Source: Larkinella terrae (lineage in GTDB: Bacteria; Bacteroidota; Bacteroidia; Cytophagales; Spirosomataceae). From it: a stretch of DNA of 64,000 nucleotides. The notes under the pieces are model-generated. The model worked only from the letters and a program-made list of their open reading frames with translations. It searched no databases and was not told the DNA's origin. This document shows positions 1-64,000 of this stretch, one piece after another. A program made the translations under genes and the position numbers. Numbering within the stretch: position 1 is the first letter of the stretch; the number at the start of each line of letters is the position of its first letter. The stretch covers positions 434,001-498,000 of the forward strand of contig NZ_WJXZ01000006.1 in the NCBI RefSeq assembly GCF_009668025.1, in the 5' to 3' direction.

Positions 1-1
1 C

Positions 2-493
2 GCTGGCGGTTCTGAAACCGTCGTTGGCAGTACCGTCGCCAACATCTTCCGACAAGATCTGAAGGATGCGGGCAAGGGCAATGGAGCACATGCCTACAGT
101 TTCGAGGTACCCAACGGTTTGAAAGACGGGCAAACCAGGGCGATGTACGGTCGGGTGCTGGGCAGCACCTACGTGCTGAAAGATTCGGGGAAACCGCTGA
201 CGTGTAATTCCCCAACGCGCTTATCGGCGGAAACCGGTCCGGAGCTTCAGGTGACGGTATTGGGCAACCCGGTTTCGGATCAGCTTCGGGTGGAAATTCG
301 GGGAGTGGAAGGGCGGCTGGTCCGGCTGCAACTCACAGACGCCAGCGGCCGGTTGATCACGCTGCGCCAGATTGAAGCGGCAAAAGCCGTTGAGCAGCAA
401 ACCGTATCGGTTCAGGGAAATCCGTCGGGACTATTGTTGTTGCGGGTTGAAAGCGGGCAGAAACAAGTAACCCTGAAAGTATTGAAACCGTAA
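2..493 (+). CDS. C-terminal part of a secreted protein with a type IX sorting domain (5' partial)
   Basis: The frame is open from the window edge to the TAA at 491-493, so this is the 3' end (about 163 residues) of a longer gene. The first half carries a DLKDAGKGNGAHAYSF module ending in a KPLTC motif, a unit often repeated in large surface proteins of Cytophagales (recalled family pattern). The last 80 or so residues look like a type A C-terminal sorting domain: a GNPVSDQLRVEI strand, an LTDASGR turn and a closing LKVLKP. Such domains direct export through the Por/type IX system and are removed at the cell surface. The catalytic or binding part lies outside the window, so its function cannot be inferred. 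An intrinsic terminator follows 12 bases later. Confidence 0.85.
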   Translation, partial: AGGSETVVGSTVANIFRQDLKDAGKGNGAHAYSFEVPNGLKDGQTRAMYGRVLGSTYVLKDSGKPLTCNSPTRLSAETGPELQVTVLGNPVSDQLRVEIRGVEGRLVRLQLTDASGRLITLRQIEAAKAVEQQTVSVQGNPSGLLLLRVESGQKQVTLKVLKP

Positions 494-505
494 AAAATTA
501 GAAAC

Positions 506-546
506 AACCAAAAAGGCGCGGGTCGATGATCCGCGCCTTTTTGGTT
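506..546 (+). terminator. Intrinsic terminator after the type IX cargo gene
   Basis: A perfect 16-bp inverted repeat (506-521 against 531-546) surrounds a 9-nt loop. The GC core GGCGCGG/CCGCGCC is followed by TTTTT on the plus strand. The position directly after the stop codon fits a rho-independent terminator. The flanking A and T runs make it able to work in both directions. Confidence 0.85.
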
Positions 547-642
547 ATAGGGATTGTCTCCGGCGACTGATCCGGTTAAATCGTCCATCCGGAGTAACTT
601 TGCAGGAAATAAAAAAGCCCGCTGGTGGGTGGGCCAGGTGCT

Positions 643-990
643 TTAGGCAGCCATTGCCAGATCCGGAGCCATGTCGCGGGTAGGAGCCAGGCTGATGTGA
701 TCTGCCACCTGCTGCAAGGCCAGGTCGCGTTCTTCAATGGATTTATACCGCTGCGTTCCTTTCAGAAGAGAATCGTTTTTTATGTAGAGATTGAAGCGGA
801 GGTCGCCGGGCAAATCCCAGGTTGAATAATTCTCTACCACCGGACCATGTCGGCGGGTGGCGCTGATCGCCCTGAGGCAATCTTCTTTGCACAGGAACGG
901 TTCGCTAATCAGGATGGAATCATTCTTTTCCATTACCTTAAACTGGTACCGGTTGCCGATTTTCGGCTGGTTTTCAATCAGGAAATACAT
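643..990 (-). CDS. YegP-like (DUF1508) protein with two repeats
   Basis: A 115-residue cytoplasmic protein. Two degenerate copies of a YegP/DUF1508-like unit can be read: residues about 14-55 (YQFKVMEKNDSILISEPF and so on, with the RAISATRRHG helix) and about 65-100 (LRFNLYIKNDSLLKGTQRY with the ALQQVADH helix). The family is small alpha/beta proteins of unknown biochemical role, often in tandem. The ATG at 988-990 begins MYFLIENQPK. It stands alone, with 282 bases without a gene on its upstream side, and has no visible partner. The family call rests on the alternating strand pattern and spacing. Confidence 0.65.
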   Translation of the reverse strand: MYFLIENQPKIGNRYQFKVMEKNDSILISEPFLCKEDCLRAISATRRHGPVVENYSTWDLPGDLRFNLYIKNDSLLKGTQRYKSIEERDLALQQVADHISLAPTRDMAPDLAMAA

Positions 991-1272
991 CGTATTTGTA
1001 TGTTAGTCGCGTTTCTTAAAAAACCGTAATTAAGACTATGCGCTAAAGTCCGGCAAACTATTTTCGCCGGATTCAGACAGCTCATTATCATTAATTAGAG
1101 TACAACGGTTTCGTAATGCAACTATAATACATTTGTGGCTATATTTCAAGTGTTATGATATAAAAATATTATATAGCTGATTGGGTGGTAGGTTAGTGTT
1201 GTTAATATGCGGTTAGGATTGGTAACCACGCTACTAGAACGGCCCGCGAATGCAGGCTATTTAACAGCGCAA
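991..1272. other. Gene-free AT-rich spacer
   Basis: This stretch has no open frame of protein-like composition on either strand. It is AT-rich in the middle (about 1080-1200) and probably holds the promoter of the YegP-like gene and the 3' end of the response regulator transcript. I could not assign a promoter box or a terminator. Confidence 0.4.
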
Positions 1273-1689
1273 TTATTGGGCAACCTGAAAAAGTTGAGCC
1301 GTCATTTCCGGATTGGAAACCGGGAGTAATTCCTGAAGCTGGTCGAGCAGCCGTTGGTTCGAAAAGGGTTTTTGCAGAAAAGCATCGGGTGAAGCGTCCA
1401 CAATGCCCTGGCGGACGATGGTCCGCTCAGCAGCCGACATTAAAATGACCGGTGGCCGACCCAAACGGCTGTGCAGAAAATGCAAGACATCCAAACCGCT
1501 CAGCCGGGGCATCATCAAGTCCAGCAAGATGAGATCCACCGTATGGCCGGGAGTGTTGATCCACTTGAGCGCTTCCAGGCCGTCGCCAGCAACAATAACC
1601 TGATAACCTGCCCGGGTTAATTGAATGGTGAGCAGCATTCGGCTGGTCGCTTCGTCGTCGACGACCAGAATCCGTTGTTTTTTTTTCAT
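1273..1689 (-). CDS. Receiver-only response regulator
   Basis: A single CheY-like receiver domain of 138 residues. The acidic pocket D11-D12-E13 (VVDDE), the phosphoacceptor D57 (LILLDLMMP), S85 (ILMSAAE) and K107 (FLQKPF) are all present, so it should be phosphorylated. No output domain follows, so it probably passes the signal by protein contact, as a phosphorelay intermediate or CheY/SpoF-like switch. No kinase gene is adjacent. The leader has a 6-bp hairpin (1697-1712) only 7 bases before the ATG, which could affect translation. Confidence 0.9.
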   Translation of the reverse strand: MKKKQRILVVDDEATSRMLLTIQLTRAGYQVIVAGDGLEALKWINTPGHTVDLILLDLMMPRLSGLDVLHFLHSRLGRPPVILMSAAERTIVRQGIVDASPDAFLQKPFSNQRLLDQLQELLPVSNPEMTAQLFQVAQ

Positions 1690-1696
1690 GGAGGGT

Positions 1697-1712
1697 GCTA
1701 CCTTGCGGTAGC
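1697..1712 (-). promoter_or_regulatory. Short hairpin in the response regulator leader
   Basis: GCTACC (1697-1702) and GGTAGC (1707-1712) pair across a 4-nt loop. On the minus strand the hairpin ends 7 bases before the ATG at 1689. It lies where a ribosome would bind, so it may limit initiation. Function is inferred from position only. Confidence 0.35.
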
Positions 1713-2245
1713 CTTATAGTACACGTTACCTTATGTCGATGCTACCGGAGGCCTGGTTGTTGGGATCGTTGACAGCAGTCCTGTAACGCGTGGCTGAAAG
1801 GGCCTTTAAAGATGATTTTTTAGGAATTAATAGACAAGAATGAGGAGCTTAAATTCGAAAATTAAGTAAAAAAGTGAGTTTTCGGTATGGAAATTATAGG
1901 CATATCCGCTAGGTAATGGTTGTAGACCGACGGATCATTCTACTTAGTTTTCACGCGGCCGCGTTCGTGTTTGCGCCAGACGAACGGGCAAACGGGTTTT
2001 TCGGAAAAAGATTTCTAGTTTTTCGGCTGTCATGCCTGAAAACTGAAACCATTATTCCCTTCTCTGAGGATAAATCTAATTATCAGACAGTCGGAGTTTT
2101 AAAGCGGATCGCAGTACGGGAGCGGGCATTATTTTCAGGGCGCCCTGAATGAATGAGAAGGGTGAAGTGGAAATAAAGCGGTGTTATCAGGACCAACTGA
2201 AACGCGCAAGTGGCCCTGACCAATCAACAACTGTTCAGCGGCTGA
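1713..2245. other. Gene-free region containing a 16-bp palindrome
   Basis: No convincing gene is present. A 78-codon plus-strand frame at 1916-2152 lacks protein-like composition and was not accepted. The notable site is the perfect palindrome TTCAGGGCGCCCTGAA at 2134-2149, about 100 bases beyond the stop of the EthD-like gene. It could be a terminator stem without a loop or a protein-binding dyad. Confidence 0.4.
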
Positions 2246-2653
2246 TTATTTGACCACCTCACTCACCAGAATGACGGGACTGATATTGGTGTAATTCGGA
2301 AAATCGGCCCGAATGGCGTCACGGTTTGGCGCGATAGCCGCCTGATAGTCGCTTAAGCTTTTTACGTAAAATGTGCCGATTGCCATAAAAGGAAGCGGTT
2401 GATTGGGAATACCGCTGGAAAGTCCTTTTTCAATGGTGTATTTAACCAGATTGGTCCCTAAAAAACCGGCCACCATTGGCATGTGCCTGGTTTCGTAATA
2501 CTCCATGTTAAACGTTTTCCCTTCGGCATACGGGTACATGATGGATACTTTAATTAAGCCTTTTTCAACAGTAGCCGTGTTGCGCTTTTCCTGGCCAAAC
2601 GCGACCGAACAAATGATTAAAAGAAGAAACGGTACAAGCAGATTGAATTTCAT
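2246..2653 (-). CDS. Secreted EthD-family protein
   Basis: About 135 residues starting at the ATG of 2651-2653; a TTG two codons upstream is less likely. Residues 1-20 (MKFNLLVPFLLLIICSVAFGQ) form a Sec signal peptide, placing it in the periplasm. The rest matches the EthD-like dimeric alpha/beta barrel: KVSIMYPYAEGKTFNMEYY, then the HMPMVAGFLG segment, then a FMAIGTFYVKSLSDYQAA strand-helix. EthD-type proteins are small ferredoxin-like barrels whose substrate is rarely known. It is transcribed divergently from a LysR regulator 124 bases away, which may control it. Confidence 0.75.
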   Translation of the reverse strand: MKFNLLVPFLLLIICSVAFGQEKRNTATVEKGLIKVSIMYPYAEGKTFNMEYYETRHMPMVAGFLGTNLVKYTIEKGLSSGIPNQPLPFMAIGTFYVKSLSDYQAAIAPNRDAIRADFPNYTNISPVILVSEVVK

Positions 2654-2720
2654 AATCAATTCAGTTTAGTGGTGAAAGGGTTGATTTGAAGTCTTATTCC
2701 GCAAATATCCCAACTCGGTT

Positions 2721-2728
2721 TATATTTG
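2721..2728 (+). promoter_or_regulatory. Bacteroidota -7 type promoter box for the LysR gene
   Basis: TATATTTG matches the Bacteroidota TAnnTTTG -7 consensus exactly and lies 49 bases before the LysR start, in the region shared with the divergent EthD-like gene. No well-spaced -33 TTTG was found, so the assignment rests on the -7 box alone. Confidence 0.5.
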
Positions 2729-2777
2729 CAAAACGCTATTTTTCGATGAAATCAATCGGAAAAATCGATTTAGAAAG

Positions 2778-3644
2778 ATGGAATTAAGACAGCTTAAATA
2801 TTTCCTGAAAGCCAAAGAACTATTAAATTTTACGGAAGCTGCCCGGTTTTTAAATATTAGTCAAAGTACGCTATCGCAGCAAATTAAGCAGCTGGAAGAT
2901 GAATTAAATGTTCCTTTGTTTAACCGGATTGGCAAACGAATCACTCTTACCGAAGCTGGTAAACTGTTTGGTGAATATGCGTTGCAGAGTATAAATAGAG
3001 CAAATGAAGGATTATTGCTTTTGCAGGATCTGAAAAACCTGAATACGGGAAAAATTACCATCGGCGTAATTTATTCTATGCGAATTCTTTTTGCCAAAAC
3101 CCTGATTCAGTTTGCCACGCAATACCCCAATATTAAAGTCCAGGTTGTATTTGGCACCACCAAAGACCTGCTCGAAAAGCTTAATTTACACCAGTTTGAC
3201 TTCGTGTTGACGTTTTATGAAAAAGCCAAAGAACCGCATCTGAAATACCAAACCCTTTTAAGCGCAAATATGGTCTTGGTAACGGCTAAAAAATCAGCCC
3301 TGGCTCACAAAAGCAACATATCGCTTGAGGAAGTGGCCGCGCTGCCACTGGCTTTACCTTTCAGCGGTTCCAGTACGATTCAGTTTTTTGAGGAGTCATT
3401 CGGCCAAAAAAATCTGAACCCGAATATTTGCATGGAAATAAATGATATACCTACCTTATTCGAAATTGTAAAAACCGGTCGCTGGCATACCATATTAAGT
3501 GAAACCAGTTTAAACGATCCGGAGGTTGTCGGTATCCCGATTAAAGGAAAAAACATGCGACGAACCATTATGATTATTTCACTCAAAGAAGCTTACGAAA
3601 AGAAAGCCGTGAAAAAACTCTATGAGCTAATGACTACCATGTAA
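2778..3644 (+). CDS. LysR-family transcriptional regulator
   Basis: A 288-residue regulator. Residues 1-60 are the LysR winged helix (MELRQLKYFLKAKELLNFTEA, then SQSTLSQQIKQLEDELNVPLF and TEAG). Residues about 90-288 form the two-lobed periplasmic-binding-protein-like effector domain. It probably senses a small molecule and acts on the divergent EthD-like gene, the usual LysR arrangement. The ATG at 2778 has an AGAAAG stretch directly upstream. The effector is not predictable from sequence. Confidence 0.92.
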   Translation: MELRQLKYFLKAKELLNFTEAARFLNISQSTLSQQIKQLEDELNVPLFNRIGKRITLTEAGKLFGEYALQSINRANEGLLLLQDLKNLNTGKITIGVIYSMRILFAKTLIQFATQYPNIKVQVVFGTTKDLLEKLNLHQFDFVLTFYEKAKEPHLKYQTLLSANMVLVTAKKSALAHKSNISLEEVAALPLALPFSGSSTIQFFEESFGQKNLNPNICMEINDIPTLFEIVKTGRWHTILSETSLNDPEVVGIPIKGKNMRRTIMIISLKEAYEKKAVKKLYELMTTM

Positions 3645-3710
3645 TGTTTTACGCCCCGGTTTTTCCTTTAATCGTGATTTAACCGCCAACTATCTTTAAA
3701 CATCTGTTAT

Positions 3711-4823
3711 TTAAAATGGGGTAGTTTGCGCGTTACCTTTTTGAACACCTTCTTCGGTTCGGGGAAGAAAAACCGTACTCAGATTTTGACGGGCTTCGGC
3801 CTGCACGCGTTCGATAAACGGACGAAAGTTTTTGTTATAATCCTGAAACGCTGACTCGATATTTCCGTCGTTTTTCTGGAATGCATCGGCTAAGGCGGCA
3901 GCCCCGCTCATCGCCAGTGAACCTCCCATGCCCGCAGCCGGTGATGCACAATAGGCAGCATCGCCCACCAAAGCCACCCGGCCTTTTGTCCAGGACGGCA
4001 TTTTGATTTGGTAGAATTCAACGAAGTAAAAATTGTCCGCCTGCTCCATTTCTGCCAGGAGTTCGGCCGTGCGCCAGCTTTGTCCGGCAAACTGCTCAAG
4101 AATCAACTGCCGTTGCTGCTCCTTGTTGCGGTAATCATACGGGATTTCACTGTCTGCAACAAAGCTGAAAATAATATCCGTATTGTTCCTGTAGGCATTT
4201 AAGGTAATCGATTTGCCCGGCACCCGGAACAGTTGCATCGTTCCCGGTTTGATCAATGGCTTATTCAAAATGGTGAGCGAGCCATACGCATTCAAAAAAT
4301 GGGCATAATCCGCTTCCCCACCAAACCAAAGTCTTCTCACACCTGAGTGGACTCCATCGCAACCCAGCACCAGATGAAAAGAGCGTTGCGGGCCATTTTT
4401 AAAATGAACGGTCATCCCATCTCCGGTTTCGTGAAGGGCCGTAATGCTGTCGTTAAACAGAAACGTAACGTCGTTTTGCAACTCTCTGAACAGAATTCCG
4501 ATGAAGGCATCCCGCTCGATTTCTATTTCGTCAGACCCTTCGTCCGCCATCCGGATCGAGCCCTCCGTCAGATCGTCGCCATTCTTAAACTCGACCAGGT
4601 CAACGTGTAAGCGGTGTTTCTTTAGCTGGTCAAACAGACCCATGCGTTTCAAAACCGCAATCGTTTCGCCTTTGAAATCCACGGCTGCACCCGTAATCCG
4701 GGGCTCCGGAGCCATTTCGACCACCGTTACCCGATATCCTAACTGATTCATCCACCAGGCCGCGCCAAGCCCGGCGATGCTGGCACCCGAAATGAGCACA
4801 TGGTTCCCTTTTTGTAAGTCCAT
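3711..4823 (-). CDS. FAD-dependent aromatic-type monooxygenase
   Basis: About 370 residues, starting at the ATG of 4821-4823 so that the FAD-binding motif sits at the usual N-terminal place. The dinucleotide fold GASIAGLGAAWW comes first, followed by a VVEMAPEPR acidic end. The middle carries LVLGCDGVHSGVRRL and the C-terminal FAD site reads GRVALVGDAAYCASPAAGMG. This order is that of PHBH/TetX-like class A flavin monooxygenases, which hydroxylate aromatic or polycyclic compounds with NAD(P)H and O2. It is directly downstream of an AraC regulator with a 77-base gap on the same strand, so the two are probably one unit. The substrate is unknown; TetX-type antibiotic modification is possible but not supported specifically. 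Confidence 0.87.
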   Translation of the reverse strand: MDLQKGNHVLISGASIAGLGAAWWMNQLGYRVTVVEMAPEPRITGAAVDFKGETIAVLKRMGLFDQLKKHRLHVDLVEFKNGDDLTEGSIRMADEGSDEIEIERDAFIGILFRELQNDVTFLFNDSITALHETGDGMTVHFKNGPQRSFHLVLGCDGVHSGVRRLWFGGEADYAHFLNAYGSLTILNKPLIKPGTMQLFRVPGKSITLNAYRNNTDIIFSFVADSEIPYDYRNKEQQRQLILEQFAGQSWRTAELLAEMEQADNFYFVEFYQIKMPSWTKGRVALVGDAAYCASPAAGMGGSLAMSGAAALADAFQKNDGNIESAFQDYNKNFRPFIERVQAEARQNLSTVFLPRTEEGVQKGNAQTTPF

Positions 4824-4900
4824 TGTATATGCGTTTTTTTTTGCACAAAGGAACCTCATCAAAGTAGGATTGGAAATGGCTGGACCGGGTAAGTATTGGA

Positions 4901-5776
4901 CTAATCGCGGTTTTTCATCCGAAAGGACAACGCCGTCATGCCGGTCACTTTCGTAAAGAGCCGGGAAAAATACGGGTAATCGTCATAGCCCAGTTCAGCG
5001 GCAATTTCTTTCACTGATTGATCGGAATGATAGAGCAATTGCTTGGCTTCCAGAATAATACGGTGCTGAATGTGATGAGAAACGGACTGGCCAGTGGCGG
5101 TTTTAACGCATTCATTCAGGTAAGCGGTCGATAGGTTCAGCCTCTGCGCGTATTCGGCCGGGCGTTTGGTCGTGGTAAAATGGCGTTCCAATTGTTCCCT
5201 GAAGGCTTTGGTTATCAGATCAAAACGCGAAAGTTTGCCGGTAGATTTGGTTTGCGTTAAATAGGTCGAAAGGATCAGGGCAACCAGGGCATTGCAGGCA
5301 TCTTTCAGGATGGAGTGACGAAATCTATCAGCCTTCCGTTCAGCCACTTTCAGGCAAAGAGCTGCGGCTTCGGCAAGGAGGGCCGCTGTTTCGGGTGCTA
5401 ATGCTAGCGGTTTTACGGGAACCAGTTCTTCCAGCCATTTCAGATACTCAGGGTTCAGATTTTCATTTGTCATCGCCAAACTTACGACGGTTACCTGGTC
5501 AGCGGCTGTGGTGCGGTGCACCTGATCAGGGTGAATGTAGATGACCGACGAGGGCTCCATCTGGTACTGTTGAAAATCAATTTCAATATGAACCGTTCCT
5601 TTTTCGAGCAGATGGAATGTGTGCGTGTTGTGCCGGTGCGATTGTCGATCTTCTGCAACGGGGTTGGCGTAATCCAGCGGAGGTAAATGCCGGAAGGATA
5701 TTTTTTCAATGGCAATCCCCGCGTCCAGGTCGTCGGTCATCGCGTTGACCGGTATGGATTTCGTTTTTTTTGCCAT
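4901..5776 (-). CDS. AraC-family regulator upstream of the flavin monooxygenase
   Basis: A 291-residue regulator. The N-terminal part is a cupin-like sensor (SHRHNTHTFHLLEKG, then YIHPDQVHR), and the last ~100 residues hold the two helix-turn-helix units of AraC (AEYAQRLNLSTAYLNECVK and VKEIAAELGYDDYPYFSRLF). It starts at the ATG of 5774-5776. The flavin monooxygenase follows on the same strand and is the likely target gene. The ligand is unknown. Confidence 0.9.
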   Translation of the reverse strand: MAKKTKSIPVNAMTDDLDAGIAIEKISFRHLPPLDYANPVAEDRQSHRHNTHTFHLLEKGTVHIEIDFQQYQMEPSSVIYIHPDQVHRTTAADQVTVVSLAMTNENLNPEYLKWLEELVPVKPLALAPETAALLAEAAALCLKVAERKADRFRHSILKDACNALVALILSTYLTQTKSTGKLSRFDLITKAFREQLERHFTTTKRPAEYAQRLNLSTAYLNECVKTATGQSVSHHIQHRIILEAKQLLYHSDQSVKEIAAELGYDDYPYFSRLFTKVTGMTALSFRMKNRD

Positions 5777-5832
5777 CGGTTTGAGTTCCCTTTATGGATA
5801 TTTCAAAAATCTTTCCTGATTCGTAGCAAGCA

Positions 5833-5934
5833 TCATTGAGCTACTTTTTTATAAATACGGCCTCCGGTCAATTCGTTCAGGGTTTCATCCATTTTATTGA
5901 TCAAGTCATCGCGCCCGGTGTGCATGCGATGCAT
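5833..5934 (-). CDS. Possible 33-residue protein or gene remnant
   Basis: A short minus-strand frame starts at the ATG of 5932-5934 and ends with TGA at 5833-5835. It reads MHRMHTGRDDLINKMDETL and continues ELTGGRIYKKVAQ. The composition is protein-like: charged, amphipathic and without low complexity. The frame upstream is closed by a TGA at 5956-5958. It may be a true microprotein or the C-terminal scrap of a decayed gene. I do not recognise it. Confidence 0.3.
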   Translation of the reverse strand: MHRMHTGRDDLINKMDETLNELTGGRIYKKVAQ

Positions 5935-5992
5935 AGGCCCGGGTACCGGATAGTGTCATTCAGAACGTGTACGCCAGTTAGTGCGAAGTGGT

Positions 5993-6946
5993 TTAAGATT
6001 CCTTCCTGATCCACAAATCCCCATTTTTCGTCCCGAGTCTGGACAGGTGACCTTGCTCGGTCAGGTTCTGCAAATAGGCTTCACTTTCCGGGCGGGAAAC
6101 ACCCGACAGTTCCGAAAACTCACGCGCGGTCAGGGTAGGGTAGTGGGCGAATAAAGGCTGCCATTGGTGATCGATCTCCCTCTTTTGAATGGAAGGATGG
6201 ACCTTTTTTAGCGCATTTTCATAAACACTGTAGGGTTTTGTTCCGTAGACAAATTCCTGATTACCCGCATCCGTGCCGAAAAATAGGGACGGAAAACCGC
6301 GTACGCCCAGCTCCTGCCCAAGTTTTAAGTCGTCCCGAAATTGCGTTTGGGCTTCTCCTTCGAAATCCGCTTTCAGTCTGTCAACCGCTAACCCGACAAA
6401 TTGGGCAGCCTCCGCCAGATGCTCCCACCGGGTAATATTCTTCTTTTGCAGAAAAACCATCTCGCGGATTTTTCGCAGAAAGCGAATGGCCATTTCCGGA
6501 CTCTGCAACTGGGCGGCCTTGAAGGCAATGGACGGCGGAAAGGACGAATGCAGCGGATCTTCGAGCCAGACATCGCCGTCAATGGGCATGTCATAATGCT
6601 GACTTACCTCGTCCCAGTGTTGGGCGACATCCGACGGCTTGCTGATGCCACCGCTATTGTAACTCCAGTCGGGGAGGAGCCCACCCATCCGGTATTCTAT
6701 TTCCAGCGCATGGCCATATTCGAGTTTCAGCCTGCGGAGTTGGGGTTCGATTCCCCAGCACGATGAACAGATTGGGTCGGTAAAATAACTAATTTTAACC
6801 GGTTTTTTCGTCGGCGAAACCGCCTGAACCGGCGACGCCAGCGTTGAATCAGGTCGCTCGCAAAGTCCCGTTTCGATGTCGCACAAAAGCGGATTTTGCA
6901 TTTTATGGTCTGCGATGGGATCATTAGGAAGTTTTATTGGTTCCAT
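5993..6946 (-). CDS. DsbA-family (FrnE/SpxH-like) thiol oxidoreductase
   Basis: A 317-residue thioredoxin-fold protein. The active site is C60-S-S-C63 in SYFTDPICSSCWGIEPQ, and the cis-proline loop is VRGFPSLFFG near residue 217, with the inserted helical domain between. The N-terminal tail has an extra pair of cysteines in LLCDIETGLCE. The last 60 residues (TAREFSELSGVSRPESEAYL) resemble a small helical or winged-helix extension. There is no signal peptide, so it should act in the cytoplasm, as FrnE and SpxH/YjbH proteins do in redox stress or protein turnover. It is transcribed away from an HxlR redox regulator, which probably controls it. Confidence 0.88.
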   Translation of the reverse strand: MEPIKLPNDPIADHKMQNPLLCDIETGLCERPDSTLASPVQAVSPTKKPVKISYFTDPICSSCWGIEPQLRRLKLEYGHALEIEYRMGGLLPDWSYNSGGISKPSDVAQHWDEVSQHYDMPIDGDVWLEDPLHSSFPPSIAFKAAQLQSPEMAIRFLRKIREMVFLQKKNITRWEHLAEAAQFVGLAVDRLKADFEGEAQTQFRDDLKLGQELGVRGFPSLFFGTDAGNQEFVYGTKPYSVYENALKKVHPSIQKREIDHQWQPLFAHYPTLTAREFSELSGVSRPESEAYLQNLTEQGHLSRLGTKNGDLWIRKES

Positions 6947-7072
6947 GGTAAATTCTTATTTAGTTTTTCGAAAGGGCGTTTGGAAAGCCGTTGCCATCGC
7001 CGTTCGCAAAAGCCCCGAATACTGTTTTTGCTCCCGGCGACGCCCGATTTTATCAAATGCGTAACTTGGCTG

Positions 7073-7103
7073 CAAAGTTGGGAATGGCGTGGGAGCCTGT
7101 CAA
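7073..7103 (-). promoter_or_regulatory. Putative promoter of the DsbA-like gene
   Basis: On the minus strand CAACTTTG (7073-7080) is one base off the TAnnTTTG -7 box. A TTG (7101-7103) lies 20 bases upstream, close to the spacing expected for the -33 element. The adjacent HxlR inverted repeat (7105-7124) would let the regulator block this promoter. Confidence 0.45.
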
Positions 7104-7104
7104 T

Positions 7105-7124
7105 TAGTCAGAAAAAGTTGACTA
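7105..7124. promoter_or_regulatory. Candidate HxlR operator
   Basis: The perfect inverted repeat TAGTCA (7105-7110) and TGACTA (7119-7124) is separated by 8 bases. It overlaps the first base of the hxlR-type start codon and touches the -33 position of the divergent DsbA promoter. HxlR/DUF24 regulators are known to bind short dyads of this kind in their own promoter. Binding is inferred. Confidence 0.5.
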
Positions 7125-7426
7125 TGGGAGAAATACAAAAAAGTGATACGGTTTGTCCGGCTGAAGAGCTGTTGAAAATACTTTCCGGGAAGTGGAAGCC
7201 TCAGCTTTTCAGGCTAGCGCTGGATGGACCGCTGCGCTTCAATTCGTTGCTGCGGCAGGTGGAAGGTTCCAACAAGCAATCGCTGGCTATGGCCTTGAAA
7301 GAGTTAGTAGAAGAAGGCTACCTGGACAAGGTGATTATTAAGGCCAAACCCCTGCACATTGAATATACCTTATCCGCGCGGGGGAGGACATTAATTCCGG
7401 TTTTTAAGCAATTGGAAATTTTATAA
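7124..7426 (+). CDS. HxlR/DUF24-family redox-type regulator
   Basis: A 100-residue winged-helix protein starting at the ATG of 7124-7126; a longer upstream frame is not protein-like. The HxlR pattern is clear: CPAEELLKILSGKWKPQLFRLALDGPLRFNSLL, then KQSLAMALKELVEEGYL and a wing ending EYTLSARGRTLIPV. The single C11 near the N-terminus is the position used by YodB/QsrR-type members to sense quinones, aldehydes or disulphide stress. It faces the DsbA-like gene, and the shared region has a 6-bp dyad over its own start, which suggests autoregulation. Confidence 0.9.
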   Translation: MGEIQKSDTVCPAEELLKILSGKWKPQLFRLALDGPLRFNSLLRQVEGSNKQSLAMALKELVEEGYLDKVIIKAKPLHIEYTLSARGRTLIPVFKQLEIL

Positions 7427-7517
7427 AATATTGATCATCAGCTTGAAGCTGACTCAAATCCGGGTACTTATCGGGAATCGTTTTGTTGCCCGAATCAATC
7501 CAGCCTTAGAATATCCC

Positions 7518-8351
7518 TCAATTCAAATTCAACCCGATGGTAATGCCGAGCCAGGGGGTATCCTGATAAATCCATACTTTCCGGTTTTTATCCATCAGGT
7601 GGTCGTACCCGAATGCCAGGCCCAGGCTAACGGCCCGATAGCCAAAAATGGCGGCTACCCCGTAACTCAGACAGGCGCCTTCGTATTCATCCTGAAGTTG
7701 ATTACCGGTTGAAAAGGGTCGTACGGTCGCGGCCGTGATCCCCAGTAAACCGCCCCCGCCGATGCTGAAGGAGCGAATGTCAGAACGCTGCTGGTGGTGG
7801 TAAAAAACGGAACGCTGAAAGCCCTGATCATACCGGAAACCCAGATAAACGGCCGCATTGGCCGAGGTAATTAGCTCGGGCGGATTACCCTGCTGGCTCA
7901 GCCGGTATTTGAAGGGAATGGTAACCAGGTCCGTATCGAAGGAGGTAAAATGATAGCGAAACCAGTCACTTTTCTTGTTGACCGGCGTCCTGCCAATCCG
8001 GGGATTGACGAAAAAGACAATCGTTGAATCCGATATGTCAATCGTTTCAGGTCGCCCGTCGTTTGCCGGTAAGGCCGCTTTAACCAACTCGACAAACAGG
8101 GTGTCCTGCTGCAGATATAGGGCCGCCGTGACTGGCCGGGTCAGTTGTTTGCTTTGTTTATGTTTTAATTGGTCGGAATAAAAAAGCGACTGGTTTTTAT
8201 TCACCACAAACGTCTGGTTTAATTCCTGGATGCTCCGGCGCGTATGGTAGCTGCTGGTGCAGCCTGCGGTAAGCAGGCCCAATAGTCCGCCAAGCCCGAT
8301 CAGATAAAAACCTGCCGATCGGATCGGAGCCTTGCTGGTGAGAATACCCAT
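7518..8351 (-). CDS. Outer-membrane-type lipoprotein of unknown function
   Basis: 277 residues. An N-terminal hydrophobic stretch ends in a lipobox, LLTAGC with the cysteine at residue 31, so it is probably lipidated. The rest is rich in alternating polar and hydrophobic strands, and the C-terminal third (SIGGGGLLGITAATVRPF onward, closing with WLGITIGLNLN) looks like beta-strands of a small barrel or sandwich. It follows the small membrane protein gene by 38 bases on the same strand and may be co-transcribed. I do not recognise a family. Confidence 0.8.
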   Translation of the reverse strand: MGILTSKAPIRSAGFYLIGLGGLLGLLTAGCTSSYHTRRSIQELNQTFVVNKNQSLFYSDQLKHKQSKQLTRPVTAALYLQQDTLFVELVKAALPANDGRPETIDISDSTIVFFVNPRIGRTPVNKKSDWFRYHFTSFDTDLVTIPFKYRLSQQGNPPELITSANAAVYLGFRYDQGFQRSVFYHHQQRSDIRSFSIGGGGLLGITAATVRPFSTGNQLQDEYEGACLSYGVAAIFGYRAVSLGLAFGYDHLMDKNRKVWIYQDTPWLGITIGLNLN

Positions 8352-8389
8352 GATCAGAACGGTTTCAAACCCGGTTTAGACGGCGCCAT

Positions 8390-8884
8390 TTACTTTGACT
8401 TTCGGTTGCCGGCCGGCTCCTTTTCCAGTTTCTTCTCGGTTTTTTCAATGGCTTCTTCCACGGAATGGGATTTCCGGAGATCGCTGGTTTTTTTGGTCAA
8501 TTCGGCCATTGCGCAGTAGTGTTCGTATAAAATGGCCAATTCTTCCTCACTCAGATTTTCACTGGCGACCAGCCGGTTGCTGGCTCCTTTGGTGGCGGCA
8601 ATCAGCTCGTTCAATTTCAGTTGCACCGATAGCGATTCTTTATTCTGAGCTTTCTGGATGACAAAAACCATTAAAAACGTTACAATGGTTGTCCCGGTAT
8701 TGATAACCAGCTGCCAATCTTCGGAGTAGTGAAAAACCGGTCCTAAGATCGCCCAGATGATGACGGTGGCCAGTGCCAAAATAAAAGCCCAAGACGAACC
8801 GGTCGCTTTCGCAACGGCTAATGAAAAACGTTCAAAAAAAGGTTTTTTGGGGAGGTTGTTTGATGAATCGGTTTGCGTTTCCAT
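8390..8884 (-). CDS. Low-affinity iron permease-like membrane protein
   Basis: 164 residues. Two membrane segments (WAFILALATVIIWAILGPVF and the NTGTTIVTFLMVFVIQ segment) are followed by NKESLSVQLKLNELI and a charged C-terminal coil. This is the layout of the small proteins placed in the low-affinity iron permease family (PF04120). Despite the name, iron transport has hardly been tested for bacterial members. The C-terminal half (residues about 100-164) is strongly charged and likely a cytoplasmic coiled coil. It precedes the lipoprotein gene by 38 bases. A terminator-like hairpin lies 78 bases upstream of its start. Confidence 0.82.
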   Translation of the reverse strand: METQTDSSNNLPKKPFFERFSLAVAKATGSSWAFILALATVIIWAILGPVFHYSEDWQLVINTGTTIVTFLMVFVIQKAQNKESLSVQLKLNELIAATKGASNRLVASENLSEEELAILYEHYCAMAELTKKTSDLRKSHSVEEAIEKTEKKLEKEPAGNRKSK

Positions 8885-8961
8885 ATTGGCTATCCACGTG
8901 ATTTAAATGAATCGGAAGTTGTCAATGTGGCCTTGTCCTCCTCCGGTTTTTCGGAAATAAA

Positions 8962-9001
8962 AAAGACGACAGGACGCCGTTGCGGTTGTTCTGTCGTCTT
9001 T
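8962..9001 (-). terminator. Minus-strand intrinsic terminator with no gene before it
   Basis: An 11-bp perfect stem (AAAGACGACAG at 8962-8972, CTGTCGTCTTT at 8991-9001) surrounds an 18-nt loop. On the minus strand the stem is followed by TTTTTTATTT, a good terminator tail; on the plus strand the tail is weak. It lies 78 bases before the start of the gene at 8390-8884, so it is either a leader attenuator or the end of an unseen RNA from 9002-9574. Confidence 0.6.
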
Positions 9002-9574
9002 CCATTAGTAGCGGGTTCGTTGTGCCGATTCATTGACTAACCTTTTCGGTTACTGATAGTTACAAAAAGAGCGACCCTGTGCTAACTAATTGAAACAATT
9101 CAGTCATTTGGGGCCATCTCTACCCGTTCAGGCAACTATCAGAACCGCGAAAGCGCGAGGTTGTTTATTAAATTTACCGTGCAACAGGTATTCGTCTTGA
9201 CAGGAGCCCCTGACATGCGGCTTTGGTGAGCTTTTCATTGATTCTGCCCAATGCAACGCAAGGCAGAAAAACGCGTCACAGGTCAGTATTGATCGAAGTT
9301 GGTAAAATCGGTCAATGAAATTTCAGAAATTTATAGTTTAAATTAGTCGTCAGAAGCGGCATCACAGGTTGCCTGCCCGTCCTAACGTGAACTCGTAGAC
9401 GTTTAATGGAAAAGCCAGTTTCCAGCTCGGCTTCCAGTTAAAAGAATTACGACAAACGATTAGCAATTGCTCGAAGCCCAATGCAACATTCCTTTTCCAC
9501 TACAAGATTGCGACTTTTGGCTACAACCGTTTTTTGATTACTGCGGAACTTTGCATTAACAAAAAACGGATACA
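9002..9574. other. Gene-free region, possible small RNA source
   Basis: There is no acceptable coding frame here; a 65-codon minus-strand frame overlapping the SDR start was judged spurious. The region probably carries the promoter of the SDR operon near its right end, where GAACTTTG (a weak -7 box) lies about 20 bases before the ATG. It also ends at a minus-strand terminator, so a minus-strand RNA is possible. I recognise no riboswitch or known RNA. Confidence 0.35.
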
Positions 9575-10360
9575 ATGAATCTAACAAACAACACGGTTTT
9601 AGTGACGGGCGGAACGGGAGGTTTCGGATTTGAATTTGCGTCAAAACTAATCGATCTGGGAAATAAAGTCATTATCACCGGAAGAAACGCTCAGAAACTT
9701 GCGGAAGTAAAACAAAAACTTCCGCAAGTGCATATTTTGCAAAGCGATGTAAGTAAAGCAGAAGACATTGCTGCGCTGTATGAAAAAGTTATCCGGGAAT
9801 TTCCGGACCTGAATATCATCATTAATAATGCGGGCGAAATGCGAAAAATCAGCTTACACCATCCGCACGACCTGGTCGATATTACCCGGGAAATTGAAAT
9901 TAACCTAATGGGGCCCATCCGCATGGTGCAGCAGTTTTTGCCACATCTTAAAACCAAAACCAGCGCGGTTATCCTCAATGTTACATCGGGCATTGCCCTC
10001 ATGCCATTCCCAATATCGCCAATCTATAGTGCAAGTAAGGCAGGGCTTCGTTCTTACACGCAGGCATTAAGGGTACAATTAAAAAAGACCAACATTAAAA
10101 TAATTGAATTAGTCGCGCCGGGTTCTTCCACACCGCTGAACGATAAGTTTAAAAACGAAGACGGTTTTAGTGCCGATGCTTTGATGGCTCCTGAGAAAAT
10201 TGTAGATGCCGCTATCAAGGGGATGCAGGAAGATAAGGAAGAAATTTATCCGGGGCTTGCCAAATTAATGCGGGTGTTGAGCCGGGTTGCACCACGGTTT
10301 ATAATTTCGAAATCTGGCAAAATGGGGGCCTCATTTATGTACGGCGAACAGCCGGAGTAA
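9575..10360 (+). CDS. Short-chain dehydrogenase/reductase (DltE-like)
   Basis: A 261-residue classical SDR. The cofactor motif TGGTGGFG is at residues 12-19, NNAGE at about 86, the catalytic Ser in NVTSG and the YSASK motif near 151-155. The C-terminal extension (KLMRVLSRVAPRFIISKSGKM) resembles that of DltE-like SDRs. It should use NAD(P)H on an unknown carbonyl or alcohol. It is the first gene of a tight three-gene unit with a small membrane protein and an AraC regulator, the last gene being the likely controller. Confidence 0.92.
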   Translation: MNLTNNTVLVTGGTGGFGFEFASKLIDLGNKVIITGRNAQKLAEVKQKLPQVHILQSDVSKAEDIAALYEKVIREFPDLNIIINNAGEMRKISLHHPHDLVDITREIEINLMGPIRMVQQFLPHLKTKTSAVILNVTSGIALMPFPISPIYSASKAGLRSYTQALRVQLKKTNIKIIELVAPGSSTPLNDKFKNEDGFSADALMAPEKIVDAAIKGMQEDKEEIYPGLAKLMRVLSRVAPRFIISKSGKMGASFMYGEQPE

Positions 10361-10406
10361 TCGTAAAAATTTACTTTTTATCACACTAATACGATCCCGT
10401 AAAAAA

Positions 10407-10751
10407 ATGAAAATCGTCAGTATTATCCTCGCTTTAATTTCATCGTTCCTGAGCCTTAAACACGGTTGGGATGCCTTTCATCCTGCTAACGGTGAACAGG
10501 CGAAAATGATGGCCGACTTAGGTATTACCAAAACCATAATGCCGATTGTGGGCGTAGTTTCAGTTATAATTGGATTGATGGTGCTTTTTCCGCAAACATT
10601 TTTCATCGGTAACCTGCTCAATGCGATTGTTATCGTGTTGATAATGGCCTTATCGTTGCGGGCAGGAAACACAAAAATGGCATTACTGGAAATACCCTTT
10701 CTGGCATTACCGCTGCTATTGATTTGGTTGAAGTATCCATTTAAAAATTGA
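10407..10751 (+). CDS. Small four-helix membrane protein (DoxX-like)
   Basis: 114 residues with four predicted membrane segments, about residues 3-17, 44-61, 66-85 and 91-108. The short N-terminal WDAFHP motif between helices 1 and 2 and the ALLEIPFLALPLLLIW end resemble DoxX-like proteins, but the match is weak. It lies 46 bases after the SDR and 9 bases before the AraC gene, so it is surely co-transcribed. Function is unknown; a role in an oxidoreductive membrane process would fit the SDR neighbour. Confidence 0.75.
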   Translation: MKIVSIILALISSFLSLKHGWDAFHPANGEQAKMMADLGITKTIMPIVGVVSVIIGLMVLFPQTFFIGNLLNAIVIVLIMALSLRAGNTKMALLEIPFLALPLLLIWLKYPFKN

Positions 10752-10760
10752 ATAATCGCT

Positions 10761-11669
10761 ATGGAAAACAAAAAACCGTTCAGAATAAAATCTATTGCGG
10801 AAATTCATCGGCTAATGAATCTCCCAAAACCGCAGCATCCGCTCATCGGTATTATCGATCTGAAGGGATTAAAAAACGATCCCAACATTCATTCCGTTAT
10901 TTCGGAATTTTACGTAGTATCGTTAAAAAGGGGCTGCGATAAATTGTTTTACGGCCAGCAGAGATATGATTTCGATGAAGGTCTAATGGCTTTTATTTCG
11001 CCGGGGCAGGTTTTACGTGGAGAAGCAAACGGCGTACCCCACAACCTGGAAGGGTGGATGCTGTTTATTCATCCCGATTTTTTATGGAATACCACACTGG
11101 CAAAAAAAATCAAACAATACGAATACTTCGGTTATTCCACAAACGAAGCGCTGTTTCTTTCCGACAAAGAAGAAATCATTATTACCGGAATTATCGAACA
11201 TATCAGGCAGGAATATCATACCAACATTGATAAATTTAGTCAGGATGTGATAATTGCCCAATTGGAACTTTTATTCACCTACGCCCAGCGGTTTTACGAG
11301 CGTCAGTTCATTACCCGGAAAATTACGAATAGTAAAATCATTAATCGGGTAGAAGACGCACTTACGAGCTATTTTAGTAATGAAGATTTGATTTCGGAAG
11401 GACTGCCCACCGTTCAATATATTGCTGATAGTCTCAATATCTCTACCAAATACTTAAGCAGTTTATTGAAACAGCTTACCGGGCAAACTACCCAGCAACT
11501 CATTCACGAAAAATTAATTGAAAAAGCGAAAGAAAAATTGTCAACCACCGAATTGTCGGTCAGTGAAATCGCCTATGCATTAGGCTTCGAGCATTCTCAA
11601 TCGTTCAGTAAACTGTTTAAGGCAAAGACCAATCAAAGCCCCCTGGAATTCAGGTCTTCGTTTAATTAA
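10761..11669 (+). CDS. AraC-family regulator of the SDR operon
   Basis: 302 residues. The N-terminal ~180 residues form the sensor with a cupin-like strand pattern (YGQQRYDFDEGLMAFISPGQV). The C-terminal AraC domain has both helix-turn-helix units: VQYIADSLNISTKYLSSLLKQ and VSEIAYALGFEHSQSFSKLF, ending in QSPLEFRSSF. It lies last in the SDR/membrane protein operon, with a 9-base gap. Typical regulators of this type activate their neighbours in response to small molecules. Confidence 0.92.
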   Translation: MENKKPFRIKSIAEIHRLMNLPKPQHPLIGIIDLKGLKNDPNIHSVISEFYVVSLKRGCDKLFYGQQRYDFDEGLMAFISPGQVLRGEANGVPHNLEGWMLFIHPDFLWNTTLAKKIKQYEYFGYSTNEALFLSDKEEIIITGIIEHIRQEYHTNIDKFSQDVIIAQLELLFTYAQRFYERQFITRKITNSKIINRVEDALTSYFSNEDLISEGLPTVQYIADSLNISTKYLSSLLKQLTGQTTQQLIHEKLIEKAKEKLSTTELSVSEIAYALGFEHSQSFSKLFKAKTNQSPLEFRSSFN

Positions 11670-11790
11670 ATCAGGTTTGACAACCGCTGATCGACTTCGA
11701 AAAACCGCTGTTTAGCCGCCAAACGGAATGCGTCCATTCAAACTCATGCGGACGCTCGATGGGTGGGTACCGGTTTTTGCGCGGCCCATT

Positions 11791-12561
11791 TTACGCTACG
11801 TCTCTCCGATAAATGATCAGAAAACCGCCGATTGACGCCAGAAAAAAGGTCAGCAGGCCGATCCAGACGTAGGTAAACTGCCAGTCTTGAATTTGAATGG
11901 AACTGTTAAAGACCAAAACCGGCCACAGATACGGAGAAACCCGGCTTACGGACAGCGACCGCGAAATAGCGCCTAACATGGTCAGCATCAGCCCAACTCC
12001 CGCCGGAAGAATAAAACTGCCGAATCGAATACCGAGGAAGAATTGAATTGCCGCCATGCCCAAACCGCTCAGCAGACTGGCGAAACATCCTTCCGCAAGT
12101 ACCCGGTGGAGCGAAGAGGACTGAAAACCGTAGTGCGGTTTCAGCATTCCCAGTAGCCAGCCACCGCCTTCAGCTAAACCCAATACCAGCACGTGGCTCA
12201 GGACAAGCAGTCCGGTAAACAGGGCCAGTTTGGCCGAATATACACTCCATTTGGGCATTGGAAGACTAAATAAGGTTTTCCAGGTCTGGGACTGGTGCTC
12301 GATCGCATGAACCAGGGCTGATTGCAGACTGGCGTAAATAGGGAACACAAACAAGGTCCATCCGATCAGAATGTGGCCGGAATACTCCAACCACGGATTC
12401 ACGTTGGACCGGTAAAGTCGGTTGCCATCCAGATAGCTGGCCATGAAAGCCACGGTGACCACAAAAACCGGTGCCAGAATTGCCAGCCAAACCACCAGCG
12501 TCCCTTTGGCTTTTAGCCGTTCCTGCGCCAAACTGCGCGTAAAATAATCAAGTTGTCTCAT
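11791..12561 (-). CDS. ABC-2 type exporter permease
   Basis: 256 residues with six hydrophobic segments (for example LKAKGTLVVWLAILAPVFVV, then WTLFVFPIYASLQSALVH and GLLTFFLASIGGFLIIY at the end). The EHQSQTWKTLFSLP stretch after the second helix is the coupling region typical of bacteriocin/antibiotic-resistance permeases of the ABC-2 group. Its ATG overlaps the stop of the ATPase gene (12558-12561), so translation is coupled. It should form the membrane half of an exporter with that ATPase. Confidence 0.9.
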   Translation of the reverse strand: MRQLDYFTRSLAQERLKAKGTLVVWLAILAPVFVVTVAFMASYLDGNRLYRSNVNPWLEYSGHILIGWTLFVFPIYASLQSALVHAIEHQSQTWKTLFSLPMPKWSVYSAKLALFTGLLVLSHVLVLGLAEGGGWLLGMLKPHYGFQSSSLHRVLAEGCFASLLSGLGMAAIQFFLGIRFGSFILPAGVGLMLTMLGAISRSLSVSRVSPYLWPVLVFNSSIQIQDWQFTYVWIGLLTFFLASIGGFLIIYRRDVA

Positions 12562-13484
12562 CGGTTTTCGACGGTTTCCGGGTGACTTGTTAAGGTGAAA
12601 AAGAGATCTTCCAGCGTTTGCTGATGCATTTGCAGCGCGTAAATCGACATTCCCCGCTCCAGCAGCAGGTGGTTGATGGCAGCGATTTGCCGTCTGTCCG
12701 AAATGGAAACCACCAGTCGTTCGGCATCGCTTTCCTGTAGGTGATAACCGGCGTGTTGCAGGAGATTCGCTGCGGCCATGTTGTCATTTGTTTCGACGGA
12801 AAGCACAGGCGACTGGAGGTGTTGTAATTGGGCCATCGTTCCCTGAAAATGCAGATGGCCTTCGTTGAGAATCGCCAGGTGCGTGGCAATCTTTTCCATT
12901 TCGCCCAACAAATGGCTCGACACAAATACGGTTTTTCCGTGTTGCTGGCTTAGTTCAATCAGTAACTCTCGAATCTCCCGAATTCCGACGGGGTCCAGGC
13001 CATTAGTCGGCTCGTCCAGAATTAACAGGTCCGGATCGCCCAGGAGCGCCATTGCAATTCCCAACCGCTGCCGCATTCCCAGGGAGTATTCGCGGACCTT
13101 TTGATGCGCGTCGCCCGAAAGTTGCACCCGATCCAGCACCCGATCAATCTGCTTTTTATCGACCTGCCGGGCTAGCCGGATCACTTCCAGATTGTCGCGA
13201 CCCGACAGGTGCGTATACAGGGCGGGCGACTCGATGAGGGCACCAAGGCGGTTTAAAATTTCCAGCCGGTGAGTCCGGCTATCTTTTCCAAATAACCGGA
13301 TGGCATTTTGGGGACATCGAATCAATCCCAGCAATAAGCGGATGGTGGTGGTTTTTCCCGAACCGTTTGGCCCTAAAAAACCGAAGATGCTGCCGGCCGG
13401 TACCTGCAAGTTGAGGTCATGCAAAACCAGCCGGTTTCGGAATGCATGGCTGAGGTGATGGGTTTCGATGACTAAAGGTGCCAT
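12558..13484 (-). CDS. ABC exporter ATP-binding protein (BcrA-like)
   Basis: 308 residues. Walker A GPNGSGKT is at 38-45, the signature YSLGMRQRL near 133-141, and Walker B LLILDEPTNGLDP at about 153-165, followed by the H-loop in VFVSSHLLGEME. The last 80 residues are the extra domain seen in BcrA/NatA-type ATPases. It energises the permease that overlaps its stop codon. A LytS kinase and LytTR regulator pair is transcribed in the opposite direction 195 bases away, an arrangement common for ABC systems that respond to cell-envelope stress. Confidence 0.93.
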   Translation of the reverse strand: MAPLVIETHHLSHAFRNRLVLHDLNLQVPAGSIFGFLGPNGSGKTTTIRLLLGLIRCPQNAIRLFGKDSRTHRLEILNRLGALIESPALYTHLSGRDNLEVIRLARQVDKKQIDRVLDRVQLSGDAHQKVREYSLGMRQRLGIAMALLGDPDLLILDEPTNGLDPVGIREIRELLIELSQQHGKTVFVSSHLLGEMEKIATHLAILNEGHLHFQGTMAQLQHLQSPVLSVETNDNMAAANLLQHAGYHLQESDAERLVVSISDRRQIAAINHLLLERGMSIYALQMHQQTLEDLFFTLTSHPETVENR

Positions 13485-13602
13485 AGTGTTTCGTTTCCCA
13501 AATCAACCTGCCTCCAACGGAACCAAAAAATAAAACAGACGGAAAGGCATCCCAGCCCGTTGAAACCGGTACAGCGCGGGGCCTGAATTTTTGTCGGTAA
13601 AA

Positions 13603-13665
13603 AAGACCCTTCCGGAGCCGCCAGAAGCCTTTCTACGGGAAACGGCGGTTCGGGAAGGGTTCTTT
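13603..13665 (-). terminator. Hairpin with minus-strand T tail between the ABC and LytS genes
   Basis: A long stem pairs AAGACCCTTCC (13603-13613) and GCCGCC (13617-13622) with GGCGGT (13644-13649) and the GGAAGGGTTCTT stretch (13653-13664). On the minus strand it is followed by TTTTTT, so it looks like a terminator or attenuator 119 bases before the ABC ATPase start. It also lies just before the kinase start on the plus strand. Confidence 0.5.
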
Positions 13666-13679
13666 CGTACCTTTCCCAG

Positions 13680-14705
13680 ATGAAATCGAACCTGTCATGG
13701 ACATTTCCTTTTCGGCCAACCCACGGGTTCGTGTGGTTGCATGGAACGGCCTGGGCACTGTACCTGGCTTTGATTGTGTACATGGCCGCTTCGAACGGAA
13801 CGCCGGTTTTGCTGGCTCATCCCAGTATTCACCTGTTGGGCCAGCTTGTCATTTTTTACGCAAACTATTGCTGTTTTATTCCCCGGTTCCTGGGTCGCAT
13901 GCACATTGCCCGGTTTTTACTTTTCAATCTGGGAAGTATATTTCTGCTGGAAATCACGACGATTCAGCTTTACCACACGTTTCGGACCTGGTATCTGGGG
14001 CCGTCGATCACCCCATTTCCGCTTACCTATTCGAACCAGCTGGTCCTACGGTTTTTCGAACTGGTGTTCTGTGTGATTTTAGCGGCCATTGTGCGGTTTA
14101 CGGGGGATTGGTTCACGCATCAGCAAAGAGCGAAAGGCCTGGAAAACATGCAGTTGCGAACCGAACTGTCGTTTCTTAAATCGCAACTGAATCCGCACTT
14201 CCTGTTTAACTGCCTTAATTCACTTTACGCGCTTTCGCTGCGGCAAGCGCCCGAAACCTCGCAGGGGATTATGCATTTGTCGCAGCTCATGCGTTACATG
14301 CTTTACGAGACGAATGAGGAACGGATTGCGCTGAGCAAAGAAATGGAGATCATCCGCCGGTATCTGGATTTGCAAAAACTGCGGCTTCCCGCCCATTTTT
14401 CCGTTCAGTTTGATGTCAACGGACAGACCGAGCCAGTTCAGCTGGAGCCTTTGCTGTTATTGCCCATCATCGAGAACATTTTTAAACACGGCGATTCACC
14501 GGTTTTTATTGGCGTAGACATTTCGGAGCGGTTGGTCCGGCTGCGCACGACCAATCGAATCCGGAACCGAAAACCGGAAGGCGTCGGAGGAATCGGGCTG
14601 GCCAACCTGCGTCGGCGGCTGAACGTTTTGTATCCCAACCGCCACCAGTTGAAGCTGGAGGAAAAGGATGGGATTTTTTTTGCTACATTGGTACTAAATC
14701 TGTAG
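13680..14705 (+). CDS. LytS/YehU-type sensor histidine kinase
   Basis: 341 residues. Four membrane helices fill residues about 17-140, then the kinase core: the phosphoacceptor H173 in SQLNPHFLFNCLNSL, an N-box LLPIIENIFKHG near 262, and the G-box GVGGIGLANLRRRL near 300. This is the His_kinase family PF06580 found with LytTR regulators. The response regulator starts 7 bases after the stop, so the pair is one operon. The sensed signal is not evident because no extracellular sensor domain exists beyond the helices. Confidence 0.93.
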   Translation: MKSNLSWTFPFRPTHGFVWLHGTAWALYLALIVYMAASNGTPVLLAHPSIHLLGQLVIFYANYCCFIPRFLGRMHIARFLLFNLGSIFLLEITTIQLYHTFRTWYLGPSITPFPLTYSNQLVLRFFELVFCVILAAIVRFTGDWFTHQQRAKGLENMQLRTELSFLKSQLNPHFLFNCLNSLYALSLRQAPETSQGIMHLSQLMRYMLYETNEERIALSKEMEIIRRYLDLQKLRLPAHFSVQFDVNGQTEPVQLEPLLLLPIIENIFKHGDSPVFIGVDISERLVRLRTTNRIRNRKPEGVGGIGLANLRRRLNVLYPNRHQLKLEEKDGIFFATLVLNL

Positions 14706-14712
14706 TTGAGTA

Positions 14713-15420
14713 ATGATCCGATGTCTGGTGGTCGATGATGAACGGTTAGCGCTGGAGGTGATGGAAAACTACATCGAAAAGATCCCTTTCCTCCAACTGG
14801 TTCAACTGTGCAGCAGCCCCCTGCAGGCCTTGCAGGTACTGTCCCAAACGCCCGTCGATTTGTTGTTGGTGGACATTGAAATGCCGGAACTGACCGGCCT
14901 ACAATTTCTGCGCACCCTGAAAGATCCGCCGTTTGTCATCCTGACGACTGCCTATCAGGAGTTTGCGCTCGAAGGGTTCGCTGTCAACGCCATTGATTAT
15001 TTACTGAAACCCATTCCATTCGAGCGGTTTCTCTCCGCGATTCACAAGGTTCAGCAGCGCATGGGTGCGTCCACCAGAGAAGCGCCGTTGCCAGGTCCAC
15101 CGGAGGTTGCTGTGTCCGAAAGCATTTTTATCAAAAGCGAATCCCGGACCGTTAGGGTCGATATTGCGGATATTCTTTTCGCCGAAAGTCGCAAAGATTA
15201 CGTTCTGATTCACACGCAGGACAGGAAATGGATTACCCAGCTCACCCTGAGCCGGTTGGAAGAAAAATTGCCGCCCAGTCACTTTGTTCGCATTCATCGC
15301 TCGTTCATCGTCGCCATCCACAAAATGGACAGTATTGATCGAAACCGGGTTGAAATTGGCGGAAAGTACCTGCCCATCGGAGATTTTTACCGGGAAAATT
15401 TGCTGAAACGAATTGGCTAA
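14713..15420 (+). CDS. LytTR-family response regulator
   Basis: 235 residues. The receiver has D8-D9-E10, the phosphoacceptor D54 (LLVDIEMPEL), T78 and K99. The LytTR DNA-binding domain fills residues about 137-235 (IFIKSESRTVRVDIADILF, KDYVLIHT, then FVRIHRSFIVAI). It follows the LytS kinase by 7 bases. Such pairs bind direct repeats upstream of target operons; the divergent ABC exporter is a reasonable target. Confidence 0.94.
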   Translation: MIRCLVVDDERLALEVMENYIEKIPFLQLVQLCSSPLQALQVLSQTPVDLLLVDIEMPELTGLQFLRTLKDPPFVILTTAYQEFALEGFAVNAIDYLLKPIPFERFLSAIHKVQQRMGASTREAPLPGPPEVAVSESIFIKSESRTVRVDIADILFAESRKDYVLIHTQDRKWITQLTLSRLEEKLPPSHFVRIHRSFIVAIHKMDSIDRNRVEIGGKYLPIGDFYRENLLKRIG

Positions 15421-15489
15421 GGGGTTTACCATTGGTTCAGAGACTATACGCTACTTGAAGCTTTCTGTTTTGAAGCCATTTTTGACAGT

Positions 15490-15714
15490 ATGTTCAGTAA
15501 AAATCCGGAAGACACCCGCTACATGAATCAGTTTCTGAAGGCCGTCGATGAGTCGACCCAAAAGCGCAGGCCAACTATGGTCGACAAAGATCAACTTTTG
15601 GAACAGGTGAGGACAGAAGTTTTCCGGGCCATGCAGTCGGATCGAAGTCTTCAAACGCATTTGCTGGACTATTATCACCAGCACGCGGGCACGTTACCCT
15701 TCCGGATTTTGTAA
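15490..15714 (+). CDS. Small hypothetical protein
   Basis: A 74-residue frame starting with ATG at 15490. The composition is protein-like, with alternating charged helices (MNQFLKAVDESTQKRR, then MVDKDQLLEQVRTEVFRAMQ) and no membrane segment. It begins 70 bases after the LytTR gene on the same strand. A minus-strand frame of the same size covers the region but reads poorly. I do not recognise a family. Confidence 0.45.
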   Translation: MFSKNPEDTRYMNQFLKAVDESTQKRRPTMVDKDQLLEQVRTEVFRAMQSDRSLQTHLLDYYHQHAGTLPFRIL

Positions 15715-15768
15715 GGTTTTAAAAACCCGCTGAAAGGTCATTTCTGGACTTTTACCGGTAAATTTCAA

Positions 15769-16542
15769 CTAAAAAACGGAAGTCAGGCAAAAACCGCCCC
15801 AGTTGCCCTGATAAATGGGCATGAGGACGGTCTGTTTCCGGCGAATTACCAAATGTTTCAGCCAGGGATAAGCCAGGTAAACGGCTTCGGTGGAGGCAAT
15901 TCCGATACCCGCTCCAAAGAGGACGTCGGCCAGCCAGTGGCGGTTTTTGATGATCCGAAAACCGCCCACGGTGGTCGCTGTTGCGTACCCGGCTATGGCA
16001 TACCAGGGGCTGCGTCCGCCATACTCCTTGGCCAGCAGGGTTGCGCCCGTAAAAGCGGAGGAAGTATGACCCGACGGAAACGATTCGTGGCCATTTCCAT
16101 CGGGCCGGGGATAGGCGACGGTATACTTGAGCGTATACGTAAGGCCCTGCGCCAGCCCGTTTGCCAGAACGGCCAGCGCCAGCTGATCGCCAAAACCGTG
16201 TTTCCCTTTGACTCCCGCAGCACCCAAACCCAACATGACAACGCTGGGGGTGAGTTGCAGGTAGTTATCGACCGGAGATCGGAAATCAGGAAATTGCCGG
16301 AGCACTTCGCCCCGAACCTGCCGACTCACCGAACCCTGAACCAGCAGCCCGGCCGTCAGTAGAGTGGCCGGAACAATGAACGCAGTCGGGCGGAAAACCG
16401 GTCGGTTGCTTTCTGCCGCGACCGGCCCCGGTGTTGATTGATTGACCGTGCGGGTTGTATCGACGGGCGCAGTCCGGGCCTGAAGCTGACTGCTGAAACT
16501 GAGGGAACCAATAAAAAACCAAAAAACGAGTTGTTGTTTCAT
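15769..16542 (-). CDS. PAP2-family phosphatase
   Basis: About 257 residues from the ATG at 16540-16542. A signal peptide (MKQQLVFWFFIGSLSFSSQL) precedes the PAP2 domain, whose three motifs are present: KYTVAYPRPDG, SFPSGHTSSAF, and RIIKNRHWLADV. The first serine of the third motif is replaced, but the catalytic His and Asp remain. PAP2 enzymes remove phosphate from lipid or prenyl phosphates at the periplasmic face. It is convergent with the LytTR unit and the small protein at 15490-15714. Confidence 0.9.
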   Translation of the reverse strand: MKQQLVFWFFIGSLSFSSQLQARTAPVDTTRTVNQSTPGPVAAESNRPVFRPTAFIVPATLLTAGLLVQGSVSRQVRGEVLRQFPDFRSPVDNYLQLTPSVVMLGLGAAGVKGKHGFGDQLALAVLANGLAQGLTYTLKYTVAYPRPDGNGHESFPSGHTSSAFTGATLLAKEYGGRSPWYAIAGYATATTVGGFRIIKNRHWLADVLFGAGIGIASTEAVYLAYPWLKHLVIRRKQTVLMPIYQGNWGGFCLTSVF

Positions 16543-16637
16543 TCTGTGCAAACCGGGTGACCAGTTGATGAATACCGGCTTATTGCGAAGTTCGTTGCCG
16601 ATTTTGAAGAAATTTTGAAGGCCGGGCGTGGCCTGGA

Positions 16638-17051
16638 TTACAGGATCAGAACGAGTGTTCCACTGATGATTAACAAAGCGCCCACTGCGGTTTTCAGTGT
16701 CAGGGGTTCACCCAGAAAAAGAATCGCCAGAATGATGGTCAGGGCAATGCTGAGTTTGTCGACCGGAGCCACCTGCGACACGGTGCCCAGTTGCAAGGCT
16801 TTAAAATAACACAGCCAAGATAAACCGGTCGTCAGTCCCGAAAGAATCAGAAACGTCCAGGTCGATCCTGACAGCAGGGGCAACTGTCGCCACGCGGCCC
16901 GGGCCAGAACGATGCTCCAGGATAACAGCAGAATGATCACTGTGCGGATGGCTGTTGCCAGATCCGAGTCAACGCCTTTGATCCCGATTTTGGCAAAAAT
17001 GGCCGTTATGGCGGCAAAAAAAGCGGATAACAAAGCGAAAAGCCACCACAT
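16638..17051 (-). CDS. EamA-family half transporter
   Basis: 137 residues with about five membrane helices, a single EamA repeat (WLFALLSAFFAAITAIFAKIG, then LSWLCYFKALQLGTVSQVAPV and ILFLGEPLTLKTAVGALLIIS). Full DMT transporters carry two repeats, so this would act as a dimer, like the 140-residue EamA proteins widespread in bacteria. The substrate is unknown. It stands 95 bases upstream of the PAP2 gene on the same strand. Confidence 0.9.
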   Translation of the reverse strand: MWWLFALLSAFFAAITAIFAKIGIKGVDSDLATAIRTVIILLLSWSIVLARAAWRQLPLLSGSTWTFLILSGLTTGLSWLCYFKALQLGTVSQVAPVDKLSIALTIILAILFLGEPLTLKTAVGALLIISGTLVLIL

Positions 17052-17780
17052 CGTTTCGGTCAGATTAAGCGTTCTACTCCTTCAACGAAATCCGGGCAAA
17101 AAAGTGAATGGTTAACGGCATTTTAGATTCGTACCGGTATTATCGCTTCAGAAAATCTTCAGGATCCCATCGCTTCCCGGGGTCAGCTAACTATTTTTAG
17201 ATCGGTGATTCCATCGCTTTGCAACTTTCCCGCCATGGACCGGTCTTATCCCGATAGTGGATCAAAACGATGATACGAAACGAATCGACCAGGCACTGGT
17301 TGAGCAGGTGTTGCGAGGTGACACGAAGGTGTCTTTAGTTATTGGGGAAGAAACCGGTGGTGGATACGCTGGCAACTTGCTTCAGCAGCAGGATGTGGCA
17401 TTGCAGTCTGCCGTTGACTGGGCCCGAATGCAGAAAACCCGGCAGGTAAAATAACCGGTGTGCTTAGTTATTCGACCGCCTGGGTTGCCAGAAAAGAAAA
17501 ACCGCAGGTCTCGGCAAATTTTCAGTTTTGGTGGATAAAACCTTTTGTTTTCATATTAGAATAATGGGGTAGATACTTTCTTAAAAGTTTGTATTTTTTA
17601 TTTAGAACGGATTGAAATAAGTTTGAACGAATAAGGTCATATAAAAATCGTATTAGCCAGTAAATCAGGGATTTTACTTTATTTTATCAGGGAATCATAG
17701 GATAAGAACAAATAAAATATTAATTTTCCAAAATATAAGTTTATCTATAGTCTACCTTCTATTAATAAGCTATTTTAGTA
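17052..17780. other. Mostly gene-free region with a weak 65-codon frame
   Basis: A frame at 17257-17454 would start at GTG (MDQNDDTKRIDQALVEQ) and has acceptable composition, but no recognisable family and no clear start, so I leave it as doubtful. From 17540 to 17780 the DNA becomes notably AT-rich compared with the neighbourhood, which suggests the promoter of the response regulator at 17781. No exact TAnnTTTG box was found. Confidence 0.35.
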
Positions 17781-18191
17781 ATGTCAACTTGTTTTGATTG
17801 TGTGTTTTTGGTTGATGATGATGAAGATGATCAATTTTTAATGCATAAAGCCTTTCAACAATTTAGTCCCGATTGCTGTATCAAAACCTTAATGAACGGA
17901 GAAGAGCTGCTCACGGCGTTGGAAACGGCCCGGGTTTTGCCTTCCCTGGTATTATTGGACATCAACATGCCGATCATGGATGGGTTGGAAGCTCTCAAAA
18001 TAGTTCGCTCGAATACTCAATTTAACACCTTACCAATCGTCATCTGGACAACCTCCAGCCATGAGGTAGACAGAAACCGTGCCTTTGCTCTGGGCGCAAA
18101 CGGATTTATCACCAAACCCGACACCATTCAGGAGTACAACCGGCTGGTTCTCGACCTGCGTAGAAACTGGCTCCTGGGTCACTGCGTCTAG
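17781..18191 (+). CDS. Receiver-only response regulator (Rcp1-like)
   Basis: A 136-residue receiver domain. The acidic cluster is DDDEDD at residues 12-17, the phosphoacceptor is D60 (LVLLDINMP), T90/T91 follow in VIWTTSS, and K112 is in FITKPD. The acidic cluster and the NMPIMDG motif match the Rcp1-like receivers that pair with phytochrome or hybrid kinases in Cytophagales. No output domain and no kinase are adjacent. It is preceded by a long AT-rich gap and converges on the PQQ dehydrogenase gene. Confidence 0.92.
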   Translation: MSTCFDCVFLVDDDEDDQFLMHKAFQQFSPDCCIKTLMNGEELLTALETARVLPSLVLLDINMPIMDGLEALKIVRSNTQFNTLPIVIWTTSSHEVDRNRAFALGANGFITKPDTIQEYNRLVLDLRRNWLLGHCV

Positions 18192-18227
18192 ACCGACTTC
18201 CTTACCAATGCATTTGAAACGGCGAAT

Positions 18228-18246
18228 CCGGCAACTTTCCTGCCGG
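18228..18246. terminator. Weak terminator-like hairpin between convergent genes
   Basis: CCGGCA (18228-18233) and TGCCGG (18241-18246) form a 6-bp stem with a 7-nt loop between the response regulator stop and the PQQ dehydrogenase stop. There is no T tract, so the call is based on its place between convergent genes. Confidence 0.35.
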
Positions 18247-18261
18247 CATCGTGGTACCCTT

Positions 18262-20376
18262 CTATGGTAACGCGAAGGCCACGTAGCTATCGCCTTTTTT
18301 GGTGCCCAGTTTGGTGCCGCCACAGGCGATGACGATGTATTGTTTTCCGTTCACTTCGTAGGTGCTGGGCGTAGCGTAACCGGCCGCCGGAAGCTCCGTT
18401 TGCCACAAAACCGCCCCGGTTTTTTTGTCGATGACCCGAAACATCCCGTCCTTGCTGGCGGCAATGAACAACAGTCCGCTGGCCGTTACTACGGGGCCAC
18501 CGTAACTTTCGGCGCCGGTTGGAGGAATGCCTTTGGCGGTCAGTTCTTTCAACTCACCGAACGGTTTTTGCCAGAGGTGTTCGCCGGTGTTGAGGTCGAT
18601 GGCCGTGAGCGTTCCCCAGGGCGGCCGAATGCCCGGATAGCCTTTGTTGTCGAGAAATTTGGTGTACCCATTGAATTTATAGGGCACATACGTTTCTTTG
18701 GAACCCGGTTTTGGCGCACTGGCTTCCACTTTTTCATCGCCAAACAGAAATGCTGTCAGCGGCTGTTTTTCGATTTCGGTCAGGCGGGTGAAGCCGGGCA
18801 TCATGCCTTTGCCACTGGTAATTAGTTTGCTGACAAAATCGCGGTCCCGCCGTTGCCCGATGTTAACAAGCGACGGATACCCGCTGGTCGGATTTCCCTT
18901 GCGGTCGGGGCGGTGACAAACCGCGCAGTTGAGCGTGTAAAGCCGTTCGCCGGGGCTGAGGTGCGCCAGTTCTTCTTCTTTCGGCGTGTCGCGCAAACTT
19001 AGTACCCACGCCATTTCGTTGGCATTCACGTACATAATGCCGTCGGGATCAACGGCCGCACCACCCCACTCCGCACCGCCGTCCAGCCCCGGATACACCA
19101 GCGTCGGCGTTTTGCCGAGCGGCTGATACGGTCCCACTTTAGATCGCCGGAACGTGGCCAGCAGCGAATCCCGGTTTTCGGCGTAGGGGTTCAGATCGGC
19201 TTCCGTGATGGTCTGACGAGCAAAAGGAGCGGGGCGGGTCGGAACGGGCTGCGTCGGCCAGGTCGGTTCGTCGGGCAGGGACGATTTGGGATACGGCGTC
19301 TCGCGAATCGGAAACAGCGGTTTTCCGGTTACCCGGTCGAAAACGAACACATGACCGGTTTTGGTCACCTGGGCTACGGCATCGACGAGTTTGCCGTGAC
19401 TGCGGATCGTGACGAGGTTCGGGGGCGCGGGCAGGTCGCGGTCCCAGATGTCGTGGTGAACGAACTGATAATGCCAGATGCGCTTACCGGTTTTGGCGTC
19501 GAGCGCCAGCAGACAGTTGGCAAACAGGTTTTGGCCTTTGCGGTTTCCGCCGTAAAAATCGAAAGCGGCCGAGCCGGTCGGCACATAAACGATGCCCCGC
19601 TTGCGGTCGATCGACATCCCCGACCAGCTATTGGCCCCGCCGACGTTCTTGTTTTTGTAGGTATCCTTCGGCCAGGTGTCGTACCCAAATTCGCCGGGGT
19701 ACGGAATGGTCCGGAACACCCAGGCAATTTTTCCGGTAACCACATCGAATGCCTGAATGTAACCCGGCGCGGCATCCGACGATTCCGAAAGCCGCAAGGG
19801 CATGATTATCAGGTTGCCAAACAAGGTGCCGGGCGTGTTTGAAATCGCAAATTTAGTGGCCGCCGTTGGCCCTAATCCGGCCTTCAGGCTCACTTTTCCG
19901 TTCGTTCCAAAACCGGGAATCAACACGCCCGTGCGGGCATCGACGGCGCAAAGCGAGGAGCCGGAAGCGAAAAGAATGCGTTTATCGTCGTTGTTACTCC
20001 AGTAGGTTACACCCCGGGTGGTGTTGACCCCGCCCCGGTTGCTTTCGGCATACCGCCATTTTTCCTTTCCCGTGGCCGCATCGAGCGCAAACACCTGACT
20101 GGAAGCCGTTACGCCGTATAGCGTTCCGTCGACAATGATCGCGTTGCACTGCACCTGCCCCGAATCTTTGGCGTGATATTCCCAGGCAATTTGTAACTTA
20201 CTCACATTGGACGCGTTAATCTGGTCGAGTGGTGAATAGTGGTTTCGGTCGGGACCGCCGAGGTATTCCGGCCATTCGCGGGAACCGCCGGTTTGCTTTG
20301 GCGTATCAAAAGATTGTTGAGCTGCGATCAGTAAAGCCGCCAGCAGGAAGGCAGCGGGAAATACGAAACGTTTCAT
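18262..20376 (-). CDS. PQQ-dependent dehydrogenase with an inserted cytochrome c domain
   Basis: 704 residues with an N-terminal signal sequence (MKRFVFPAAFLLAALLIAAQ). Beta-propeller W motifs recur (ALDAATGKEKWRYAES, AFDVVTGKIAWVF, ALDAKTGKRIWHY, AIDLNTGEHLW, VIDKKTGAVLWQ), typical of quinoproteins related to membrane glucose dehydrogenase. A cytochrome c unit is inserted at about 480-547: C484-A-V-C487-H488 and the likely axial Met in GKGMMPGF. Propeller sequence resumes after it, so the heme domain sits inside the propeller. It should oxidise a sugar or alcohol in the periplasm and pass electrons through its own heme to the respiratory chain. No PQQ synthesis gene is in the window. Confidence 0.9.
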   Translation of the reverse strand: MKRFVFPAAFLLAALLIAAQQSFDTPKQTGGSREWPEYLGGPDRNHYSPLDQINASNVSKLQIAWEYHAKDSGQVQCNAIIVDGTLYGVTASSQVFALDAATGKEKWRYAESNRGGVNTTRGVTYWSNNDDKRILFASGSSLCAVDARTGVLIPGFGTNGKVSLKAGLGPTAATKFAISNTPGTLFGNLIIMPLRLSESSDAAPGYIQAFDVVTGKIAWVFRTIPYPGEFGYDTWPKDTYKNKNVGGANSWSGMSIDRKRGIVYVPTGSAAFDFYGGNRKGQNLFANCLLALDAKTGKRIWHYQFVHHDIWDRDLPAPPNLVTIRSHGKLVDAVAQVTKTGHVFVFDRVTGKPLFPIRETPYPKSSLPDEPTWPTQPVPTRPAPFARQTITEADLNPYAENRDSLLATFRRSKVGPYQPLGKTPTLVYPGLDGGAEWGGAAVDPDGIMYVNANEMAWVLSLRDTPKEEELAHLSPGERLYTLNCAVCHRPDRKGNPTSGYPSLVNIGQRRDRDFVSKLITSGKGMMPGFTRLTEIEKQPLTAFLFGDEKVEASAPKPGSKETYVPYKFNGYTKFLDNKGYPGIRPPWGTLTAIDLNTGEHLWQKPFGELKELTAKGIPPTGAESYGGPVVTASGLLFIAASKDGMFRVIDKKTGAVLWQTELPAAGYATPSTYEVNGKQYIVIACGGTKLGTKKGDSYVAFALP

Positions 20377-20491
20377 TCGGTCTAGGAAGTACTTATATTG
20401 GACTGATTTCTATGCGATGACAAAAAAGGCACCTCTTGCACGTATCCGGCCCGAAAATATACAACTTCATCAACATTCCTGACGATTATTC

Positions 20492-21868
20492 ATGAATAAT
20501 TCACCCATAACCACCTCCATTTTCGACCTGTTCAAGGTTGGACCCGGCCCGTCGAGTTCACACACGATTGGACCGATGAAGGCAGCTTTTGACTTTCTGG
20601 AGCGATTGCGTCAGCTTTCCGAATCAACACTGGACAACGCCGACTCCATTCAGATGTACCTATACGGTTCGCTGAGCGCAACGGGCAAGGGCCATGGCAC
20701 CGACCGCGCCCTGGTGGCCGGGCTGCTGGGCTGGCAACCCGAATCGACCGATCCGGCGGCTTTGCTGGCCTTGCTGAAAGATCCGGCCGTGACGTATCCG
20801 GTGCAGGTGGGCGAACGGAGGTTTCAACTGGGCGGGGAGCATATTCATTTCGAGCGCAAAAAGTACGATTCGCCCTACGCCAATACCGTAGTTTTCAGAT
20901 TGGTTGGCGGGAATAGTACGGTTTTCGAAGAAGAATATTATTCGATCGGGGGCGGTTTTATTCTGCGAAAAGGAGAGGAGACGGCCGATCAAGCGAACCG
21001 TTTAGTACCGTATCCGTACCAGACCATGAAAGAGTTGAAGGAGCAACTGAAAACGCATAACCTGACGCTGGAAGAACTCATGCTGGCGAACGAAATCGCT
21101 TTGTCGGGTCGGTCGGCGAAGGAAATCAATAACCGCATCGACCTGATTCTGGATTTTATGCACAAGGCCGTCCGGCGCGGGTTGCGGCATACGGGAACCT
21201 TGCCGGGATCGATCAAACTGCGCCGGAAAGCGCCTTTGTTATTTCAGCAGGCGCGGGGACTGGCGCAATCGTCGGACAGTTTTCTGATCTTTCTGAATTC
21301 GTATTGTCTGGCAGCCTCGGAGGAAAATGCCGCCGGGGGCATCGTTGTCACGGCACCGACATCGGGCGCTTCTGGCGTCATTCCTGGCCTGACGTACCTG
21401 GCCAAACACCACTTTCATTATGACAAAGTGACCCTACGGGCGGGCATGTGGGCAGCAGCGGCCATCGGCTTTCTGGTGAAACATAACGCCAGTATTTCGG
21501 GAGCCGAAATGGGTTGCATGGGCGAAATCGGTACGGCCTCGGCGATGGGCGCAGCTTTCCTGACCTATTGCGCGGGGAAACCGATCGAAGCCGTGGAAGC
21601 GGCCGCCGAAATTGGCATCGAGCACCACCTCGGCATGACCTGCGACCCGATCGGCGGTTACGTTCAGATTCCGTGCATCGAGCGCAACGCAATGGGGGCG
21701 GTGAAGGCTTACAACGCGTTTTTGCTGGCAACGGCCGGAACACCCGCCAACCAGAAAATTTCGCTGGATGCCGTGATCAAAGTCATGAAAGCAACCGGGC
21801 GCGATATGTCCACCAAATACAAGGAAACCTCGGAGGCCGGACTAGCGCTGAGTGCGACGGAGTGCTAA
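20492..21868 (+). CDS. sdaA: L-serine ammonia-lyase (iron-sulfur type)
   Basis: 458 residues in one chain, the usual size. The N-terminal beta domain begins IFDLFKVGPGPSSSHTIGP and contains YSIGGGFI; the alpha domain has EENAAGGIVVTAPTSGASG, and the cysteines that bind the 4Fe-4S cluster appear in MGCMGE, MTCDPIGG and IPCIERN (about residues 342, 384 and 395). It deaminates L-serine to pyruvate and ammonia in the cytoplasm. It is transcribed away from the PQQ dehydrogenase and ends in a region rich in small hairpins. Confidence 0.96.
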   Translation: MNNSPITTSIFDLFKVGPGPSSSHTIGPMKAAFDFLERLRQLSESTLDNADSIQMYLYGSLSATGKGHGTDRALVAGLLGWQPESTDPAALLALLKDPAVTYPVQVGERRFQLGGEHIHFERKKYDSPYANTVVFRLVGGNSTVFEEEYYSIGGGFILRKGEETADQANRLVPYPYQTMKELKEQLKTHNLTLEELMLANEIALSGRSAKEINNRIDLILDFMHKAVRRGLRHTGTLPGSIKLRRKAPLLFQQARGLAQSSDSFLIFLNSYCLAASEENAAGGIVVTAPTSGASGVIPGLTYLAKHHFHYDKVTLRAGMWAAAAIGFLVKHNASISGAEMGCMGEIGTASAMGAAFLTYCAGKPIEAVEAAAEIGIEHHLGMTCDPIGGYVQIPCIERNAMGAVKAYNAFLLATAGTPANQKISLDAVIKVMKATGRDMSTKYKETSEAGLALSATEC

Positions 21869-21884
21869 AAGCAAGATGCTTAAC

Positions 21885-22037
21885 AGTCCGAAGGACTTGC
21901 CTACTGATAAGACCGGATGCAATCCGGAGCCTGACCCAAACCCACATACAATCCCAACGGGGTTGATTTGATACCTAACCTCTTCTGCCAGCCCCGGATT
22001 TCATCCGGGGTTATCCGTGGTTAAGCCTTTCAGGCTT
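21885..22037. repeat. Cluster of five 3-nt-loop hairpins
   Basis: Five short palindromes follow each other after sdaA, each with a loop of three bases: 21885-21897 (AGTCC/GGACT), 21913-21927 (CCGGAT/ATCCGG), 21950-21964 (AATCCC/GGGGTT with one wobble pair), 21992-22010 (CCCCGGAT/ATCCGGGG) and 22023-22037 (AAGCCT/AGGCTT). They resemble intergenic REP-like palindromes that I recall from Cytophagales genomes. They fill most of the gap before the next gene. Their copy number elsewhere cannot be seen here. Confidence 0.75.
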
Positions 22038-22222
22038 GCGGCAGATTGACGGGACCATGGGCTGTCACGGTTTTGAACCCTGCGGGAAATTTTGCCCGGC
22101 AAGTGGGCATGTGCGTATTCCACGACTGGAAGAGACTAAAGTGCGGATTTGCAGGGAAATTAGGAACAGGGGTAAACCGGGAACGATTTACCCCTGTTGA
22201 AAATCACGAGACTCCCTTGGAA

Positions 22223-22996
22223 TCACTGGCAGGTAAAAGTATACAAGTAATCATCCAGCTGGTAAGGAGAACGGGAGGAATCGGTTACAAAGATTGAAAT
22301 ACGGCGTTTGACCTGTCCTTTTTCGTCGAAAAGATAGCTAAACGCCAGCGTCCGGCTTGAGATGGAAGGGAACTCCGTAATTGTCATTTTGGTGGGCAAA
22401 TTGCGACTCTTTTTACCGGTAAACGTCGATTCGTCAGGTAGATTTGGCTTGCTTAAATCGTATTCGTAAACCGTAACGGATTTGGGAGTAGCACTTGAAT
22501 TATTGAATAATTCTTCCTTCACCAAATTCCCGCCCACGTACGTGTATTTTCGTAACTCCCCGCTGGTTTCGGTTTGGATTAAATAACCCTCTGAATTATA
22601 AACATAACCCGGACGAACCTGATATCCCTGCTCATTGCGGGGAAAAGTGGTTTCTGTTTTATCCCAATTAATTACCTTGAACACTTCGGGTAGGTATTGA
22701 TAAGTTTCTGCAATTGCGGATCTGGAAGCAAATCCAGTTACTTTTATAACCCGGCCCTCTTCATCAAATGAGTAGTCTCTATTACTGACATACTCAAATT
22801 TGGTTTGATTTCCATCCATTTCGAGGATTTCGTCATAAGAACCGTACGGTAAATCGGTGCTTTTGGTTGTAACCGAAAATGTGCTGATCCGGCATTTTTC
22901 AGTCTCTGGTCGAAGGTGATCCTGCACCGAACAGGCGCTAAGAGCGAGCGAGAAAGCGGTTACTAATAAGGCTGATGGTGTGAAAGGTAATTTCAT
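22223..22996 (-). CDS. Lipoprotein with YD-like repeats (DUF4595-like)
   Basis: 257 residues. A lipoprotein signal ends at LALSAC (cysteine at residue 22). The rest is made of strand pairs such as YSFDEEGRVIKVTGF, YVYNSEGYLIQTET, KYTYVGGNLVKEEL and SYLFDEKGQVKRRIS, a pattern of degenerate YD-like repeats seen in DUF4595-type surface lipoproteins of Bacteroidota. The role is unknown. It is convergent with sdaA across the hairpin cluster. Confidence 0.8.
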   Translation of the reverse strand: MKLPFTPSALLVTAFSLALSACSVQDHLRPETEKCRISTFSVTTKSTDLPYGSYDEILEMDGNQTKFEYVSNRDYSFDEEGRVIKVTGFASRSAIAETYQYLPEVFKVINWDKTETTFPRNEQGYQVRPGYVYNSEGYLIQTETSGELRKYTYVGGNLVKEELFNNSSATPKSVTVYEYDLSKPNLPDESTFTGKKSRNLPTKMTITEFPSISSRTLAFSYLFDEKGQVKRRISIFVTDSSRSPYQLDDYLYTFTCQ

Positions 22997-23760
22997 GGAT
23001 TATTAAGTTTACTAATCTGAAATGAACAGAAAGGACTATTGGTATAATCGGGAGTCCAAGTTTGGATAAAGGGTTGTCAGGATAAGAAAAAAAAGTCGAA
23101 GCGGGCTGTTTAAAGAAGTCAGGAAGTAACTGTAAGATCGGACCGGCGGGAGATCTCCCGAAAGATGCGGCAAGGGTTGAAAGACTTAAAAAACAAAACC
23201 CGGCTAAAAACCGGGCCTGTCCTACTACCATCTCTATTAATTGAGGTTTCTTAAGCCTCCATTCTGTTTAGTCTCCTTTTTTCCGCCAGACGTTGCATGT
23301 ATTTCAAAAAAAGCGTTGAAATAAGCAAAAGCGTAGAAAATATGAGCCAAAAGCCCGAAGTTCTGGTTAGCGATTTTAACGTCGAATTAATCTCAGTTTT
23401 CCATTGCCGGCTTCCGGCATTCTGCACCGAAAAAGCCGGGTTCGACAACCGAAAACCCCGACTTGGCAACCTTGTTATTCTTTCCTTTGGTGACCGGGCA
23501 ACCTTTGTAGACTGCTAATGCAACGCAGGCTATGCCATGAAAACCAAGCACTTTACCCCCAATCAAGTTGAACAACAACGGCGTGAAAAGCGAAGCGAAC
23601 TACGCAAGCCCGACCGGTTTTTAGACGAAACGGCTCTGCGGATTTCCACGGAGCCGTTTGCGTTCACAAGCGTTCTCGAAAAAGGCACCGGTTTCCAATT
23701 TGCCAAAACAAAAGTTGTAACATCGGGTGTTAAATAGATAGATTCATTTTTAAACGTGCT
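22997..23760. other. Gene-poor region with palindrome, hairpin and two doubtful frames
   Basis: A perfect 14-bp palindrome CGGGAGATCTCCCG lies at 23147-23160. A CCCGG/CCGGG hairpin with a 7-nt loop lies at 23199-23215. A minus-strand frame ending at 23251 encodes one plausible membrane helix (FWLIFSTLLLISTLFLKYM) but has only a TTG start; a plus-strand frame at 23537-23737 is charged and unrecognised. Neither is strong enough to call a gene. Confidence 0.4.
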
Positions 23761-24843
23761 ATGGCCACTATCTACACTCCCAAACAGCAACGCGTTCTAT
23801 TAATTGTCAGTCTGATTGTCATTGCCGGTTTTATTCTGGTTGGGTTGCGTCAATATACCATAGCCCTGCTGGGGTCCGGAATTATTTACGTCATTTTTCG
23901 TCCGTGGTTCACCAATCTGGTGCACAAGCGGAAATGGAACCGGCTGTTCGTCAGCATTTTACTAATCTTGTTTTCGGTTTTGGTGATCATCATGCCTTTT
24001 CTGGCTCTCAGTTTATTGTTGATCAACCGGATTCAGTATTATAGTCAGCACACGGAACAGATTCTTCAATTAATCGAAAAGCTTGAAAAAGCGACCGGTA
24101 TTCAGCTGACCAACCAGGCCAACATCAAAAATCTGGTGCAGCAAAGTGCCGGTTTTGCCAGCCGCCAGTTTCCGTCCATCCTGAGTGGAACGCTGGATGT
24201 GGTAATTTCGCTGGGGTTGCTGTACGTCGGTCTGTATTTCATTTTTATGGACGAGGAAAAGTTTTTGAAAGGATTACGGAAATACCTGCCGTTCGAAAAC
24301 GATACGCTGAATGAACTGGGCGAAGACCTGAAAAACATGGTGAATGCCAACGTGTTAGGCCAGGCCCTGGTGTCGCTGGTTCAGTCGGTGCTGACCGGTT
24401 TGACCCTCTGGATTTTTGGCGTTCCGGATGCGGCATTCTGGGGTACGGTGGCTTTCTTTTTTGCGTTTATCCCCATTCTGGGAACCCCGCTGGTGTGGGG
24501 ACCTGCTGGTATTCTGTTGATTTCGCAGGGAAATACCGGCAACGGAATCGGCATCCTGGTGGTTGGCGTGGTGGTAATTATCAACATCGACAACCTGCTT
24601 CGGGTCATGCTGGCCCGGCGGATGGGCGATGTGCACCCGTTTGTTACCCTGACGGGAATCGTGCTGGGCGTACCGGTTTTTGGTATTTTGGGATTGGTCA
24701 TCGGCCCGCTGCTGCTGGCCTATTTTATGGTGCTGTTTAAGGTTTTTGAGCGCCAGAATCGCAGGTTGCAACTGGAAGGCGTCAAACAGGAAGATGTCGT
24801 TGAAGAAAAAGCCGAACGGTCGGTGAAAGGCAGGTTAAAATAA
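23761..24843 (+). CDS. AI-2E family permease-like membrane protein
   Basis: 360 residues with seven or eight membrane segments in the AI-2E (PF01594) order: a helical pair at 12-48, a third helix at 61-88, a long soluble stretch (about 90-150), then GLLYVGLYFIFMDEEKF, a soluble loop, and a C-terminal bundle including IPILGTPLVWGPAGILLI and the PVFGILGLVIGPLLLAYFMV end. The family includes the AI-2 exporter TqsA and Na+/H+ antiporters, so the substrate is open. It ends next to a long hairpin. Confidence 0.92.
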   Translation: MATIYTPKQQRVLLIVSLIVIAGFILVGLRQYTIALLGSGIIYVIFRPWFTNLVHKRKWNRLFVSILLILFSVLVIIMPFLALSLLLINRIQYYSQHTEQILQLIEKLEKATGIQLTNQANIKNLVQQSAGFASRQFPSILSGTLDVVISLGLLYVGLYFIFMDEEKFLKGLRKYLPFENDTLNELGEDLKNMVNANVLGQALVSLVQSVLTGLTLWIFGVPDAAFWGTVAFFFAFIPILGTPLVWGPAGILLISQGNTGNGIGILVVGVVVIINIDNLLRVMLARRMGDVHPFVTLTGIVLGVPVFGILGLVIGPLLLAYFMVLFKVFERQNRRLQLEGVKQEDVVEEKAERSVKGRLK

Positions 24844-24851
24844 TCAATGTA

Positions 24852-24926
24852 AACTGATGAATGTCCAATGTAAAAGTAAAAAGCCATATTCAGGACATTC
24901 ACTTTTACATTGAACATTCATCAGTT
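24852..24926. repeat. Long inverted repeat after the AI-2E gene
   Basis: The arms 24852-24877 and 24901-24926 pair over 26 positions with one mismatch around a 23-nt loop. The arms are AT-rich and lack a GC core, unlike a standard terminator. It lies between convergent genes (AI-2E permease and DHFR-like protein), so it may serve both as a 3' end signal. Confidence 0.85.
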
Positions 24927-24939
24927 AATATTTATCATT

Positions 24940-25461
24940 CTATAATTTCCCTTTTTTTACATAATGCAGTTCCACCAAACCGCATTCGTATCCTTTGGTT
25001 TCGACAAACTGCCAGACATCCGGTTTTTGCGTTGGCTGAAACATCGGGATTCCTTGGCCCAAAATAATCGGATGAACAAAAATCTGGAGTTCGTCAATCA
25101 GGTCGGCTTCAAGTAGAATGGCGTTGATCTGGCCCCCGCCAACCAGAAAGATATCTTTCCCTTCCTGCTGTTTTAATTGTCTGACAAATTCCGCAACATC
25201 TTCCGAAATAAACTGCACGTACGGTGCTTCCGCAGCATCAGAATTTCGGGTGAAGACGTAATTGGTTTGATTTTTATACGGAAAATCGTCAAAACCGGCA
25301 ATCAATTTATACGTTTCGTTACCCATCAGCGTCGCATCGATGGTTTCCATAAACGCATTGTACCCAAATTCTCCTTCCGTAAATAACCAGTCAATTTCAC
25401 CGTTCGGCCCGGCAATATATGCATCTATACTGGTGGCGATGTACAATTTTACCTTTCTCAT
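24940..25461 (-). CDS. DHFR/RibD-C family protein
   Basis: 173 residues. The fold begins KVKLYIATSIDAYIAGPNGEIDWL, with DATLMGNETYKLI and the nucleotide-binding GKDIFLVGGGQINAILL later. This is the RibD C-terminal/dihydrofolate reductase-like family whose members in Bacteroidota are single-domain, about 170-180 residues, and of mostly untested substrate. NAD(P)H-dependent reduction is expected. It follows the AraC gene by 75 bases on the same strand. Confidence 0.92.
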   Translation of the reverse strand: MRKVKLYIATSIDAYIAGPNGEIDWLFTEGEFGYNAFMETIDATLMGNETYKLIAGFDDFPYKNQTNYVFTRNSDAAEAPYVQFISEDVAEFVRQLKQQEGKDIFLVGGGQINAILLEADLIDELQIFVHPIILGQGIPMFQPTQKPDVWQFVETKGYECGLVELHYVKKGKL

Positions 25462-25536
25462 TAGCAGTTTGTTTTCGACAAAAGTAGCGGCTGATGTGAA
25501 CGGAAAATTGTATAAAAATTACCCGGTTTACATTTT

Positions 25537-26367
25537 TCATTCATTTGAATTCAAATAACACGGCGTTGCCGGATCAACCTTGCCGGCCAGCACCTGTTTC
25601 CGGTATTCGCCTGGGGTCAGGTGCGCCAATGATTTGAAAAGGTGATTCAGATGAGCCTGATCGAAAAACCGGTGATTGTGCGCCAGTTCAGTGAGGGATT
25701 GCTGCGGATTTCGGGCCAGATCGGATACCACATCGTTGAGCAACCGCAGATGCAAAAACCGCCCCGGCGATACGCCAATGTGTTTCTTAAAAGCCACCGT
25801 GAGCGACTTGACGCTGATTCGCAGTTCTTGGGCTAAATTCCGGATCATGCCGTCGTGCCAGACGCTGTGTTGTAAACAGTTGGCTGCGTAAATCAGGTAA
25901 GCCGGAATATCCTTGTCTGACAAATGGGTTGTCAGAAACGCTTCGATCAACTTGATCTTCGCATGACCGTCCTTGGATTCGCGCAAACGATCGTTGAGCG
26001 TTTTCATCGATTGGCGAAAAACCGTCGTTCCCGAAACGAGCTGGTTGGTCAATTCCGAGGCCGGAATGCCCGTCAGCGATTGCAGGGCCCAGGGTTTCAA
26101 AAACACCCCAAAGGTTTCGTGCCGACCCGAAGTGGCGGCCCGCTGCGGGCGGGTAAACAACCCGCTGATCCAGTTTTCTTCGTCCTGAATAATGGGAACG
26201 TTGGTCGGGTCGCTGACCGAAAAATGATCCGAAAAATTGAACATCAGCTCGTATTGCAAAACCGGCAGGCAAACGTCCTGCTGCTCAAGCTGATCCGCTG
26301 AAAAGTGCCAGAGCTTATCCACAAACAGACGGAGCGACTCGGGTGGGTTTCGGACAATGACATTCAT
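25537..26367 (-). CDS. AraC-family regulator with DUF6597-type N-terminus
   Basis: 276 residues. The N-terminal part (PPESLRLFVDKLWHF, then CLPVLQYELMFNFSD and FGVFLKPWALQSLTGIP) is typical of the DUF6597-type sensor of AraC proteins. The C-terminal domain has IRNLAQELRISVKSLTVAFKK and LTELAHNHRFFDQAHLNHLF, ending LTPGEYRK. It lies upstream of the DHFR-like gene, which it could regulate. Confidence 0.9.
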   Translation of the reverse strand: MNVIVRNPPESLRLFVDKLWHFSADQLEQQDVCLPVLQYELMFNFSDHFSVSDPTNVPIIQDEENWISGLFTRPQRAATSGRHETFGVFLKPWALQSLTGIPASELTNQLVSGTTVFRQSMKTLNDRLRESKDGHAKIKLIEAFLTTHLSDKDIPAYLIYAANCLQHSVWHDGMIRNLAQELRISVKSLTVAFKKHIGVSPGRFLHLRLLNDVVSDLARNPQQSLTELAHNHRFFDQAHLNHLFKSLAHLTPGEYRKQVLAGKVDPATPCYLNSNE

Positions 26368-26561
26368 GGATCTTTCTGCGATTCCTAGCGATTAACGCGC
26401 GGGATTCGGCTTAAGTTTCGATCAGTACCCTTCGAAAAAAGAGCAATAAAAAAATAATTTAAAAAAGTGATCCGGAAACCGTTACTTTTTGTGACCTTTT
26501 GCGTCTAAACAGACCGAAAAATGGCTCAGTGGAAAATAATTCAATAATTTTTCAAATCCGG

Positions 26562-28517
26562 TTATTTTTCTATTCTTCCAAACCAAACTGCCATTTCGGT
26601 CGCTCCCCGGTTGTTCCAGGCGTAATACGGGATGAGCGTCATCGGTTTCGCTCCGGACTGTTTCAAAACCACGACGCCACCCAGCAAATCTTTCCGGAAT
26701 TCCGGGGTATATCGTTGGTTTAGCGACGGACTCAGGCTTAGCGCCCGACCGCCATTATCGACTCCTTCGGCGCAATATACTACCGGCCCGCGCTCAATTG
26801 CAACCTTCCCCTGATCGGCTTTTACCTTATTGTTGGCAATCACCTCTCGCACCGGCATATCGAAGGTGAGCAACACCACATCGCCCGGTTTCCAGGTACG
26901 GTGCAGTTTCAGGTAACCGTTTTCAACCAAAACCGCCGTAGCCTGCCCATTGATGGTCAGCTTGATCGATTGCGGTTGTTGCGTAACGTACCGGTACAAA
27001 TCTCCGGGCATTGGCTGGTTCGAGACCCAGCCCGGAATGCGGATCAGGATCGGAAAGGCGATCGGTTTTTTCGGTGAAACAGTCATTTTAATGGCACCGT
27101 CCCACGGGTAATTGGATTGTTGCTGAATGTTAACCGGCGTTTCGTTCAGGATTACATCTGCTTGGCTATCGGCAAACAAATTGACAAACAGTTCGTTATG
27201 GCGAATGGCGTAAAAGTAACCAGGCAGGGAAGGCAAAAACCGGGCGACGTTGCTGGGGCAGCAGTTGATGCCAAACCACGGAGAACGCTGGGCGGGTTCG
27301 CGGTTACCGAAATCCGTTTTGCCGTTCGACGACATCGGGTTGACGTAAAAAAACTTGTTGCCTTCAATCGACACGCCCCCCAGAAAACCGTTGTATAACA
27401 CCCGTTCAAACACATCCATGTATTTGGATTCGCCCGTCAGTAAAAACATCCGGTGATTCCAGAGCAGGTTCGCCGTGGCTGCGCAGGTTTCGGCATAGGC
27501 CGCATCGTTGGGTAACACGTACGGGTCGTCAAATGCTTCTCCATTCTCCCGCGCTCCGACTCCGCCGGTAATGTATTGTTTCCGGGTCGTGGCGTCGTTC
27601 CAGATTTTCATGACGGCATCCAGAATGGGTTTATCGTGCTGAATAGCAGCCAGATCCGTCATTCCTGCGTATAAATATTGTGCCCGAACGGCGTGCCCAA
27701 CGGCTTCGGATTGCTGCACCACCGGTTTTTGATCCTGAAAATAAGCGGGCCCCAGATTGTGGGCATCCAGAAACAAAGGCCGTTTATCGGAACGCCCGCG
27801 CATGTCCACAAAAAACCGGGCCAGATCCAGATAGCGCTTGTCGCCCGTAACGCGGTATAATTTGACAAGCGCGATTTCCGTCTCTTCGTGGCCCGGAACA
27901 ACGATCATTTGCCCCGGTTTTGGCCCGATCGTTTTGACAAGGTGATTCGCATTTTTAATCGCAACGTCCAGGAATTTCCGTTTACCGGTGGCCTGATAAT
28001 GAGCAATGGCGGCTTCGTACATATGCCCAACGTTGTACAGTTCGTGGCTGCCATTTTCGAACGAATACCGCGACGGCCCGGCAACCCAGTCTTTCAAACC
28101 CGTGCTGTCCTTGAAAATCGTTCGAATGGTGTACAGATACCCATCGGGCTCCTGGGCGGCCGCAACGAGCGTGATCAGGCTGTCGAGGTAGCGATCTAAT
28201 TTGGCATCGTAGCGATTCTGGAGCGTATAAGCGGCTCCTTCCATAACTTTATAAACATCGGATTCGTCGAATCGAATGCCATTGAAGGTTCCTTTTTTCA
28301 GGCCACCGGCTACCGCAAAATTGTCGAGCTTACCAGTTTCTTCAATCTTATGAAAGGCGTGGGGAATGGTAACCGCCCGGGCCGTTTCCAGCCGGTTATA
28401 CCAAAAACCGGGTTGTAATTTTACATTTGAAAGCGGTACCGCCGTAATCGGATAATCCTGCGCAACGGCAATTTGAAGGGAAAGCAGAAAAGAAAAGAAC
28501 CAACTGAAATACTTCAT
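26562..28517 (-). CDS. GH127 beta-L-arabinofuranosidase
   Basis: 651 residues, the family's usual length, with a signal peptide ending AVAQ at residue 20. The GH127 (old DUF1680) core is recognisable from LQPGFWYNRLETARAVTIPHAF. Residues E343 and C345 in YAETCAA and C419-C420 in GINCCPSNVARF match the glutamate-cysteine zinc site of HypBA1-type enzymes, where one cysteine is the nucleophile. It should release L-arabinofuranose in the periplasm. It follows the helicase gene on the same strand, separated by an 89-base hairpin, and no transporter or SusC/SusD pair is nearby. Confidence 0.95.
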   Translation of the reverse strand: MKYFSWFFSFLLSLQIAVAQDYPITAVPLSNVKLQPGFWYNRLETARAVTIPHAFHKIEETGKLDNFAVAGGLKKGTFNGIRFDESDVYKVMEGAAYTLQNRYDAKLDRYLDSLITLVAAAQEPDGYLYTIRTIFKDSTGLKDWVAGPSRYSFENGSHELYNVGHMYEAAIAHYQATGKRKFLDVAIKNANHLVKTIGPKPGQMIVVPGHEETEIALVKLYRVTGDKRYLDLARFFVDMRGRSDKRPLFLDAHNLGPAYFQDQKPVVQQSEAVGHAVRAQYLYAGMTDLAAIQHDKPILDAVMKIWNDATTRKQYITGGVGARENGEAFDDPYVLPNDAAYAETCAATANLLWNHRMFLLTGESKYMDVFERVLYNGFLGGVSIEGNKFFYVNPMSSNGKTDFGNREPAQRSPWFGINCCPSNVARFLPSLPGYFYAIRHNELFVNLFADSQADVILNETPVNIQQQSNYPWDGAIKMTVSPKKPIAFPILIRIPGWVSNQPMPGDLYRYVTQQPQSIKLTINGQATAVLVENGYLKLHRTWKPGDVVLLTFDMPVREVIANNKVKADQGKVAIERGPVVYCAEGVDNGGRALSLSPSLNQRYTPEFRKDLLGGVVVLKQSGAKPMTLIPYYAWNNRGATEMAVWFGRIEK

Positions 28518-28539
28518 AACTCGATTATGGATTTGTAGT

Positions 28540-28628
28540 TACGGTTTTCGGTTTACACCTTACAGTAGCTGACGCATCCGTGATTTCTGCTTGCGTCAGC
28601 CACCGTAAACTGTATACCGAAAACCGTA
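28540..28628. repeat. Two-part hairpin between the helicase and GH127 genes
   Basis: An outer 13-bp perfect stem (28540-28552 with 28616-28628) and an inner 9-bp perfect stem (GCTGACGCA at 28568-28576 with TGCGTCAGC at 28592-28600) share one axis. It fills the gap after the helicase stop. The outer stem is made from the abundant CGGTTTT/AAAACCG word. Confidence 0.8.
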
Positions 28629-28632
28629 TCTG

Positions 28633-31600
28633 TTAAACTTTAACTATATGGCAATCGCTTACACACACCAGCCAGCCTTCAACCGTGACGTGACCCATTT
28701 GCTGGAATAATTTGATAAACGATCGCATTTTGGCCAGTTGCGGATCGTCCGGTTTTTCGGTCAGGTAGTTGGCCAAAACGACTTTGTCGGGAAACTGAAC
28801 CACCCGATTCGGGCCATTCCGCTGCGGTTTTCCGGTTTTGCTGGCATTAGCTAGAATTCGGCGGTTGTTGTCGCCCCGTTTGGCCGGTTCGAAAAGCAGG
28901 CCAATTTCGGGGTTAGTTAAGATCTTTTGCAATGCTAACTGCATGGTTTCCTGCTCCGTCGCCCGTAAAATGCCTTCAGCTATCATCCGTCGGATTGCCT
29001 TATCCGAATCTTCCGGCCTCTGAATCAGCGAAAGGGCAGTGCAGACTTTCTGCCACCAGGCCCGGCTTTTTTCGAAGGCACTGGTATCGATCGTTCGCTC
29101 GATGCGCCGGAGCCGGAGCGGTTGTGTTCCTTCCCGGTTTCCGACGAATACCCGGAAGTGTTCACTTGTAGTTAACTGATGTTTGGACGATTGAGTTACA
29201 AAATCGTGGAGAGCGTAACTCATTTTGCCTTCTTCCCAGCACGGATTCCCCCGAAGATCAGTGAGATAGGTGTATAGCCAAAAATCAATTCCATTGGCAT
29301 TCTTAAACCCGCCATCTTTGGCCGTAGGCGAAAAATCCTGCTTGGCTGCAATGATATACAACCGGTCGGTGGGTCGGGTGAAGGCCACGTACACCAGATT
29401 CATGCACTCGACGAAGGTCCGATACAGCTCGTCCTGGTATTGGTCGGCGAAGGGAGTTTCGTCCAGGTCTTTTTTAATCGTAATGGATGCGGTTTGTAAC
29501 CGTCTGATTTCCTGACGTTCCATACCCGGAATGGCTAATTCGTCTATTTCGCCCAACGGTCCGAGTTCGGCCCACATGGTGTCGTTATTACGTGGTTTGT
29601 AGGACCAGTCCGCAAAAGGAATAATCACGACGGGATATTCCAGGCCCTTCGATTTGTGAATCGTCTGGATGGTAACGGCATTCTGGTCGGTTAACGTGCT
29701 GACCGACACTTTTTCCTGGGCGGTTTCCCAGTAATTCAGAAAATCCGAAAGGTGACTGCTGTACCGACTACTATAAGTTAACACTTCGTCCATAAACCGG
29801 AACAAATAAGCGCTATCCCGGTCGTTGTCAAACAGGTCAAAATAGTCCGCCAATTTTTCCGATAACTCGTAAATACTGAGCTGCTGCAAAACCGTCGGAT
29901 CGAGGGGCATCTTGTCGATTTTTGAAATCAGGCTGAAAATATCGCTCTCGTCTTCGGCTTTTGCCATTTTGTCCATGAATTCCATCCAGGCCGCGCTGGG
30001 CAGATTCGGGTTGATGAGCCGGTGGTACAGAAACAGCATGTCGTAGCGCACCATCCGGTTTTCGGGCTGATGGAGCAATTGGAGCAATGAAACCAGAAAC
30101 CGCACCCGTTCTGACGACTGTAGTGTGAGCGAGTCCTCCGAAGTGAGCGGTATGTCATTGGTTTCCAGATAATCCGCAATCCGGCGGGCATTTTTCTTGA
30201 ATCGGCACAAAACCGCAATGTCGCCATATTGATACCCGTCGGCCACCGCTTTTTGAATCAGGGCCAGTGTTTTTTCAACCATCTGGGTATTGAAATCCGG
30301 CCCGTCGTCATCCGAATTTTTGGTGGCAAACCGATCCGGTTTCTCGATGAAATCGATCTGGACGTGGCCCGACACCCCGGCTTTGGCCGATGCCTGCCGA
30401 AATTGTTCGTCGAACACTTCCGTCACTTTCTCAAATTCCGTATCGGCGTAGAAATCGGCCATGAACCGAAAAAAGCTGTTGTTGAACTCCACGATGGATT
30501 CGGCACTGCGCCAGTTGGTCGCCAGCCGGTCAGGGTTCAGGTGAGGTTGCAGGCCCGACAGCCGTTCGAGGGTCATTTCGCTGGTTTCGTGCGCCGACAA
30601 AAGCGGGTCGAGTTTGCCGCTGTGCAAGGCCACGATTTGGTCCATATCGCCCCCGCGAAACCGGTAAATCGCCTGCTTGGCATCGCCAACCGCCAGATTG
30701 AACCGCTGATAGGCCAGGTTATTATCGATTAGCGGCAAGAGGTTGACAAACTGGAGCTTGGAGGTGTCCTGGAACTCGTCGATCAGAATATGGTGGAATT
30801 TCTCACCCAGTCGCTCGTAAATAAACGGCACCGGTTCGTCGGTAACAACCTTGACAATCAGTCGGTTGAACTCGGAAATATGAATCCGGTTTTGTTCCCG
30901 TAACAGATCATCGCATTCCTGTTTGATCTGCTTTAGGAGGGCCACTTTCTGCAAATGCTGCTCGATGGCTCCGAAAGTCCGGTACCGCAAAAGAGTATCG
31001 GCCCGGATTTGCTCAATCTGAAGAATATATTCCCGCAATTGCTCTTTAAGAGCCTCAATCTGAAGTTGTTCGGGCGTCAGGTTTTTCTTGCCGGAATGCC
31101 AGATGTCGTCGTCGATGGCTTTCCGGACGTACGTATTTGGTTCCTCCGGAAAACCGCTGAGGAGCATCCTTTTTTTGAAATACGTTCCGACGCCTTTGTC
31201 GCCGTAATAAAACGCTTTGTCCGACAAACCGGCCTCCTGAATAAGCTGGTAAGCTTCCCGGGCCACTTGCTCAATTTGCTTTTCAACTTCCCGGTTTTTG
31301 TCGCGCAGATTTCGCCGGATGGTGCGGAAATTCTCAGGATTCAGTTCTTTCAGTTTCTGAACATATTCGTAATTCCGGTCGCCCAGCTGGCCTTTGGAAA
31401 ACTCAGCAAGGGTTCCGGCCAGCCCGTACCAGCTTTTTCCGTCGGACGCGTTGTCCAGGTAAAATTCTTCGAGTGCTTCCGACAAATAAGGGTGATCTTC
31501 CTGCCCGACTTTCTCCAGCAACCGGTCAATGGCGGTTTGCAACACGGCGTCGGTATCCATTTCCACCTCAAAACTATACGGCAATTCCAGGTCATCCGTA

Positions 31601-31974
31601 AAAGCCGTCACGACGCGCTGGACGAAGCTGTCGATGGTCAGCACGGAGAACGCCGAATAATCGTGGAGAATGGTGTGAAAAGTCTGGCGCGCGCGGCTTT
31701 GCAGTTCGTAAGGCTCGATTTTCAGTTCCCTGGCCAGTTCCGTAAGCTGGGAATTGAGGTCGCCGGAAGTGATTTTCTGGAGTTGTTCCAGAATCCGATC
31801 CTTCATATCACGCGCGGCAGCGTTAGTGAAAGTAACCGCCAGAATATTCTTAAACTGGTGAGATTCAAACGCTTTTCCTCCGGCAGACCGATCCCCTAGC
31901 GCCAATTTGAGGTACTCTTTGGTCAGGGTGTACGTCTTTCCCGATCCGGCGGATGAACTGAAGATTTTGAACAT
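28633..31974 (-). CDS. AddA/RecB-like UvrD-family helicase with a degenerate nuclease motif
   Basis: 1113 residues. Helicase motifs occur in order: Walker A SSAGSGKTYTLTKEY (residues 7-21), Walker B ILIDEFQDTSKLQF, GDAKQAIYRFRGGD, LATNWRSAESIVEFNN, VTIQTIHKSKGLEYPVVIIP and VYVAFTRPTDRLYI. This is the AddA/RecB type of superfamily 1 helicase that resects DNA ends. The C-terminal ~120 residues line up with the PD-(D/E)xK nuclease of that family, but where DFKTG is expected it reads NYLTE (1069-1073), and the upstream His and Glu positions also appear lost. So it may be a helicase with a dead nuclease. No addB-like partner gene is adjacent. Its C-terminus is otherwise intact (GWLVCVSD), so truncation is unlikely. 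Confidence 0.9.
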   Translation of the reverse strand: MFKIFSSSAGSGKTYTLTKEYLKLALGDRSAGGKAFESHQFKNILAVTFTNAAARDMKDRILEQLQKITSGDLNSQLTELARELKIEPYELQSRARQTFHTILHDYSAFSVLTIDSFVQRVVTAFTDDLELPYSFEVEMDTDAVLQTAIDRLLEKVGQEDHPYLSEALEEFYLDNASDGKSWYGLAGTLAEFSKGQLGDRNYEYVQKLKELNPENFRTIRRNLRDKNREVEKQIEQVAREAYQLIQEAGLSDKAFYYGDKGVGTYFKKRMLLSGFPEEPNTYVRKAIDDDIWHSGKKNLTPEQLQIEALKEQLREYILQIEQIRADTLLRYRTFGAIEQHLQKVALLKQIKQECDDLLREQNRIHISEFNRLIVKVVTDEPVPFIYERLGEKFHHILIDEFQDTSKLQFVNLLPLIDNNLAYQRFNLAVGDAKQAIYRFRGGDMDQIVALHSGKLDPLLSAHETSEMTLERLSGLQPHLNPDRLATNWRSAESIVEFNNSFFRFMADFYADTEFEKVTEVFDEQFRQASAKAGVSGHVQIDFIEKPDRFATKNSDDDGPDFNTQMVEKTLALIQKAVADGYQYGDIAVLCRFKKNARRIADYLETNDIPLTSEDSLTLQSSERVRFLVSLLQLLHQPENRMVRYDMLFLYHRLINPNLPSAAWMEFMDKMAKAEDESDIFSLISKIDKMPLDPTVLQQLSIYELSEKLADYFDLFDNDRDSAYLFRFMDEVLTYSSRYSSHLSDFLNYWETAQEKVSVSTLTDQNAVTIQTIHKSKGLEYPVVIIPFADWSYKPRNNDTMWAELGPLGEIDELAIPGMERQEIRRLQTASITIKKDLDETPFADQYQDELYRTFVECMNLVYVAFTRPTDRLYIIAAKQDFSPTAKDGGFKNANGIDFWLYTYLTDLRGNPCWEEGKMSYALHDFVTQSSKHQLTTSEHFRVFVGNREGTQPLRLRRIERTIDTSAFEKSRAWWQKVCTALSLIQRPEDSDKAIRRMIAEGILRATEQETMQLALQKILTNPEIGLLFEPAKRGDNNRRILANASKTGKPQRNGPNRVVQFPDKVVLANYLTEKPDDPQLAKMRSFIKLFQQMGHVTVEGWLVCVSDCHIVKV

Positions 31975-31998
31975 ATCTTAAAGATACGAACATTGGAG

Positions 31999-32077
31999 TT
32001 GTATCGCTGAGTGAAGCGGAGGTGAAAAGAGTTAAGCGGAGTTAATTTAATTTTCTTCGCTTCACTCAGCGATACAA
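31999..32077. repeat. Decamer-type inverted repeat between the OMP and helicase genes
   Basis: Perfect 20-bp arms (31999-32018 and 32058-32077) surround a 39-nt loop. From 32002 the DNA reads as successive 10-base units that end in GAG (units starting 32002, 32012, 32022, 32032), for example TGAAGCGGAG and TTAAGCGGAG. It lies just beyond the outer-membrane protein stop and probably ends that transcript. Confidence 0.9.
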
Positions 32078-32083
32078 AAAAAC

Positions 32084-32617
32084 TTAGAAATTCAACCTGA
32101 CGCCCAAACCGGATTGCAAGCCGAGGAAGAACGGAGCGGGGATGACTTCGACGTAAGCGCCGGTTTCCAGAAAAAGGGAGAACGGCTTATTGGGCAAAAA
32201 ATATTCAACGCCCGCTACGCCCGAACCGCCCACGGAGATGGTTTTGTCGTACGCATTCACGTAACTAAATTGATCGGAATAGTAACGCCGACTGTTCAAC
32301 TGTCCGCCAAATCCGAAATAATAGTGCAGGGTTTCCGATTTACCGAACGATCCGTGCCAGAGGTAGTGTCCCTGAACGCTGAACCCAACATTTTTGTAGA
32401 CGCCTTTACGGTAACTACGCCGGGTTCCGTAAATACCGCCGTAAGTGCCGAAATTAAGATCGAAGGCGTGGTTTTCACCAAAATACTTCCGGATATTGAC
32501 CCCGGCCGGTTCGCCGATGCGAAACCCAACGGCCCAATTGTTCGTTTGCGCAGCGGCATCTCGGGAAATTGCCAAGCCAACCAACAGTACAAAAAACAGG
32601 AGAAATTTTCTTTTCAT
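32084..32617 (-). CDS. Small outer-membrane beta-barrel protein
   Basis: 177 residues with a signal peptide (residues 1-24, ending AAAQ). The mature part is a run of amphipathic strands with aromatic girdle residues (WAVGFRIGEPAGVNIRKYF, GFSVQGHYLWHG, LHYYFGFGGQL) and closes with GLGVRLNF, a C-terminal aromatic as in outer-membrane barrels. About eight strands fit an OmpA/OmpX-size barrel. It begins 15 bases after hisC and is probably on the same transcript, an odd companion for histidine genes. Confidence 0.85.
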   Translation of the reverse strand: MKRKFLLFFVLLVGLAISRDAAAQTNNWAVGFRIGEPAGVNIRKYFGENHAFDLNFGTYGGIYGTRRSYRKGVYKNVGFSVQGHYLWHGSFGKSETLHYYFGFGGQLNSRRYYSDQFSYVNAYDKTISVGGSGVAGVEYFLPNKPFSLFLETGAYVEVIPAPFFLGLQSGLGVRLNF

Positions 32618-32632
32618 AGGATGGATACGTAC

Positions 32633-33730
32633 TTATACGGTTGTGGTTAGTCGGTTTGCGAATGCTTTCAGCATGGTCAGCAATTGTTCATTTTCAGACT
32701 CGGTGCCGACGGTGATCCGGAGGCAGCCTTCGCAAAGTTTGACCCGATGCCGGTCGCGAACAATGATTTGCTGATCAATCAGAAAGTCGAAAACCGCTTT
32801 TGGATCATCAAATTTTACCAGAATGAAATTGGCATCTGACGGATAAACGTGCCGAACCAGCGGTAAATTGAGCAGATTCGCAATTAATTCTTCACGCTGC
32901 GCCAAAATCCGGGCAACCATGGTGTCTTTCGACGGAACGTTGCCGAGGGCTTTCAGCAGCAACTGCTGCGTCGGTCCGCTGACGTTGTAAGGCGGTTTTA
33001 TCTTATTCAACACCTCGATGAGCTGTTCCGAAGCGAAGCACATACCTGACCTCAGAGCTGCCAGCCCCCAGGCTTTCGAAAAGGTTTGCAGAACAACCAG
33101 GTTGGGATACTGATCTAAAAGGCTGGTAAACGACTGAGTATCTGCAAAATCGATGTACGCTTCATCGACCACTACTAAACCGTTAAAACGATTCAACAAG
33201 GTTTTAATATCGTCCGGGTCGATCAGATTGCCAGTTGGATTATTGGGCGAGCAAACGAACAGAAGTTTGGTGTGTGGTTCAATCGCCGACAAAACCGCCG
33301 GAACATCTACCTGAAAATCAGGCGTTAACGGTATTTTGATGAGCTGAATGTCATTAATGGCCGCGCTGACTTCGTACATACCGTAGGTCGGTGGCAGAAT
33401 CAAAATCGAATCCCGGCCGGGCGTGCACGTTGCCCGAACGAGCAGGTCGATGGGTTCATCGGAACCGTTTCCAATAAAAATCTGTGTCGGCCGAACGCCT
33501 TTAATGGGAGCCAGTTTGGCTTTAATCGCCAGTTGGTGCGGATCGGGATAGCGGTTATACTGTTCCTCCGAAGTCACATTTTCAACGATCGAACCGTCGA
33601 GCGTCGATCCGAATGCATTTTCGTTGGCGTCCAGAAAAATGCCTTCTTTCCCGGTGTATTCGTCGCGGGCAGAGGAGTAGGGGGTCAGCGAAAGAATGTG
33701 CGGTCGGAGGATGGTATTGAGTTCAAACAT
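32633..33730 (-). CDS. hisC: Histidinol-phosphate aminotransferase
   Basis: 365 residues, normal length. The fold type I signatures are clear: LDANENAFGS at the N-terminus, YPDPHQ, FIGNGSDEPIDLL, SPNNPTGNLI, VVDEAYIDFAD, and the PLP lysine K219 in QTFSKAWGLAALRSG. It converts imidazole acetol phosphate and glutamate to histidinol phosphate. It lies 12 bases after the VapC-like gene, in the his operon, and is followed at 15 bases by an outer-membrane protein gene, not by hisB. Confidence 0.96.
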   Translation of the reverse strand: MFELNTILRPHILSLTPYSSARDEYTGKEGIFLDANENAFGSTLDGSIVENVTSEEQYNRYPDPHQLAIKAKLAPIKGVRPTQIFIGNGSDEPIDLLVRATCTPGRDSILILPPTYGMYEVSAAINDIQLIKIPLTPDFQVDVPAVLSAIEPHTKLLFVCSPNNPTGNLIDPDDIKTLLNRFNGLVVVDEAYIDFADTQSFTSLLDQYPNLVVLQTFSKAWGLAALRSGMCFASEQLIEVLNKIKPPYNVSGPTQQLLLKALGNVPSKDTMVARILAQREELIANLLNLPLVRHVYPSDANFILVKFDDPKAVFDFLIDQQIIVRDRHRVKLCEGCLRITVGTESENEQLLTMLKAFANRLTTTV

Positions 33731-33742
33731 AAAAGCAAAAAC

Positions 33743-34117
33743 TTAGGTAATCGACTGTAATGAAATGACTTGCAAACCGGAAATGTCGGCGAAGTCAGCA
33801 CTGTTATTTGTTAATACCGGTATATCGTACAACAAGGCCGTTGCGGCAATAATCGAATCGTCTAGTGAACGTTTGCGCTGCTGGCGTAACCGGATGGCTT
33901 CGTTGATAATAGCTTCCGTAATTGGTAAAATAGATGCAACACGCAGTAAGCATTCCAATTCCGCTTTGTCCGTTGGCTTAAGACTATGATACCCCAAAAC
34001 TTCCAGCTTGGAAATTAATGAGACATAAATTGAATTCTGCCTTTCCTCGAGATAACTTCGCAACTTCTCAAAGCCGGGGTTGGCAAAGTAGATGACAATA
34101 TTACTATCCAGAATCAT
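33743..34117 (-). CDS. vapC: VapC-like PIN-domain toxin
   Basis: 124 residues of a PIN domain. The conserved acids are visible: D4 in MILDSN, E39 in SKLEVLGY, D86/D87 in RSLDDSIIAATA and D108 in TNNSADF. PIN toxins cleave RNA, often tRNA or rRNA. Its ATG overlaps the stop of the small upstream gene by 4 bases, the usual antitoxin-toxin coupling. The unusual part is the site: the pair lies between hisD and hisC, with only 12 bases to hisC. Confidence 0.9.
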   Translation of the reverse strand: MILDSNIVIYFANPGFEKLRSYLEERQNSIYVSLISKLEVLGYHSLKPTDKAELECLLRVASILPITEAIINEAIRLRQQRKRSLDDSIIAATALLYDIPVLTNNSADFADISGLQVISLQSIT

Positions 34118-34398
34118 TCCTCCCGTCCGTCCAAAAACCGATCCCAGCTTCGTATTTCACGTTGCCATTCAGACGGATCACTAATGGAAGTGATACCACC
34201 TTTCGCTGCTATTTCTTCTGCTATCTGGATAAAGGGAGATTTTGGTTTAGGGGATTGTGTTTGAATGACTACCCGTGCGTTGAACCTGGGCAGAAGTGCG
34301 AGCAACAGGTCTTTGTCTTCCTGCGTGGCTATTTCAATTGTTAACAACTCCATAACAGCATCTTTTAAGCAAGGTAACAAATCTGTTGCGATCTTCAT
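34114..34398 (-). CDS. Putative antitoxin of the VapC-like toxin
   Basis: 94 residues from the ATG at 34396-34398, which overlaps the hisD stop by 4 bases; a start at 34353 (MELLTIEIATQEDKDLLL) would give 79 residues and fits the usual antitoxin N-terminus. The N-terminal MELLTIEIATQEDKDLLLAL segment predicts a strand-helix dimer region, and the C-terminal ISDPSEWQREIRSWDRFLDG could wrap the toxin. No clear DNA-binding fold is recognised. The assignment rests mainly on coupling to the PIN gene. Confidence 0.75.
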   Translation of the reverse strand: MKIATDLLPCLKDAVMELLTIEIATQEDKDLLLALLPRFNARVVIQTQSPKPKSPFIQIAEEIAAKGGITSISDPSEWQREIRSWDRFLDGREE

Positions 34399-35663
34399 TC
34401 CAAACTCGCCAGCCGCAGACTGACCGCGTGCTTGTGAGCGGTCAACGATTCAGCTTCGGCCATGGCTTCAATCGTGGGGCCAAGCAGTTGAATACCCTCC
34501 CGGCTGATGTGTTGAACGGTAATTTTTTTAACAAAACTGTCCAGCGAAACACCGCTATAAGCCCGGGCAAAACCGTTGGTTGGCAAGGTGTGGTTCGTAC
34601 CGGACGCGTAATCACCCGCGGACTCCGGGGTGTAATTGCCCAGAAAAATCGACCCGGCGTTGGTGATTCGTTCGGCCACGGTTTCGGCGTTTTCAATGCT
34701 CAGAATCAAGTGCTCGGCCGCGTAATCATTCAATAAGTCGATGGCATCTTCCTCATTATCAACCAGAATGGCTTTGCTGTTTTCGATGGCTTTGGCCGCC
34801 AGATCGCGCCGGGGCAGGCGCTCCAGTTGCGTCGTTAACGCCAGGTTAACGGTAGTCACCACTTTCTTGCTGGTCGATACCAGCAACACCTGGCTGTCGG
34901 CACCGTGCTCGGCCTGCGACAGCAAATCTGCCGCTACAAAAGCCGGTATGGCCGTTTCGTCGGCGTAGATGGCCACTTCCGACGGTCCGGCGGGCATGTC
35001 GATGGCAATTCCTTCTTTCGCCACCAGCATTTTGGCCGCCGTTACGTACTGGTTTCCCGGCCCAAAAATCTTGTAAACTCTGGGAATCGACTTCGTTCCG
35101 TACGCCATGGCCGCAATGGCCTGTGCCCCGCCAACCCGGAACAGTTTGGTAACACCCACGAGTTGGGCTGCGTATAAAATGGCCGGATGATCACTGGGGG
35201 TGCAAAGAATAATTTCCTGACAACCGGCCAGTTGTGCCGGAATACCCAGCATCAAAACCGTGCTGAACAAGGGTGCTGTTCCTCCCGGAATGTATAGCCC
35301 GACCTTTTCGATGCCGACGCTTCGACGCCAGCACACCACGCCCGGCATGGTTTCGATTTTTTCGATCGGCTGCCGCTGCGCTTCGTGAAATTTCCGGATG
35401 TTTTGATACGCCTGCTGAATGGCGGTTTTTAATTCGTTGGAAAGCTGAGCTTCCGCAGCTGTCAGATCGGAATCCGAAACCGGCAAACCCGAATACGGTA
35501 GTTTGTCAAATTTCTCCGATAGCTCCGTCAGCGCCTTATCGCCTTCATTCCGAACATGTTGCAAAATAGGAGCGACGGCTTTTTCAATCGATTCAGTAGA
35601 TTGCACGGGCCGGGCCAGCAACCCAGGCCACTCGCTGCGGGGCGGAAAAGCAAGGATTTTCAT
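34395..35663 (-). CDS. hisD: Histidinol dehydrogenase
   Basis: 422 residues, normal length. The motifs are YIPGGTAPLFSTVLMLGIPA, the KIFGPGNQYVTAAK segment, DMPAGPSEVAIYAD, SQAEHGADSQVLLV with the zinc-binding glutamine and histidine, and GTNHTLPTNGFARAYSG with another ligand histidine. It oxidises histidinol to histidine with NAD. Its stop codon overlaps the start of the antitoxin-like gene. A heptamer-type inverted repeat lies between it and hisG. Confidence 0.96.
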   Translation of the reverse strand: MKILAFPPRSEWPGLLARPVQSTESIEKAVAPILQHVRNEGDKALTELSEKFDKLPYSGLPVSDSDLTAAEAQLSNELKTAIQQAYQNIRKFHEAQRQPIEKIETMPGVVCWRRSVGIEKVGLYIPGGTAPLFSTVLMLGIPAQLAGCQEIILCTPSDHPAILYAAQLVGVTKLFRVGGAQAIAAMAYGTKSIPRVYKIFGPGNQYVTAAKMLVAKEGIAIDMPAGPSEVAIYADETAIPAFVAADLLSQAEHGADSQVLLVSTSKKVVTTVNLALTTQLERLPRRDLAAKAIENSKAILVDNEEDAIDLLNDYAAEHLILSIENAETVAERITNAGSIFLGNYTPESAGDYASGTNHTLPTNGFARAYSGVSLDSFVKKITVQHISREGIQLLGPTIEAMAEAESLTAHKHAVSLRLASLE

Positions 35664-35672
35664 GGGGGAGGA

Positions 35673-35728
35673 TTGACGATTGACCGCTGACGATCGACCA
35701 TGGTCAATGGTCAGCGGTCAATCGTCAA
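35673..35728. repeat. Heptamer-type inverted repeat between hisG and hisD
   Basis: A loopless 56-bp dyad centred on CCATGG at 35698-35703: the 28-base arms match at 26 positions. Each arm is a row of 7-base units such as TGACGAT, TGACCGC and CGACCAT. It fills nearly all the gap between hisG and hisD. It belongs to a family with copies near 43.6 and 49.2 kb. Confidence 0.9.
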
Positions 35729-35734
35729 ATTTCA

Positions 35735-36595
35735 TCAATAAATCATTTTTTCAATCGGAATCACCAGAATGCCTTCTGCTCCGGCGGAACGGATGGCTTC
35801 GATGTTTTCCCAAAAATCGTTTTCGTTGATCACCGAATGAACGGAACTCCAGCCTTCGGTGGCCAGGGGCGTAACGGTGGGGCTTTTCATGCCCGGCAGC
35901 AGCGATGTAATCTGATCCAGCGCGTTGTTCGGTGCGTTCAGAACAATGTATTTATTGTTTTTAGCGGCCTGAACGGCTTTGATCCGGAACAGCAGCTTGT
36001 CGAGCAGGCTCTGTTTTTCGGAGTCCAGCGTTGCGCGGGAAATCAATATGGCTTCAGAGCGGAAAATAACTTCCACTTCTTTTAACCCGTTACTTAACAG
36101 CGTACTTCCGGAGCTCACAATGTCGCAGATGGCTTCGGCCAGTCCGATTCCCGGCGCAATTTCAACGGAACCGCTGATTTCGTGGATTTCAGAGGATACA
36201 TTGTGATATGCGAGGTAGTCGCCCAGAATGCGCGGGTAAGAAGTTGCAATGCTTTTTCCGTCCAGATCCTGAATGCCGTTCCAGTCGGTGCCGCGCGGAA
36301 TAGCCAGCGACAACCGGCATTTTGAAAAACCGAGCCGATGGACGGTTTCAACCTGATGCGTGGATTCAACGGCCACGTTTTCGCCGACAATTCCCAGATC
36401 GGCAACGCCGTCTTCGACGTAGCCCGGAATATCATCGTCGCGCAGGAACAGAAACTCGGCGGGGAAATTCGACGAAACGGATTTTAACTTCCCGGTTCCG
36501 TAATCGAAGCGGATACCGCACTCTTTGAACAACTGGTACGAATCCTCGCTCAGTCGCCCGGATTTTTGCAAAGCAATACGCAGGATAGAAGACAC
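35735..36595 (-). CDS. hisG: ATP phosphoribosyltransferase, long form
   Basis: 286 residues, so the long form with its own C-terminal regulatory domain (residues about 210-286). The start is the GTG at 36593-36595 (MSSILRIALQKSGRLSEDS). Family motifs include DIPGYVEDGVADLGIVGENV, RLSLAIPRGT, and IVSSGSTLLSNGLKEVE. It starts the histidine pathway by joining ATP and PRPP and is normally inhibited by histidine. A TACCTTTG promoter box lies 26 bases upstream, making it the first gene of the his transcript. Confidence 0.96.
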   Translation of the reverse strand: MSSILRIALQKSGRLSEDSYQLFKECGIRFDYGTGKLKSVSSNFPAEFLFLRDDDIPGYVEDGVADLGIVGENVAVESTHQVETVHRLGFSKCRLSLAIPRGTDWNGIQDLDGKSIATSYPRILGDYLAYHNVSSEIHEISGSVEIAPGIGLAEAICDIVSSGSTLLSNGLKEVEVIFRSEAILISRATLDSEKQSLLDKLLFRIKAVQAAKNNKYIVLNAPNNALDQITSLLPGMKSPTVTPLATEGWSSVHSVINENDFWENIEAIRSAGAEGILVIPIEKMIY

Positions 36596-36621
36596 TTTGA
36601 ATCAGGTCTGAATTTGAAGCG

Positions 36622-36629
36622 CAAAGGTA
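36622..36629 (-). promoter_or_regulatory. Promoter -7 box of the his operon
   Basis: TACCTTTG on the minus strand is an exact TAnnTTTG match, 26 bases before the hisG GTG. No -33 box with good spacing was seen. No histidine-rich leader peptide or T-box-like structure was noticed in the short leader. Confidence 0.55.
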
Positions 36630-36684
36630 TGAAAAAAAGTACCCAAGTCGCTGCCGTTGCTCACAGACAAGTGCAGATGCTACC

Positions 36685-36736
36685 AAAAAAACCGCTTCTG
36701 TTCGGGAAACGGTTTTCGGGCCGATAGCGGTTTTTG
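36685..36736 (-). terminator. Terminator of the asparaginase gene
   Basis: AGCGGTTTTT (36726-36735) and AAAAACCGCT (36687-36696) form a 10-bp stem directly after the stop codon. On the minus strand the stem runs into seven Ts. The loop itself contains further CCG/CGG complementarity. Both arms contain the abundant AAAACCG/CGGTTTT word. Confidence 0.7.
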
Positions 36737-37765
36737 TTACAAATAATGGTCAGCGTTGAAGATTTTTTGCTGAATGGTCGCTGATGAGACCGTGTAATTA
36801 AAGCCTTTCTGAACCGAAAAGGCACCGATTTCGCCCTTGCGATTCAGGGCGATAAAACCGACCTGAAAATCTTTGGCCCGCGCCGGATCGCGTTTGACAA
36901 TCCGTTCGATGGCCCGGCGGCAGGCTTCGGTGGGTGACAGGCCCTGCCGCATGAATTCGACAACCAGGTGGGAGCCGCACATCCGAATAACTTCTTCACC
37001 CTGACCCGAGCAGGTGACGGCGCCGACTTCGTTATCGACGTACAAACCCGCGCCAATAATGGGCGAATCGCCGACGCGCCCGCGCATTTTGAAGCCCATT
37101 CCGCTGGTGGTACACATGCCGGAAAGATTCCCGGCCGCGTCGAGGGCAATCGTTCCCATCGTGTCGTGATTCGGCGAGCCATCCTCCAGTTTATTTGGAG
37201 CAAAAGCTCTTTTTTCGCGCGGAGACGACGGTTTTTGATTTTCAATGTTGATGACGGGCTTGTATTCCGCCTTTTCCAGCCATTTCTGGTAGGACTTTTT
37301 CGCGTCGGCGGAAAGCTTTCCCGACTCGAGCGTAAAACCGTTCGCCAGCGCAAACTGCTGCGCTCCTTCGCCGACCAGCATCACGTGGGGTGTTTTTTCC
37401 ATCACTTTCCGGGCGACCGAAACCGGATGCTTGATCCGTTCCAGAAAGGCAACCGAGCCACAGTTAAAATGGTCGTCCATGATACAGGAGTCGAGCGTGA
37501 CCCGCCCATCCCGGTCCGGATTGCCACCCAGGCCTACGCAGCAGTTGATGTCGTTTTCGATGGCGATACCGGCTTTTTCAACCGCATCGATGGCCTTGCC
37601 GCCCCGCTGCAGAACGGGCCAGGCCGCGCCGTTTGCGATTTTTCCGCTATCCCAGGTGGACACAACGATGGGTTTTCCGGCTATCCGGCTCTCAGAAAGA
37701 CCAGCTAAACTAAAAAACGGTAATGAAAATGTACTTAACCGGAGAAACGAACGCCGACTTTTCAT
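36737..37765 (-). CDS. N4-(beta-N-acetylglucosaminyl)-L-asparaginase family Ntn hydrolase
   Basis: 342 residues. The N-terminus has a twin-arginine-like signal (MKSRRSFLRLSTFSLPFFSLAG). The Ntn-hydrolase junction is visible at NHDTMGTIALDAAGNLSG, where the Thr should become the catalytic N-terminal residue after self-cleavage. GMGFKMRGRVGDSPIIGAGLY and the EEVIRMCGSH segment are family features. It removes N-linked glycans from asparagine, or acts on isoaspartyl peptides, in the periplasm. It stands alone, between hisG and a hypothetical gene. Confidence 0.93.
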   Translation of the reverse strand: MKSRRSFLRLSTFSLPFFSLAGLSESRIAGKPIVVSTWDSGKIANGAAWPVLQRGGKAIDAVEKAGIAIENDINCCVGLGGNPDRDGRVTLDSCIMDDHFNCGSVAFLERIKHPVSVARKVMEKTPHVMLVGEGAQQFALANGFTLESGKLSADAKKSYQKWLEKAEYKPVINIENQKPSSPREKRAFAPNKLEDGSPNHDTMGTIALDAAGNLSGMCTTSGMGFKMRGRVGDSPIIGAGLYVDNEVGAVTCSGQGEEVIRMCGSHLVVEFMRQGLSPTEACRRAIERIVKRDPARAKDFQVGFIALNRKGEIGAFSVQKGFNYTVSSATIQQKIFNADHYL

Positions 37766-37847
37766 GCAATAAAATAAGAATCAGTGAAATGGAAGATTGA
37801 AGTGTAATTTACCAGCATTCGTTGAGAAAAAAATATAAAATTCTCCT

Positions 37848-38609
37848 TTACAATGAATTATAATACGTAAAGACATCCGTTAGGGCCGCCCGGTTTTTCA
37901 GATCCGGTTTTTTCTCCTTCAGATAGGCGCTGATTTGGTCTTCTTTGTCCTGCATCACCGCCAGCAAACCTTTCCGGCCGGGCGAAAATTTGACGAGATT
38001 CTTGCCGTCACTGGTGTACCAGATGGCTTCCTTGATCAGCTCCGTGTCCTTCGAGCCAACGCTTAAGGCCGGATTGTAAGTGGGTTTTTTGACGTAAATC
38101 TGGTGCCGGATCAGGAGTTTCAGCTTGCCATCGTTCAACTGTTCAAAGAACCCGCGCACATCCGCCGGAGCCCCCACTTCCGTCGCATTCACAAAGTTAG
38201 TTTTCTGACCGTTGCGTTCCATGCTAAACTGTTTCGCCCGTTCCCCGCTGATGGCTTTCACCGTTTTGGCGTCGACCAGAAATTCGAGATTGTTGGCCGT
38301 GATGTTATACCGAACCGGCGTATCCGGAATTTCCAAAACCGGTTTGTTGCCCGGCTTCGCAATATTCTGGTAAAAAATCACCGTTGTTTTGGCAAAAGCC
38401 GTATCCAGATACGGATAGCCGAGGATGCTTCCTCCGGGGCCCGCCATCGTGTAAATGGGCGTTACGTCGAAATTCGACATCGTAAAATAAAGCCCCTGAC
38501 TGATCAGATCGCGGCTGATATTCGGCATTGTCTGCGCATTAGCAGCCAGGCTTGCTGCCAGAATGGACGCCAGTACGCCGAATTGGGCGGATAGTTTCTT
38601 CATGAACAT
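37848..38609 (-). CDS. Secreted protein of unknown function
   Basis: 253 residues with a signal peptide ending ANAQ (about residue 26); an ATG two codons downstream of the chosen start is equally good. The mature part has several strand-rich segments (GGSILGYPYLDTAFAKTTVI, YNITANNLEFLVDAKTVKAI) and a basic C-terminal helix (DQISAYLKEKKPDLKNRAAL). I recognise no named domain. It lies between the asparaginase gene and an AraC regulator on the same strand. Confidence 0.8.
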   Translation of the reverse strand: MFMKKLSAQFGVLASILAASLAANAQTMPNISRDLISQGLYFTMSNFDVTPIYTMAGPGGSILGYPYLDTAFAKTTVIFYQNIAKPGNKPVLEIPDTPVRYNITANNLEFLVDAKTVKAISGERAKQFSMERNGQKTNFVNATEVGAPADVRGFFEQLNDGKLKLLIRHQIYVKKPTYNPALSVGSKDTELIKEAIWYTSDGKNLVKFSPGRKGLLAVMQDKEDQISAYLKEKKPDLKNRAALTDVFTYYNSL

Positions 38610-38711
38610 TTGCTAACATAGGTTTTCCATGCAATGATAAAGGAATAGCGCAAAACTTGCAATCCGGAGCCCAGGGTAGCATTTGCAAAATCATTTTGGC
38701 AGGAACGCGAT

Positions 38712-39572
38712 TTAAAACCGCTGCCGAAACCGGGCGGGTGTGACGCCTTGCTTTTTTCGAAAAGCCTGAACAAAGTAGGAAACGTTCTCAAAACCAGCCT
38801 GTTCGCTGATGAGCGTGATGCTTCTGTCGGTGCGGGTAAGCAGATCGCAGGCGTAACGGATGCGGAGGTCGGTGACGAACTGCGTCAGCGTCTGGCCCGT
38901 CTGTGATTTGAAATACCGGCAGAATGCCGCCGGATTCATGTTGGCCAGCTCGGCAATTTCGGGCAGCGAAACCGGTGCCTCAACCCGCTGCATCAGGTGA
39001 CCTACCACCCGGCTCAGCCGTTCGCTCTGGCGGGTCAGCTGCGGGTTCGGAACGTAACCGGGCGAAATGGGCGCAACGGCTTCAGAGCGGGCAATCTGGT
39101 CGAGGATGTGCAGAAGCGAGGTTAATTGCACCAGACCGTCTTTTTCTATCAGTGCGTGAAGCTGCCCGGCGATATCGGCCCGGAGCGGATCAAGGAGCTG
39201 CAGACCGACACCGGCACGGTTGAGGAGTCGCTGAATGGGCTTCGTTTCGGGCAATTCCCAGAATGGCTCCCCGGCAAAATTGGGCGTAAACCGGGCCACA
39301 ATGGCCTCGGCCTGACGGCTGTTTTCCGCTTCGGCAAAAACCGCATCGTTCTTCCAGTAATGGGGCAGATTCGATCCCAGCAAAACAATTTCACCGCCCG
39401 AAAACCGCTCGATGCTGTGTCCGATAAACCGCATTCCGGCGCTGGAAACCACGTAATTCAGTTCAATTTCGGGGTGAAAATGCCAGGGATTCGTGAAATA
39501 TGGCAGCCATTCGTGCCGCAGATCGAACGAGCGGTGGGGGAGTTGAGGAACCAGAAGTCGGTCGGGGCGCAT
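38712..39572 (-). CDS. AraC-family regulator facing the DUF1080 operon
   Basis: 286 residues. A cupin sensor is at the N-terminus (FHPEIELNYVVSSAGMRFIG, then VLLGSNLPHYW). The AraC domain has LPEIAELANMNPAAFCRYFKS and ITLISEQAGFENVSYFVQAF, ending GVTPARFRQRF. It is divergent from the five-gene operon at 39688-44488, with a 115-base shared region, so it is the probable activator of that operon. Confidence 0.93.
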   Translation of the reverse strand: MRPDRLLVPQLPHRSFDLRHEWLPYFTNPWHFHPEIELNYVVSSAGMRFIGHSIERFSGGEIVLLGSNLPHYWKNDAVFAEAENSRQAEAIVARFTPNFAGEPFWELPETKPIQRLLNRAGVGLQLLDPLRADIAGQLHALIEKDGLVQLTSLLHILDQIARSEAVAPISPGYVPNPQLTRQSERLSRVVGHLMQRVEAPVSLPEIAELANMNPAAFCRYFKSQTGQTLTQFVTDLRIRYACDLLTRTDRSITLISEQAGFENVSYFVQAFRKKQGVTPARFRQRF

Positions 39573-39687
39573 AGATTATAAATTATTTGCATTATTTTCT
39601 GTAACAAGGTGAAAAGTGCAAATTTTATTATAAAACTGGCAAAAGATTTGTCAGAATAATGAAAGAAAATAGCGGAATATTTGCAGT

Positions 39688-40422
39688 ATGAACAGCGCAT
39701 CTCTTATCGTAACGGTTTGTATGGGGTTAGTTAGCCCGGTTATTTCGGCACAAACGGCCAATGTGCTAAGTCCCGCCGAACGACAGGCAGGCTGGGAATT
39801 GCTTTTCGATGGAAAAACCACCACCGGCTGGCGAGGTGCCTACGCCGACCAATTCCCCACCAAGGGCTGGGTAGTTAAAAACGGTGAACTTCGTGGCGAA
39901 CTCCACGAAGGTGCCGAATCGGGCGACGCCGGGGACATTGTAACCTTAAAAAAATACCGCAACTTCGAGTTTGCGTTCGATTGGAAATTAGGCAAAGGCG
40001 GCAACAGCGGAGTGAAGTATTTCATCGAAGAACGGCAGCCCAAACCCGCCAAAGGCTCGCAGGCGGGGTATGAATACCAGTTGATTGACGATGCCGATTA
40101 TATTTATAACGATAAACACCTCCCAGCCGATCTGAAGACCGCTTCAATCTACGACGTGGTAGCCGCCAACAAACCCGATGTTACATTGGGAAAGTGGCAC
40201 CAATCGCGCATTGTCGTGAACAACAACCGAATCGAACATTGGCTCGACGGCGTAAAAGTTTTGGCCGTTGACCGAACCACACCTGCTTTCAGCCAGGGAG
40301 TGTTAGATAGCAAATTCAAGGATTATCCCGGTTTTGCCCAGATTCCGGAAGGCCATATTCTGCTTCAGGATCATGGCCACAGTGTTGCCTTCCGAAACCT
40401 TAAAATTAAAACTCTCCCATGA
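39688..40422 (+). CDS. Secreted DUF1080 (3-keto-disaccharide hydrolase-like) protein
   Basis: 244 residues with a signal peptide ending ISAQ (about 22). The DUF1080 lectin-like fold reads GWELLFDGKTTTGWRGA, KGWVVKNGELRG, FAFDWKLGKGGNSGVKYF, and GHILLQDHGHSVAFRNLKIK. DUF1080 is now named 3-keto-disaccharide hydrolase; related Bacteroides enzymes cleave glycosides after C3 oxidation. Its start begins the operon and its stop overlaps the Gfo/Idh gene by 4 bases. Location should be periplasmic. Confidence 0.93.
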   Translation: MNSASLIVTVCMGLVSPVISAQTANVLSPAERQAGWELLFDGKTTTGWRGAYADQFPTKGWVVKNGELRGELHEGAESGDAGDIVTLKKYRNFEFAFDWKLGKGGNSGVKYFIEERQPKPAKGSQAGYEYQLIDDADYIYNDKHLPADLKTASIYDVVAANKPDVTLGKWHQSRIVVNNNRIEHWLDGVKVLAVDRTTPAFSQGVLDSKFKDYPGFAQIPEGHILLQDHGHSVAFRNLKIKTLP

Positions 40423-41789
40423 ATCGCCGTCATTTCCTGAAAAACAGCGCCGTAGCGGCCACGGCCTTGCCCGCGATTGGGGTGCCGACCATTGTTCCGG
40501 CTTCGGTATTCGGCAAAAACGCCCCTTCAAACCGCATTACCATCGGCCTGATTGGCACCGGCCGGCAGGGATACGGCCAGAATTTGCAAGGTTCTGATTT
40601 GCAAGGCATTGGTGGTAGAATTCCGGGTTTGCTCGACGTGTCCGATGCCCAGGTTGTTGCGGTTTGTGACGTGGATAGCTGGCGAATGAACAAAGCCAAA
40701 ACGACCGTTGAAAGCCACTACGCCAAAAAGGCAGCAAACGGGGCTTATAAAGGCTGCTCGACGCACCGCGATTTTCGGGAAATCATCGCCCGCAAAGACA
40801 TCGATGCCGTGATGATCTCGACACCCGACTACTGGCATGTTCCGATGGGCATTCTGGCAGCTAAAGCGAATAAACATATCAGTTGCGAAAAACCGCTCAG
40901 CATGAGCGTGCATCAGGGCCGGGCGCTGGTGGATGCACTGAAAAAATACGGCGTAGTAAACCGCACCGACAGCGAGTTTCGTTCCGTACGCCCTCAGAAT
41001 CAGGCGGTTGAATTGGTTCGGAACGGACGAATCGGGAAGTTGCAGAAAATCGAAATCACGTTTCCATCGGACCCAACGCCCGTTCCGCCCCAACCCGACA
41101 TGCTTGTTCCGAAAGAACTCGATTATGATTTGTGGCTGGGTCCGGCGCCGATGGTTCCGTACACCGACATGCGGGTTCATACGCCATTTGATTTGAAGAA
41201 GCGGCCGAACTGGATGCGAATCGACACCTACGCGCAGGGCATGATTGCCAATTGGGGCGCCCATTATTTCGACGTAGCGCAGTGGGCCAACAACAGCGAA
41301 TATTCGGGTCCGGTGGAAGTGGAAGGGAAGGGCGAGTTTCCGAAAAGCCTGTGGAATTCAATGATCAATTTCTCAGTAACTTATCGCTACGCCAACGGCG
41401 TTGAAATCACCTGCCAGCAAACGCCGACCAGCAAACCGGGCATTAAATACACCGGCTCGGAAGGCTGGATTCTGGTCGATAACTACCCCGGCGTGATTAC
41501 CAGCAGCAACCCCGGCATGCTGACCTCAAAACCGTCGGGAAGCGAACTGGATTTGTCGAAAACCCTCTGGGATAAAGTCGATTTTGTGGATGCGATCAAA
41601 ACCGGTCGCAAGACGCTGGAACCCATTGAAGTGGGCCACCGGACAATCTCACTCTCGCAGATTGGACTGATTGCCTGTCAGTTAAGTGAAAAGCTAAACT
41701 GGAATCCGGAAAAGGAATTATTCGTGGGAAACAATGCGGCCAATGCCTTGCTGGCGGCTCCGCTGGCGCGTAAAGAATGGGCGATGTGA
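40419..41789 (+). CDS. Exported Gfo/Idh/MocA oxidoreductase
   Basis: 456 residues. A twin-arginine signal (MNRRHFLKNSAVAATALPAI) precedes the Rossmann motif LIGTGRQGYGQNL. The EKP motif CEKPLSMSVHQ holds the usual lysine, and TIGLIGTG is the NAD site. Periplasmic members of this family carry tightly bound NAD and oxidise or reduce sugars, often at C3. It overlaps the DUF1080 gene, which suggests oxidation and cleavage of the same glycoside. The C-terminal half (RPNWMRIDTYAQGMIANWGAHY) matches the bacteroidal GH109/oxidoreductase group. Confidence 0.94.
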   Translation: MNRRHFLKNSAVAATALPAIGVPTIVPASVFGKNAPSNRITIGLIGTGRQGYGQNLQGSDLQGIGGRIPGLLDVSDAQVVAVCDVDSWRMNKAKTTVESHYAKKAANGAYKGCSTHRDFREIIARKDIDAVMISTPDYWHVPMGILAAKANKHISCEKPLSMSVHQGRALVDALKKYGVVNRTDSEFRSVRPQNQAVELVRNGRIGKLQKIEITFPSDPTPVPPQPDMLVPKELDYDLWLGPAPMVPYTDMRVHTPFDLKKRPNWMRIDTYAQGMIANWGAHYFDVAQWANNSEYSGPVEVEGKGEFPKSLWNSMINFSVTYRYANGVEITCQQTPTSKPGIKYTGSEGWILVDNYPGVITSSNPGMLTSKPSGSELDLSKTLWDKVDFVDAIKTGRKTLEPIEVGHRTISLSQIGLIACQLSEKLNWNPEKELFVGNNAANALLAAPLARKEWAM

Positions 41790-41803
41790 TCAAGGTAACG
41801 ACG

Positions 41804-42709
41804 ATGAAAAAACGGATCTTTTTCCTGTGGGCGGTTTTGTTGACGGGCCAGTTGATGGCGCAAAAACCGGTGAAAGTTCAAAATGATTTTTTCGTGTTGC
41901 ACAACGCCATCCGGGGCGACTCAACCTATAAAACCTTCGATCAGCAGGTGGGTTTTATCAAAAGTCTGGGCTTCGATGGGGTCGAAATCAATCAACTGGA
42001 TTCGTTCGACGGCATGAAGGCTGCACTCGATAAGCACCAGTTTACCGGCTCCTATTTTTACATTAAAATCGACGTCGATTCCCCGACGCTCGACCCGCGC
42101 ATCGAACCCGACATCCGGGCGCTGAAAGGCACCAAAGCTGTGCTGGCACCTTATATTATTAGTGATAAAAAGCGGTTTGCCTCGTCGTCCGGGATGGCCG
42201 ACACCACGGTCGTGCGCCAGATTCGGCAGATGGCCGACTGGGCCAAAGAAGCCGGTTTGCAGGTGGCGTTGTATCCGCACGTGGGTTTTTACGTTGAACG
42301 GGTCGACCACGCGCTTCGGTTGGTGAAGCAAATCGACCAACCGAATGTTGGGCTAACGTTTAATCTCTGCCACTGGCTGGCCACCACGCCGAAAGCGGAT
42401 CGCACGAATTGGAAAGGACTGCTGACGACACTGAAACCGCATCTGAAAATGATCACCATCAGCGGGGCCAACGATGTCGATGCGGCCGGGATGGACAACG
42501 GACCGACTGGCATCTGGAACCAATACATTCTACCCCTCGGAACCGGCAGTTTCGATACCTACGAGCTGGTGCGGTTTGCGGTTCAGGATTTGGGATTCAA
42601 GGGGCCGATTGGCGTTCAGTGCTATGCCATGAAAGGGGATAAACCGACCAATCTTCGCAATACGATGGCCGTCTGGAAGCAATTTAAAACACGTCTGGCG
42701 AAACGCTGA
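41804..42709 (+). CDS. Secreted TIM-barrel sugar isomerase/epimerase-like protein
   Basis: About 301 residues from the ATG at 41804, chosen because it gives a clean signal peptide (MKKRIFFLWAVLLTGQLMAQ). The xylose isomerase-like barrel shows SLGFDGVEINQLD, VALYPHVGFYVERVDHALRL, VGLTFNLCHWLA and MITISGANDVDAAG. The SPI-type barrel uses His/Glu/Asp metal ligands, and H in YPHVGF and CHWLA are visible. In the Bacteroides pathway a related barrel hydrates the 3-keto-glycal product. It is the third gene of the operon. Confidence 0.9.
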   Translation: MKKRIFFLWAVLLTGQLMAQKPVKVQNDFFVLHNAIRGDSTYKTFDQQVGFIKSLGFDGVEINQLDSFDGMKAALDKHQFTGSYFYIKIDVDSPTLDPRIEPDIRALKGTKAVLAPYIISDKKRFASSSGMADTTVVRQIRQMADWAKEAGLQVALYPHVGFYVERVDHALRLVKQIDQPNVGLTFNLCHWLATTPKADRTNWKGLLTTLKPHLKMITISGANDVDAAGMDNGPTGIWNQYILPLGTGSFDTYELVRFAVQDLGFKGPIGVQCYAMKGDKPTNLRNTMAVWKQFKTRLAKR

Positions 42710-42754
42710 AATACTTTTCCGCACTCATTTTTCTTCTCTAGTTAACCTGAAATC

Positions 42755-43546
42755 ATGGCCTTTACTCCCGAACATCTCGAAATTTACCAGCGTGACGGCT
42801 ACGTTGTCGTTCGCAATCTTTTCTCCAAAGCTGAAGTAGAACGGCTCTACGGGCTGGCCGTTGGCGATGCGGTTCTAACCACAAAAACCTACGACCGGGT
42901 CGATGCGTCGGGAATGAAAACCCGGCTGGCGCTCTGGTATGCGCTGGACGACAGCCTGTACAGCAAATTTGCCCGGTCGTCGCGCATTGTGGATGGGGTA
43001 GAGCAGATTCTGGGTAGTCGGGCCGCCCACTACCACTCCAAGCTGATGCAGAAAGAACCGCGAACGGGCGGAGCCTGGGAGTGGCATCAGGATTACGGAT
43101 ACTGGTACAAAAACAACGGTTTTCTGTTTCCCGATATGCTTTCGGTGCTGACGGCGCTGACGCCCGCGACCAAGGAAAACGGCTGCTTGCAGATGATAAA
43201 AGGATCGCACAAGATGGGCCGGGTCGAGCACGGTTTTTCGGGCGAGCAGGTCGGGGCCGATCTGGAAAAGGTAAACGAAGCCCTGAAGATCATGCCACTG
43301 GAGTACCTGGAAATGGAACCCGGCGACACGGCTTTTTTCCACTGCAATACCCTCCACGCTTCAGCCGCCAATTTGTCGGATCAACCCCGCTGGTCGATCA
43401 TTACCGCGTATAATCTGGCCAGCAATAAACCGTACAAGGACATTCACGAAAGCAGTTACACGCCCATCGACTATTACGACGGCGATCTGCTGGCTGAAGA
43501 AGAAGCCGGTATTTCAGAAACCGCAGATTTTTTGGTGAAGAGATGA
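42755..43546 (+). CDS. Phytanoyl-CoA dioxygenase family protein
   Basis: 263 residues. The Fe(II)/2-oxoglutarate facial triad is visible: H and D in WEWHQDYGYWY, a later H in FFHCNTLHASAANLSD, and the arginine for 2-oxoglutarate in QPRWSIITAYN. No signal peptide is present, so it works in the cytoplasm. Such PhyH proteins hydroxylate small substrates. It sits between the two isomerase-like genes, so it probably acts in the same sugar route. Its TGA stop at 43544-43546 starts the heptamer repeat that follows. Confidence 0.9.
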   Translation: MAFTPEHLEIYQRDGYVVVRNLFSKAEVERLYGLAVGDAVLTTKTYDRVDASGMKTRLALWYALDDSLYSKFARSSRIVDGVEQILGSRAAHYHSKLMQKEPRTGGAWEWHQDYGYWYKNNGFLFPDMLSVLTALTPATKENGCLQMIKGSHKMGRVEHGFSGEQVGADLEKVNEALKIMPLEYLEMEPGDTAFFHCNTLHASAANLSDQPRWSIITAYNLASNKPYKDIHESSYTPIDYYDGDLLAEEEAGISETADFLVKR

Positions 43547-43610
43547 CTAATGACGATTGACCATAGACCGCCGACCATGGTCAATGGTCAATCGTCAGCC
43601 GTCAATGGTC
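43544..43610. repeat. Heptamer-type inverted repeat after the PhyH gene
   Basis: Units of seven bases start at 43544 (TGACTAA), 43551 (TGACGAT), 43558 (TGACCAT), 43565 and 43572 (CGACCAT), then reverse after CCATGG (43575-43580) into GGTCA-type units up to 43610. The first unit includes the stop codon TGA of the PhyH gene. It is an imperfect dyad and a member of the 35.7 and 49.2 kb family. Confidence 0.85.
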
Positions 43611-43657
43611 AAAAAATCTTTACTCTCTAGTCTCACCTCCTTTGTCTATAAAAAATA

Positions 43658-44488
43658 ATGATCAAATTTTTTGCCCCTGCCTGGGGAAATACGTTGCCGT
43701 TTGACCGGTTTTGCCAGAACGTGAAAGCGGCCGGTTACGATGGCGTTGAAATTGCCGTACCGTTGGATGTGGCCGAAAAAATCGCTATTCTGGAAAGTCT
43801 GGCGAAACACGGGCTGGAACTGATCGGGCAATATTTTCAATCGTTTGAAACGGATCTGGATGAGCACGCCCGGAATTACGAGAAATACCTCCGGCATTTG
43901 AGTTCAGCCAAACCGCTGTTTATTAATTGCCAGACAGGGAAAGACTTTTTTACGTTCGAACAAAACCGCCGGTTGTTCGAGCTGGCCGACCGGATTTCCA
44001 GCGAAACCGGGGTTAAAATCATTCACGAAACCCACCGGGGAAAGGCCCTGTTTGCAGCCCACATTACCCGCGATTATTTGCAAAAACTTCCCAATCTGCG
44101 ACTGGCGCTCGATATTTCCCACTGGTGTGCGGTCCACGAGTCCATGCTCGAAAACCAGGACGAAGCCGTTAAACTGGCGATCCGGCACACCGACCACATC
44201 CACAGCCGGGTCGGGCATCCCGAAGGCCCGCAGGTCAGTGATCCGCGCGCACCGGAATGGGCGGCTTTTCTGGAGGCACACCTTGCCTGGTGGGATCAGG
44301 TGATGGCAACGCACTTGGAGAACCAAACCGTGTTGACCGTCACGACCGAATTTGGTCCAGCACCGTACTTGCCGACGCTGCCGTATACCCAGATGCCGGT
44401 CGTCAGTCAGTGGGACGTCAACGTGTTCATGCTGAATCTGTTGAAAAACCGGTATTCCGGTAAAGACGTTTCAGGCAGTAGTTGCTGA
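43658..44488 (+). CDS. TIM-barrel sugar isomerase/epimerase
   Basis: 276 residues and no signal peptide, so cytoplasmic. Barrel features: CQNVKAAGYDGVEIAVPLD, GLELIGQYFQSFE, PLFINCQTGKDFF, KIIHETHRGKALFAAH, LALDISHWCAVHESML, HIHSRVGHPEGPQV and VLTVTTEFGPAPY. The E in HETHRG, D in LDISHW, H in HIHSRV and E in TTEFGP form the expected metal-binding set. It closes the operon. Its last 18 bases overlap the 3' end of the convergent acyltransferase gene. Confidence 0.92.
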   Translation: MIKFFAPAWGNTLPFDRFCQNVKAAGYDGVEIAVPLDVAEKIAILESLAKHGLELIGQYFQSFETDLDEHARNYEKYLRHLSSAKPLFINCQTGKDFFTFEQNRRLFELADRISSETGVKIIHETHRGKALFAAHITRDYLQKLPNLRLALDISHWCAVHESMLENQDEAVKLAIRHTDHIHSRVGHPEGPQVSDPRAPEWAAFLEAHLAWWDQVMATHLENQTVLTVTTEFGPAPYLPTLPYTQMPVVSQWDVNVFMLNLLKNRYSGKDVSGSSC

Positions 44489-45688
44489 AGGATCGACAGA
44501 ATACACCGTTTTCCGGCCGCCAAACTGCCGGTTGATGTAATTTCGGGCCGGAACTTCCACCCAACGATACGTTAACGCAGAAACCGCCAGCGTTACGGCA
44601 ATGAACGCCAGACAGACCAGCCAGCCAACAAACTGATCCGGTTTCGACGGTTGCCCATACGTACCGTTCCGGGAGAACTGATAATAGGCGAATGCGTTTC
44701 CAAACAAAAACATCAGCGGCTGATGAACGAGATAAATAGAGAATGACCAGTCGCCCAGCCGTTGCAGCAGTTTTGTTCCCAGAAACCGGTCCGTAGATGG
44801 GCTGCCATACGCGGCTGATAGCAAAATTAACGGCAGAAAGCTGATCGAAAACACGTCAGCCAGGGCAAAATGCATGCAGGTAAACAACCCGGCACTTAAT
44901 AAAACCAGGGTGAAACCATTCGCTAACCACGACTTGCCCCAATTTTCCCGGTAGCCCAGATACATCATCATGCCGAGTACAAAACCGCACAAACAGCGCA
45001 GAAAACCGTATTGAACGGCCGCGTTGACGGTATTATTCAAGGGATCGGGCTTGAAAAAGGGCAGGGCGACCGGTGCCGGTAGATTGGGAATGATTAGAAA
45101 AGTCAGGACCAGATAACCGCCGAAACAAGCCAGCACCACGGCGATCCGGCCCACCGGTTTCAGATTCATGAACGGTTTGACCAGAAAAGGGAACAGCATG
45201 TACATCCACCATTCGACCGAAATCGACCAGGCGGCATGGGTCCACGAGAACCAGTCATGCAGGTTCATGGCCTGAAGCAAAAACAGATTGGTAATGAATG
45301 AGTAGAGGTTATTATTAGCCTCCATAATCAGGTTTTCAGGAATGCCGATCCAGCCTGAAACACCAAAAATGGTAACTGTTGCCAGCAGTGATACGAAATG
45401 CAGCGGATAAACGCGCGCAAACCGGGCAATGGTAAATCGCTTAAATTCAGAACGTTCTACGGAGTCTTGAAACCATTTGCCGTAGACGTGGCTCATGACA
45501 AAACCGCTCAGGATGAAGAAGAAGTCCACCATCAGATACATTCGGTTGATGAGCCAGGAATCTTCAAATTTCAATAAAAGATTTCCGCCCAACCCCAGCA
45601 TCAGGTCGACGTGAAAAATAACCGTGAGCAGGGCGGCAATACCGCGCAGTGGAGTAAGGTTGGCTAAGTAAGGTGTAACGGTTTTCAT
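44471..45688 (-). CDS. Membrane acyltransferase (acyltransferase 3 family)
   Basis: About 405 residues from the ATG at 45686-45688; an upstream TTG is less likely. The acyltransferase 3 signatures are present: LTPLRGIAALLTVIFHVDLM with the catalytic His, YLMVDFFFILSGFVMSHVY, and RFTIARFARVYPLHF. Some ten membrane segments follow. Such proteins acetylate or succinylate surface polysaccharide or peptidoglycan. It is convergent with the TIM-barrel gene and overlaps it by 18 bases. No polysaccharide gene cluster is adjacent. Confidence 0.93.
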   Translation of the reverse strand: MKTVTPYLANLTPLRGIAALLTVIFHVDLMLGLGGNLLLKFEDSWLINRMYLMVDFFFILSGFVMSHVYGKWFQDSVERSEFKRFTIARFARVYPLHFVSLLATVTIFGVSGWIGIPENLIMEANNNLYSFITNLFLLQAMNLHDWFSWTHAAWSISVEWWMYMLFPFLVKPFMNLKPVGRIAVVLACFGGYLVLTFLIIPNLPAPVALPFFKPDPLNNTVNAAVQYGFLRCLCGFVLGMMMYLGYRENWGKSWLANGFTLVLLSAGLFTCMHFALADVFSISFLPLILLSAAYGSPSTDRFLGTKLLQRLGDWSFSIYLVHQPLMFLFGNAFAYYQFSRNGTYGQPSKPDQFVGWLVCLAFIAVTLAVSALTYRWVEVPARNYINRQFGGRKTVYSVDPSATTA

Positions 45689-46162
45689 GCCGGATTTTAA
45701 TTGTGATTGGTGGTGTAAATTCGAGTCGGAAAGCACTAACAAATGAATCGTATTCTGTCAAATCGATGGAGAAATTCAGGCCAAAATGAAATATGAACAA
45801 ATTAACCTATTGGATAACAGGTTGTTATAGCTTAATATTGAAACGAATATACTTTTTCGCTTCCGACGTCCCGCTAATTTTTGAGTGAATGGTAGAACGT
45901 TGGGAGTAAGACGTAGAAACGTACCAATTACTGGTTTGAGCAATCTGCTCTTAGGTAGCAATGGGGATAGGCTGGAAGGACAGTTCTCGATGAATTGGAC
46001 TGCCTTTTGATTCCAGTCAAAGGTATTTTGGGAAAGAACTGTAACTATTTTCCGAAAAAATGTAATTCTGCAAAATACAATTTGGTGATCAGACCGATGA
46101 AGTTACTCCTTTCGTAGATTTGTAAAATTGTCTACGTTTCTCATCACCTAACTAATTCCTAC
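45689..46162. other. Gene-free AT-rich spacer with a promoter at its right end
   Basis: No acceptable gene is seen. The region has weak divergent frames only. Near its right end TAGATTTG (46115-46122) is an exact TAnnTTTG match, 41 bases before the amidohydrolase ATG. The left part presumably contains the acyltransferase promoter on the minus strand, which I could not define. Confidence 0.45.
46115..46122 (+). promoter_or_regulatory. Promoter -7 box of the amidohydrolase gene
   Basis: TAGATTTG is an exact match to the TAnnTTTG -7 box and lies 41 bases before the ATG at 46163. A -33 TTTG at the right spacing is not clear. Confidence 0.55.
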
Positions 46163-49100
46163 ATGCGGAAACTTCTCCTGACCGCCGTGCTGGCCTGGGG
46201 TATTGCACAGGTTGGCTGGTCGCAAGTTACCTTTCCCCGAAATGGCGTTTACGATGAACGATCGGGTTTATACGCTTTCACGAATGCCACGATTATTGTT
46301 GATCCGAAAACTACCCTCGACGGCGCTACGTTGCTCATTCGCAACGGGCGGATTGAAGCTGTTGGCAAAACCGTCAGCATTCCGGCCGGAACCGTCATCG
46401 CCGATCTGAAAGGCAAACGGATTTATCCGGGGCTGGTCGACATCGAGTCCGATTATGGAATGCCCGCCCTCCAGCGGAATGCGTCTGGCGGTGGGCGCGG
46501 GGCACCGCAATACGATTCTAACAAAAAAGGGGCGTTTAACTGGAACCAGGCCATCCAGCCCGAAACCGAAGCCAGTGCGGTTTTTAAAGCCAGCGTTCCA
46601 CAGGCTCTCGAACTTCGGAAACTCGGTTTTGGCGCGGTAGTGACGCACCCGCACGACGGCATTGCCCGGGGTAGCTCCGCACTAGTCACGCTGGCCGACG
46701 ACCGCGAAAACCTCGTCGTGATCCGGGAGCGGGTGGCTGGTCATTATTCGTTCAGCAAAGGTACTTCGACCCAAACCTACCCAAACTCGCCAATGGGCGC
46801 AGTGGCGCTGCTGCGACAAACGTATTACGACGCCGACTGGTACAAAAAAGCCGGAAAAACCGCCGAAGCCAACATTTCGCTCGAAGCCTTCAACCGGTTG
46901 CAGAGCCTGCCATCGGTTTTTGAAGTACCCGATAAACTGGGTGTTCTGCGGGCTGACAAAATCGGTGAAGAGTTTGGCGTTCAGTATATTATCAAAAGTG
47001 CGGGCGATGAGTACCAGCGGCTGGACGAGGTGAAAGCCACGGGCGCTTCGCTGATCGTTCCGCTCAACTTCCCGCAGGCTTTCGATGTGGAGGATGCCTG
47101 GGATGCCGACAATGTGACCCTGGCGGAAATGAAGCACTGGGAAATGGCACCGGCCAATCCGGCGATGCTGGCGAAAGCCGGGGTTCCGTTTGCGCTGACC
47201 ACGGCCAATCTTCGGAACAAAACCGATTTCTGGGCCAACCTTCGCAAAGCCATCGAATATGGGTTGACCGAACAACAGGCCCTGACTGCCTTGACGACTA
47301 CGCCCGCTCAACTCCTGAAAATCGACAACGAAGTCGGAAGTCTGAAACCGGGTTTGCTGGCGAACTTCATCATTACCTCCGACAACCTGTTCAGCGCGGA
47401 TAACGTCATTCTGGAAAACTGGATTCGGGGGAAACAATACATTTACGGCGACAAAAATGCTACCGATCTGCGCGGGAATTACAACCTGACCATCGGCGAC
47501 CGCAGCAATTTGAAACTGAACATTATCGGAAAACCGGGTAAACCGGAATATCAGGTTCTGGCCGATACCGTAAAAATTACCCCGAAAATTTCCGTATCCA
47601 ACGACCTTTTGTCGATTCAGCTTCAACTGGATAAAAAACAACCCGGCACGACTCGGCTAACCGGTTACCGTATCGACGGACCGCGGGAAGGAACGATCCT
47701 GAAAGGCGAAGGGGAATTGCCGGACGGAAAAATGGTGAAATGGACTGCGGTTTTGTCGCAACCGTTTGCGGCCAATGCAAAACCGGACACGGCGAAGAAA
47801 ACCGCCCCGGAGTACGGCAAACTGTTGTATCCATTCGTTGGAATGGGGAATCTCGAAAAACCAAAAGCGCAAACGTTGCTGATTCGAAACGCGACGGTTT
47901 GGACCAACGAGAAAGATGGTGTCATTCAGAATGCCGATGTATTGGTGCAAAACGGCAAAATTACGCAGGTCGGTAAAAGCCTGACGGCCCCGACGGGTGC
48001 CCAAACCATCGACGGAACCGGCAAACACCTGACCAACGGCATCATCGACGAACACTCGCACATTGCGCTCTACTCGATCAACGAGGGCGGACAATCCAGC
48101 TCGGCAGAGGTGCGGATGAGCGACGTCGTGAACTCGGAAGACATCAATATTTACCGGCAACTGGCCGGGGGCGTTACGACCTCGCAGCTGCTCCACGGTT
48201 CGGCTAACTCCATCGGCGGGCAATCGGCGATTGTGAAACTGAAATGGGGGGAAGCTCCGCAGGAAATGATGCTGAAAGGGGCCGACGGTTTTATCAAGTT
48301 TGCGCTCGGCGAAAACGTCAAACAGTCGAACTGGGGTGACGCGGTACGCATCCGGTTTCCGCAAACCCGAATGGGAGTGGAGCAGGTCTACTTCGACCAC
48401 TTCACCCGCGCCCGCGAGTACGACAACGCCTGGAAAGCGTATAATGCATTGAGCGCCAAGGAGAAAGCCAAGACAGTGCCGCCCCGCCGGGATGTGGAAC
48501 TGGACGCACTGGCCGAAATTCTGAACAAGAAGCGGTTTATCACCTGTCACAGCTACGTGCAGTCGGAGATCAACATGCTGATGAAAGTGGCCGATTCGCT
48601 GGGCTTCAAGGTCAATACCTTCACGCACATTCTGGAAGGCTACAAAGTGGCCGATAAAATGGCGAAGCACGGCGTCGGCGGCTCGACCTTCGCTGACTGG
48701 TGGGCCTACAAAATGGAGGTAAAAGACGCCATTCCGTACAATGCCGCGCTGATGGCGCGGGCCGGGGTGACGGTTTCGATCAATTCCGACGATGCCGAAA
48801 TGGCCCGTCGTCTGAATCAGGAAGCCGCCAAAGCCGTGGAATACGGCGGTATTTCGGAGGAAGACGCCTGGAAAATGGTGACGCTGAATCCCGCCAAACT
48901 GCTGCACCTCGACAGCAAACTCGGAAGCATTCGTGCGGGAAAGGACGCCGACCTGGTGCTCTGGAACAACAACCCGCTGGCGATTTACGCCCGGCCTGAA
49001 AAAACGATCATTGACGGCACGATTTACTTCGACGCCCAGGACGAAGACCGCAAGCACGACGAGTTGCAGAAGGAACGCGCCCGGCTGATCCAGAAGATGT

Positions 49101-49213
49101 TAACCGCGAAAGCCGGTGGCGCTCAAACCCAACGCCCGACCTTCCGTCGGCAACGGATGTTCCATTGCGAAGACGTGGAAGGCGTGATGGCGGAAGGGGA
49201 GGAGAGGAAATGA
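46163..49213 (+). CDS. Secreted tandem amidohydrolase-family protein
   Basis: 1016 residues with a signal peptide (MRKLLLTAVLAWGIAQVGWSQ). It carries two amidohydrolase units. In the first (about 25-430) the usual metal motif region reads YPGLVDIESDYGMP, without the HxH pair, so it should not bind the metal normally. In the second (about 565-980) the motif GIIDEHSHIALYS (H631 and H633) is intact, with later H in CHSYVQSE and D in INSDDAE. The last 30 residues are basic. It looks like one active domain and one decayed or structural domain. A smaller relative follows after a repeat, probably in the same transcript. Confidence 0.9.
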   Translation: MRKLLLTAVLAWGIAQVGWSQVTFPRNGVYDERSGLYAFTNATIIVDPKTTLDGATLLIRNGRIEAVGKTVSIPAGTVIADLKGKRIYPGLVDIESDYGMPALQRNASGGGRGAPQYDSNKKGAFNWNQAIQPETEASAVFKASVPQALELRKLGFGAVVTHPHDGIARGSSALVTLADDRENLVVIRERVAGHYSFSKGTSTQTYPNSPMGAVALLRQTYYDADWYKKAGKTAEANISLEAFNRLQSLPSVFEVPDKLGVLRADKIGEEFGVQYIIKSAGDEYQRLDEVKATGASLIVPLNFPQAFDVEDAWDADNVTLAEMKHWEMAPANPAMLAKAGVPFALTTANLRNKTDFWANLRKAIEYGLTEQQALTALTTTPAQLLKIDNEVGSLKPGLLANFIITSDNLFSADNVILENWIRGKQYIYGDKNATDLRGNYNLTIGDRSNLKLNIIGKPGKPEYQVLADTVKITPKISVSNDLLSIQLQLDKKQPGTTRLTGYRIDGPREGTILKGEGELPDGKMVKWTAVLSQPFAANAKPDTAKKTAPEYGKLLYPFVGMGNLEKPKAQTLLIRNATVWTNEKDGVIQNADVLVQNGKITQVGKSLTAPTGAQTIDGTGKHLTNGIIDEHSHIALYSINEGGQSSSAEVRMSDVVNSEDINIYRQLAGGVTTSQLLHGSANSIGGQSAIVKLKWGEAPQEMMLKGADGFIKFALGENVKQSNWGDAVRIRFPQTRMGVEQVYFDHFTRAREYDNAWKAYNALSAKEKAKTVPPRRDVELDALAEILNKKRFITCHSYVQSEINMLMKVADSLGFKVNTFTHILEGYKVADKMAKHGVGGSTFADWWAYKMEVKDAIPYNAALMARAGVTVSINSDDAEMARRLNQEAAKAVEYGGISEEDAWKMVTLNPAKLLHLDSKLGSIRAGKDADLVLWNNNPLAIYARPEKTIIDGTIYFDAQDEDRKHDELQKERARLIQKMLTAKAGGAQTQRPTFRRQRMFHCEDVEGVMAEGEERK

Positions 49214-49303
49214 CTATTGACGATTGACGATTGACCATCGACAGACGACAATGGTCGATCGTCATCGGTCAAATAATGGTCAATCGTCGGCGGTCAATGG
49301 TCA
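49211..49303. repeat. Heptamer-type inverted repeat between the amidohydrolase genes
   Basis: Seven-base units begin at 49211, 49218, 49225, 49232, 49239 and 49246 (TGACTAT, TGACGAT, TGACGAT, TGACCAT, CGACAGA, CGACAAT), then complementary units such as ATGGTCA run to 49303. The first unit contains the TGA stop of the upstream gene (49211-49213). It nearly fills the gap between the two amidohydrolase genes. Confidence 0.88.
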
Positions 49304-49318
49304 AAAAAACAAACAAGC

Positions 49319-50623
49319 ATGAAAAATCTAACACTATCTATATTCCTCCTCGCTTCGCTCAGCGGTTTTGCGCAGAATCCGGCTCCGGCGGGTCCGCAGG
49401 CTAGGGCGGTGGCGCTGACGGGCGCGACGATTCACGTCGGGAACGGGCAGGTGATTCCAAACGGAACCATCGTGTTCGATAAGGGCATCATTACCGCCGT
49501 GGGCAATGGCGACACGCCAATTAACGGTGCGGAACGCATCGATGTTGCGGGCAAGCACGTTTATCCGGGTCTGATTTCCCCGGCGGCCACGGTCGGTTTG
49601 CAGGAATTTGAATCGGTTCGGGCGACGCTCGATTACCAGGAAACCGGTTCGTTCAACCCCAACGTCCGGGCGCTGATTGCGTACAATACGGATTCGGAAA
49701 TTATTCCGACGATCCGCAACAACGGTTTGCTGATGACGCAGGCCATGCCCGATGGCGGGTTTATTTCGGGCAGTTCCTCAATCATGAACACCGACGGCTG
49801 GAACTGGGAAGATGCGGTTTTGAAAGCCGATGACGGTCTGTGGCTGAGCTGGCCAACGTATTTCGCCCGAAGTTTCGATTATGAAACCTTTACGGTGAGC
49901 CTGAAAAAGAACGAGCAGCGGCAGGATGCCATCAACGCCATGATTGCCACTTTCTCAGATGCGCGGGCTTATGCCGACCTGAAAAATCCGGCGCCGAAAA
50001 ACCTCAAATTTGAAGCGATGAAGGGCTTGTTCGACGGCTCGAAATGCCTGTACATCCGCGCCAACTACGGCAAGGACATCATCGAAGCCATCAAGTTTGC
50101 CAAACAGGTGGGCGTGCGAAAACCGGTGATTGTCGGGGCTGAAGACGCGGGCCGGGTGATTGATTTCCTGAAAGAAAACAGCGTGCCGGTAATTCTGGGG
50201 CCGATGCACCGGCTGCCGAATTTGCAGGACGAGGACGTGTACCTGCCCTACAAACTGCCGGGCATGCTTCAGAAAGCCGGGGTGCTGGTGAGCCTGAGCT
50301 ACAATGGCGAATGGTGGCGCACCCGCAATCTGCCCTTTCAGGCCGGAACCGCGGCCGGTTTCAGCGGGATAGACAAGGAGGAAGCCCTGAAAATGATTAC
50401 GTCAAATACGGCCAAAATCATGGGCATCGACAACGTGGTGGGCACACTCGAAAAAGGCAAATACGCGACGCTGGTGGTCTCGAAAGGCGATTTGCTGGAC
50501 ATGCGAACCAACGTGATCGAACGCGCGTATATCCAGGGCCGTCACATCAACCTCGACGACAAACACAAACGGCTGTTTCACATGTATCGCGAGAAATACG
50601 GCCAGCCGGATCTTGGAAAGTGA
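49319..50623 (+). CDS. Secreted amidohydrolase-fold protein lacking the HxH metal motif
   Basis: 434 residues with a signal peptide ending GFAQ (about 19). It resembles the first domain of the preceding gene: TGATIHVGNGQVIPNGTIVF, then HVYPGLISPAATVGLQEFES where HxH is expected, and the GIDKEEALKMITSNTAKIMG and GTLEKGKYATLVVSKGDLLD C-terminal region. The fold is that of imidazolonepropionase-like hydrolases, but key metal ligands seem absent. The two genes form one transcript ending at the terminator at 50645-50673. They may form a heterodimer. Confidence 0.88.
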   Translation: MKNLTLSIFLLASLSGFAQNPAPAGPQARAVALTGATIHVGNGQVIPNGTIVFDKGIITAVGNGDTPINGAERIDVAGKHVYPGLISPAATVGLQEFESVRATLDYQETGSFNPNVRALIAYNTDSEIIPTIRNNGLLMTQAMPDGGFISGSSSIMNTDGWNWEDAVLKADDGLWLSWPTYFARSFDYETFTVSLKKNEQRQDAINAMIATFSDARAYADLKNPAPKNLKFEAMKGLFDGSKCLYIRANYGKDIIEAIKFAKQVGVRKPVIVGAEDAGRVIDFLKENSVPVILGPMHRLPNLQDEDVYLPYKLPGMLQKAGVLVSLSYNGEWWRTRNLPFQAGTAAGFSGIDKEEALKMITSNTAKIMGIDNVVGTLEKGKYATLVVSKGDLLDMRTNVIERAYIQGRHINLDDKHKRLFHMYREKYGQPDLGK

Positions 50624-50644
50624 TACTGATTTTGCTAGTGATTG

Positions 50645-50673
50645 GGAGCCTGAGCGATCGGGCTCCTTTTTTT
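50645..50673 (+). terminator. Intrinsic terminator of the amidohydrolase unit
   Basis: GGAGCC (50645-50650) and GGCTCC (50661-50666) form the stem around a 10-nt loop, followed by seven Ts at 50667-50673. It begins 22 bases after the stop codon. This is the clearest rho-independent terminator in the window. Confidence 0.88.
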
Positions 50674-50869
50674 GCAGGCTTCGTAGGTTGGATTGCCGTT
50701 TAGGCAACAATGTGATTTGCGAGGTGCGTGTTTTGTATGGGTTATCGATAGTTGTTAGGCGTAAAGTGTTGATAGTGAGTTTTCTGTTAAGATCTCTTCC
50801 CAATCCCGTGTAGGGCACGGCTGATACGTGCTTGAATTATGATTATAAAAGTTGAAAAATTTCGACATC

Positions 50870-51030
50870 TTTTCGCCCCCAACCCCTAAAAGGGGACTAA
50901 AAAAACCGGATTTGAGAGCCCGGCACCGGCCGCCCGGCCTTTAGGGGGTTGGGGGGCGAAAAGAGGCCGGTACCCACAGAGTTTTACTAGCACTTAACAG
51001 CCTTACTATTTAGGGGGTTGGGGGCGAAAA
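50870..51030. repeat. C5AAC-type dyad with an extra arm
   Basis: The left arm 50870-50890 and the right arm 50940-50962 are complementary over about 20 bases (core CCCCCAACCCCTAAA against TTTAGGGGGTTGGGGG). A third copy of the right arm occurs at 51009-51030. A related perfect dyad lies at 54768-54835. The loop of the first dyad is GC-rich and contains CCGG-rich segments. Confidence 0.82.
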
Positions 51031-51142
51031 AAGCCCGAAAATTGTCACTGTTGTATGATAATCACTCGAGCATTTAAAATCCCTGCCCTTCATGGCGTTG
51101 GCCGAAAAATTTAGCCAGCCTCCGAAAGAAAATAAATTGCGA

Positions 51143-51180
51143 AACCGAATAGTTGCGCATATATTTGCAACCGAACAGTT
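51143..51180. promoter_or_regulatory. ArsR promoter with tandem operator half-sites
   Basis: The -7 box TATATTTG (51160-51167) is flanked by two near-identical 12-base sites, AACCGAATAGTT (51143-51154) and AACCGAACAGTT (51169-51180), 26 bases apart. Between them GTTGC (51152-51156) and GCAAC (51167-51171) form a dyad over the box. This is the position expected for an autoregulatory ArsR-type repressor site. Confidence 0.6.
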
Positions 51181-51197
51181 TCCTATTTATCACGTAT

Positions 51198-51518
51198 ATG
51201 CGTAGAGATATTTTTCAAGCCGTGGCCGACCCGACCAGACGAGCCATTATCGCCTTACTTGCCTTCCAGGCCATGACACCCAATGCGATTGCCGACAACT
51301 TCAACACGACCCGACAGGCGGTGTCCAAACATTTGCGCATTCTGACTGAATGCGAATTGGTGAAGCAAGAGCAAAAAGGGAGAGAAATTTATTATTCCCT
51401 TGAAATTGACCGCATGAAAGAAATAGACAAGTGGTTAGATCAATTCAGAAAGATTTTGGAAACCCGGTTTAATCAACTAGACGACTTATTGGCAACCATT
51501 AAAAAAAATAAACAATGA
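51198..51518 (+). CDS. ArsR/SmtB-type winged-helix regulator
   Basis: 106 residues from the ATG at 51198. It begins [20 protein letters not shown], and the recognition helix is [21 protein letters not shown] with the wing [13 protein letters not shown]. No metal-binding CxC motif is seen, so it belongs to the group of ArsR proteins paired with SRPBCC genes. It overlaps the next gene by 4 bases (ATGA). The promoter has tandem sites, which suggests autoregulation. Confidence 0.93.
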
Positions 51519-52009
51519 ACACCTTACCCTTTGACTTCACGGTTGATAAATCCATCAACACCGTATTCATAACCAAAGAATTTGCCGCGGAACCTGAACT
51601 GGTTTGGGACGCATTTACAAAGCCGGAAATGCTGGACCAGTGGTGGGCTCCCAAACCCTGGGCTTCCAAAACAAAATCAATGGATTTTACAGTTGGAGGC
51701 CGACGATTGTATGCTATGGTGAGCCCGGAGGGACAGGAAAGTTGGGCATTACATGACTATACTTCAATTAGCCCAAAAACCAATTTCAAGTTTTTGAATG
51801 CGTTTGCCGATAAAGACGGAAATCCTCAGTTGCCGGGTTCAGATTGGGATTTGACTTTTAACGAAGGAAATGGAACAACGAAAGTCAGTATTTCCATTTA
51901 CAATGAATCGCTGGAACGGATGGAAAAAATGATCGAAATGGGCTTCCAGGAAGGCTTTACGATGACCTTAAATGAATTGGAAACGTTGTTGTCTAAAAAG
52001 TTTGTATGA
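51515..52009 (+). CDS. SRPBCC (AHSA1-type) protein
   Basis: 164 residues of the Aha1/START-like fold: [44 protein letters not shown], and [17 protein letters not shown] at the end. These cytoplasmic proteins bind hydrophobic ligands, and the ArsR partner often senses the same state. Translational coupling with the ArsR gene (4-base overlap) is typical for the family. Confidence 0.93.
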
Positions 52010-52235
52010 CAAAGTGATACAATAGCATTAAAATCCACCGCCGAAGCCGGTCGCCCGCCTTTAGCGTGCAAAATTCAATTTAAAATCACTATTTTTTTTA
52101 GAATCGGCTTGACAGTCTCAAAATTTGCCCTTTACTTTGAAATACAAAGTTCTTTTTATTTATGCTCGCAATAACTTAATCGGAACGGGCGGGCAGCCAT
52201 CGGCAATTGATTTTAAAACCTTAAATTTTACGAGC

Positions 52236-52571
52236 ATGCAAAATGCAAACGAACTACAGTCCCCGCTGCGGCCATCATCGCTGACTCGCCGGGCCATAAT
52301 CGGTGCCGGAATTGGCTTGTTATTAATCGGAATTTTTCTGCTGGGCGTTAAAAATCCGAATCCCAACTGGCCGAAACTCTGGATGCTTCGGCCGTTGGTT
52401 ATTGTGCCACTGGCCGGCGCAACCGGGGGCGCGGTTTATTACTTCCTGGATTATCTGCGTTATCAGAACGGCTGGAATGCGAACCTGGTCAAAACCGCCA
52501 GCCTGCTAATTTTCCTTATTGGGCTTTGGATGGGCATTGTGCTGGGATTGGACGGCACCTTGTGGAATTGA
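52236..52571 (+). CDS. Small membrane protein (sometimes named KefB-like)
   Basis: About 111 residues from the ATG at 52236, with the longer frame upstream judged unlikely. Three membrane segments: AIIGAGIGLLLIGIFLLGV, PLVIVPLAGATGGAVYYF, and ASLLIFLIGLWMGIVLGLDG. The NPNPNWPKLWMLRPL linker is conserved in a Bacteroidota family that is annotated as potassium transporter KefB, though it lacks the KefB domains. The function is unknown. A perfect hairpin follows the stop at 52580. Confidence 0.8.
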   Translation: MQNANELQSPLRPSSLTRRAIIGAGIGLLLIGIFLLGVKNPNPNWPKLWMLRPLVIVPLAGATGGAVYYFLDYLRYQNGWNANLVKTASLLIFLIGLWMGIVLGLDGTLWN

Positions 52572-52579
52572 GCGGAATA

Positions 52580-52612
52580 AACCCGATCAGGTCTCGAAGA
52601 CCTGATCGGGTT
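52580..52612 (+). terminator. Perfect 15-bp hairpin after the small membrane protein gene
   Basis: Arms 52580-52594 and 52598-52612 pair perfectly around the 3-nt loop CGA. It starts 8 bases after the stop codon. No T tract follows, so it may be an RNA stability stem or a member of a repeat family rather than a classical terminator. Confidence 0.7.
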
Positions 52613-52692
52613 AAGCCATGCAGATGACAAAACATGGCTGAGAAAAATGTTCTTGGCTATATCACACCATTTTCATTTAGCCGATATCCTTC

Positions 52693-52983
52693 ATGGATCG
52701 ATCTTTCCAACATCTCCTTGGAATCCTGATCATTTTGGTGATTCCAGTCCTGCTGGCCATATTTGACTTTATGGACATCCAGTTGCCCGGTGGGATTGTC
52801 AGATTTACTCTTCAACTTGTCGGAATTTTACTTTCCGGACCACTGCTGTTGTTATACAGCTTGTTGGTACATGAGTTTACGACGGTAAAAAACAGGAAAA
52901 GCCTCTCCGGAATTGCTTTTCTGATCGGTTTTTCCTGGCTGGGGTATCTGTTTTACCACCATATGACCACGCCGGTCGATTAA
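52693..52983 (+). CDS. Small hypothetical membrane protein
   Basis: 96 residues with three membrane segments (LLGILIILVIPVLLAIF, LQLVGILLSGPLLLLYSLLV and IAFLIGFSWLGYLFYHH). The C-terminus is short and acidic. I do not recognise a family. It lies between two hairpins, at 52580-52612 and 52995-53041. Confidence 0.7.
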   Translation: MDRSFQHLLGILIILVIPVLLAIFDFMDIQLPGGIVRFTLQLVGILLSGPLLLLYSLLVHEFTTVKNRKSLSGIAFLIGFSWLGYLFYHHMTTPVD

Positions 52984-52994
52984 CATCAACTATC

Positions 52995-53041
52995 AAACCT
53001 GTCAGGCCTGGGCGACCCCATCGCAAAGACCTGACAGGTTT
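52995..53041 (+). repeat. AACCTGTCAGG-type hairpin
   Basis: AAACCTGTCAGG (52995-53006) and CCTGACAGGTTT (53030-53041) form a perfect 12-bp stem with a 23-nt loop, just after the gene at 52693-52983. The words GACCTGA and CCTGACAGG resemble the arms of the 52580 hairpin. It may act as a 3' end signal. Confidence 0.7.
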
Positions 53042-53243
53042 ATTAAATCAGGCCATTCCGCTGCGTTTTCGGGTTGAGTTTTCTCAACAATAATCTGGTA
53101 AGAAAGACGATTGCAATCGACAACCGGCTCGCAACGCATACGGGTTGATCTGCGGGAAATGAAGGAAATTGTGCCTTTCTTTGTCCCTTATCAAACCGAG
53201 TAAATCGTCCTTTTAAAATGGCTTTTAAGTGAAAAAATAGTTT

Positions 53244-53633
53244 ATGGCAAACGAACACACCACAACCCTAACTCCCTTTCTGACCGTGAGCGATGCAAAA
53301 AAGGCGGTCGATTTTTATGTATCGGCCTTTGGTGCAACGGAAATGACGCGGTTTGATTTGCCCCAGGATAAAATCTCCTCCAAAATCAGTATCGACGGGG
53401 CCTTATTTTATGTCGCGGATGAAGAACCGGAATTTGGAAATGTAAGCCCGGCGGCATCGACTGCGACCGCCATCCGGATCATTCTCGAAACAGAAAAGGC
53501 GGACGATTTATTTGCAAAGGCCATCGCATGGGGAGCCACCGAGATTTGCCCCATGACGACGGAAGACGACTGGCGAATTGGGAAATTGAAGGACCCGTTT
53601 GGTCATGTTTGGGAACTAGGATACACGGTGTAA
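53244..53633 (+). CDS. VOC-family (PhnB/glyoxalase-like) protein
   Basis: 129 residues in the paired beta-alpha-beta-beta-beta pattern: TPFLTVSDAKKAVDFYVSAFGATE at the start and ATEICPMTTEDDWRIGKLKDPFGHVWELGY at the end. The E/H metal ligands of the fold are partly recognisable (H in DPFGHVWEL). Members act on small molecules in detoxification or simply bind them; the substrate is open. It is followed by the GH43-like gene at a gap of 5 bases. Confidence 0.92.
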   Translation: MANEHTTTLTPFLTVSDAKKAVDFYVSAFGATEMTRFDLPQDKISSKISIDGALFYVADEEPEFGNVSPAASTATAIRIILETEKADDLFAKAIAWGATEICPMTTEDDWRIGKLKDPFGHVWELGYTV

Positions 53634-53638
53634 AATCG

Positions 53639-54721
53639 ATGAAATCAACACTAATTTTTGCACTGGCGATCTCGCTGCTGGGAGCGGTGCCACAACTTCA
53701 GAAAGAATCGGCGTTCGTCGTTTCGGGCGCAGAAAAACCGCTCGGGATTGAAAAGGATAAAAAGGTCTGGATGCTGACGTACTTCCGGCAACGGTATCCG
53801 ACCCGGATTGAGATCGATGCGCAGGGAAAAACCGTGGAGGTTCCGCTGGAAAACCCCATGCTGATCAATAAGTTACACATTGCCTTGTCCACCGATGGTC
53901 GGCACTGGACGCCGTTGAACGACAACAACCCGGTCTGGGAGCACCACATGCGTGATCCGTACGTTCGTCGGGGGCCGGACGGTCTTTGGCGAATTCTGTC
54001 AACCGGCGGAGGTGGCCGGAGCGATCGGGAAAAGGTGGGCCCGAGTTGTCTTTACGTCACCTCGAAAGACCTGATCCATTGGCAGGAGGAAGGGCAACTG
54101 GCTTTGATGAAAGACGTTCGGGACGAGTCGGGTGCGCTATCGCGAAATATCTGGGCGCCCGAATGGTTTTACGATGCCAAAACCGGTGACTATGTTTTGT
54201 TCTGGTCGTCGTCCTTCAAAGACGCGGGCTGGAAAGAGAGCCGACTTTGGTACAGCCGAACGCGCGACTGGAAGACGTTTACCCCGGCGAAAGTCCTGTT
54301 TAATCCGCCCTATTCGGTGATCGACGGCACCCTGCTGGAGCATAGCGGCACGTATTATCTCTTTCACAAGGAAGAAGAATTTGGGGTGAAAACCGGCGAA
54401 CGGCGCGCCATCCGCGTGGCTACCTCCAAGAATCTGGAAGGGCCTTACACGGTTGTTGAGGGCGATAGGAACCAGGGACAACTCGTTCCGGTCATCACCG
54501 AAGGCCCCACTGTCATGGAAGATCCCCGTCAATCCGGCTGGTTGTTGCTCTACGATTATTGCATGACGAACCGGTTTGGGGTTTCGTCCTCGCCTGATTT
54601 GATTCACTGGAAAGTCGAAGAGGACGTCAGTTTTCCGTCGGAAGCCCGGCACGGTTGCGTGTCGCTGCTAACGGCGGCCGAAGCAAAAACGTTGCAGGAT
54701 ACGTATCCGAGCAAAAAATAA
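53639..54721 (+). CDS. GH43-like secreted glycoside hydrolase
   Basis: About 360 residues from the ATG at 53639 (MKSTLIFALAISLLGAV, a signal-like start). Five-bladed propeller signs are present, and three acidic positions fit the GH43/GH32 clan: D in HHMRDPYVRRGPDG (general base), D in SVIDGTLLEH and E in ITEGPTVME (general acid). The aromatic NIWAPEWFYD segment is also typical. It should act on arabinan or xylan side chains in the periplasm. It is oddly linked to the VOC gene. Confidence 0.87.
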   Translation: MKSTLIFALAISLLGAVPQLQKESAFVVSGAEKPLGIEKDKKVWMLTYFRQRYPTRIEIDAQGKTVEVPLENPMLINKLHIALSTDGRHWTPLNDNNPVWEHHMRDPYVRRGPDGLWRILSTGGGGRSDREKVGPSCLYVTSKDLIHWQEEGQLALMKDVRDESGALSRNIWAPEWFYDAKTGDYVLFWSSSFKDAGWKESRLWYSRTRDWKTFTPAKVLFNPPYSVIDGTLLEHSGTYYLFHKEEEFGVKTGERRAIRVATSKNLEGPYTVVEGDRNQGQLVPVITEGPTVMEDPRQSGWLLLYDYCMTNRFGVSSSPDLIHWKVEEDVSFPSEARHGCVSLLTAAEAKTLQDTYPSKK

Positions 54722-54724
54722 AGG

Positions 54725-54890
54725 TTATTTCGCGGAGTTAAGAGACGGTCTAAAATTTATAATTTTCCTGCCCCCAACCCCCTAAAGGGGGCTTTAATCG
54801 GCATTTCAAAGCCCCCTTTAGGGGGTTGGGGGCAGACCGATGAAAGGGAAAATCTGAATTTTAGTCAGTCTCTTAACTCAACGAAACAAC
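54725..54890. repeat. Nested dyad: GC-rich element inside a decamer-type element
   Basis: The inner dyad 54768-54795 and 54808-54835 is perfect over 28 bp with a 12-nt loop, built of C5AAC5TAAAG5 words. Around it, 54725-54758 and 54857-54890 form a second imperfect dyad of about 34 bases related to the decamer family (TTTCGCGGAG and TTAAGAGACG). The whole lies between the GH43-like and DinB-like genes. Confidence 0.92.
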
Positions 54891-54928
54891 TTAAATTTCC
54901 AAAAATTAAATTGTAGACAACGCGCATC

Positions 54929-55498
54929 ATGAACGACTATTTATCCAGTGCCATCAAGCAATTTGAGTACTATAAAACGCTTGGCGAAAAGACGTTCGAC
55001 CAACTTTCCGACGAGCAATTGTTCTGGCAATTCAACCCGGAAAGCAACAGCGTGGCGACGATCGTCAAACACCTTTGGGGCAATATGCTGTCCCGCTGGA
55101 CCGACTTTCTGACGTCCGACGGCGAGAAAGAATGGCGGCAGCGGGATGCTGAATTTGACAACGACCTCAAAAACCGGGCGGACGTTTTAGCCAAATGGAA
55201 CGAAGGCTGGCAATGCCTGTTCAGCGCCCTGAACTCGCTCACCGAAGCGGATCTGGCAAAGGAAATCTACATCCGGAACATGGGACATACGGTTTTGGAA
55301 GCCATCAACCGGCAGCTGGCGCACTATCCCTACCACATCGGACAAATCGTTTACATCGGCAAAATGGCCTGTGACGCCCGCTGGAAGTCCCTATCGATTC
55401 CAAAGGGCAATTCGAGCGCCTACAATGCTGATAAGTTTTCGCAGCCAAAACGGAAGGAGCACTTTGCAGATGAGTTTATAAAGAAGGCAAAAGATTGA
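54929..55498 (+). CDS. DinB-like protein (DUF1572)
   Basis: 189 residues forming the DinB four-helix bundle: SAIKQFEYYKTLGEKTFDQL, then NPESNSVATIVKHLWGNMLSR with the metal-binding His, and LAHYPYHIGQIVYIGKM with the second His pair. DUF1572/DinB proteins are metal-binding and mostly of unknown activity, some acting as thiol transferases. It lies between the nested dyad and the decamer hairpin at 55510-55599. Confidence 0.92.
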   Translation: MNDYLSSAIKQFEYYKTLGEKTFDQLSDEQLFWQFNPESNSVATIVKHLWGNMLSRWTDFLTSDGEKEWRQRDAEFDNDLKNRADVLAKWNEGWQCLFSALNSLTEADLAKEIYIRNMGHTVLEAINRQLAHYPYHIGQIVYIGKMACDARWKSLSIPKGNSSAYNADKFSQPKRKEHFADEFIKKAKD

Positions 55499-55509
55499 AA
55501 AAAGAGTTA

Positions 55510-55599
55510 TTTCGCAGAGTTAAGCAGAGTTTAAAAGAGTCTAGCGGAGAAAACAAAAACTCTGCTTAACTCCTTTTTCCTCCGCTAAACTCTGCGAAA
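55510..55599. repeat. Decamer-type inverted repeat after the DinB-like gene
   Basis: Four 10-base units begin at 55510, 55520, 55530 and 55540 (for example TTTCGCAGAG and TTAAGCAGAG), each ending in GAG. The right half reads as 10-base units too on the opposite strand. Arms 55510-55529 and 55580-55599 match at 18 of 20; the alternative pairing of 55518-55532 with 55557-55571 is perfect over 15 bp. It lies 12 bases after the stop. Confidence 0.9.
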
Positions 55600-55616
55600 C
55601 AAAAACCGGGTAAACA

Positions 55617-55976
55617 ATGGAAATTGAAGAACACGAAGTGAAGGGCCACAAAATTGCGGAGGTGGTTTCCGATCAGGTTGTGGTGGCCAAGGTGGAAGAT
55701 GGTCTGGATTTACTCGGAAATTTATATTACCAGGGCTTCGATATGATTTTGATTCATGAAAAAAACATCACCCCGGCATTTTTCGATTTGAAAACCGGCA
55801 TTGCGGGCGAGATTCTGCAAAAGTTTTCCAATTACCGGGTTCGGCTGGCCATCATCGGCAATTTTGAACCCTATCAAAGCAAAAGCATTCGGGATTTCAT
55901 GTTCGAAAGCAATCAGGGTGGCCACATCAGTTTTGTTTCGTCGAAAGCCGAAGCGCTGGACAAATTGTCCCGCTAG
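55617..55976 (+). CDS. DUF4180-family protein
   Basis: 119 residues. The sequence fits the DUF4180 pattern: DGLDLLGNLYYQGFDMILIHE, then TPAFFDLKTGIAGEILQKFSNYRVRLAIIG and SIRDFMFESNQGGHISFVSS. It is a small STAS-like alpha/beta protein with unknown role. It follows the decamer hairpin and precedes an unrecognised gene by 79 bases. Confidence 0.92.
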   Translation: MEIEEHEVKGHKIAEVVSDQVVVAKVEDGLDLLGNLYYQGFDMILIHEKNITPAFFDLKTGIAGEILQKFSNYRVRLAIIGNFEPYQSKSIRDFMFESNQGGHISFVSSKAEALDKLSR

Positions 55977-56055
55977 GTTGATTTTCGGGCCGATAGTTTC
56001 CATGATCTTCCTGCTGCACGACTAACGAGTGCGACCAACTGACAAACGTTCAGCC

Positions 56056-56766
56056 ATGAACAACTACCTCGGCGGTTTTTTCCTGATCAAGCTAAAACCA
56101 TTCGATTGGTCCCCCATTCCCCTGGTGTATACCGGCAGCACCTGCATCAACGACAGTATGTTAGCTACCTGGTCGTATCGCTGGGTGAACGAACGGGTGG
56201 AGGAGACCAGGGCGGCCGAAGAATTATTGGGCTTGAATCCCGCCAAGGTGACCGCCATCCGGCACTGGACCGATCAAAAATTAACCGAGGGAAAGGTAGG
56301 CTACCACCAGGTCTTTCTGGATCTGAAAACCGCTCAGGAATACAGGCAGCGGTTTTTTGCCCATCTCGATGCAGTTAAACTGCTGGCGATTTATTTCGAC
56401 GAACCGGCGGCCGATGCGATCATTGAGGAGTTGAGGCCGAAAAGGGCCAATATGGGCGAATGTGGTCTGTATCAGATGCTTTCCCGAAAAGTGCCGGAAG
56501 CAGAAGACAATGATGAGACGACCATTGGTTACGATCTGGTCGGAATCGAACAGGGAGGAAGTTTTCATTCGTTTCACTGCCACGGCATTGGCCCGGAGCT
56601 GGTCCGGAAATTCGGGCTGACCTTGAATGAGTTTGGCTTATTTGACTACTGCGACGATTGGAAACCGGTATTGGATGCGTTTCAAAACGGCGAAATCGGG
56701 GCCGAACCCGTACCCTGGTTTGTCGCGAAAGTGAAACAGATTTCCGTTGAAAAAAAGGCAGGATGA
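56056..56766 (+). CDS. Hypothetical cytoplasmic protein
   Basis: About 236 residues from the ATG at 56056; an upstream GTG at 56029 is possible. There is no signal peptide or membrane segment. Recognisable features are acid-rich helices (WVNERVEETRAAEELLGLN), a YHQVFLDLKTAQEY strand-helix and a GGSFHSFHCHGIGPEL loop with three histidines and a cysteine, which could bind a metal. I do not recognise a family. A hairpin covers the stop codon region. Confidence 0.82.
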   Translation: MNNYLGGFFLIKLKPFDWSPIPLVYTGSTCINDSMLATWSYRWVNERVEETRAAEELLGLNPAKVTAIRHWTDQKLTEGKVGYHQVFLDLKTAQEYRQRFFAHLDAVKLLAIYFDEPAADAIIEELRPKRANMGECGLYQMLSRKVPEAEDNDETTIGYDLVGIEQGGSFHSFHCHGIGPELVRKFGLTLNEFGLFDYCDDWKPVLDAFQNGEIGAEPVPWFVAKVKQISVEKKAG

Positions 56767-56784
56767 CGCTTCGTCATCCTGCCT
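56756..56784. terminator. Bidirectional terminator between convergent genes
   Basis: AGGCAGGATGACG (56756-56768) and its complement (56772-56784) form a perfect 13-bp stem with the 3-nt loop CTT. It overlaps the stop codon of the upstream plus-strand gene. On the minus strand it is followed by TTTTTT, so it ends the SDR transcript well. Confidence 0.85.
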
Positions 56785-56790
56785 GAATGC

Positions 56791-57555
56791 TTACAAATTC
56801 ATGCCGCCCGACACCTCCATTCGCTGACCGTTGATCCAGCGGGCGTCTTCCGTACACAAAAAGGCCACTACTCCGCCGATATCGTCGGGTAATCCGGCGC
56901 GGCCCAAAGCCGTTACACCGGCCACGAACGCATTGACCTGTGCATTGTCGCGCACCGAACCTCCGCTGAAATCGGTTTCAATGGCCCCGGGAGCCACGGT
57001 ATTCACCGCAATGCCGCGCGCGCCGAGTTCTTTGGCCAGATAGCGGGTCAGGGTTTCAATAGCGCCTTTCATGGACGCGTAGGCCGAGGTGCCCGGAATC
57101 GTGAAGCGTGCCAAACCGGTCGAAATATTGATGATCCGCCCGCCGTCGTTGAGCCACGGCAATGATTTTTGGGTGAGGAAAAAGACACCTTTAAAATGGA
57201 TGTTCATCAGTTGGTCGAACTCGTCTTCGCTCGTTTCGGCAAAGGGTTTGTGAAGGCCAATTCCGGCGTTATTCACCAGAAAATCAAAATGATCCTTGCG
57301 AAATGTTTCGTGTAAAACCGCTGTTAGTTCGGTAATAAAACCGCCGAAACTTTTTACATCGCCGGTATTTAATTGCAGCGCTGCAGCTTTCTGACCGGTT
57401 TTTTCAATTTCGGCTACGACTGCCAGAGCGTCTTCTTTTTGGCTGTTATACGTCAGAATAACATCGATTCCTTTTTCGGCCAGACGCAGGGCCATGTTTT
57501 TTCCGAGTCCGCGACTGCCGCCCGTCACCAGGGCAATTTTACTTGAAGATTCCAT
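56791..57555 (-). CDS. Short-chain dehydrogenase/reductase
   Basis: About 254 residues from the ATG at 57553-57555. The cofactor site TGGSRGLGKNMAL is followed by NNAGIGLHKPF, the catalytic Ser in NISTGLARF, the YASMK motif in SAYASMKGAIETLTRY, and a C-terminal GQRMEVSGG ending. It should be NADP-dependent. It has its own promoter (57583-57590) just after an AraC gene, with two repeats that could be AraC sites. Confidence 0.94.
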   Translation of the reverse strand: MESSSKIALVTGGSRGLGKNMALRLAEKGIDVILTYNSQKEDALAVVAEIEKTGQKAAALQLNTGDVKSFGGFITELTAVLHETFRKDHFDFLVNNAGIGLHKPFAETSEDEFDQLMNIHFKGVFFLTQKSLPWLNDGGRIINISTGLARFTIPGTSAYASMKGAIETLTRYLAKELGARGIAVNTVAPGAIETDFSGGSVRDNAQVNAFVAGVTALGRAGLPDDIGGVVAFLCTEDARWINGQRMEVSGGMNL

Positions 57556-57582
57556 CGTTGTTGGTTGTTTAATTCGATGGAA

Positions 57583-57590
57583 CAAAGGTA
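57583..57590 (-). promoter_or_regulatory. Promoter -7 box of the SDR gene
   Basis: TACCTTTG on the minus strand is an exact TAnnTTTG match, 28 bases before the SDR start. It lies between the SDR start and two GTTTGCAAA repeats, so those repeats are in an activating position. Confidence 0.6.
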
Positions 57591-57610
57591 AAGGACCGAA
57601 CTCGTGTCCG

Positions 57611-57640
57611 GTTTGCAAACATCAATCCATTGTTTGCAAA
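57611..57640. promoter_or_regulatory. Tandem GTTTGCAAA sites, candidate AraC operator
   Basis: GTTTGCAAA occurs at 57611-57619 and again at 57632-57640, exactly 21 bases apart (two helical turns). AraC-family activators commonly bind two direct repeats with this spacing just upstream of the -33 region. The neighbouring AraC gene is the obvious candidate. Confidence 0.55.
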
Positions 57641-57655
57641 AATCAAATTAGTAGC

Positions 57656-58567
57656 TTAAGCCCGAAAACTGATCGGCGCAAACGAAGTCTGTTTTTTGAA
57701 GAAATTGGAAAAATGGGCGACCTGCTCAAAACCGAGACAATAAGCAATTTCGGAAATGTTCCAGTCGGTTTGTTTCAACAGAATTTTGGCTTCCTGAATG
57801 ATCCGGCTGCTGATGATATCCGTCGTGGTTTTGCCCGTATTTTCCTTTAGCACTTTGTTGAGGTGGTTGACGTGAACGGATAGCCGATCGGCATAATCTT
57901 TAGCCGTCCGGAGATTCAATTTCTGATTCGGCGATTCGATCGGGAACTGGCGTTCCAGCAATTCCACAAACAGGGATGAAACCCGGGCCGAAGCCGTATG
58001 CGTTGGATATAGAGACGTTGCGGGCTGCAATTTCTGCCCGTAGTGAATCAGTTCGAGCACGTAATTCCGCAGCAGATCATACTTGAAAGCGTAATCGGAC
58101 GACAGCTCTTTATACATTTTCCGGAAGATAAAGTCGATATCTTCGGCGGCTTCGTCGGTCAGCTGAAAAATGGGAAAACCGCCCGGTTGAAAGATCGGCA
58201 GGTCATCCAGTACAACCCCGCTTTTCGACTGGACCAGAAATTCGTCGGTGAAAATGCAGAAGTAACCCGACTGATTATCATCCTGGGGTAGCCAGTGGTA
58301 GGGAATTTTGGGCGTGGCAAACAGCAGCGCGTTTTTCTCAATATCGACCACCTTATCGGCGTATTCGGCCTTGTTGCGACCACCAATCAGGCTGATTTTG
58401 TAGTAGGCCCGCCGGTTGTACGGCATTTCAGTGGCCGGTTTTTTCCGGTATTTCGCCACTACATCGGAGGTCTTAAAAACGTTAAAATGACCGATTTCCC
58501 GGCTGATGCCCTGCGGAAAAAGTGCCGAAGTTTCGGCGTAAAATTTTTCCAGCGTAGTGATTTCCAT
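57656..58567 (-). CDS. AraC-family regulator of the SDR gene
   Basis: About 303 residues from the ATG at 58565-58567; an upstream TTG is less likely. The N-terminal sensor (YYKISLIGGRNKAEYADKVV) is followed by the AraC domain with AKDYADRLSVHVNHLNKVLKE and ISEIAYCLGFEQVAHFSNFF. The promoter box TACATTTG lies 22 bases upstream. The SDR gene downstream is the likely target through the tandem GTTTGCAAA sites. Confidence 0.92.
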   Translation of the reverse strand: MEITTLEKFYAETSALFPQGISREIGHFNVFKTSDVVAKYRKKPATEMPYNRRAYYKISLIGGRNKAEYADKVVDIEKNALLFATPKIPYHWLPQDDNQSGYFCIFTDEFLVQSKSGVVLDDLPIFQPGGFPIFQLTDEAAEDIDFIFRKMYKELSSDYAFKYDLLRNYVLELIHYGQKLQPATSLYPTHTASARVSSLFVELLERQFPIESPNQKLNLRTAKDYADRLSVHVNHLNKVLKENTGKTTTDIISSRIIQEAKILLKQTDWNISEIAYCLGFEQVAHFSNFFKKQTSFAPISFRA

Positions 58568-58589
58568 TTCCGGTTTGATTTGCAAAATT

Positions 58590-58597
58590 CAAATGTA
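58590..58597 (-). promoter_or_regulatory. Promoter -7 box of the AraC gene
   Basis: TACATTTG on the minus strand is an exact TAnnTTTG match, 22 bases before the AraC start at 58567. Confidence 0.55.
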
Positions 58598-58713
58598 CGC
58601 AATTTAAATTGAAACCGGTTTATGCTTGGCGACGGTTGACCGAAAGGCGGTTTTTATTTATAAAAAGCCTTACCTGATGCTCACTTCTGCTGTACTATTC
58701 GATTAGAAAGGCG

Positions 58714-58721
58714 TAGTTTTG
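58714..58721 (+). promoter_or_regulatory. Promoter -7 box of the serine hydrolase gene
   Basis: TAGTTTTG is an exact TAnnTTTG match, 55 bases before the ATG at 58777. Confidence 0.5.
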
Positions 58722-58776
58722 GCAATTGCTTGCGTTGACTTCCTTCCTCTTTTTCGACAAAAACCAGAACCATCTC

Positions 58777-60507
58777 ATGAACACTCGTTTTACCCACCGA
58801 GTCCTTGCCTTCTGCGTCGCCGTGCTGCTGTCGCCCTACGCGTTTGGACAAAGCAAGGCCGACAAAATTGATGCGCTAATGCGCCAGTATTTCGAAAACC
58901 GGCAATTCAACGGAACGGTTCTGGTGGCTGAGAACGGGAAAGTGATTTTCAAAAAAGGCTACGGACTGGCGAATATGGAATGGAATATCGCCAATGCGCC
59001 CGATACGAAATTCCGGCTGGGGTCGATTACGAAGCAGTTTACGGCCTTCCTGATCATGCAGCTGGTGGATCAGGGCAAGCTGAAGGTCAACGAGAAAGTG
59101 ACGACTTATTTGCCCGATTACCCCAAAGCAACCGGCGACAAAATCACCATTCACCACCTGTTAACTCATACTTCCGGTATCCCGAACTATACGAATTTTC
59201 CTAAATTCATGGAACAGGAAAGCCGAAATCCGTATGTTCCCGCCGAATTTGTCAAAAAGTTTGCAGATTATTCCCTCGAATTTGAACCCGGTTCCCGGTT
59301 TTCGTACAGCAACTCGGGCTACTTTTTGCTCGGTGTGATTATTGAAAAAATAACCGGAAAATCGTACGCGACGGTTTTGAAGGAAGCCATTCTGACTCCG
59401 GCCCAACTCAAAGACACCGGTTATGACATGCCTGGCCCGATCATTCCGAAGCGGGCTGCAGGCTACGAGCGAAACGGGGGCGGTTTTGTCAACGCGCCTT
59501 ATCTGGACATGACGATTCCGTACGCGGCCGGTTCGCTGTATTCAACAGTGGAGGATTTATACCGCTGGGATCAGGTTTTGTATTCGGATAAGCTGTTGTC
59601 GGCGGCTTCAAAAACCGCCCTGTTTACGCCGTTTCGGGATCATTATGCGTATGGCTGGGGCGTTGGCAACGCTAAAATTGGCCAGCGGAAAGACAGCGTG
59701 CTGATCATCTCACACGGGGGCGGCATCAACGGATTCAATACCCAGTTCACCCGGCTTCCCAAAGACAAACATACGGTCATTTTGCTAAACAATACCGGCG
59801 GAACGACGCTGGGAGCCATGCAGAATAACATTCTGAAAATTCTGTACGATCAACCGTATGAGAATCCCAGGAAACCGATTGCAGCCGCGCTCCGGCAAAC
59901 GCTGACCAGTTCATCGCTGGAAAAAGCCATCCAGCAGTTTGCGGTTTTGAAAAACGATAAAGCCTATGAACTGAACGAAGACGAAATGAACTCGCTGGGC
60001 TACGAACTGATGCGCGATGGTAAACTGAAAGAAGCCTTGGCGGTTTTCAATCTGAACGTCGAATCGTATCCGAAATCGTCGAATGTCTACGACAGTCGGG
60101 GAGAGGCTTACATGGCGCAGGGGGATAAAGAATCGTCGATCAAAGATTATAAACAATCGCTCGAGCTTGACCCCCGAAATATGAATGCCGTGGAGATGCT
60201 GAAGAAATTGGGCGAAAACGCGGAAATACCTAAAGATGCGACGGTTTCGACAGAGGTGCTGGAAAAATACGTTGGAAAATACGAGTTGGCACCATCATTC
60301 ATCATCGAAATTACGCGTGCGGATTCTCAGCTGTATGGTCAGGCTACCGGACAGGGGAAATTTGAGCTATTTCCACAGTCAGAAACTGAATTTTACCTGA
60401 AAGTGGTGCCCGCCAAAGTGTCTTTTGTAAAGGACGAAAAAGGTCAGATATCGCAATTGATTTTGCATCAGAACGGGCGGGATATGCCGGGCAAACGTAT
60501 TCCTTAA
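58777..60507 (+). CDS. Secreted serine hydrolase of the beta-lactamase family with TPR
   Basis: 576 residues from the ATG at 58777, with a signal peptide ending AFGQ (about 25). The class C beta-lactamase/PBP4* triad is complete: S83-I-T-K86 (GSITKQF), YSNSGY and HGGGINGF. After the catalytic domain (to about 400) two TPR-like helix pairs (YELMRDGKLKEALAVFNLN, AYMAQGDKESSIKDYKQSL) and a small C-terminal beta domain follow. This layout is a common Bacteroidota peptidase or esterase type. It probably cleaves peptides or esters in the periplasm; beta-lactam resistance is not implied. Confidence 0.93.
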   Translation: MNTRFTHRVLAFCVAVLLSPYAFGQSKADKIDALMRQYFENRQFNGTVLVAENGKVIFKKGYGLANMEWNIANAPDTKFRLGSITKQFTAFLIMQLVDQGKLKVNEKVTTYLPDYPKATGDKITIHHLLTHTSGIPNYTNFPKFMEQESRNPYVPAEFVKKFADYSLEFEPGSRFSYSNSGYFLLGVIIEKITGKSYATVLKEAILTPAQLKDTGYDMPGPIIPKRAAGYERNGGGFVNAPYLDMTIPYAAGSLYSTVEDLYRWDQVLYSDKLLSAASKTALFTPFRDHYAYGWGVGNAKIGQRKDSVLIISHGGGINGFNTQFTRLPKDKHTVILLNNTGGTTLGAMQNNILKILYDQPYENPRKPIAAALRQTLTSSSLEKAIQQFAVLKNDKAYELNEDEMNSLGYELMRDGKLKEALAVFNLNVESYPKSSNVYDSRGEAYMAQGDKESSIKDYKQSLELDPRNMNAVEMLKKLGENAEIPKDATVSTEVLEKYVGKYELAPSFIIEITRADSQLYGQATGQGKFELFPQSETEFYLKVVPAKVSFVKDEKGQISQLILHQNGRDMPGKRIP

Positions 60508-60529
60508 TTAAATAGTTTGGGGTTTATAA

Positions 60530-60577
60530 TTTATGGTTTTTGGTGAAGAGGTTATAGATTATCGATTAAACCATAAA
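60530..60577. repeat. AT-rich hairpin after the serine hydrolase gene
   Basis: TTTATGGTTT (60530-60539) and AAACCATAAA (60568-60577) form a perfect 10-bp stem with a 28-nt loop, 22 bases after the stop codon. There is no GC core or T tract. The surrounding words (ATAATTTATGG, CCATAAACGC) suggest remains of a longer dyad. Confidence 0.55.
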
Positions 60578-60645
60578 CGCTAATCAAATAGCCATAAGCT
60601 ACTTGTAATAAGCGCGTTGTGAAGTAGAATTTGAAGAATTAAAGT

Positions 60646-61599
60646 ATGATTCGCATTTTTCAACAGGACGAAGCCGCCGTTCGGAAAGTCCGCGATATTG
60701 ATTCGTTTTCCGACACGGAACGAACCCTTTGGGTTGATTTACAGAATCCGACGCGCGAAGAAACCAAGAGCGTGGAAGACAAGTTTGATGTCAATTTTCA
60801 GACGCAGCAGGAGCAGGCCGAGATCGAAAGTAGTTCGCGGTATATCGAAGAAGACGATTTTCTGATTGCGAACTCCAACTTCATGGTTCCCGATAAGGAG
60901 CAGATGTACGTGACCGTTCCGGTCAGTTTCATGCTCAAGGACGAAACCTTGTTTACGTACCGGAATGAGGCCGATTTGAAATCATTTGCCGACACGGTAA
61001 AGCGGATCAAATCACGCCGGTCGATGTTCAACGATGGCGCGCAGATTCTGATCACGATATTCGAATCCCGGATCGATTACGACGCCGACTTGATCGAGTC
61101 GGTTTCGCTGGAAATTAAAACCATCAACCGACAACTGGACATCGACGCCAAGCTGGATCGGGAAATGCTCTTAAAAATAAATGATTATCAGGAGCTGACG
61201 ATGTCGATTCGGGAAAATGTGGTCGATAAACAGCGCGTAATCACTTCCATGATCCGCAGCGACGGCTGGTTTACCGACGAGGAACAACAGCGACTTCGGA
61301 CGCTCATCAAAGACATTAACTCGCTGATCGACCATACGAATTTCATCTTCGAACGGCTGGAGTTTTTGCAAAATACTTACCTCGGTTTGATTGATCTGGA
61401 GCAAAACCGCATCGTAAAAATCTTCACGGTGGTTTCGCTGGTTTTTTTGCCACCAACCCTGCTGGCGAGCATCTGGGGGATGAACTTTACCAATATGCCG
61501 GAGTTGAGCTGGCAGATGGGCTATCCGATTGCGCTGGCGGCCATTGTTTTTTCTTCGCTGGTTACTTTGTTGATTTTCAGGCGCAAAAATTGGCTTTGA
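60646..61599 (+). CDS. corA: CorA-family magnesium/divalent cation channel
   Basis: 317 residues. The CorA signature is the GMN motif in IWGMNFTNMPEL near residue 280, between two C-terminal membrane helices (FTVVSLVFLPPTLLASIWGM and PIALAAIVFSSLVTLLIF). The first ~250 residues are the cytoplasmic alpha/beta funnel with the long helix around 160-230. It forms a pentameric channel in the inner membrane for Mg2+ or Co2+/Ni2+. It is followed by an MscS channel gene on the same strand at 86 bases. Confidence 0.95.
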   Translation: MIRIFQQDEAAVRKVRDIDSFSDTERTLWVDLQNPTREETKSVEDKFDVNFQTQQEQAEIESSSRYIEEDDFLIANSNFMVPDKEQMYVTVPVSFMLKDETLFTYRNEADLKSFADTVKRIKSRRSMFNDGAQILITIFESRIDYDADLIESVSLEIKTINRQLDIDAKLDREMLLKINDYQELTMSIRENVVDKQRVITSMIRSDGWFTDEEQQRLRTLIKDINSLIDHTNFIFERLEFLQNTYLGLIDLEQNRIVKIFTVVSLVFLPPTLLASIWGMNFTNMPELSWQMGYPIALAAIVFSSLVTLLIFRRKNWL

Positions 61600-61685
61600 G
61601 ACGGTTGCCAACTAATTATTTTCGGTTTGTACGTTACTTTTTGAGGGTTCCTGCTTCATAACTGTAGAAACTAAAAAACAGCCCA

Positions 61686-62531
61686 ATGGAGCCCTCCCAA
61701 TTCTCTTTTCAAAACGTGCTTGATCAGGTGGTGGCATTTGCCACTTTGTACGGTTTTAAAATCTTACTGGCGATTGTTATTCTGATTGTCGGCCTGTGGC
61801 TGGTCAATCAGGTGGTCCGAATGCTGTCGACGGTGATGAACAAACGCCAGGTCGACCGGGATGTTCAGCCTTTTTTGTTATCACTCGTCAGTGCCATTCT
61901 GAAAGTGCTGGTACTGTTGAGTGTGGCCAGTACGCTTGGGGTGGAAACGACCTCGTTCGTGGCCATTATCGGAGCCGCCGGTCTGGCCGTCGGGCTGGCT
62001 TTACAGGGAAGCTTAGCCAATTTTGCCGGTGGAGTGCTGATTCTGACGTTTAAACCGTTCCGTGTGGGCGACCTGATTTCGGCTCAGGGCTTTACCGGAA
62101 ATGTCGAAGCGATTCATATTTTCAACACCATTCTGGTCACCCTCGATAACCGCACGATTATTTTGCCCAACGGGGCCTTGTCTACCTCGCCCATTATCAA
62201 TATTTCCGGCAAAGGTGTCATCCGGGTCGATATGGTTTTTGCTGCGGGGAATACCAACGAAGTCGATGAGGTGAAAGCGTCGATCAAACGCGTGGTCGAC
62301 GCCTGTCCGTATGGCTTAAAAGACCGGGAGCATGATATTCTCGTGACCAAACTGACCGAACTGGCCTTCCATTTTGACGTTCGGGTCTGGACCAGGAGCG
62401 CTACCTACTGGGAGACGTATTATTTTATTCACGAAGGCATCGCCCGCCAGTTCGGTAAAGACGGTATCAAAGGCCCCGAGCCGACGGTTACGGTGATGGG
62501 CGACTTCAGCTCGGTTGGACGAGTGAGTTAA
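61686..62531 (+). CDS. MscS-type mechanosensitive channel
   Basis: 281 residues, the size of E. coli MscS. Three membrane segments precede the conserved pore helix and beta domain: AIIGAAGLAVGLALQGSLANFAGG, then LILTFKPFRVGDLISAQGFTGNVEAI and NRTIILPNGALSTSPIIN. The C-terminal alpha/beta domain ends near residue 281. It should open under membrane tension and protect against osmotic downshock. A decamer-type inverted repeat follows its stop. Confidence 0.95.
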   Translation: MEPSQFSFQNVLDQVVAFATLYGFKILLAIVILIVGLWLVNQVVRMLSTVMNKRQVDRDVQPFLLSLVSAILKVLVLLSVASTLGVETTSFVAIIGAAGLAVGLALQGSLANFAGGVLILTFKPFRVGDLISAQGFTGNVEAIHIFNTILVTLDNRTIILPNGALSTSPIINISGKGVIRVDMVFAAGNTNEVDEVKASIKRVVDACPYGLKDREHDILVTKLTELAFHFDVRVWTRSATYWETYYFIHEGIARQFGKDGIKGPEPTVTVMGDFSSVGRVS

Positions 62532-62541
62532 AATAGGTTTG

Positions 62542-62626
62542 TTTCGCAGAGTCAAGCGGAGTTTCACCGAGTTAAGCAGAGTTTCAATACTTCCTCAACT
62601 CGGTGAAACTCCGCTTAGCTTCGCGA
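62542..62626. repeat. Decamer-type inverted repeat between MscS and EEP genes
   Basis: Four 10-base units start at 62542, 62552, 62562 and 62572 (for example TCAAGCGGAG and TTAAGCAGAG). The arms 62554-62573 and 62597-62616 are perfectly complementary over 20 bp, and the longer arms match at about 30 of 35. It lies between convergent genes and ends 7 bases from the stop of the phosphodiesterase gene. Confidence 0.92.
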
Positions 62627-62632
62627 AATAAC

Positions 62633-63496
62633 TTATCGAGAAAGCACGGAAATCCGACTCAAAACCGGCCAGTGATCGGAAATGAACACATTGTCTTTCA
62701 GAATTGGCAGATAATCATGGCGTTTCACTTCTACATTCGGGCCGACAAAAATGAAGTCGATTACCAGACCACTCTGACGGGTTTGAAAATTATTGAATGT
62801 GCTGTTGCCGCCGGTATGGGGACTTTCTGAAAGCTTTTCGGTGTTGCTTAGCTGGAAAGTCGGGTCGCTCGTTAGGGTCTTGATGGCAGGAGATACGTCG
62901 GGCGTGTTGAAATCGCCGGTCAGAATAACCGGTAACTCACCGGCCAGATCTTTCACCTTGCTAATCAGTAATTTCGCACTGTTCTGGCGGGCGGTTTCGC
63001 CCATATGATCGAAGTGGGTATTGATGACCAGAACCTGACTTTCATTTCGTTTGTCCCGAAAAATGCCGTACGTGGCCACACGCGGGAGAGCCGCATCCCA
63101 GGACTTGCTGCCCGGTACCTCCGGCGTTTCCGAAAGCCAGAATGTTCCCTGTTTGACGACCTCGAATTTCTGTTTGTTGTAGAAAACCGGTGAGAATTCA
63201 CCCTGGTTTTTGCCATCGTCACGACCCACGCCGATCCAGCCGTAGTTTGGCAATTGATCCTGTAAATCAGCAATCTGGCCCGCTAAAGCTTCCTGCAAAC
63301 CGGCAATATCAACCTGATAGTTTGTAAACACACTGGCGGCTAGTTCCTTCCGGTTCGGCCAGGCATTCAGCCCGTCCTGCGGATTATTGTAGCGGATATT
63401 AAACGAAAGGATATTCAACGGGAATTGTGGAACCGGCTGGGCCGAAATTTCGGAGATAAGCGTAAAGAGCAGGGCAAAAAGCAGACAACATTTCAT
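62633..63496 (-). CDS. Secreted endonuclease/exonuclease/phosphatase family protein
   Basis: 287 residues with a signal peptide ending ISAQ (about 20). The EEP motifs appear in order: LNILSFNIRYNN, the catalytic Glu in AGLQEALAGQ, VINTHFDHMGETAR, VILTGDFNTPD, and SDHWPVLSRIS with the catalytic His. Being exported, it probably acts on extracellular nucleic acid, sugar phosphates or lipids. It is the size of the single-domain members, and its 3' end abuts the decamer repeat. Confidence 0.94.
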   Translation of the reverse strand: MKCCLLFALLFTLISEISAQPVPQFPLNILSFNIRYNNPQDGLNAWPNRKELAASVFTNYQVDIAGLQEALAGQIADLQDQLPNYGWIGVGRDDGKNQGEFSPVFYNKQKFEVVKQGTFWLSETPEVPGSKSWDAALPRVATYGIFRDKRNESQVLVINTHFDHMGETARQNSAKLLISKVKDLAGELPVILTGDFNTPDVSPAIKTLTSDPTFQLSNTEKLSESPHTGGNSTFNNFQTRQSGLVIDFIFVGPNVEVKRHDYLPILKDNVFISDHWPVLSRISVLSR

Positions 63497-63654
63497 GTGG
63501 GCGGATTTGGTTTCGTCGCGTCGAAGTACGCTTCCGCCCGCCGGAAAACCTATCCAATCGGATTATTTTTCAAAAACCGCTTGTTAACGGGCAGAACGTC
63601 CGCACATTTCGGCCAGCGAGCGTTACAGATCTGTTCGTACGGTAACAATTCGAT
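63497..63654. other. Short spacer between the EEP gene and the last gene
   Basis: A 158-base stretch with no acceptable coding frame. It must contain the EEP promoter on the minus strand. I noticed no exact TAnnTTTG box. Confidence 0.35.
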
Positions 63655-63996
63655 TCAGGATTTCTGTCTGGAAATCATTCCGTAATAAATCAAAAAACCG
63701 ATGGACGTGGAAACCGCCACAATGCCGTAGGGCAGGGTCGAATCGAAGGAGCGCGGAACAAAGGCAGCGATAATCAATCCCAGCCCGAAAAAGAGCAGAA
63801 TCAATCCCCATTTCAGGTTGTCGGTGGGCAAGCTTGCCTCGTCGTCCAACTGGCGCAGACTTTCTTCGTTCCACTGCCCCAGTTCCATCAGCCGCCGACG
63901 CAGCAGGTATTTGGTAAACGGCTTTATGATCAGATAGATACCAAACGCAATTGCGAGTGTGACGTAAGCCCCCTGCACCCCATATTGTTCTTGCAT
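63655..63996 (-). CDS. Small membrane protein (DUF6249-like)
   Basis: 113 residues, beginning at the ATG of 63994-63996, four bases from the window edge, so the start could lie further upstream. Three membrane segments: YVTLAIAFGIYLIIKPFTKY, LKWGLILLFFGLGLIIAAFV and YGIVAVSTSIGFLIYYG. A short acidic linker with basic residues (LLRRRLMELGQWNEESL) follows the first helix. It resembles Bacteroidota DUF6249 membrane proteins, which sit with sigma factors in some genomes, but no sigma factor is visible here. Confidence 0.72.
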   Translation of the reverse strand: MQEQYGVQGAYVTLAIAFGIYLIIKPFTKYLLRRRLMELGQWNEESLRQLDDEASLPTDNLKWGLILLFFGLGLIIAAFVPRSFDSTLPYGIVAVSTSIGFLIYYGMISRQKS

Positions 63997-64000
63997 ATTT

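Follow-up and report, generated by a model that had tools for sequence, protein, structure and literature searches.

Tandem-word hairpin repeats in Larkinella terrae share their arms with the flanks of a GxxExxY gene encoding a predicted PD-(D/E)XK nuclease

Among described bacterial repeat systems, the closest to the one reported here is REPIN/RAYT, in which short inverted doublets form hairpins and occupy intergenic positions in dozens of copies (Bertels and Rainey 2011, PMC3116915). The RAYT gene is single-copy, vertically inherited and flanked by the same repeats, and the repeats are absent where the gene is absent (PMC3116915). The dyads of Larkinella terrae likewise consist of two inverted units that form a hairpin and are present in many intergenic copies; a GxxExxY gene is flanked by the same repeats, is single-copy in the host and vertically inherited, and the one genome of the genus that lacks the gene lacks the repeats. 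In contrast to the RAYT, which is a Y1 HUH transposase (PF01797), the partner here is a predicted PD-(D/E)XK nuclease (PF13366). The arms are made up of four words of ~10 bp and carry no foot tag comparable to the GTAG/CGTC tag of the ~20-nt REP, and orthologous dyad sites differ in arm type, apparently through change in place. The dyad-GxxExxY system works like REPIN/RAYT but is not a member of it, because its partner is not Y1, the tag is absent and the flanks of the host RAYT genes are devoid of dyad words. Bacterial MITEs resemble the dyads in length (~90 bp), inverted ends and lack of coding capacity, whereas the dyads have tandem-word ends, no target-site duplication that could be found and a partner that is not a known transposase.

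The window (the whole 64,000-nucleotide stretch of DNA that was analysed) contains the dyad at 55510-55599, which is neighboured by an ORF that stops 11 nt before it (54929-55498) and another that lies 17 nt after it (55617-55976). The original prediction described four consecutive 10-base units ending in GAG, at 55510, 55520, 55530 and 55540, followed by a right half in 10-base steps on the other strand. The left units are borne out exactly and keep perfect 10-bp phase, and the right half follows the same plan from 55560, with the words CTCTGCTTAA, CTCCTTTTTC, CTCCGCTAAA and CTCTGCGAAA at 55560/70/80/90. Words 2 and 4 of the right arm are swapped relative to the left arm, which creates two alternative pairings; the outer one matches at 18/20, as had been proposed, and the inner one, previously given as 15/15, is an exact 16/16 (55517-55532 with 55557-55572). 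Pairing continues a few bases outward, as GTTA...YAA. The RNA fold of the dyad has an energy of -41.3 kcal/mol (z = -7.6 vs shuffles), and a search of Rfam returned 0 matches above the gathering score for 54000-57000. Three further sites in the window are assigned to the family, at 62542-62628, at 32002-32074 and, for a short split copy, at 54728 (Table 1, with outer bases).

Table 1. Coordinates of dyads and related features. Plain numbers are window positions; G000 is the host genome, and other G numbers denote compared genomes.
Feature	Position	Strand	Description
Full dyad	55506..55603	.	Two inverted arms, each of four 10-bp words; loop AAAACAAAAA; outer GTTA...CAA(A)
Left arm	55510..55549	+	Words TTTCGCAGAG TTAAGCAGAG TTTAAAAGAG TCTAGCGGAG at 55510, 55520, 55530, 55540
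Right arm	55560..55599	-	Read on the - strand: TTTCGCAGAG TTTAGCGGAG GAAAAAGGAG TTAAGCAGAG
Second dyad, same family	62538..62632	.	Between convergent genes, 10 nt behind a stop
Third dyad	31998..32078	.	Variant outer word TATCGCTGAG (TATCGC)
Probable short dyad	54724..54893	.	TTTCGCGGAGTTAA/CTCAACGAAA, split by a nested ~135-bp repeat
GxxExxY cassette	G000:C6:561327-561793		467 bp end to end; framed by dyad-type arms
Mini-hairpin GACGGGGCCGCCCGAGCGG sites	G006:C23:338746; G002 ortholog of G003:C11:1288688; window-site-C orthologs in G003/G006		

The check proposed with the original prediction was a comparison of the 10-base phase with shuffled DNA, and the phase survives it: GAG recurs four or more times in a row at 10-bp steps in 29 runs in 1.26 Mb of the host genome, compared with 0 in five first-order Markov shuffles, and each of the other periods from 4 to 16 yields 0-5 runs in the same 1.26 Mb. 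When the 20-mer arm TTTCGCNGAGTTNNGCNGAG was searched for across G000 (7.85 Mb) with up to 2 mismatches, 80+84 matches were obtained, vs 3+1 for the reversed 20-mer used as control. The host family comprises about 65-80 arms per strand, and ~80 copies of ~90 bp. A full copy follows the plan GTTR-TTTCGCRGAG-TTRAGCRGAG-(N)RGAG-TTAAGCRGAG, loop and then the inverse, with GTTR-TTTCGC as the arm foot in a column profile of 48 arms. The two arms of an element resemble each other only modestly more than permuted partners do (20.5 vs 20.0 of 25, sd 0.22). The strict 10-bp period characterises the genus of the host; relatives use steps of ~9-11 bp, so the proposed match to one helical turn is at most approximate.

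The repeat nested in the probable short dyad (TTTCGC type), at window 54738-54878 (GAGACGGTCTAAAA...CCCCCAACCCCCTAAAGGGGG...TTTTAGTCAGTCTC, with internal GCCCCCAACCCCCTAAAGGGGGC), is flanked by TTAA on both sides and is present in dozens of copies at 75-94% in the host genome; it looks like a separate MITE with a TTAA target.

The sole PF13366/TIGR04256 (GxxExxY) gene of the host sits between two four-word arms of the dyads' type. In ~2.5 Mb from four genomes, this cassette is the only pair of facing arms more than 130 bp apart and, loops aside, the gene is the only content found between facing arms. The gene is a clear member of the GxxExxY family (TIGR04256 / PF13366 PDDEXK_3; E 1.9e-43), with scores of 147.5 vs 35 bits and 138.6 vs 22 bits relative to the curated cut-offs. 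GxxExxY proteins have the invariant residues H, E, D-x9-E-x-K and QxxxY; the motifs of the framed protein include the catalytic triad (D...ExK) of PD-(D/E)XK enzymes, and its fold model (pLDDT 94.6) has their alpha-beta core. The nearest structure to the model is SSO0001 (Z 9.9, VIA-align), which we take to be a Cas4 protein, and archaeal Hjc aligns with Z 7.5. A sequence search of the PDB with the framed protein gave no match, and Foldseek with the model returned weak E-values only, the best being 9e-3 (Cas4, lambda exonuclease). The invariant motifs and the proximity of the model to SSO0001 lead us to assign the GxxExxY protein as a putative minimal PD-(D/E)XK nuclease of the RecB/Cas4 sort, presumably active as such. 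The fold and the motifs H, D, ExK and QxxxY recur in Cas4/RecB/lambda exonuclease-type nucleases and archaeal Hjc; in contrast to these, the framed protein is a stand-alone product of ~125 aa that is coded between hairpin arms, with neither a helicase nor a Cas partner.

Gene and repeats co-occur at several taxonomic levels. Within the genus, the gene is found in 8/9 genomes (truncated in G002), each with 51-166 TTTCGC arms, and G007, the only genome without the gene, has 0 arms of both types. Across the phylum, the gene is present in 151/296 sampled Bacteroidota genomes. An independent, related word pair, ACCRCARAGNNCRCARAG, tested in the same 296 genomes, occurs in 80/151 of those with the gene vs 7/145 of those without it (p=1.2e-21), amounting to 586 vs 11 copies, and the link holds within families (CMH odds ratio 10, chi2 17.5). 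The pair is absent from 71/151 gene-bearing genomes, partly because subfamilies differ in their arm words. Other GxxExxY subfamilies use other words, for example CGGATT or ACAGGATT (subfamily vs word type, Fisher p = 0.0007), and G005 contains a second subfamily with its own CGGATT-word arms.

The association extends to other phyla. At 75 named loci from Bacteroidota, Chloroflexota, Acidobacteriota, Verrucomicrobiota, Cyanobacteria and others, inward chains, with a minimum of two words directed towards the gene, are present upstream in 59% of cases and downstream in 76%, compared with 1.4% of distant windows, and the chains beside the gene never exceed four words. Dispersed word pairs can be numerous outside Bacteroidota, with 189 vs 5 for the reversed control in an Anaerolineae bacterium and 274 vs 10 in an Opitutaceae bacterium; 6 of the 15 genomes outside the phylum that were reached via named loci have no word excess. 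Taken with the framed gene, the hairpins suggest an unrecognised enzyme-driven repeat family in many bacterial phyla. A strict rule of one gene and one arm type fails: in G001 the arms at the gene are TTACACAG, yet most dispersed dyads are of the TTTCGC type, G004 has a mixed pattern of gene arms vs commonest dyads, and other-word dyads occur in a genome of the same family that has no gene (G016, below).

The gene occupies the same locus in all eight gene-bearing genomes of the genus and is inherited vertically in place; hopping of the gene-bearing element itself is rejected within the genus. The dispersed dyads, by comparison of sister species, turn over in arm type. Between G003 and G002, which are ~95% identical, 4/4 compared orthologous sites hold dyads of different arm type within flanks that are 89-98% identical; G003 and G006 keep the same arm type at both shared sites (2 sites). 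A parallel arm difference is seen at the gene locus: TTTCGC in G003/G006, but TTACACAG in G002, whose copy of the gene is now truncated. In this small sample, replacement in place would be the simpler account, because losses and gains would otherwise have had to coincide independently at four points, which is unlikely. Within the window, the site of the third dyad carries TATCGC in G008, TTTCGC in G003/G006 and a CGGATT-word dyad in G002, and the second dyad has a same-type counterpart in its G008 ortholog and none there in G002. A search of the orthologs for clean empty sites bearing target duplications found none; only site B in G002 is near empty.

Several dyads, from different species, have their words interrupted by an inserted GC-rich mini-hairpin of ~19-21 bp (Table 1).

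The original prediction had left a terminator, a protein-binding array and a mobile repeat as alternatives. The mobile (dispersed) repeat is the best supported, because there are ~80 copies, the arms are common to the nuclease cassette and arm types turn over at orthologous sites; a protein-binding array is compatible with the data. The dyad is probably a non-autonomous, REPIN-like hairpin repeat whose arms act as the recognition ends of the GxxExxY nuclease and which spreads by cutting and copying. The mechanism that we infer takes in-place replacement of arm types as its basis, with one hairpin being cut and recopied from another. The nuclease would bind the arms folded as a hairpin or cruciform, or as single-stranded DNA at the replication fork, and would cut at or near the hairpin. 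Repair of the break from another dyad copy would both spread the dyads and give hairpins already in place the resident nuclease's own arm type. Hairpins that landed behind a stop codon would be tolerated, or may even be useful as mRNA 3' end structures. More tentatively, GxxExxY nucleases and word hairpins could represent a separate, phylum-spanning class of selfish repeats, in which the Cas4-like nuclease would cut dyads, with dyads of its arm type then serving as templates for recopying; the nuclease would thereby home into hairpins, and an allele change would rewrite the hairpins genome-wide in place.

The association of GxxExxY with repeats is probably new, since the openly licensed papers searched give no account of it: none of them links the two, and none assigns a role to the gene family or to CGCAGAG/CACAGAG-type repeats. 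Both the repeats and the genes are very common, the gene being found also in Chloroflexota, Acidobacteriota, Verrucomicrobiota and others. The link gives a widespread gene family a testable job and points to a probable driver for a class of intergenic hairpins that had lacked an explanation, in what appears to be a convergent counterpart of REPIN/RAYT on an unrelated enzyme fold. In-place arm change, if driven by the enzyme, would add a new mode of concerted evolution for non-coding DNA.

G016, from the same family as the host, has 62 arms of ACAGGATT-word dyads (ACAGGATTNNCAGGAT arms; ~90 bp and well matched) and no detectable PF13366 gene, showing that the gene can be missing where such dyads exist or persist. 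It is possible that the gene has been lost from G016, leaving a relic population, or that another enzyme serves its word family. Together with the one fixed gene locus throughout the genus, these dyads would favour a passenger role for the GxxExxY gene, which would have been captured between arms or have landed between hairpins behind stop codons, with another enzyme or host recombination dispersing the dyads. We regard this as unlikely, given that gene and words co-occur across phyla, that 2.5 Mb of sequence yielded no second gene between such arms, and that the host's three Y1/RAYT genes are flanked by repeats of their own, without GAG words.

Dyads tend to sit immediately downstream of stop codons. 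By the gene calls of a simple home-made caller, 18/24 copies are no more than 20 nt downstream of one, compared with 4% by random intergenic placement (p = 3e-8), and a dyad often fills the whole of a short intergenic gap. The position of dyads 5-15 nt behind stops fits a role at mRNA 3' ends. This placement, the strong folding and the occupation of some of the same orthologous sites by other hairpin types argue for a purely host-functional, non-mobile family of 3' hairpins or terminators multiplied by selection or gene conversion. Such an origin is nonetheless improbable: there is no U tract, the sequence common to the copies goes far past what a hairpin needs, whole arm types are exchanged at sister-species sites, and G007, of the same genus, has none. 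A search around 55300-55800 for an intrinsic terminator (GC-rich stem followed by a U tract) found 0; the terminator reading in its classical intrinsic form is thus unsupported, because the U tract is lacking.

The enzyme-driven reading preferred here must also be set against known mobilisers. That the dyads are the REP/REPIN element of a Y1 tyrosine transposase (RAYT) is very unlikely, despite the likeness in size, hairpin form, intergenic placement and single-copy, vertically inherited partner (PMC3116915), and is already contradicted in the host genome, where 0/3 PF01797 genes are flanked by dyad arms and the gene that is so flanked encodes a predicted PD-(D/E)XK nuclease, not HUH/Y1. RAYT as the mobiliser was rejected on these flanks, which hold other repeats; the three Y1_Tnp/RAYT-like genes (L321, L322 and L323, at G000:C18:73571, C1:397119 and C6:1027899) have the flank repeats CGTCGCGTAGCGACG; CCCACGGTTTAAACCGTGGG; CCCCAGCGGGGTTGACTC. 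We likewise give hardly any credence to a MITE mobilised by a DDE or other transposase that is still undiscovered and has similar ends, which the inverted ends, ~90 bp length and ~80 copies would fit, since no gene but that of the GxxExxY cassette was found to have these ends, which are tandem words and not classical TIR, and no target-site duplication was seen or could be defined at the compared orthologous sites.

Other hairpin families are also present in the window. The hairpin repeats CCCCCAACCCC...GGGGGTTGGGGG at 50853-51047 have no GxxExxY link here. Long imperfect dyads of other word types lie at 24836-24942 and 28537-28631 (AATGTAAA-like; GGTTTTCGGTTTACAC), and dyads of 7-bp tandem words (TTGACGA/TTGACCA) with inverted arms, at 35673-35728, 43544-43611 and 49211-49303, form a separate word-based hairpin family.
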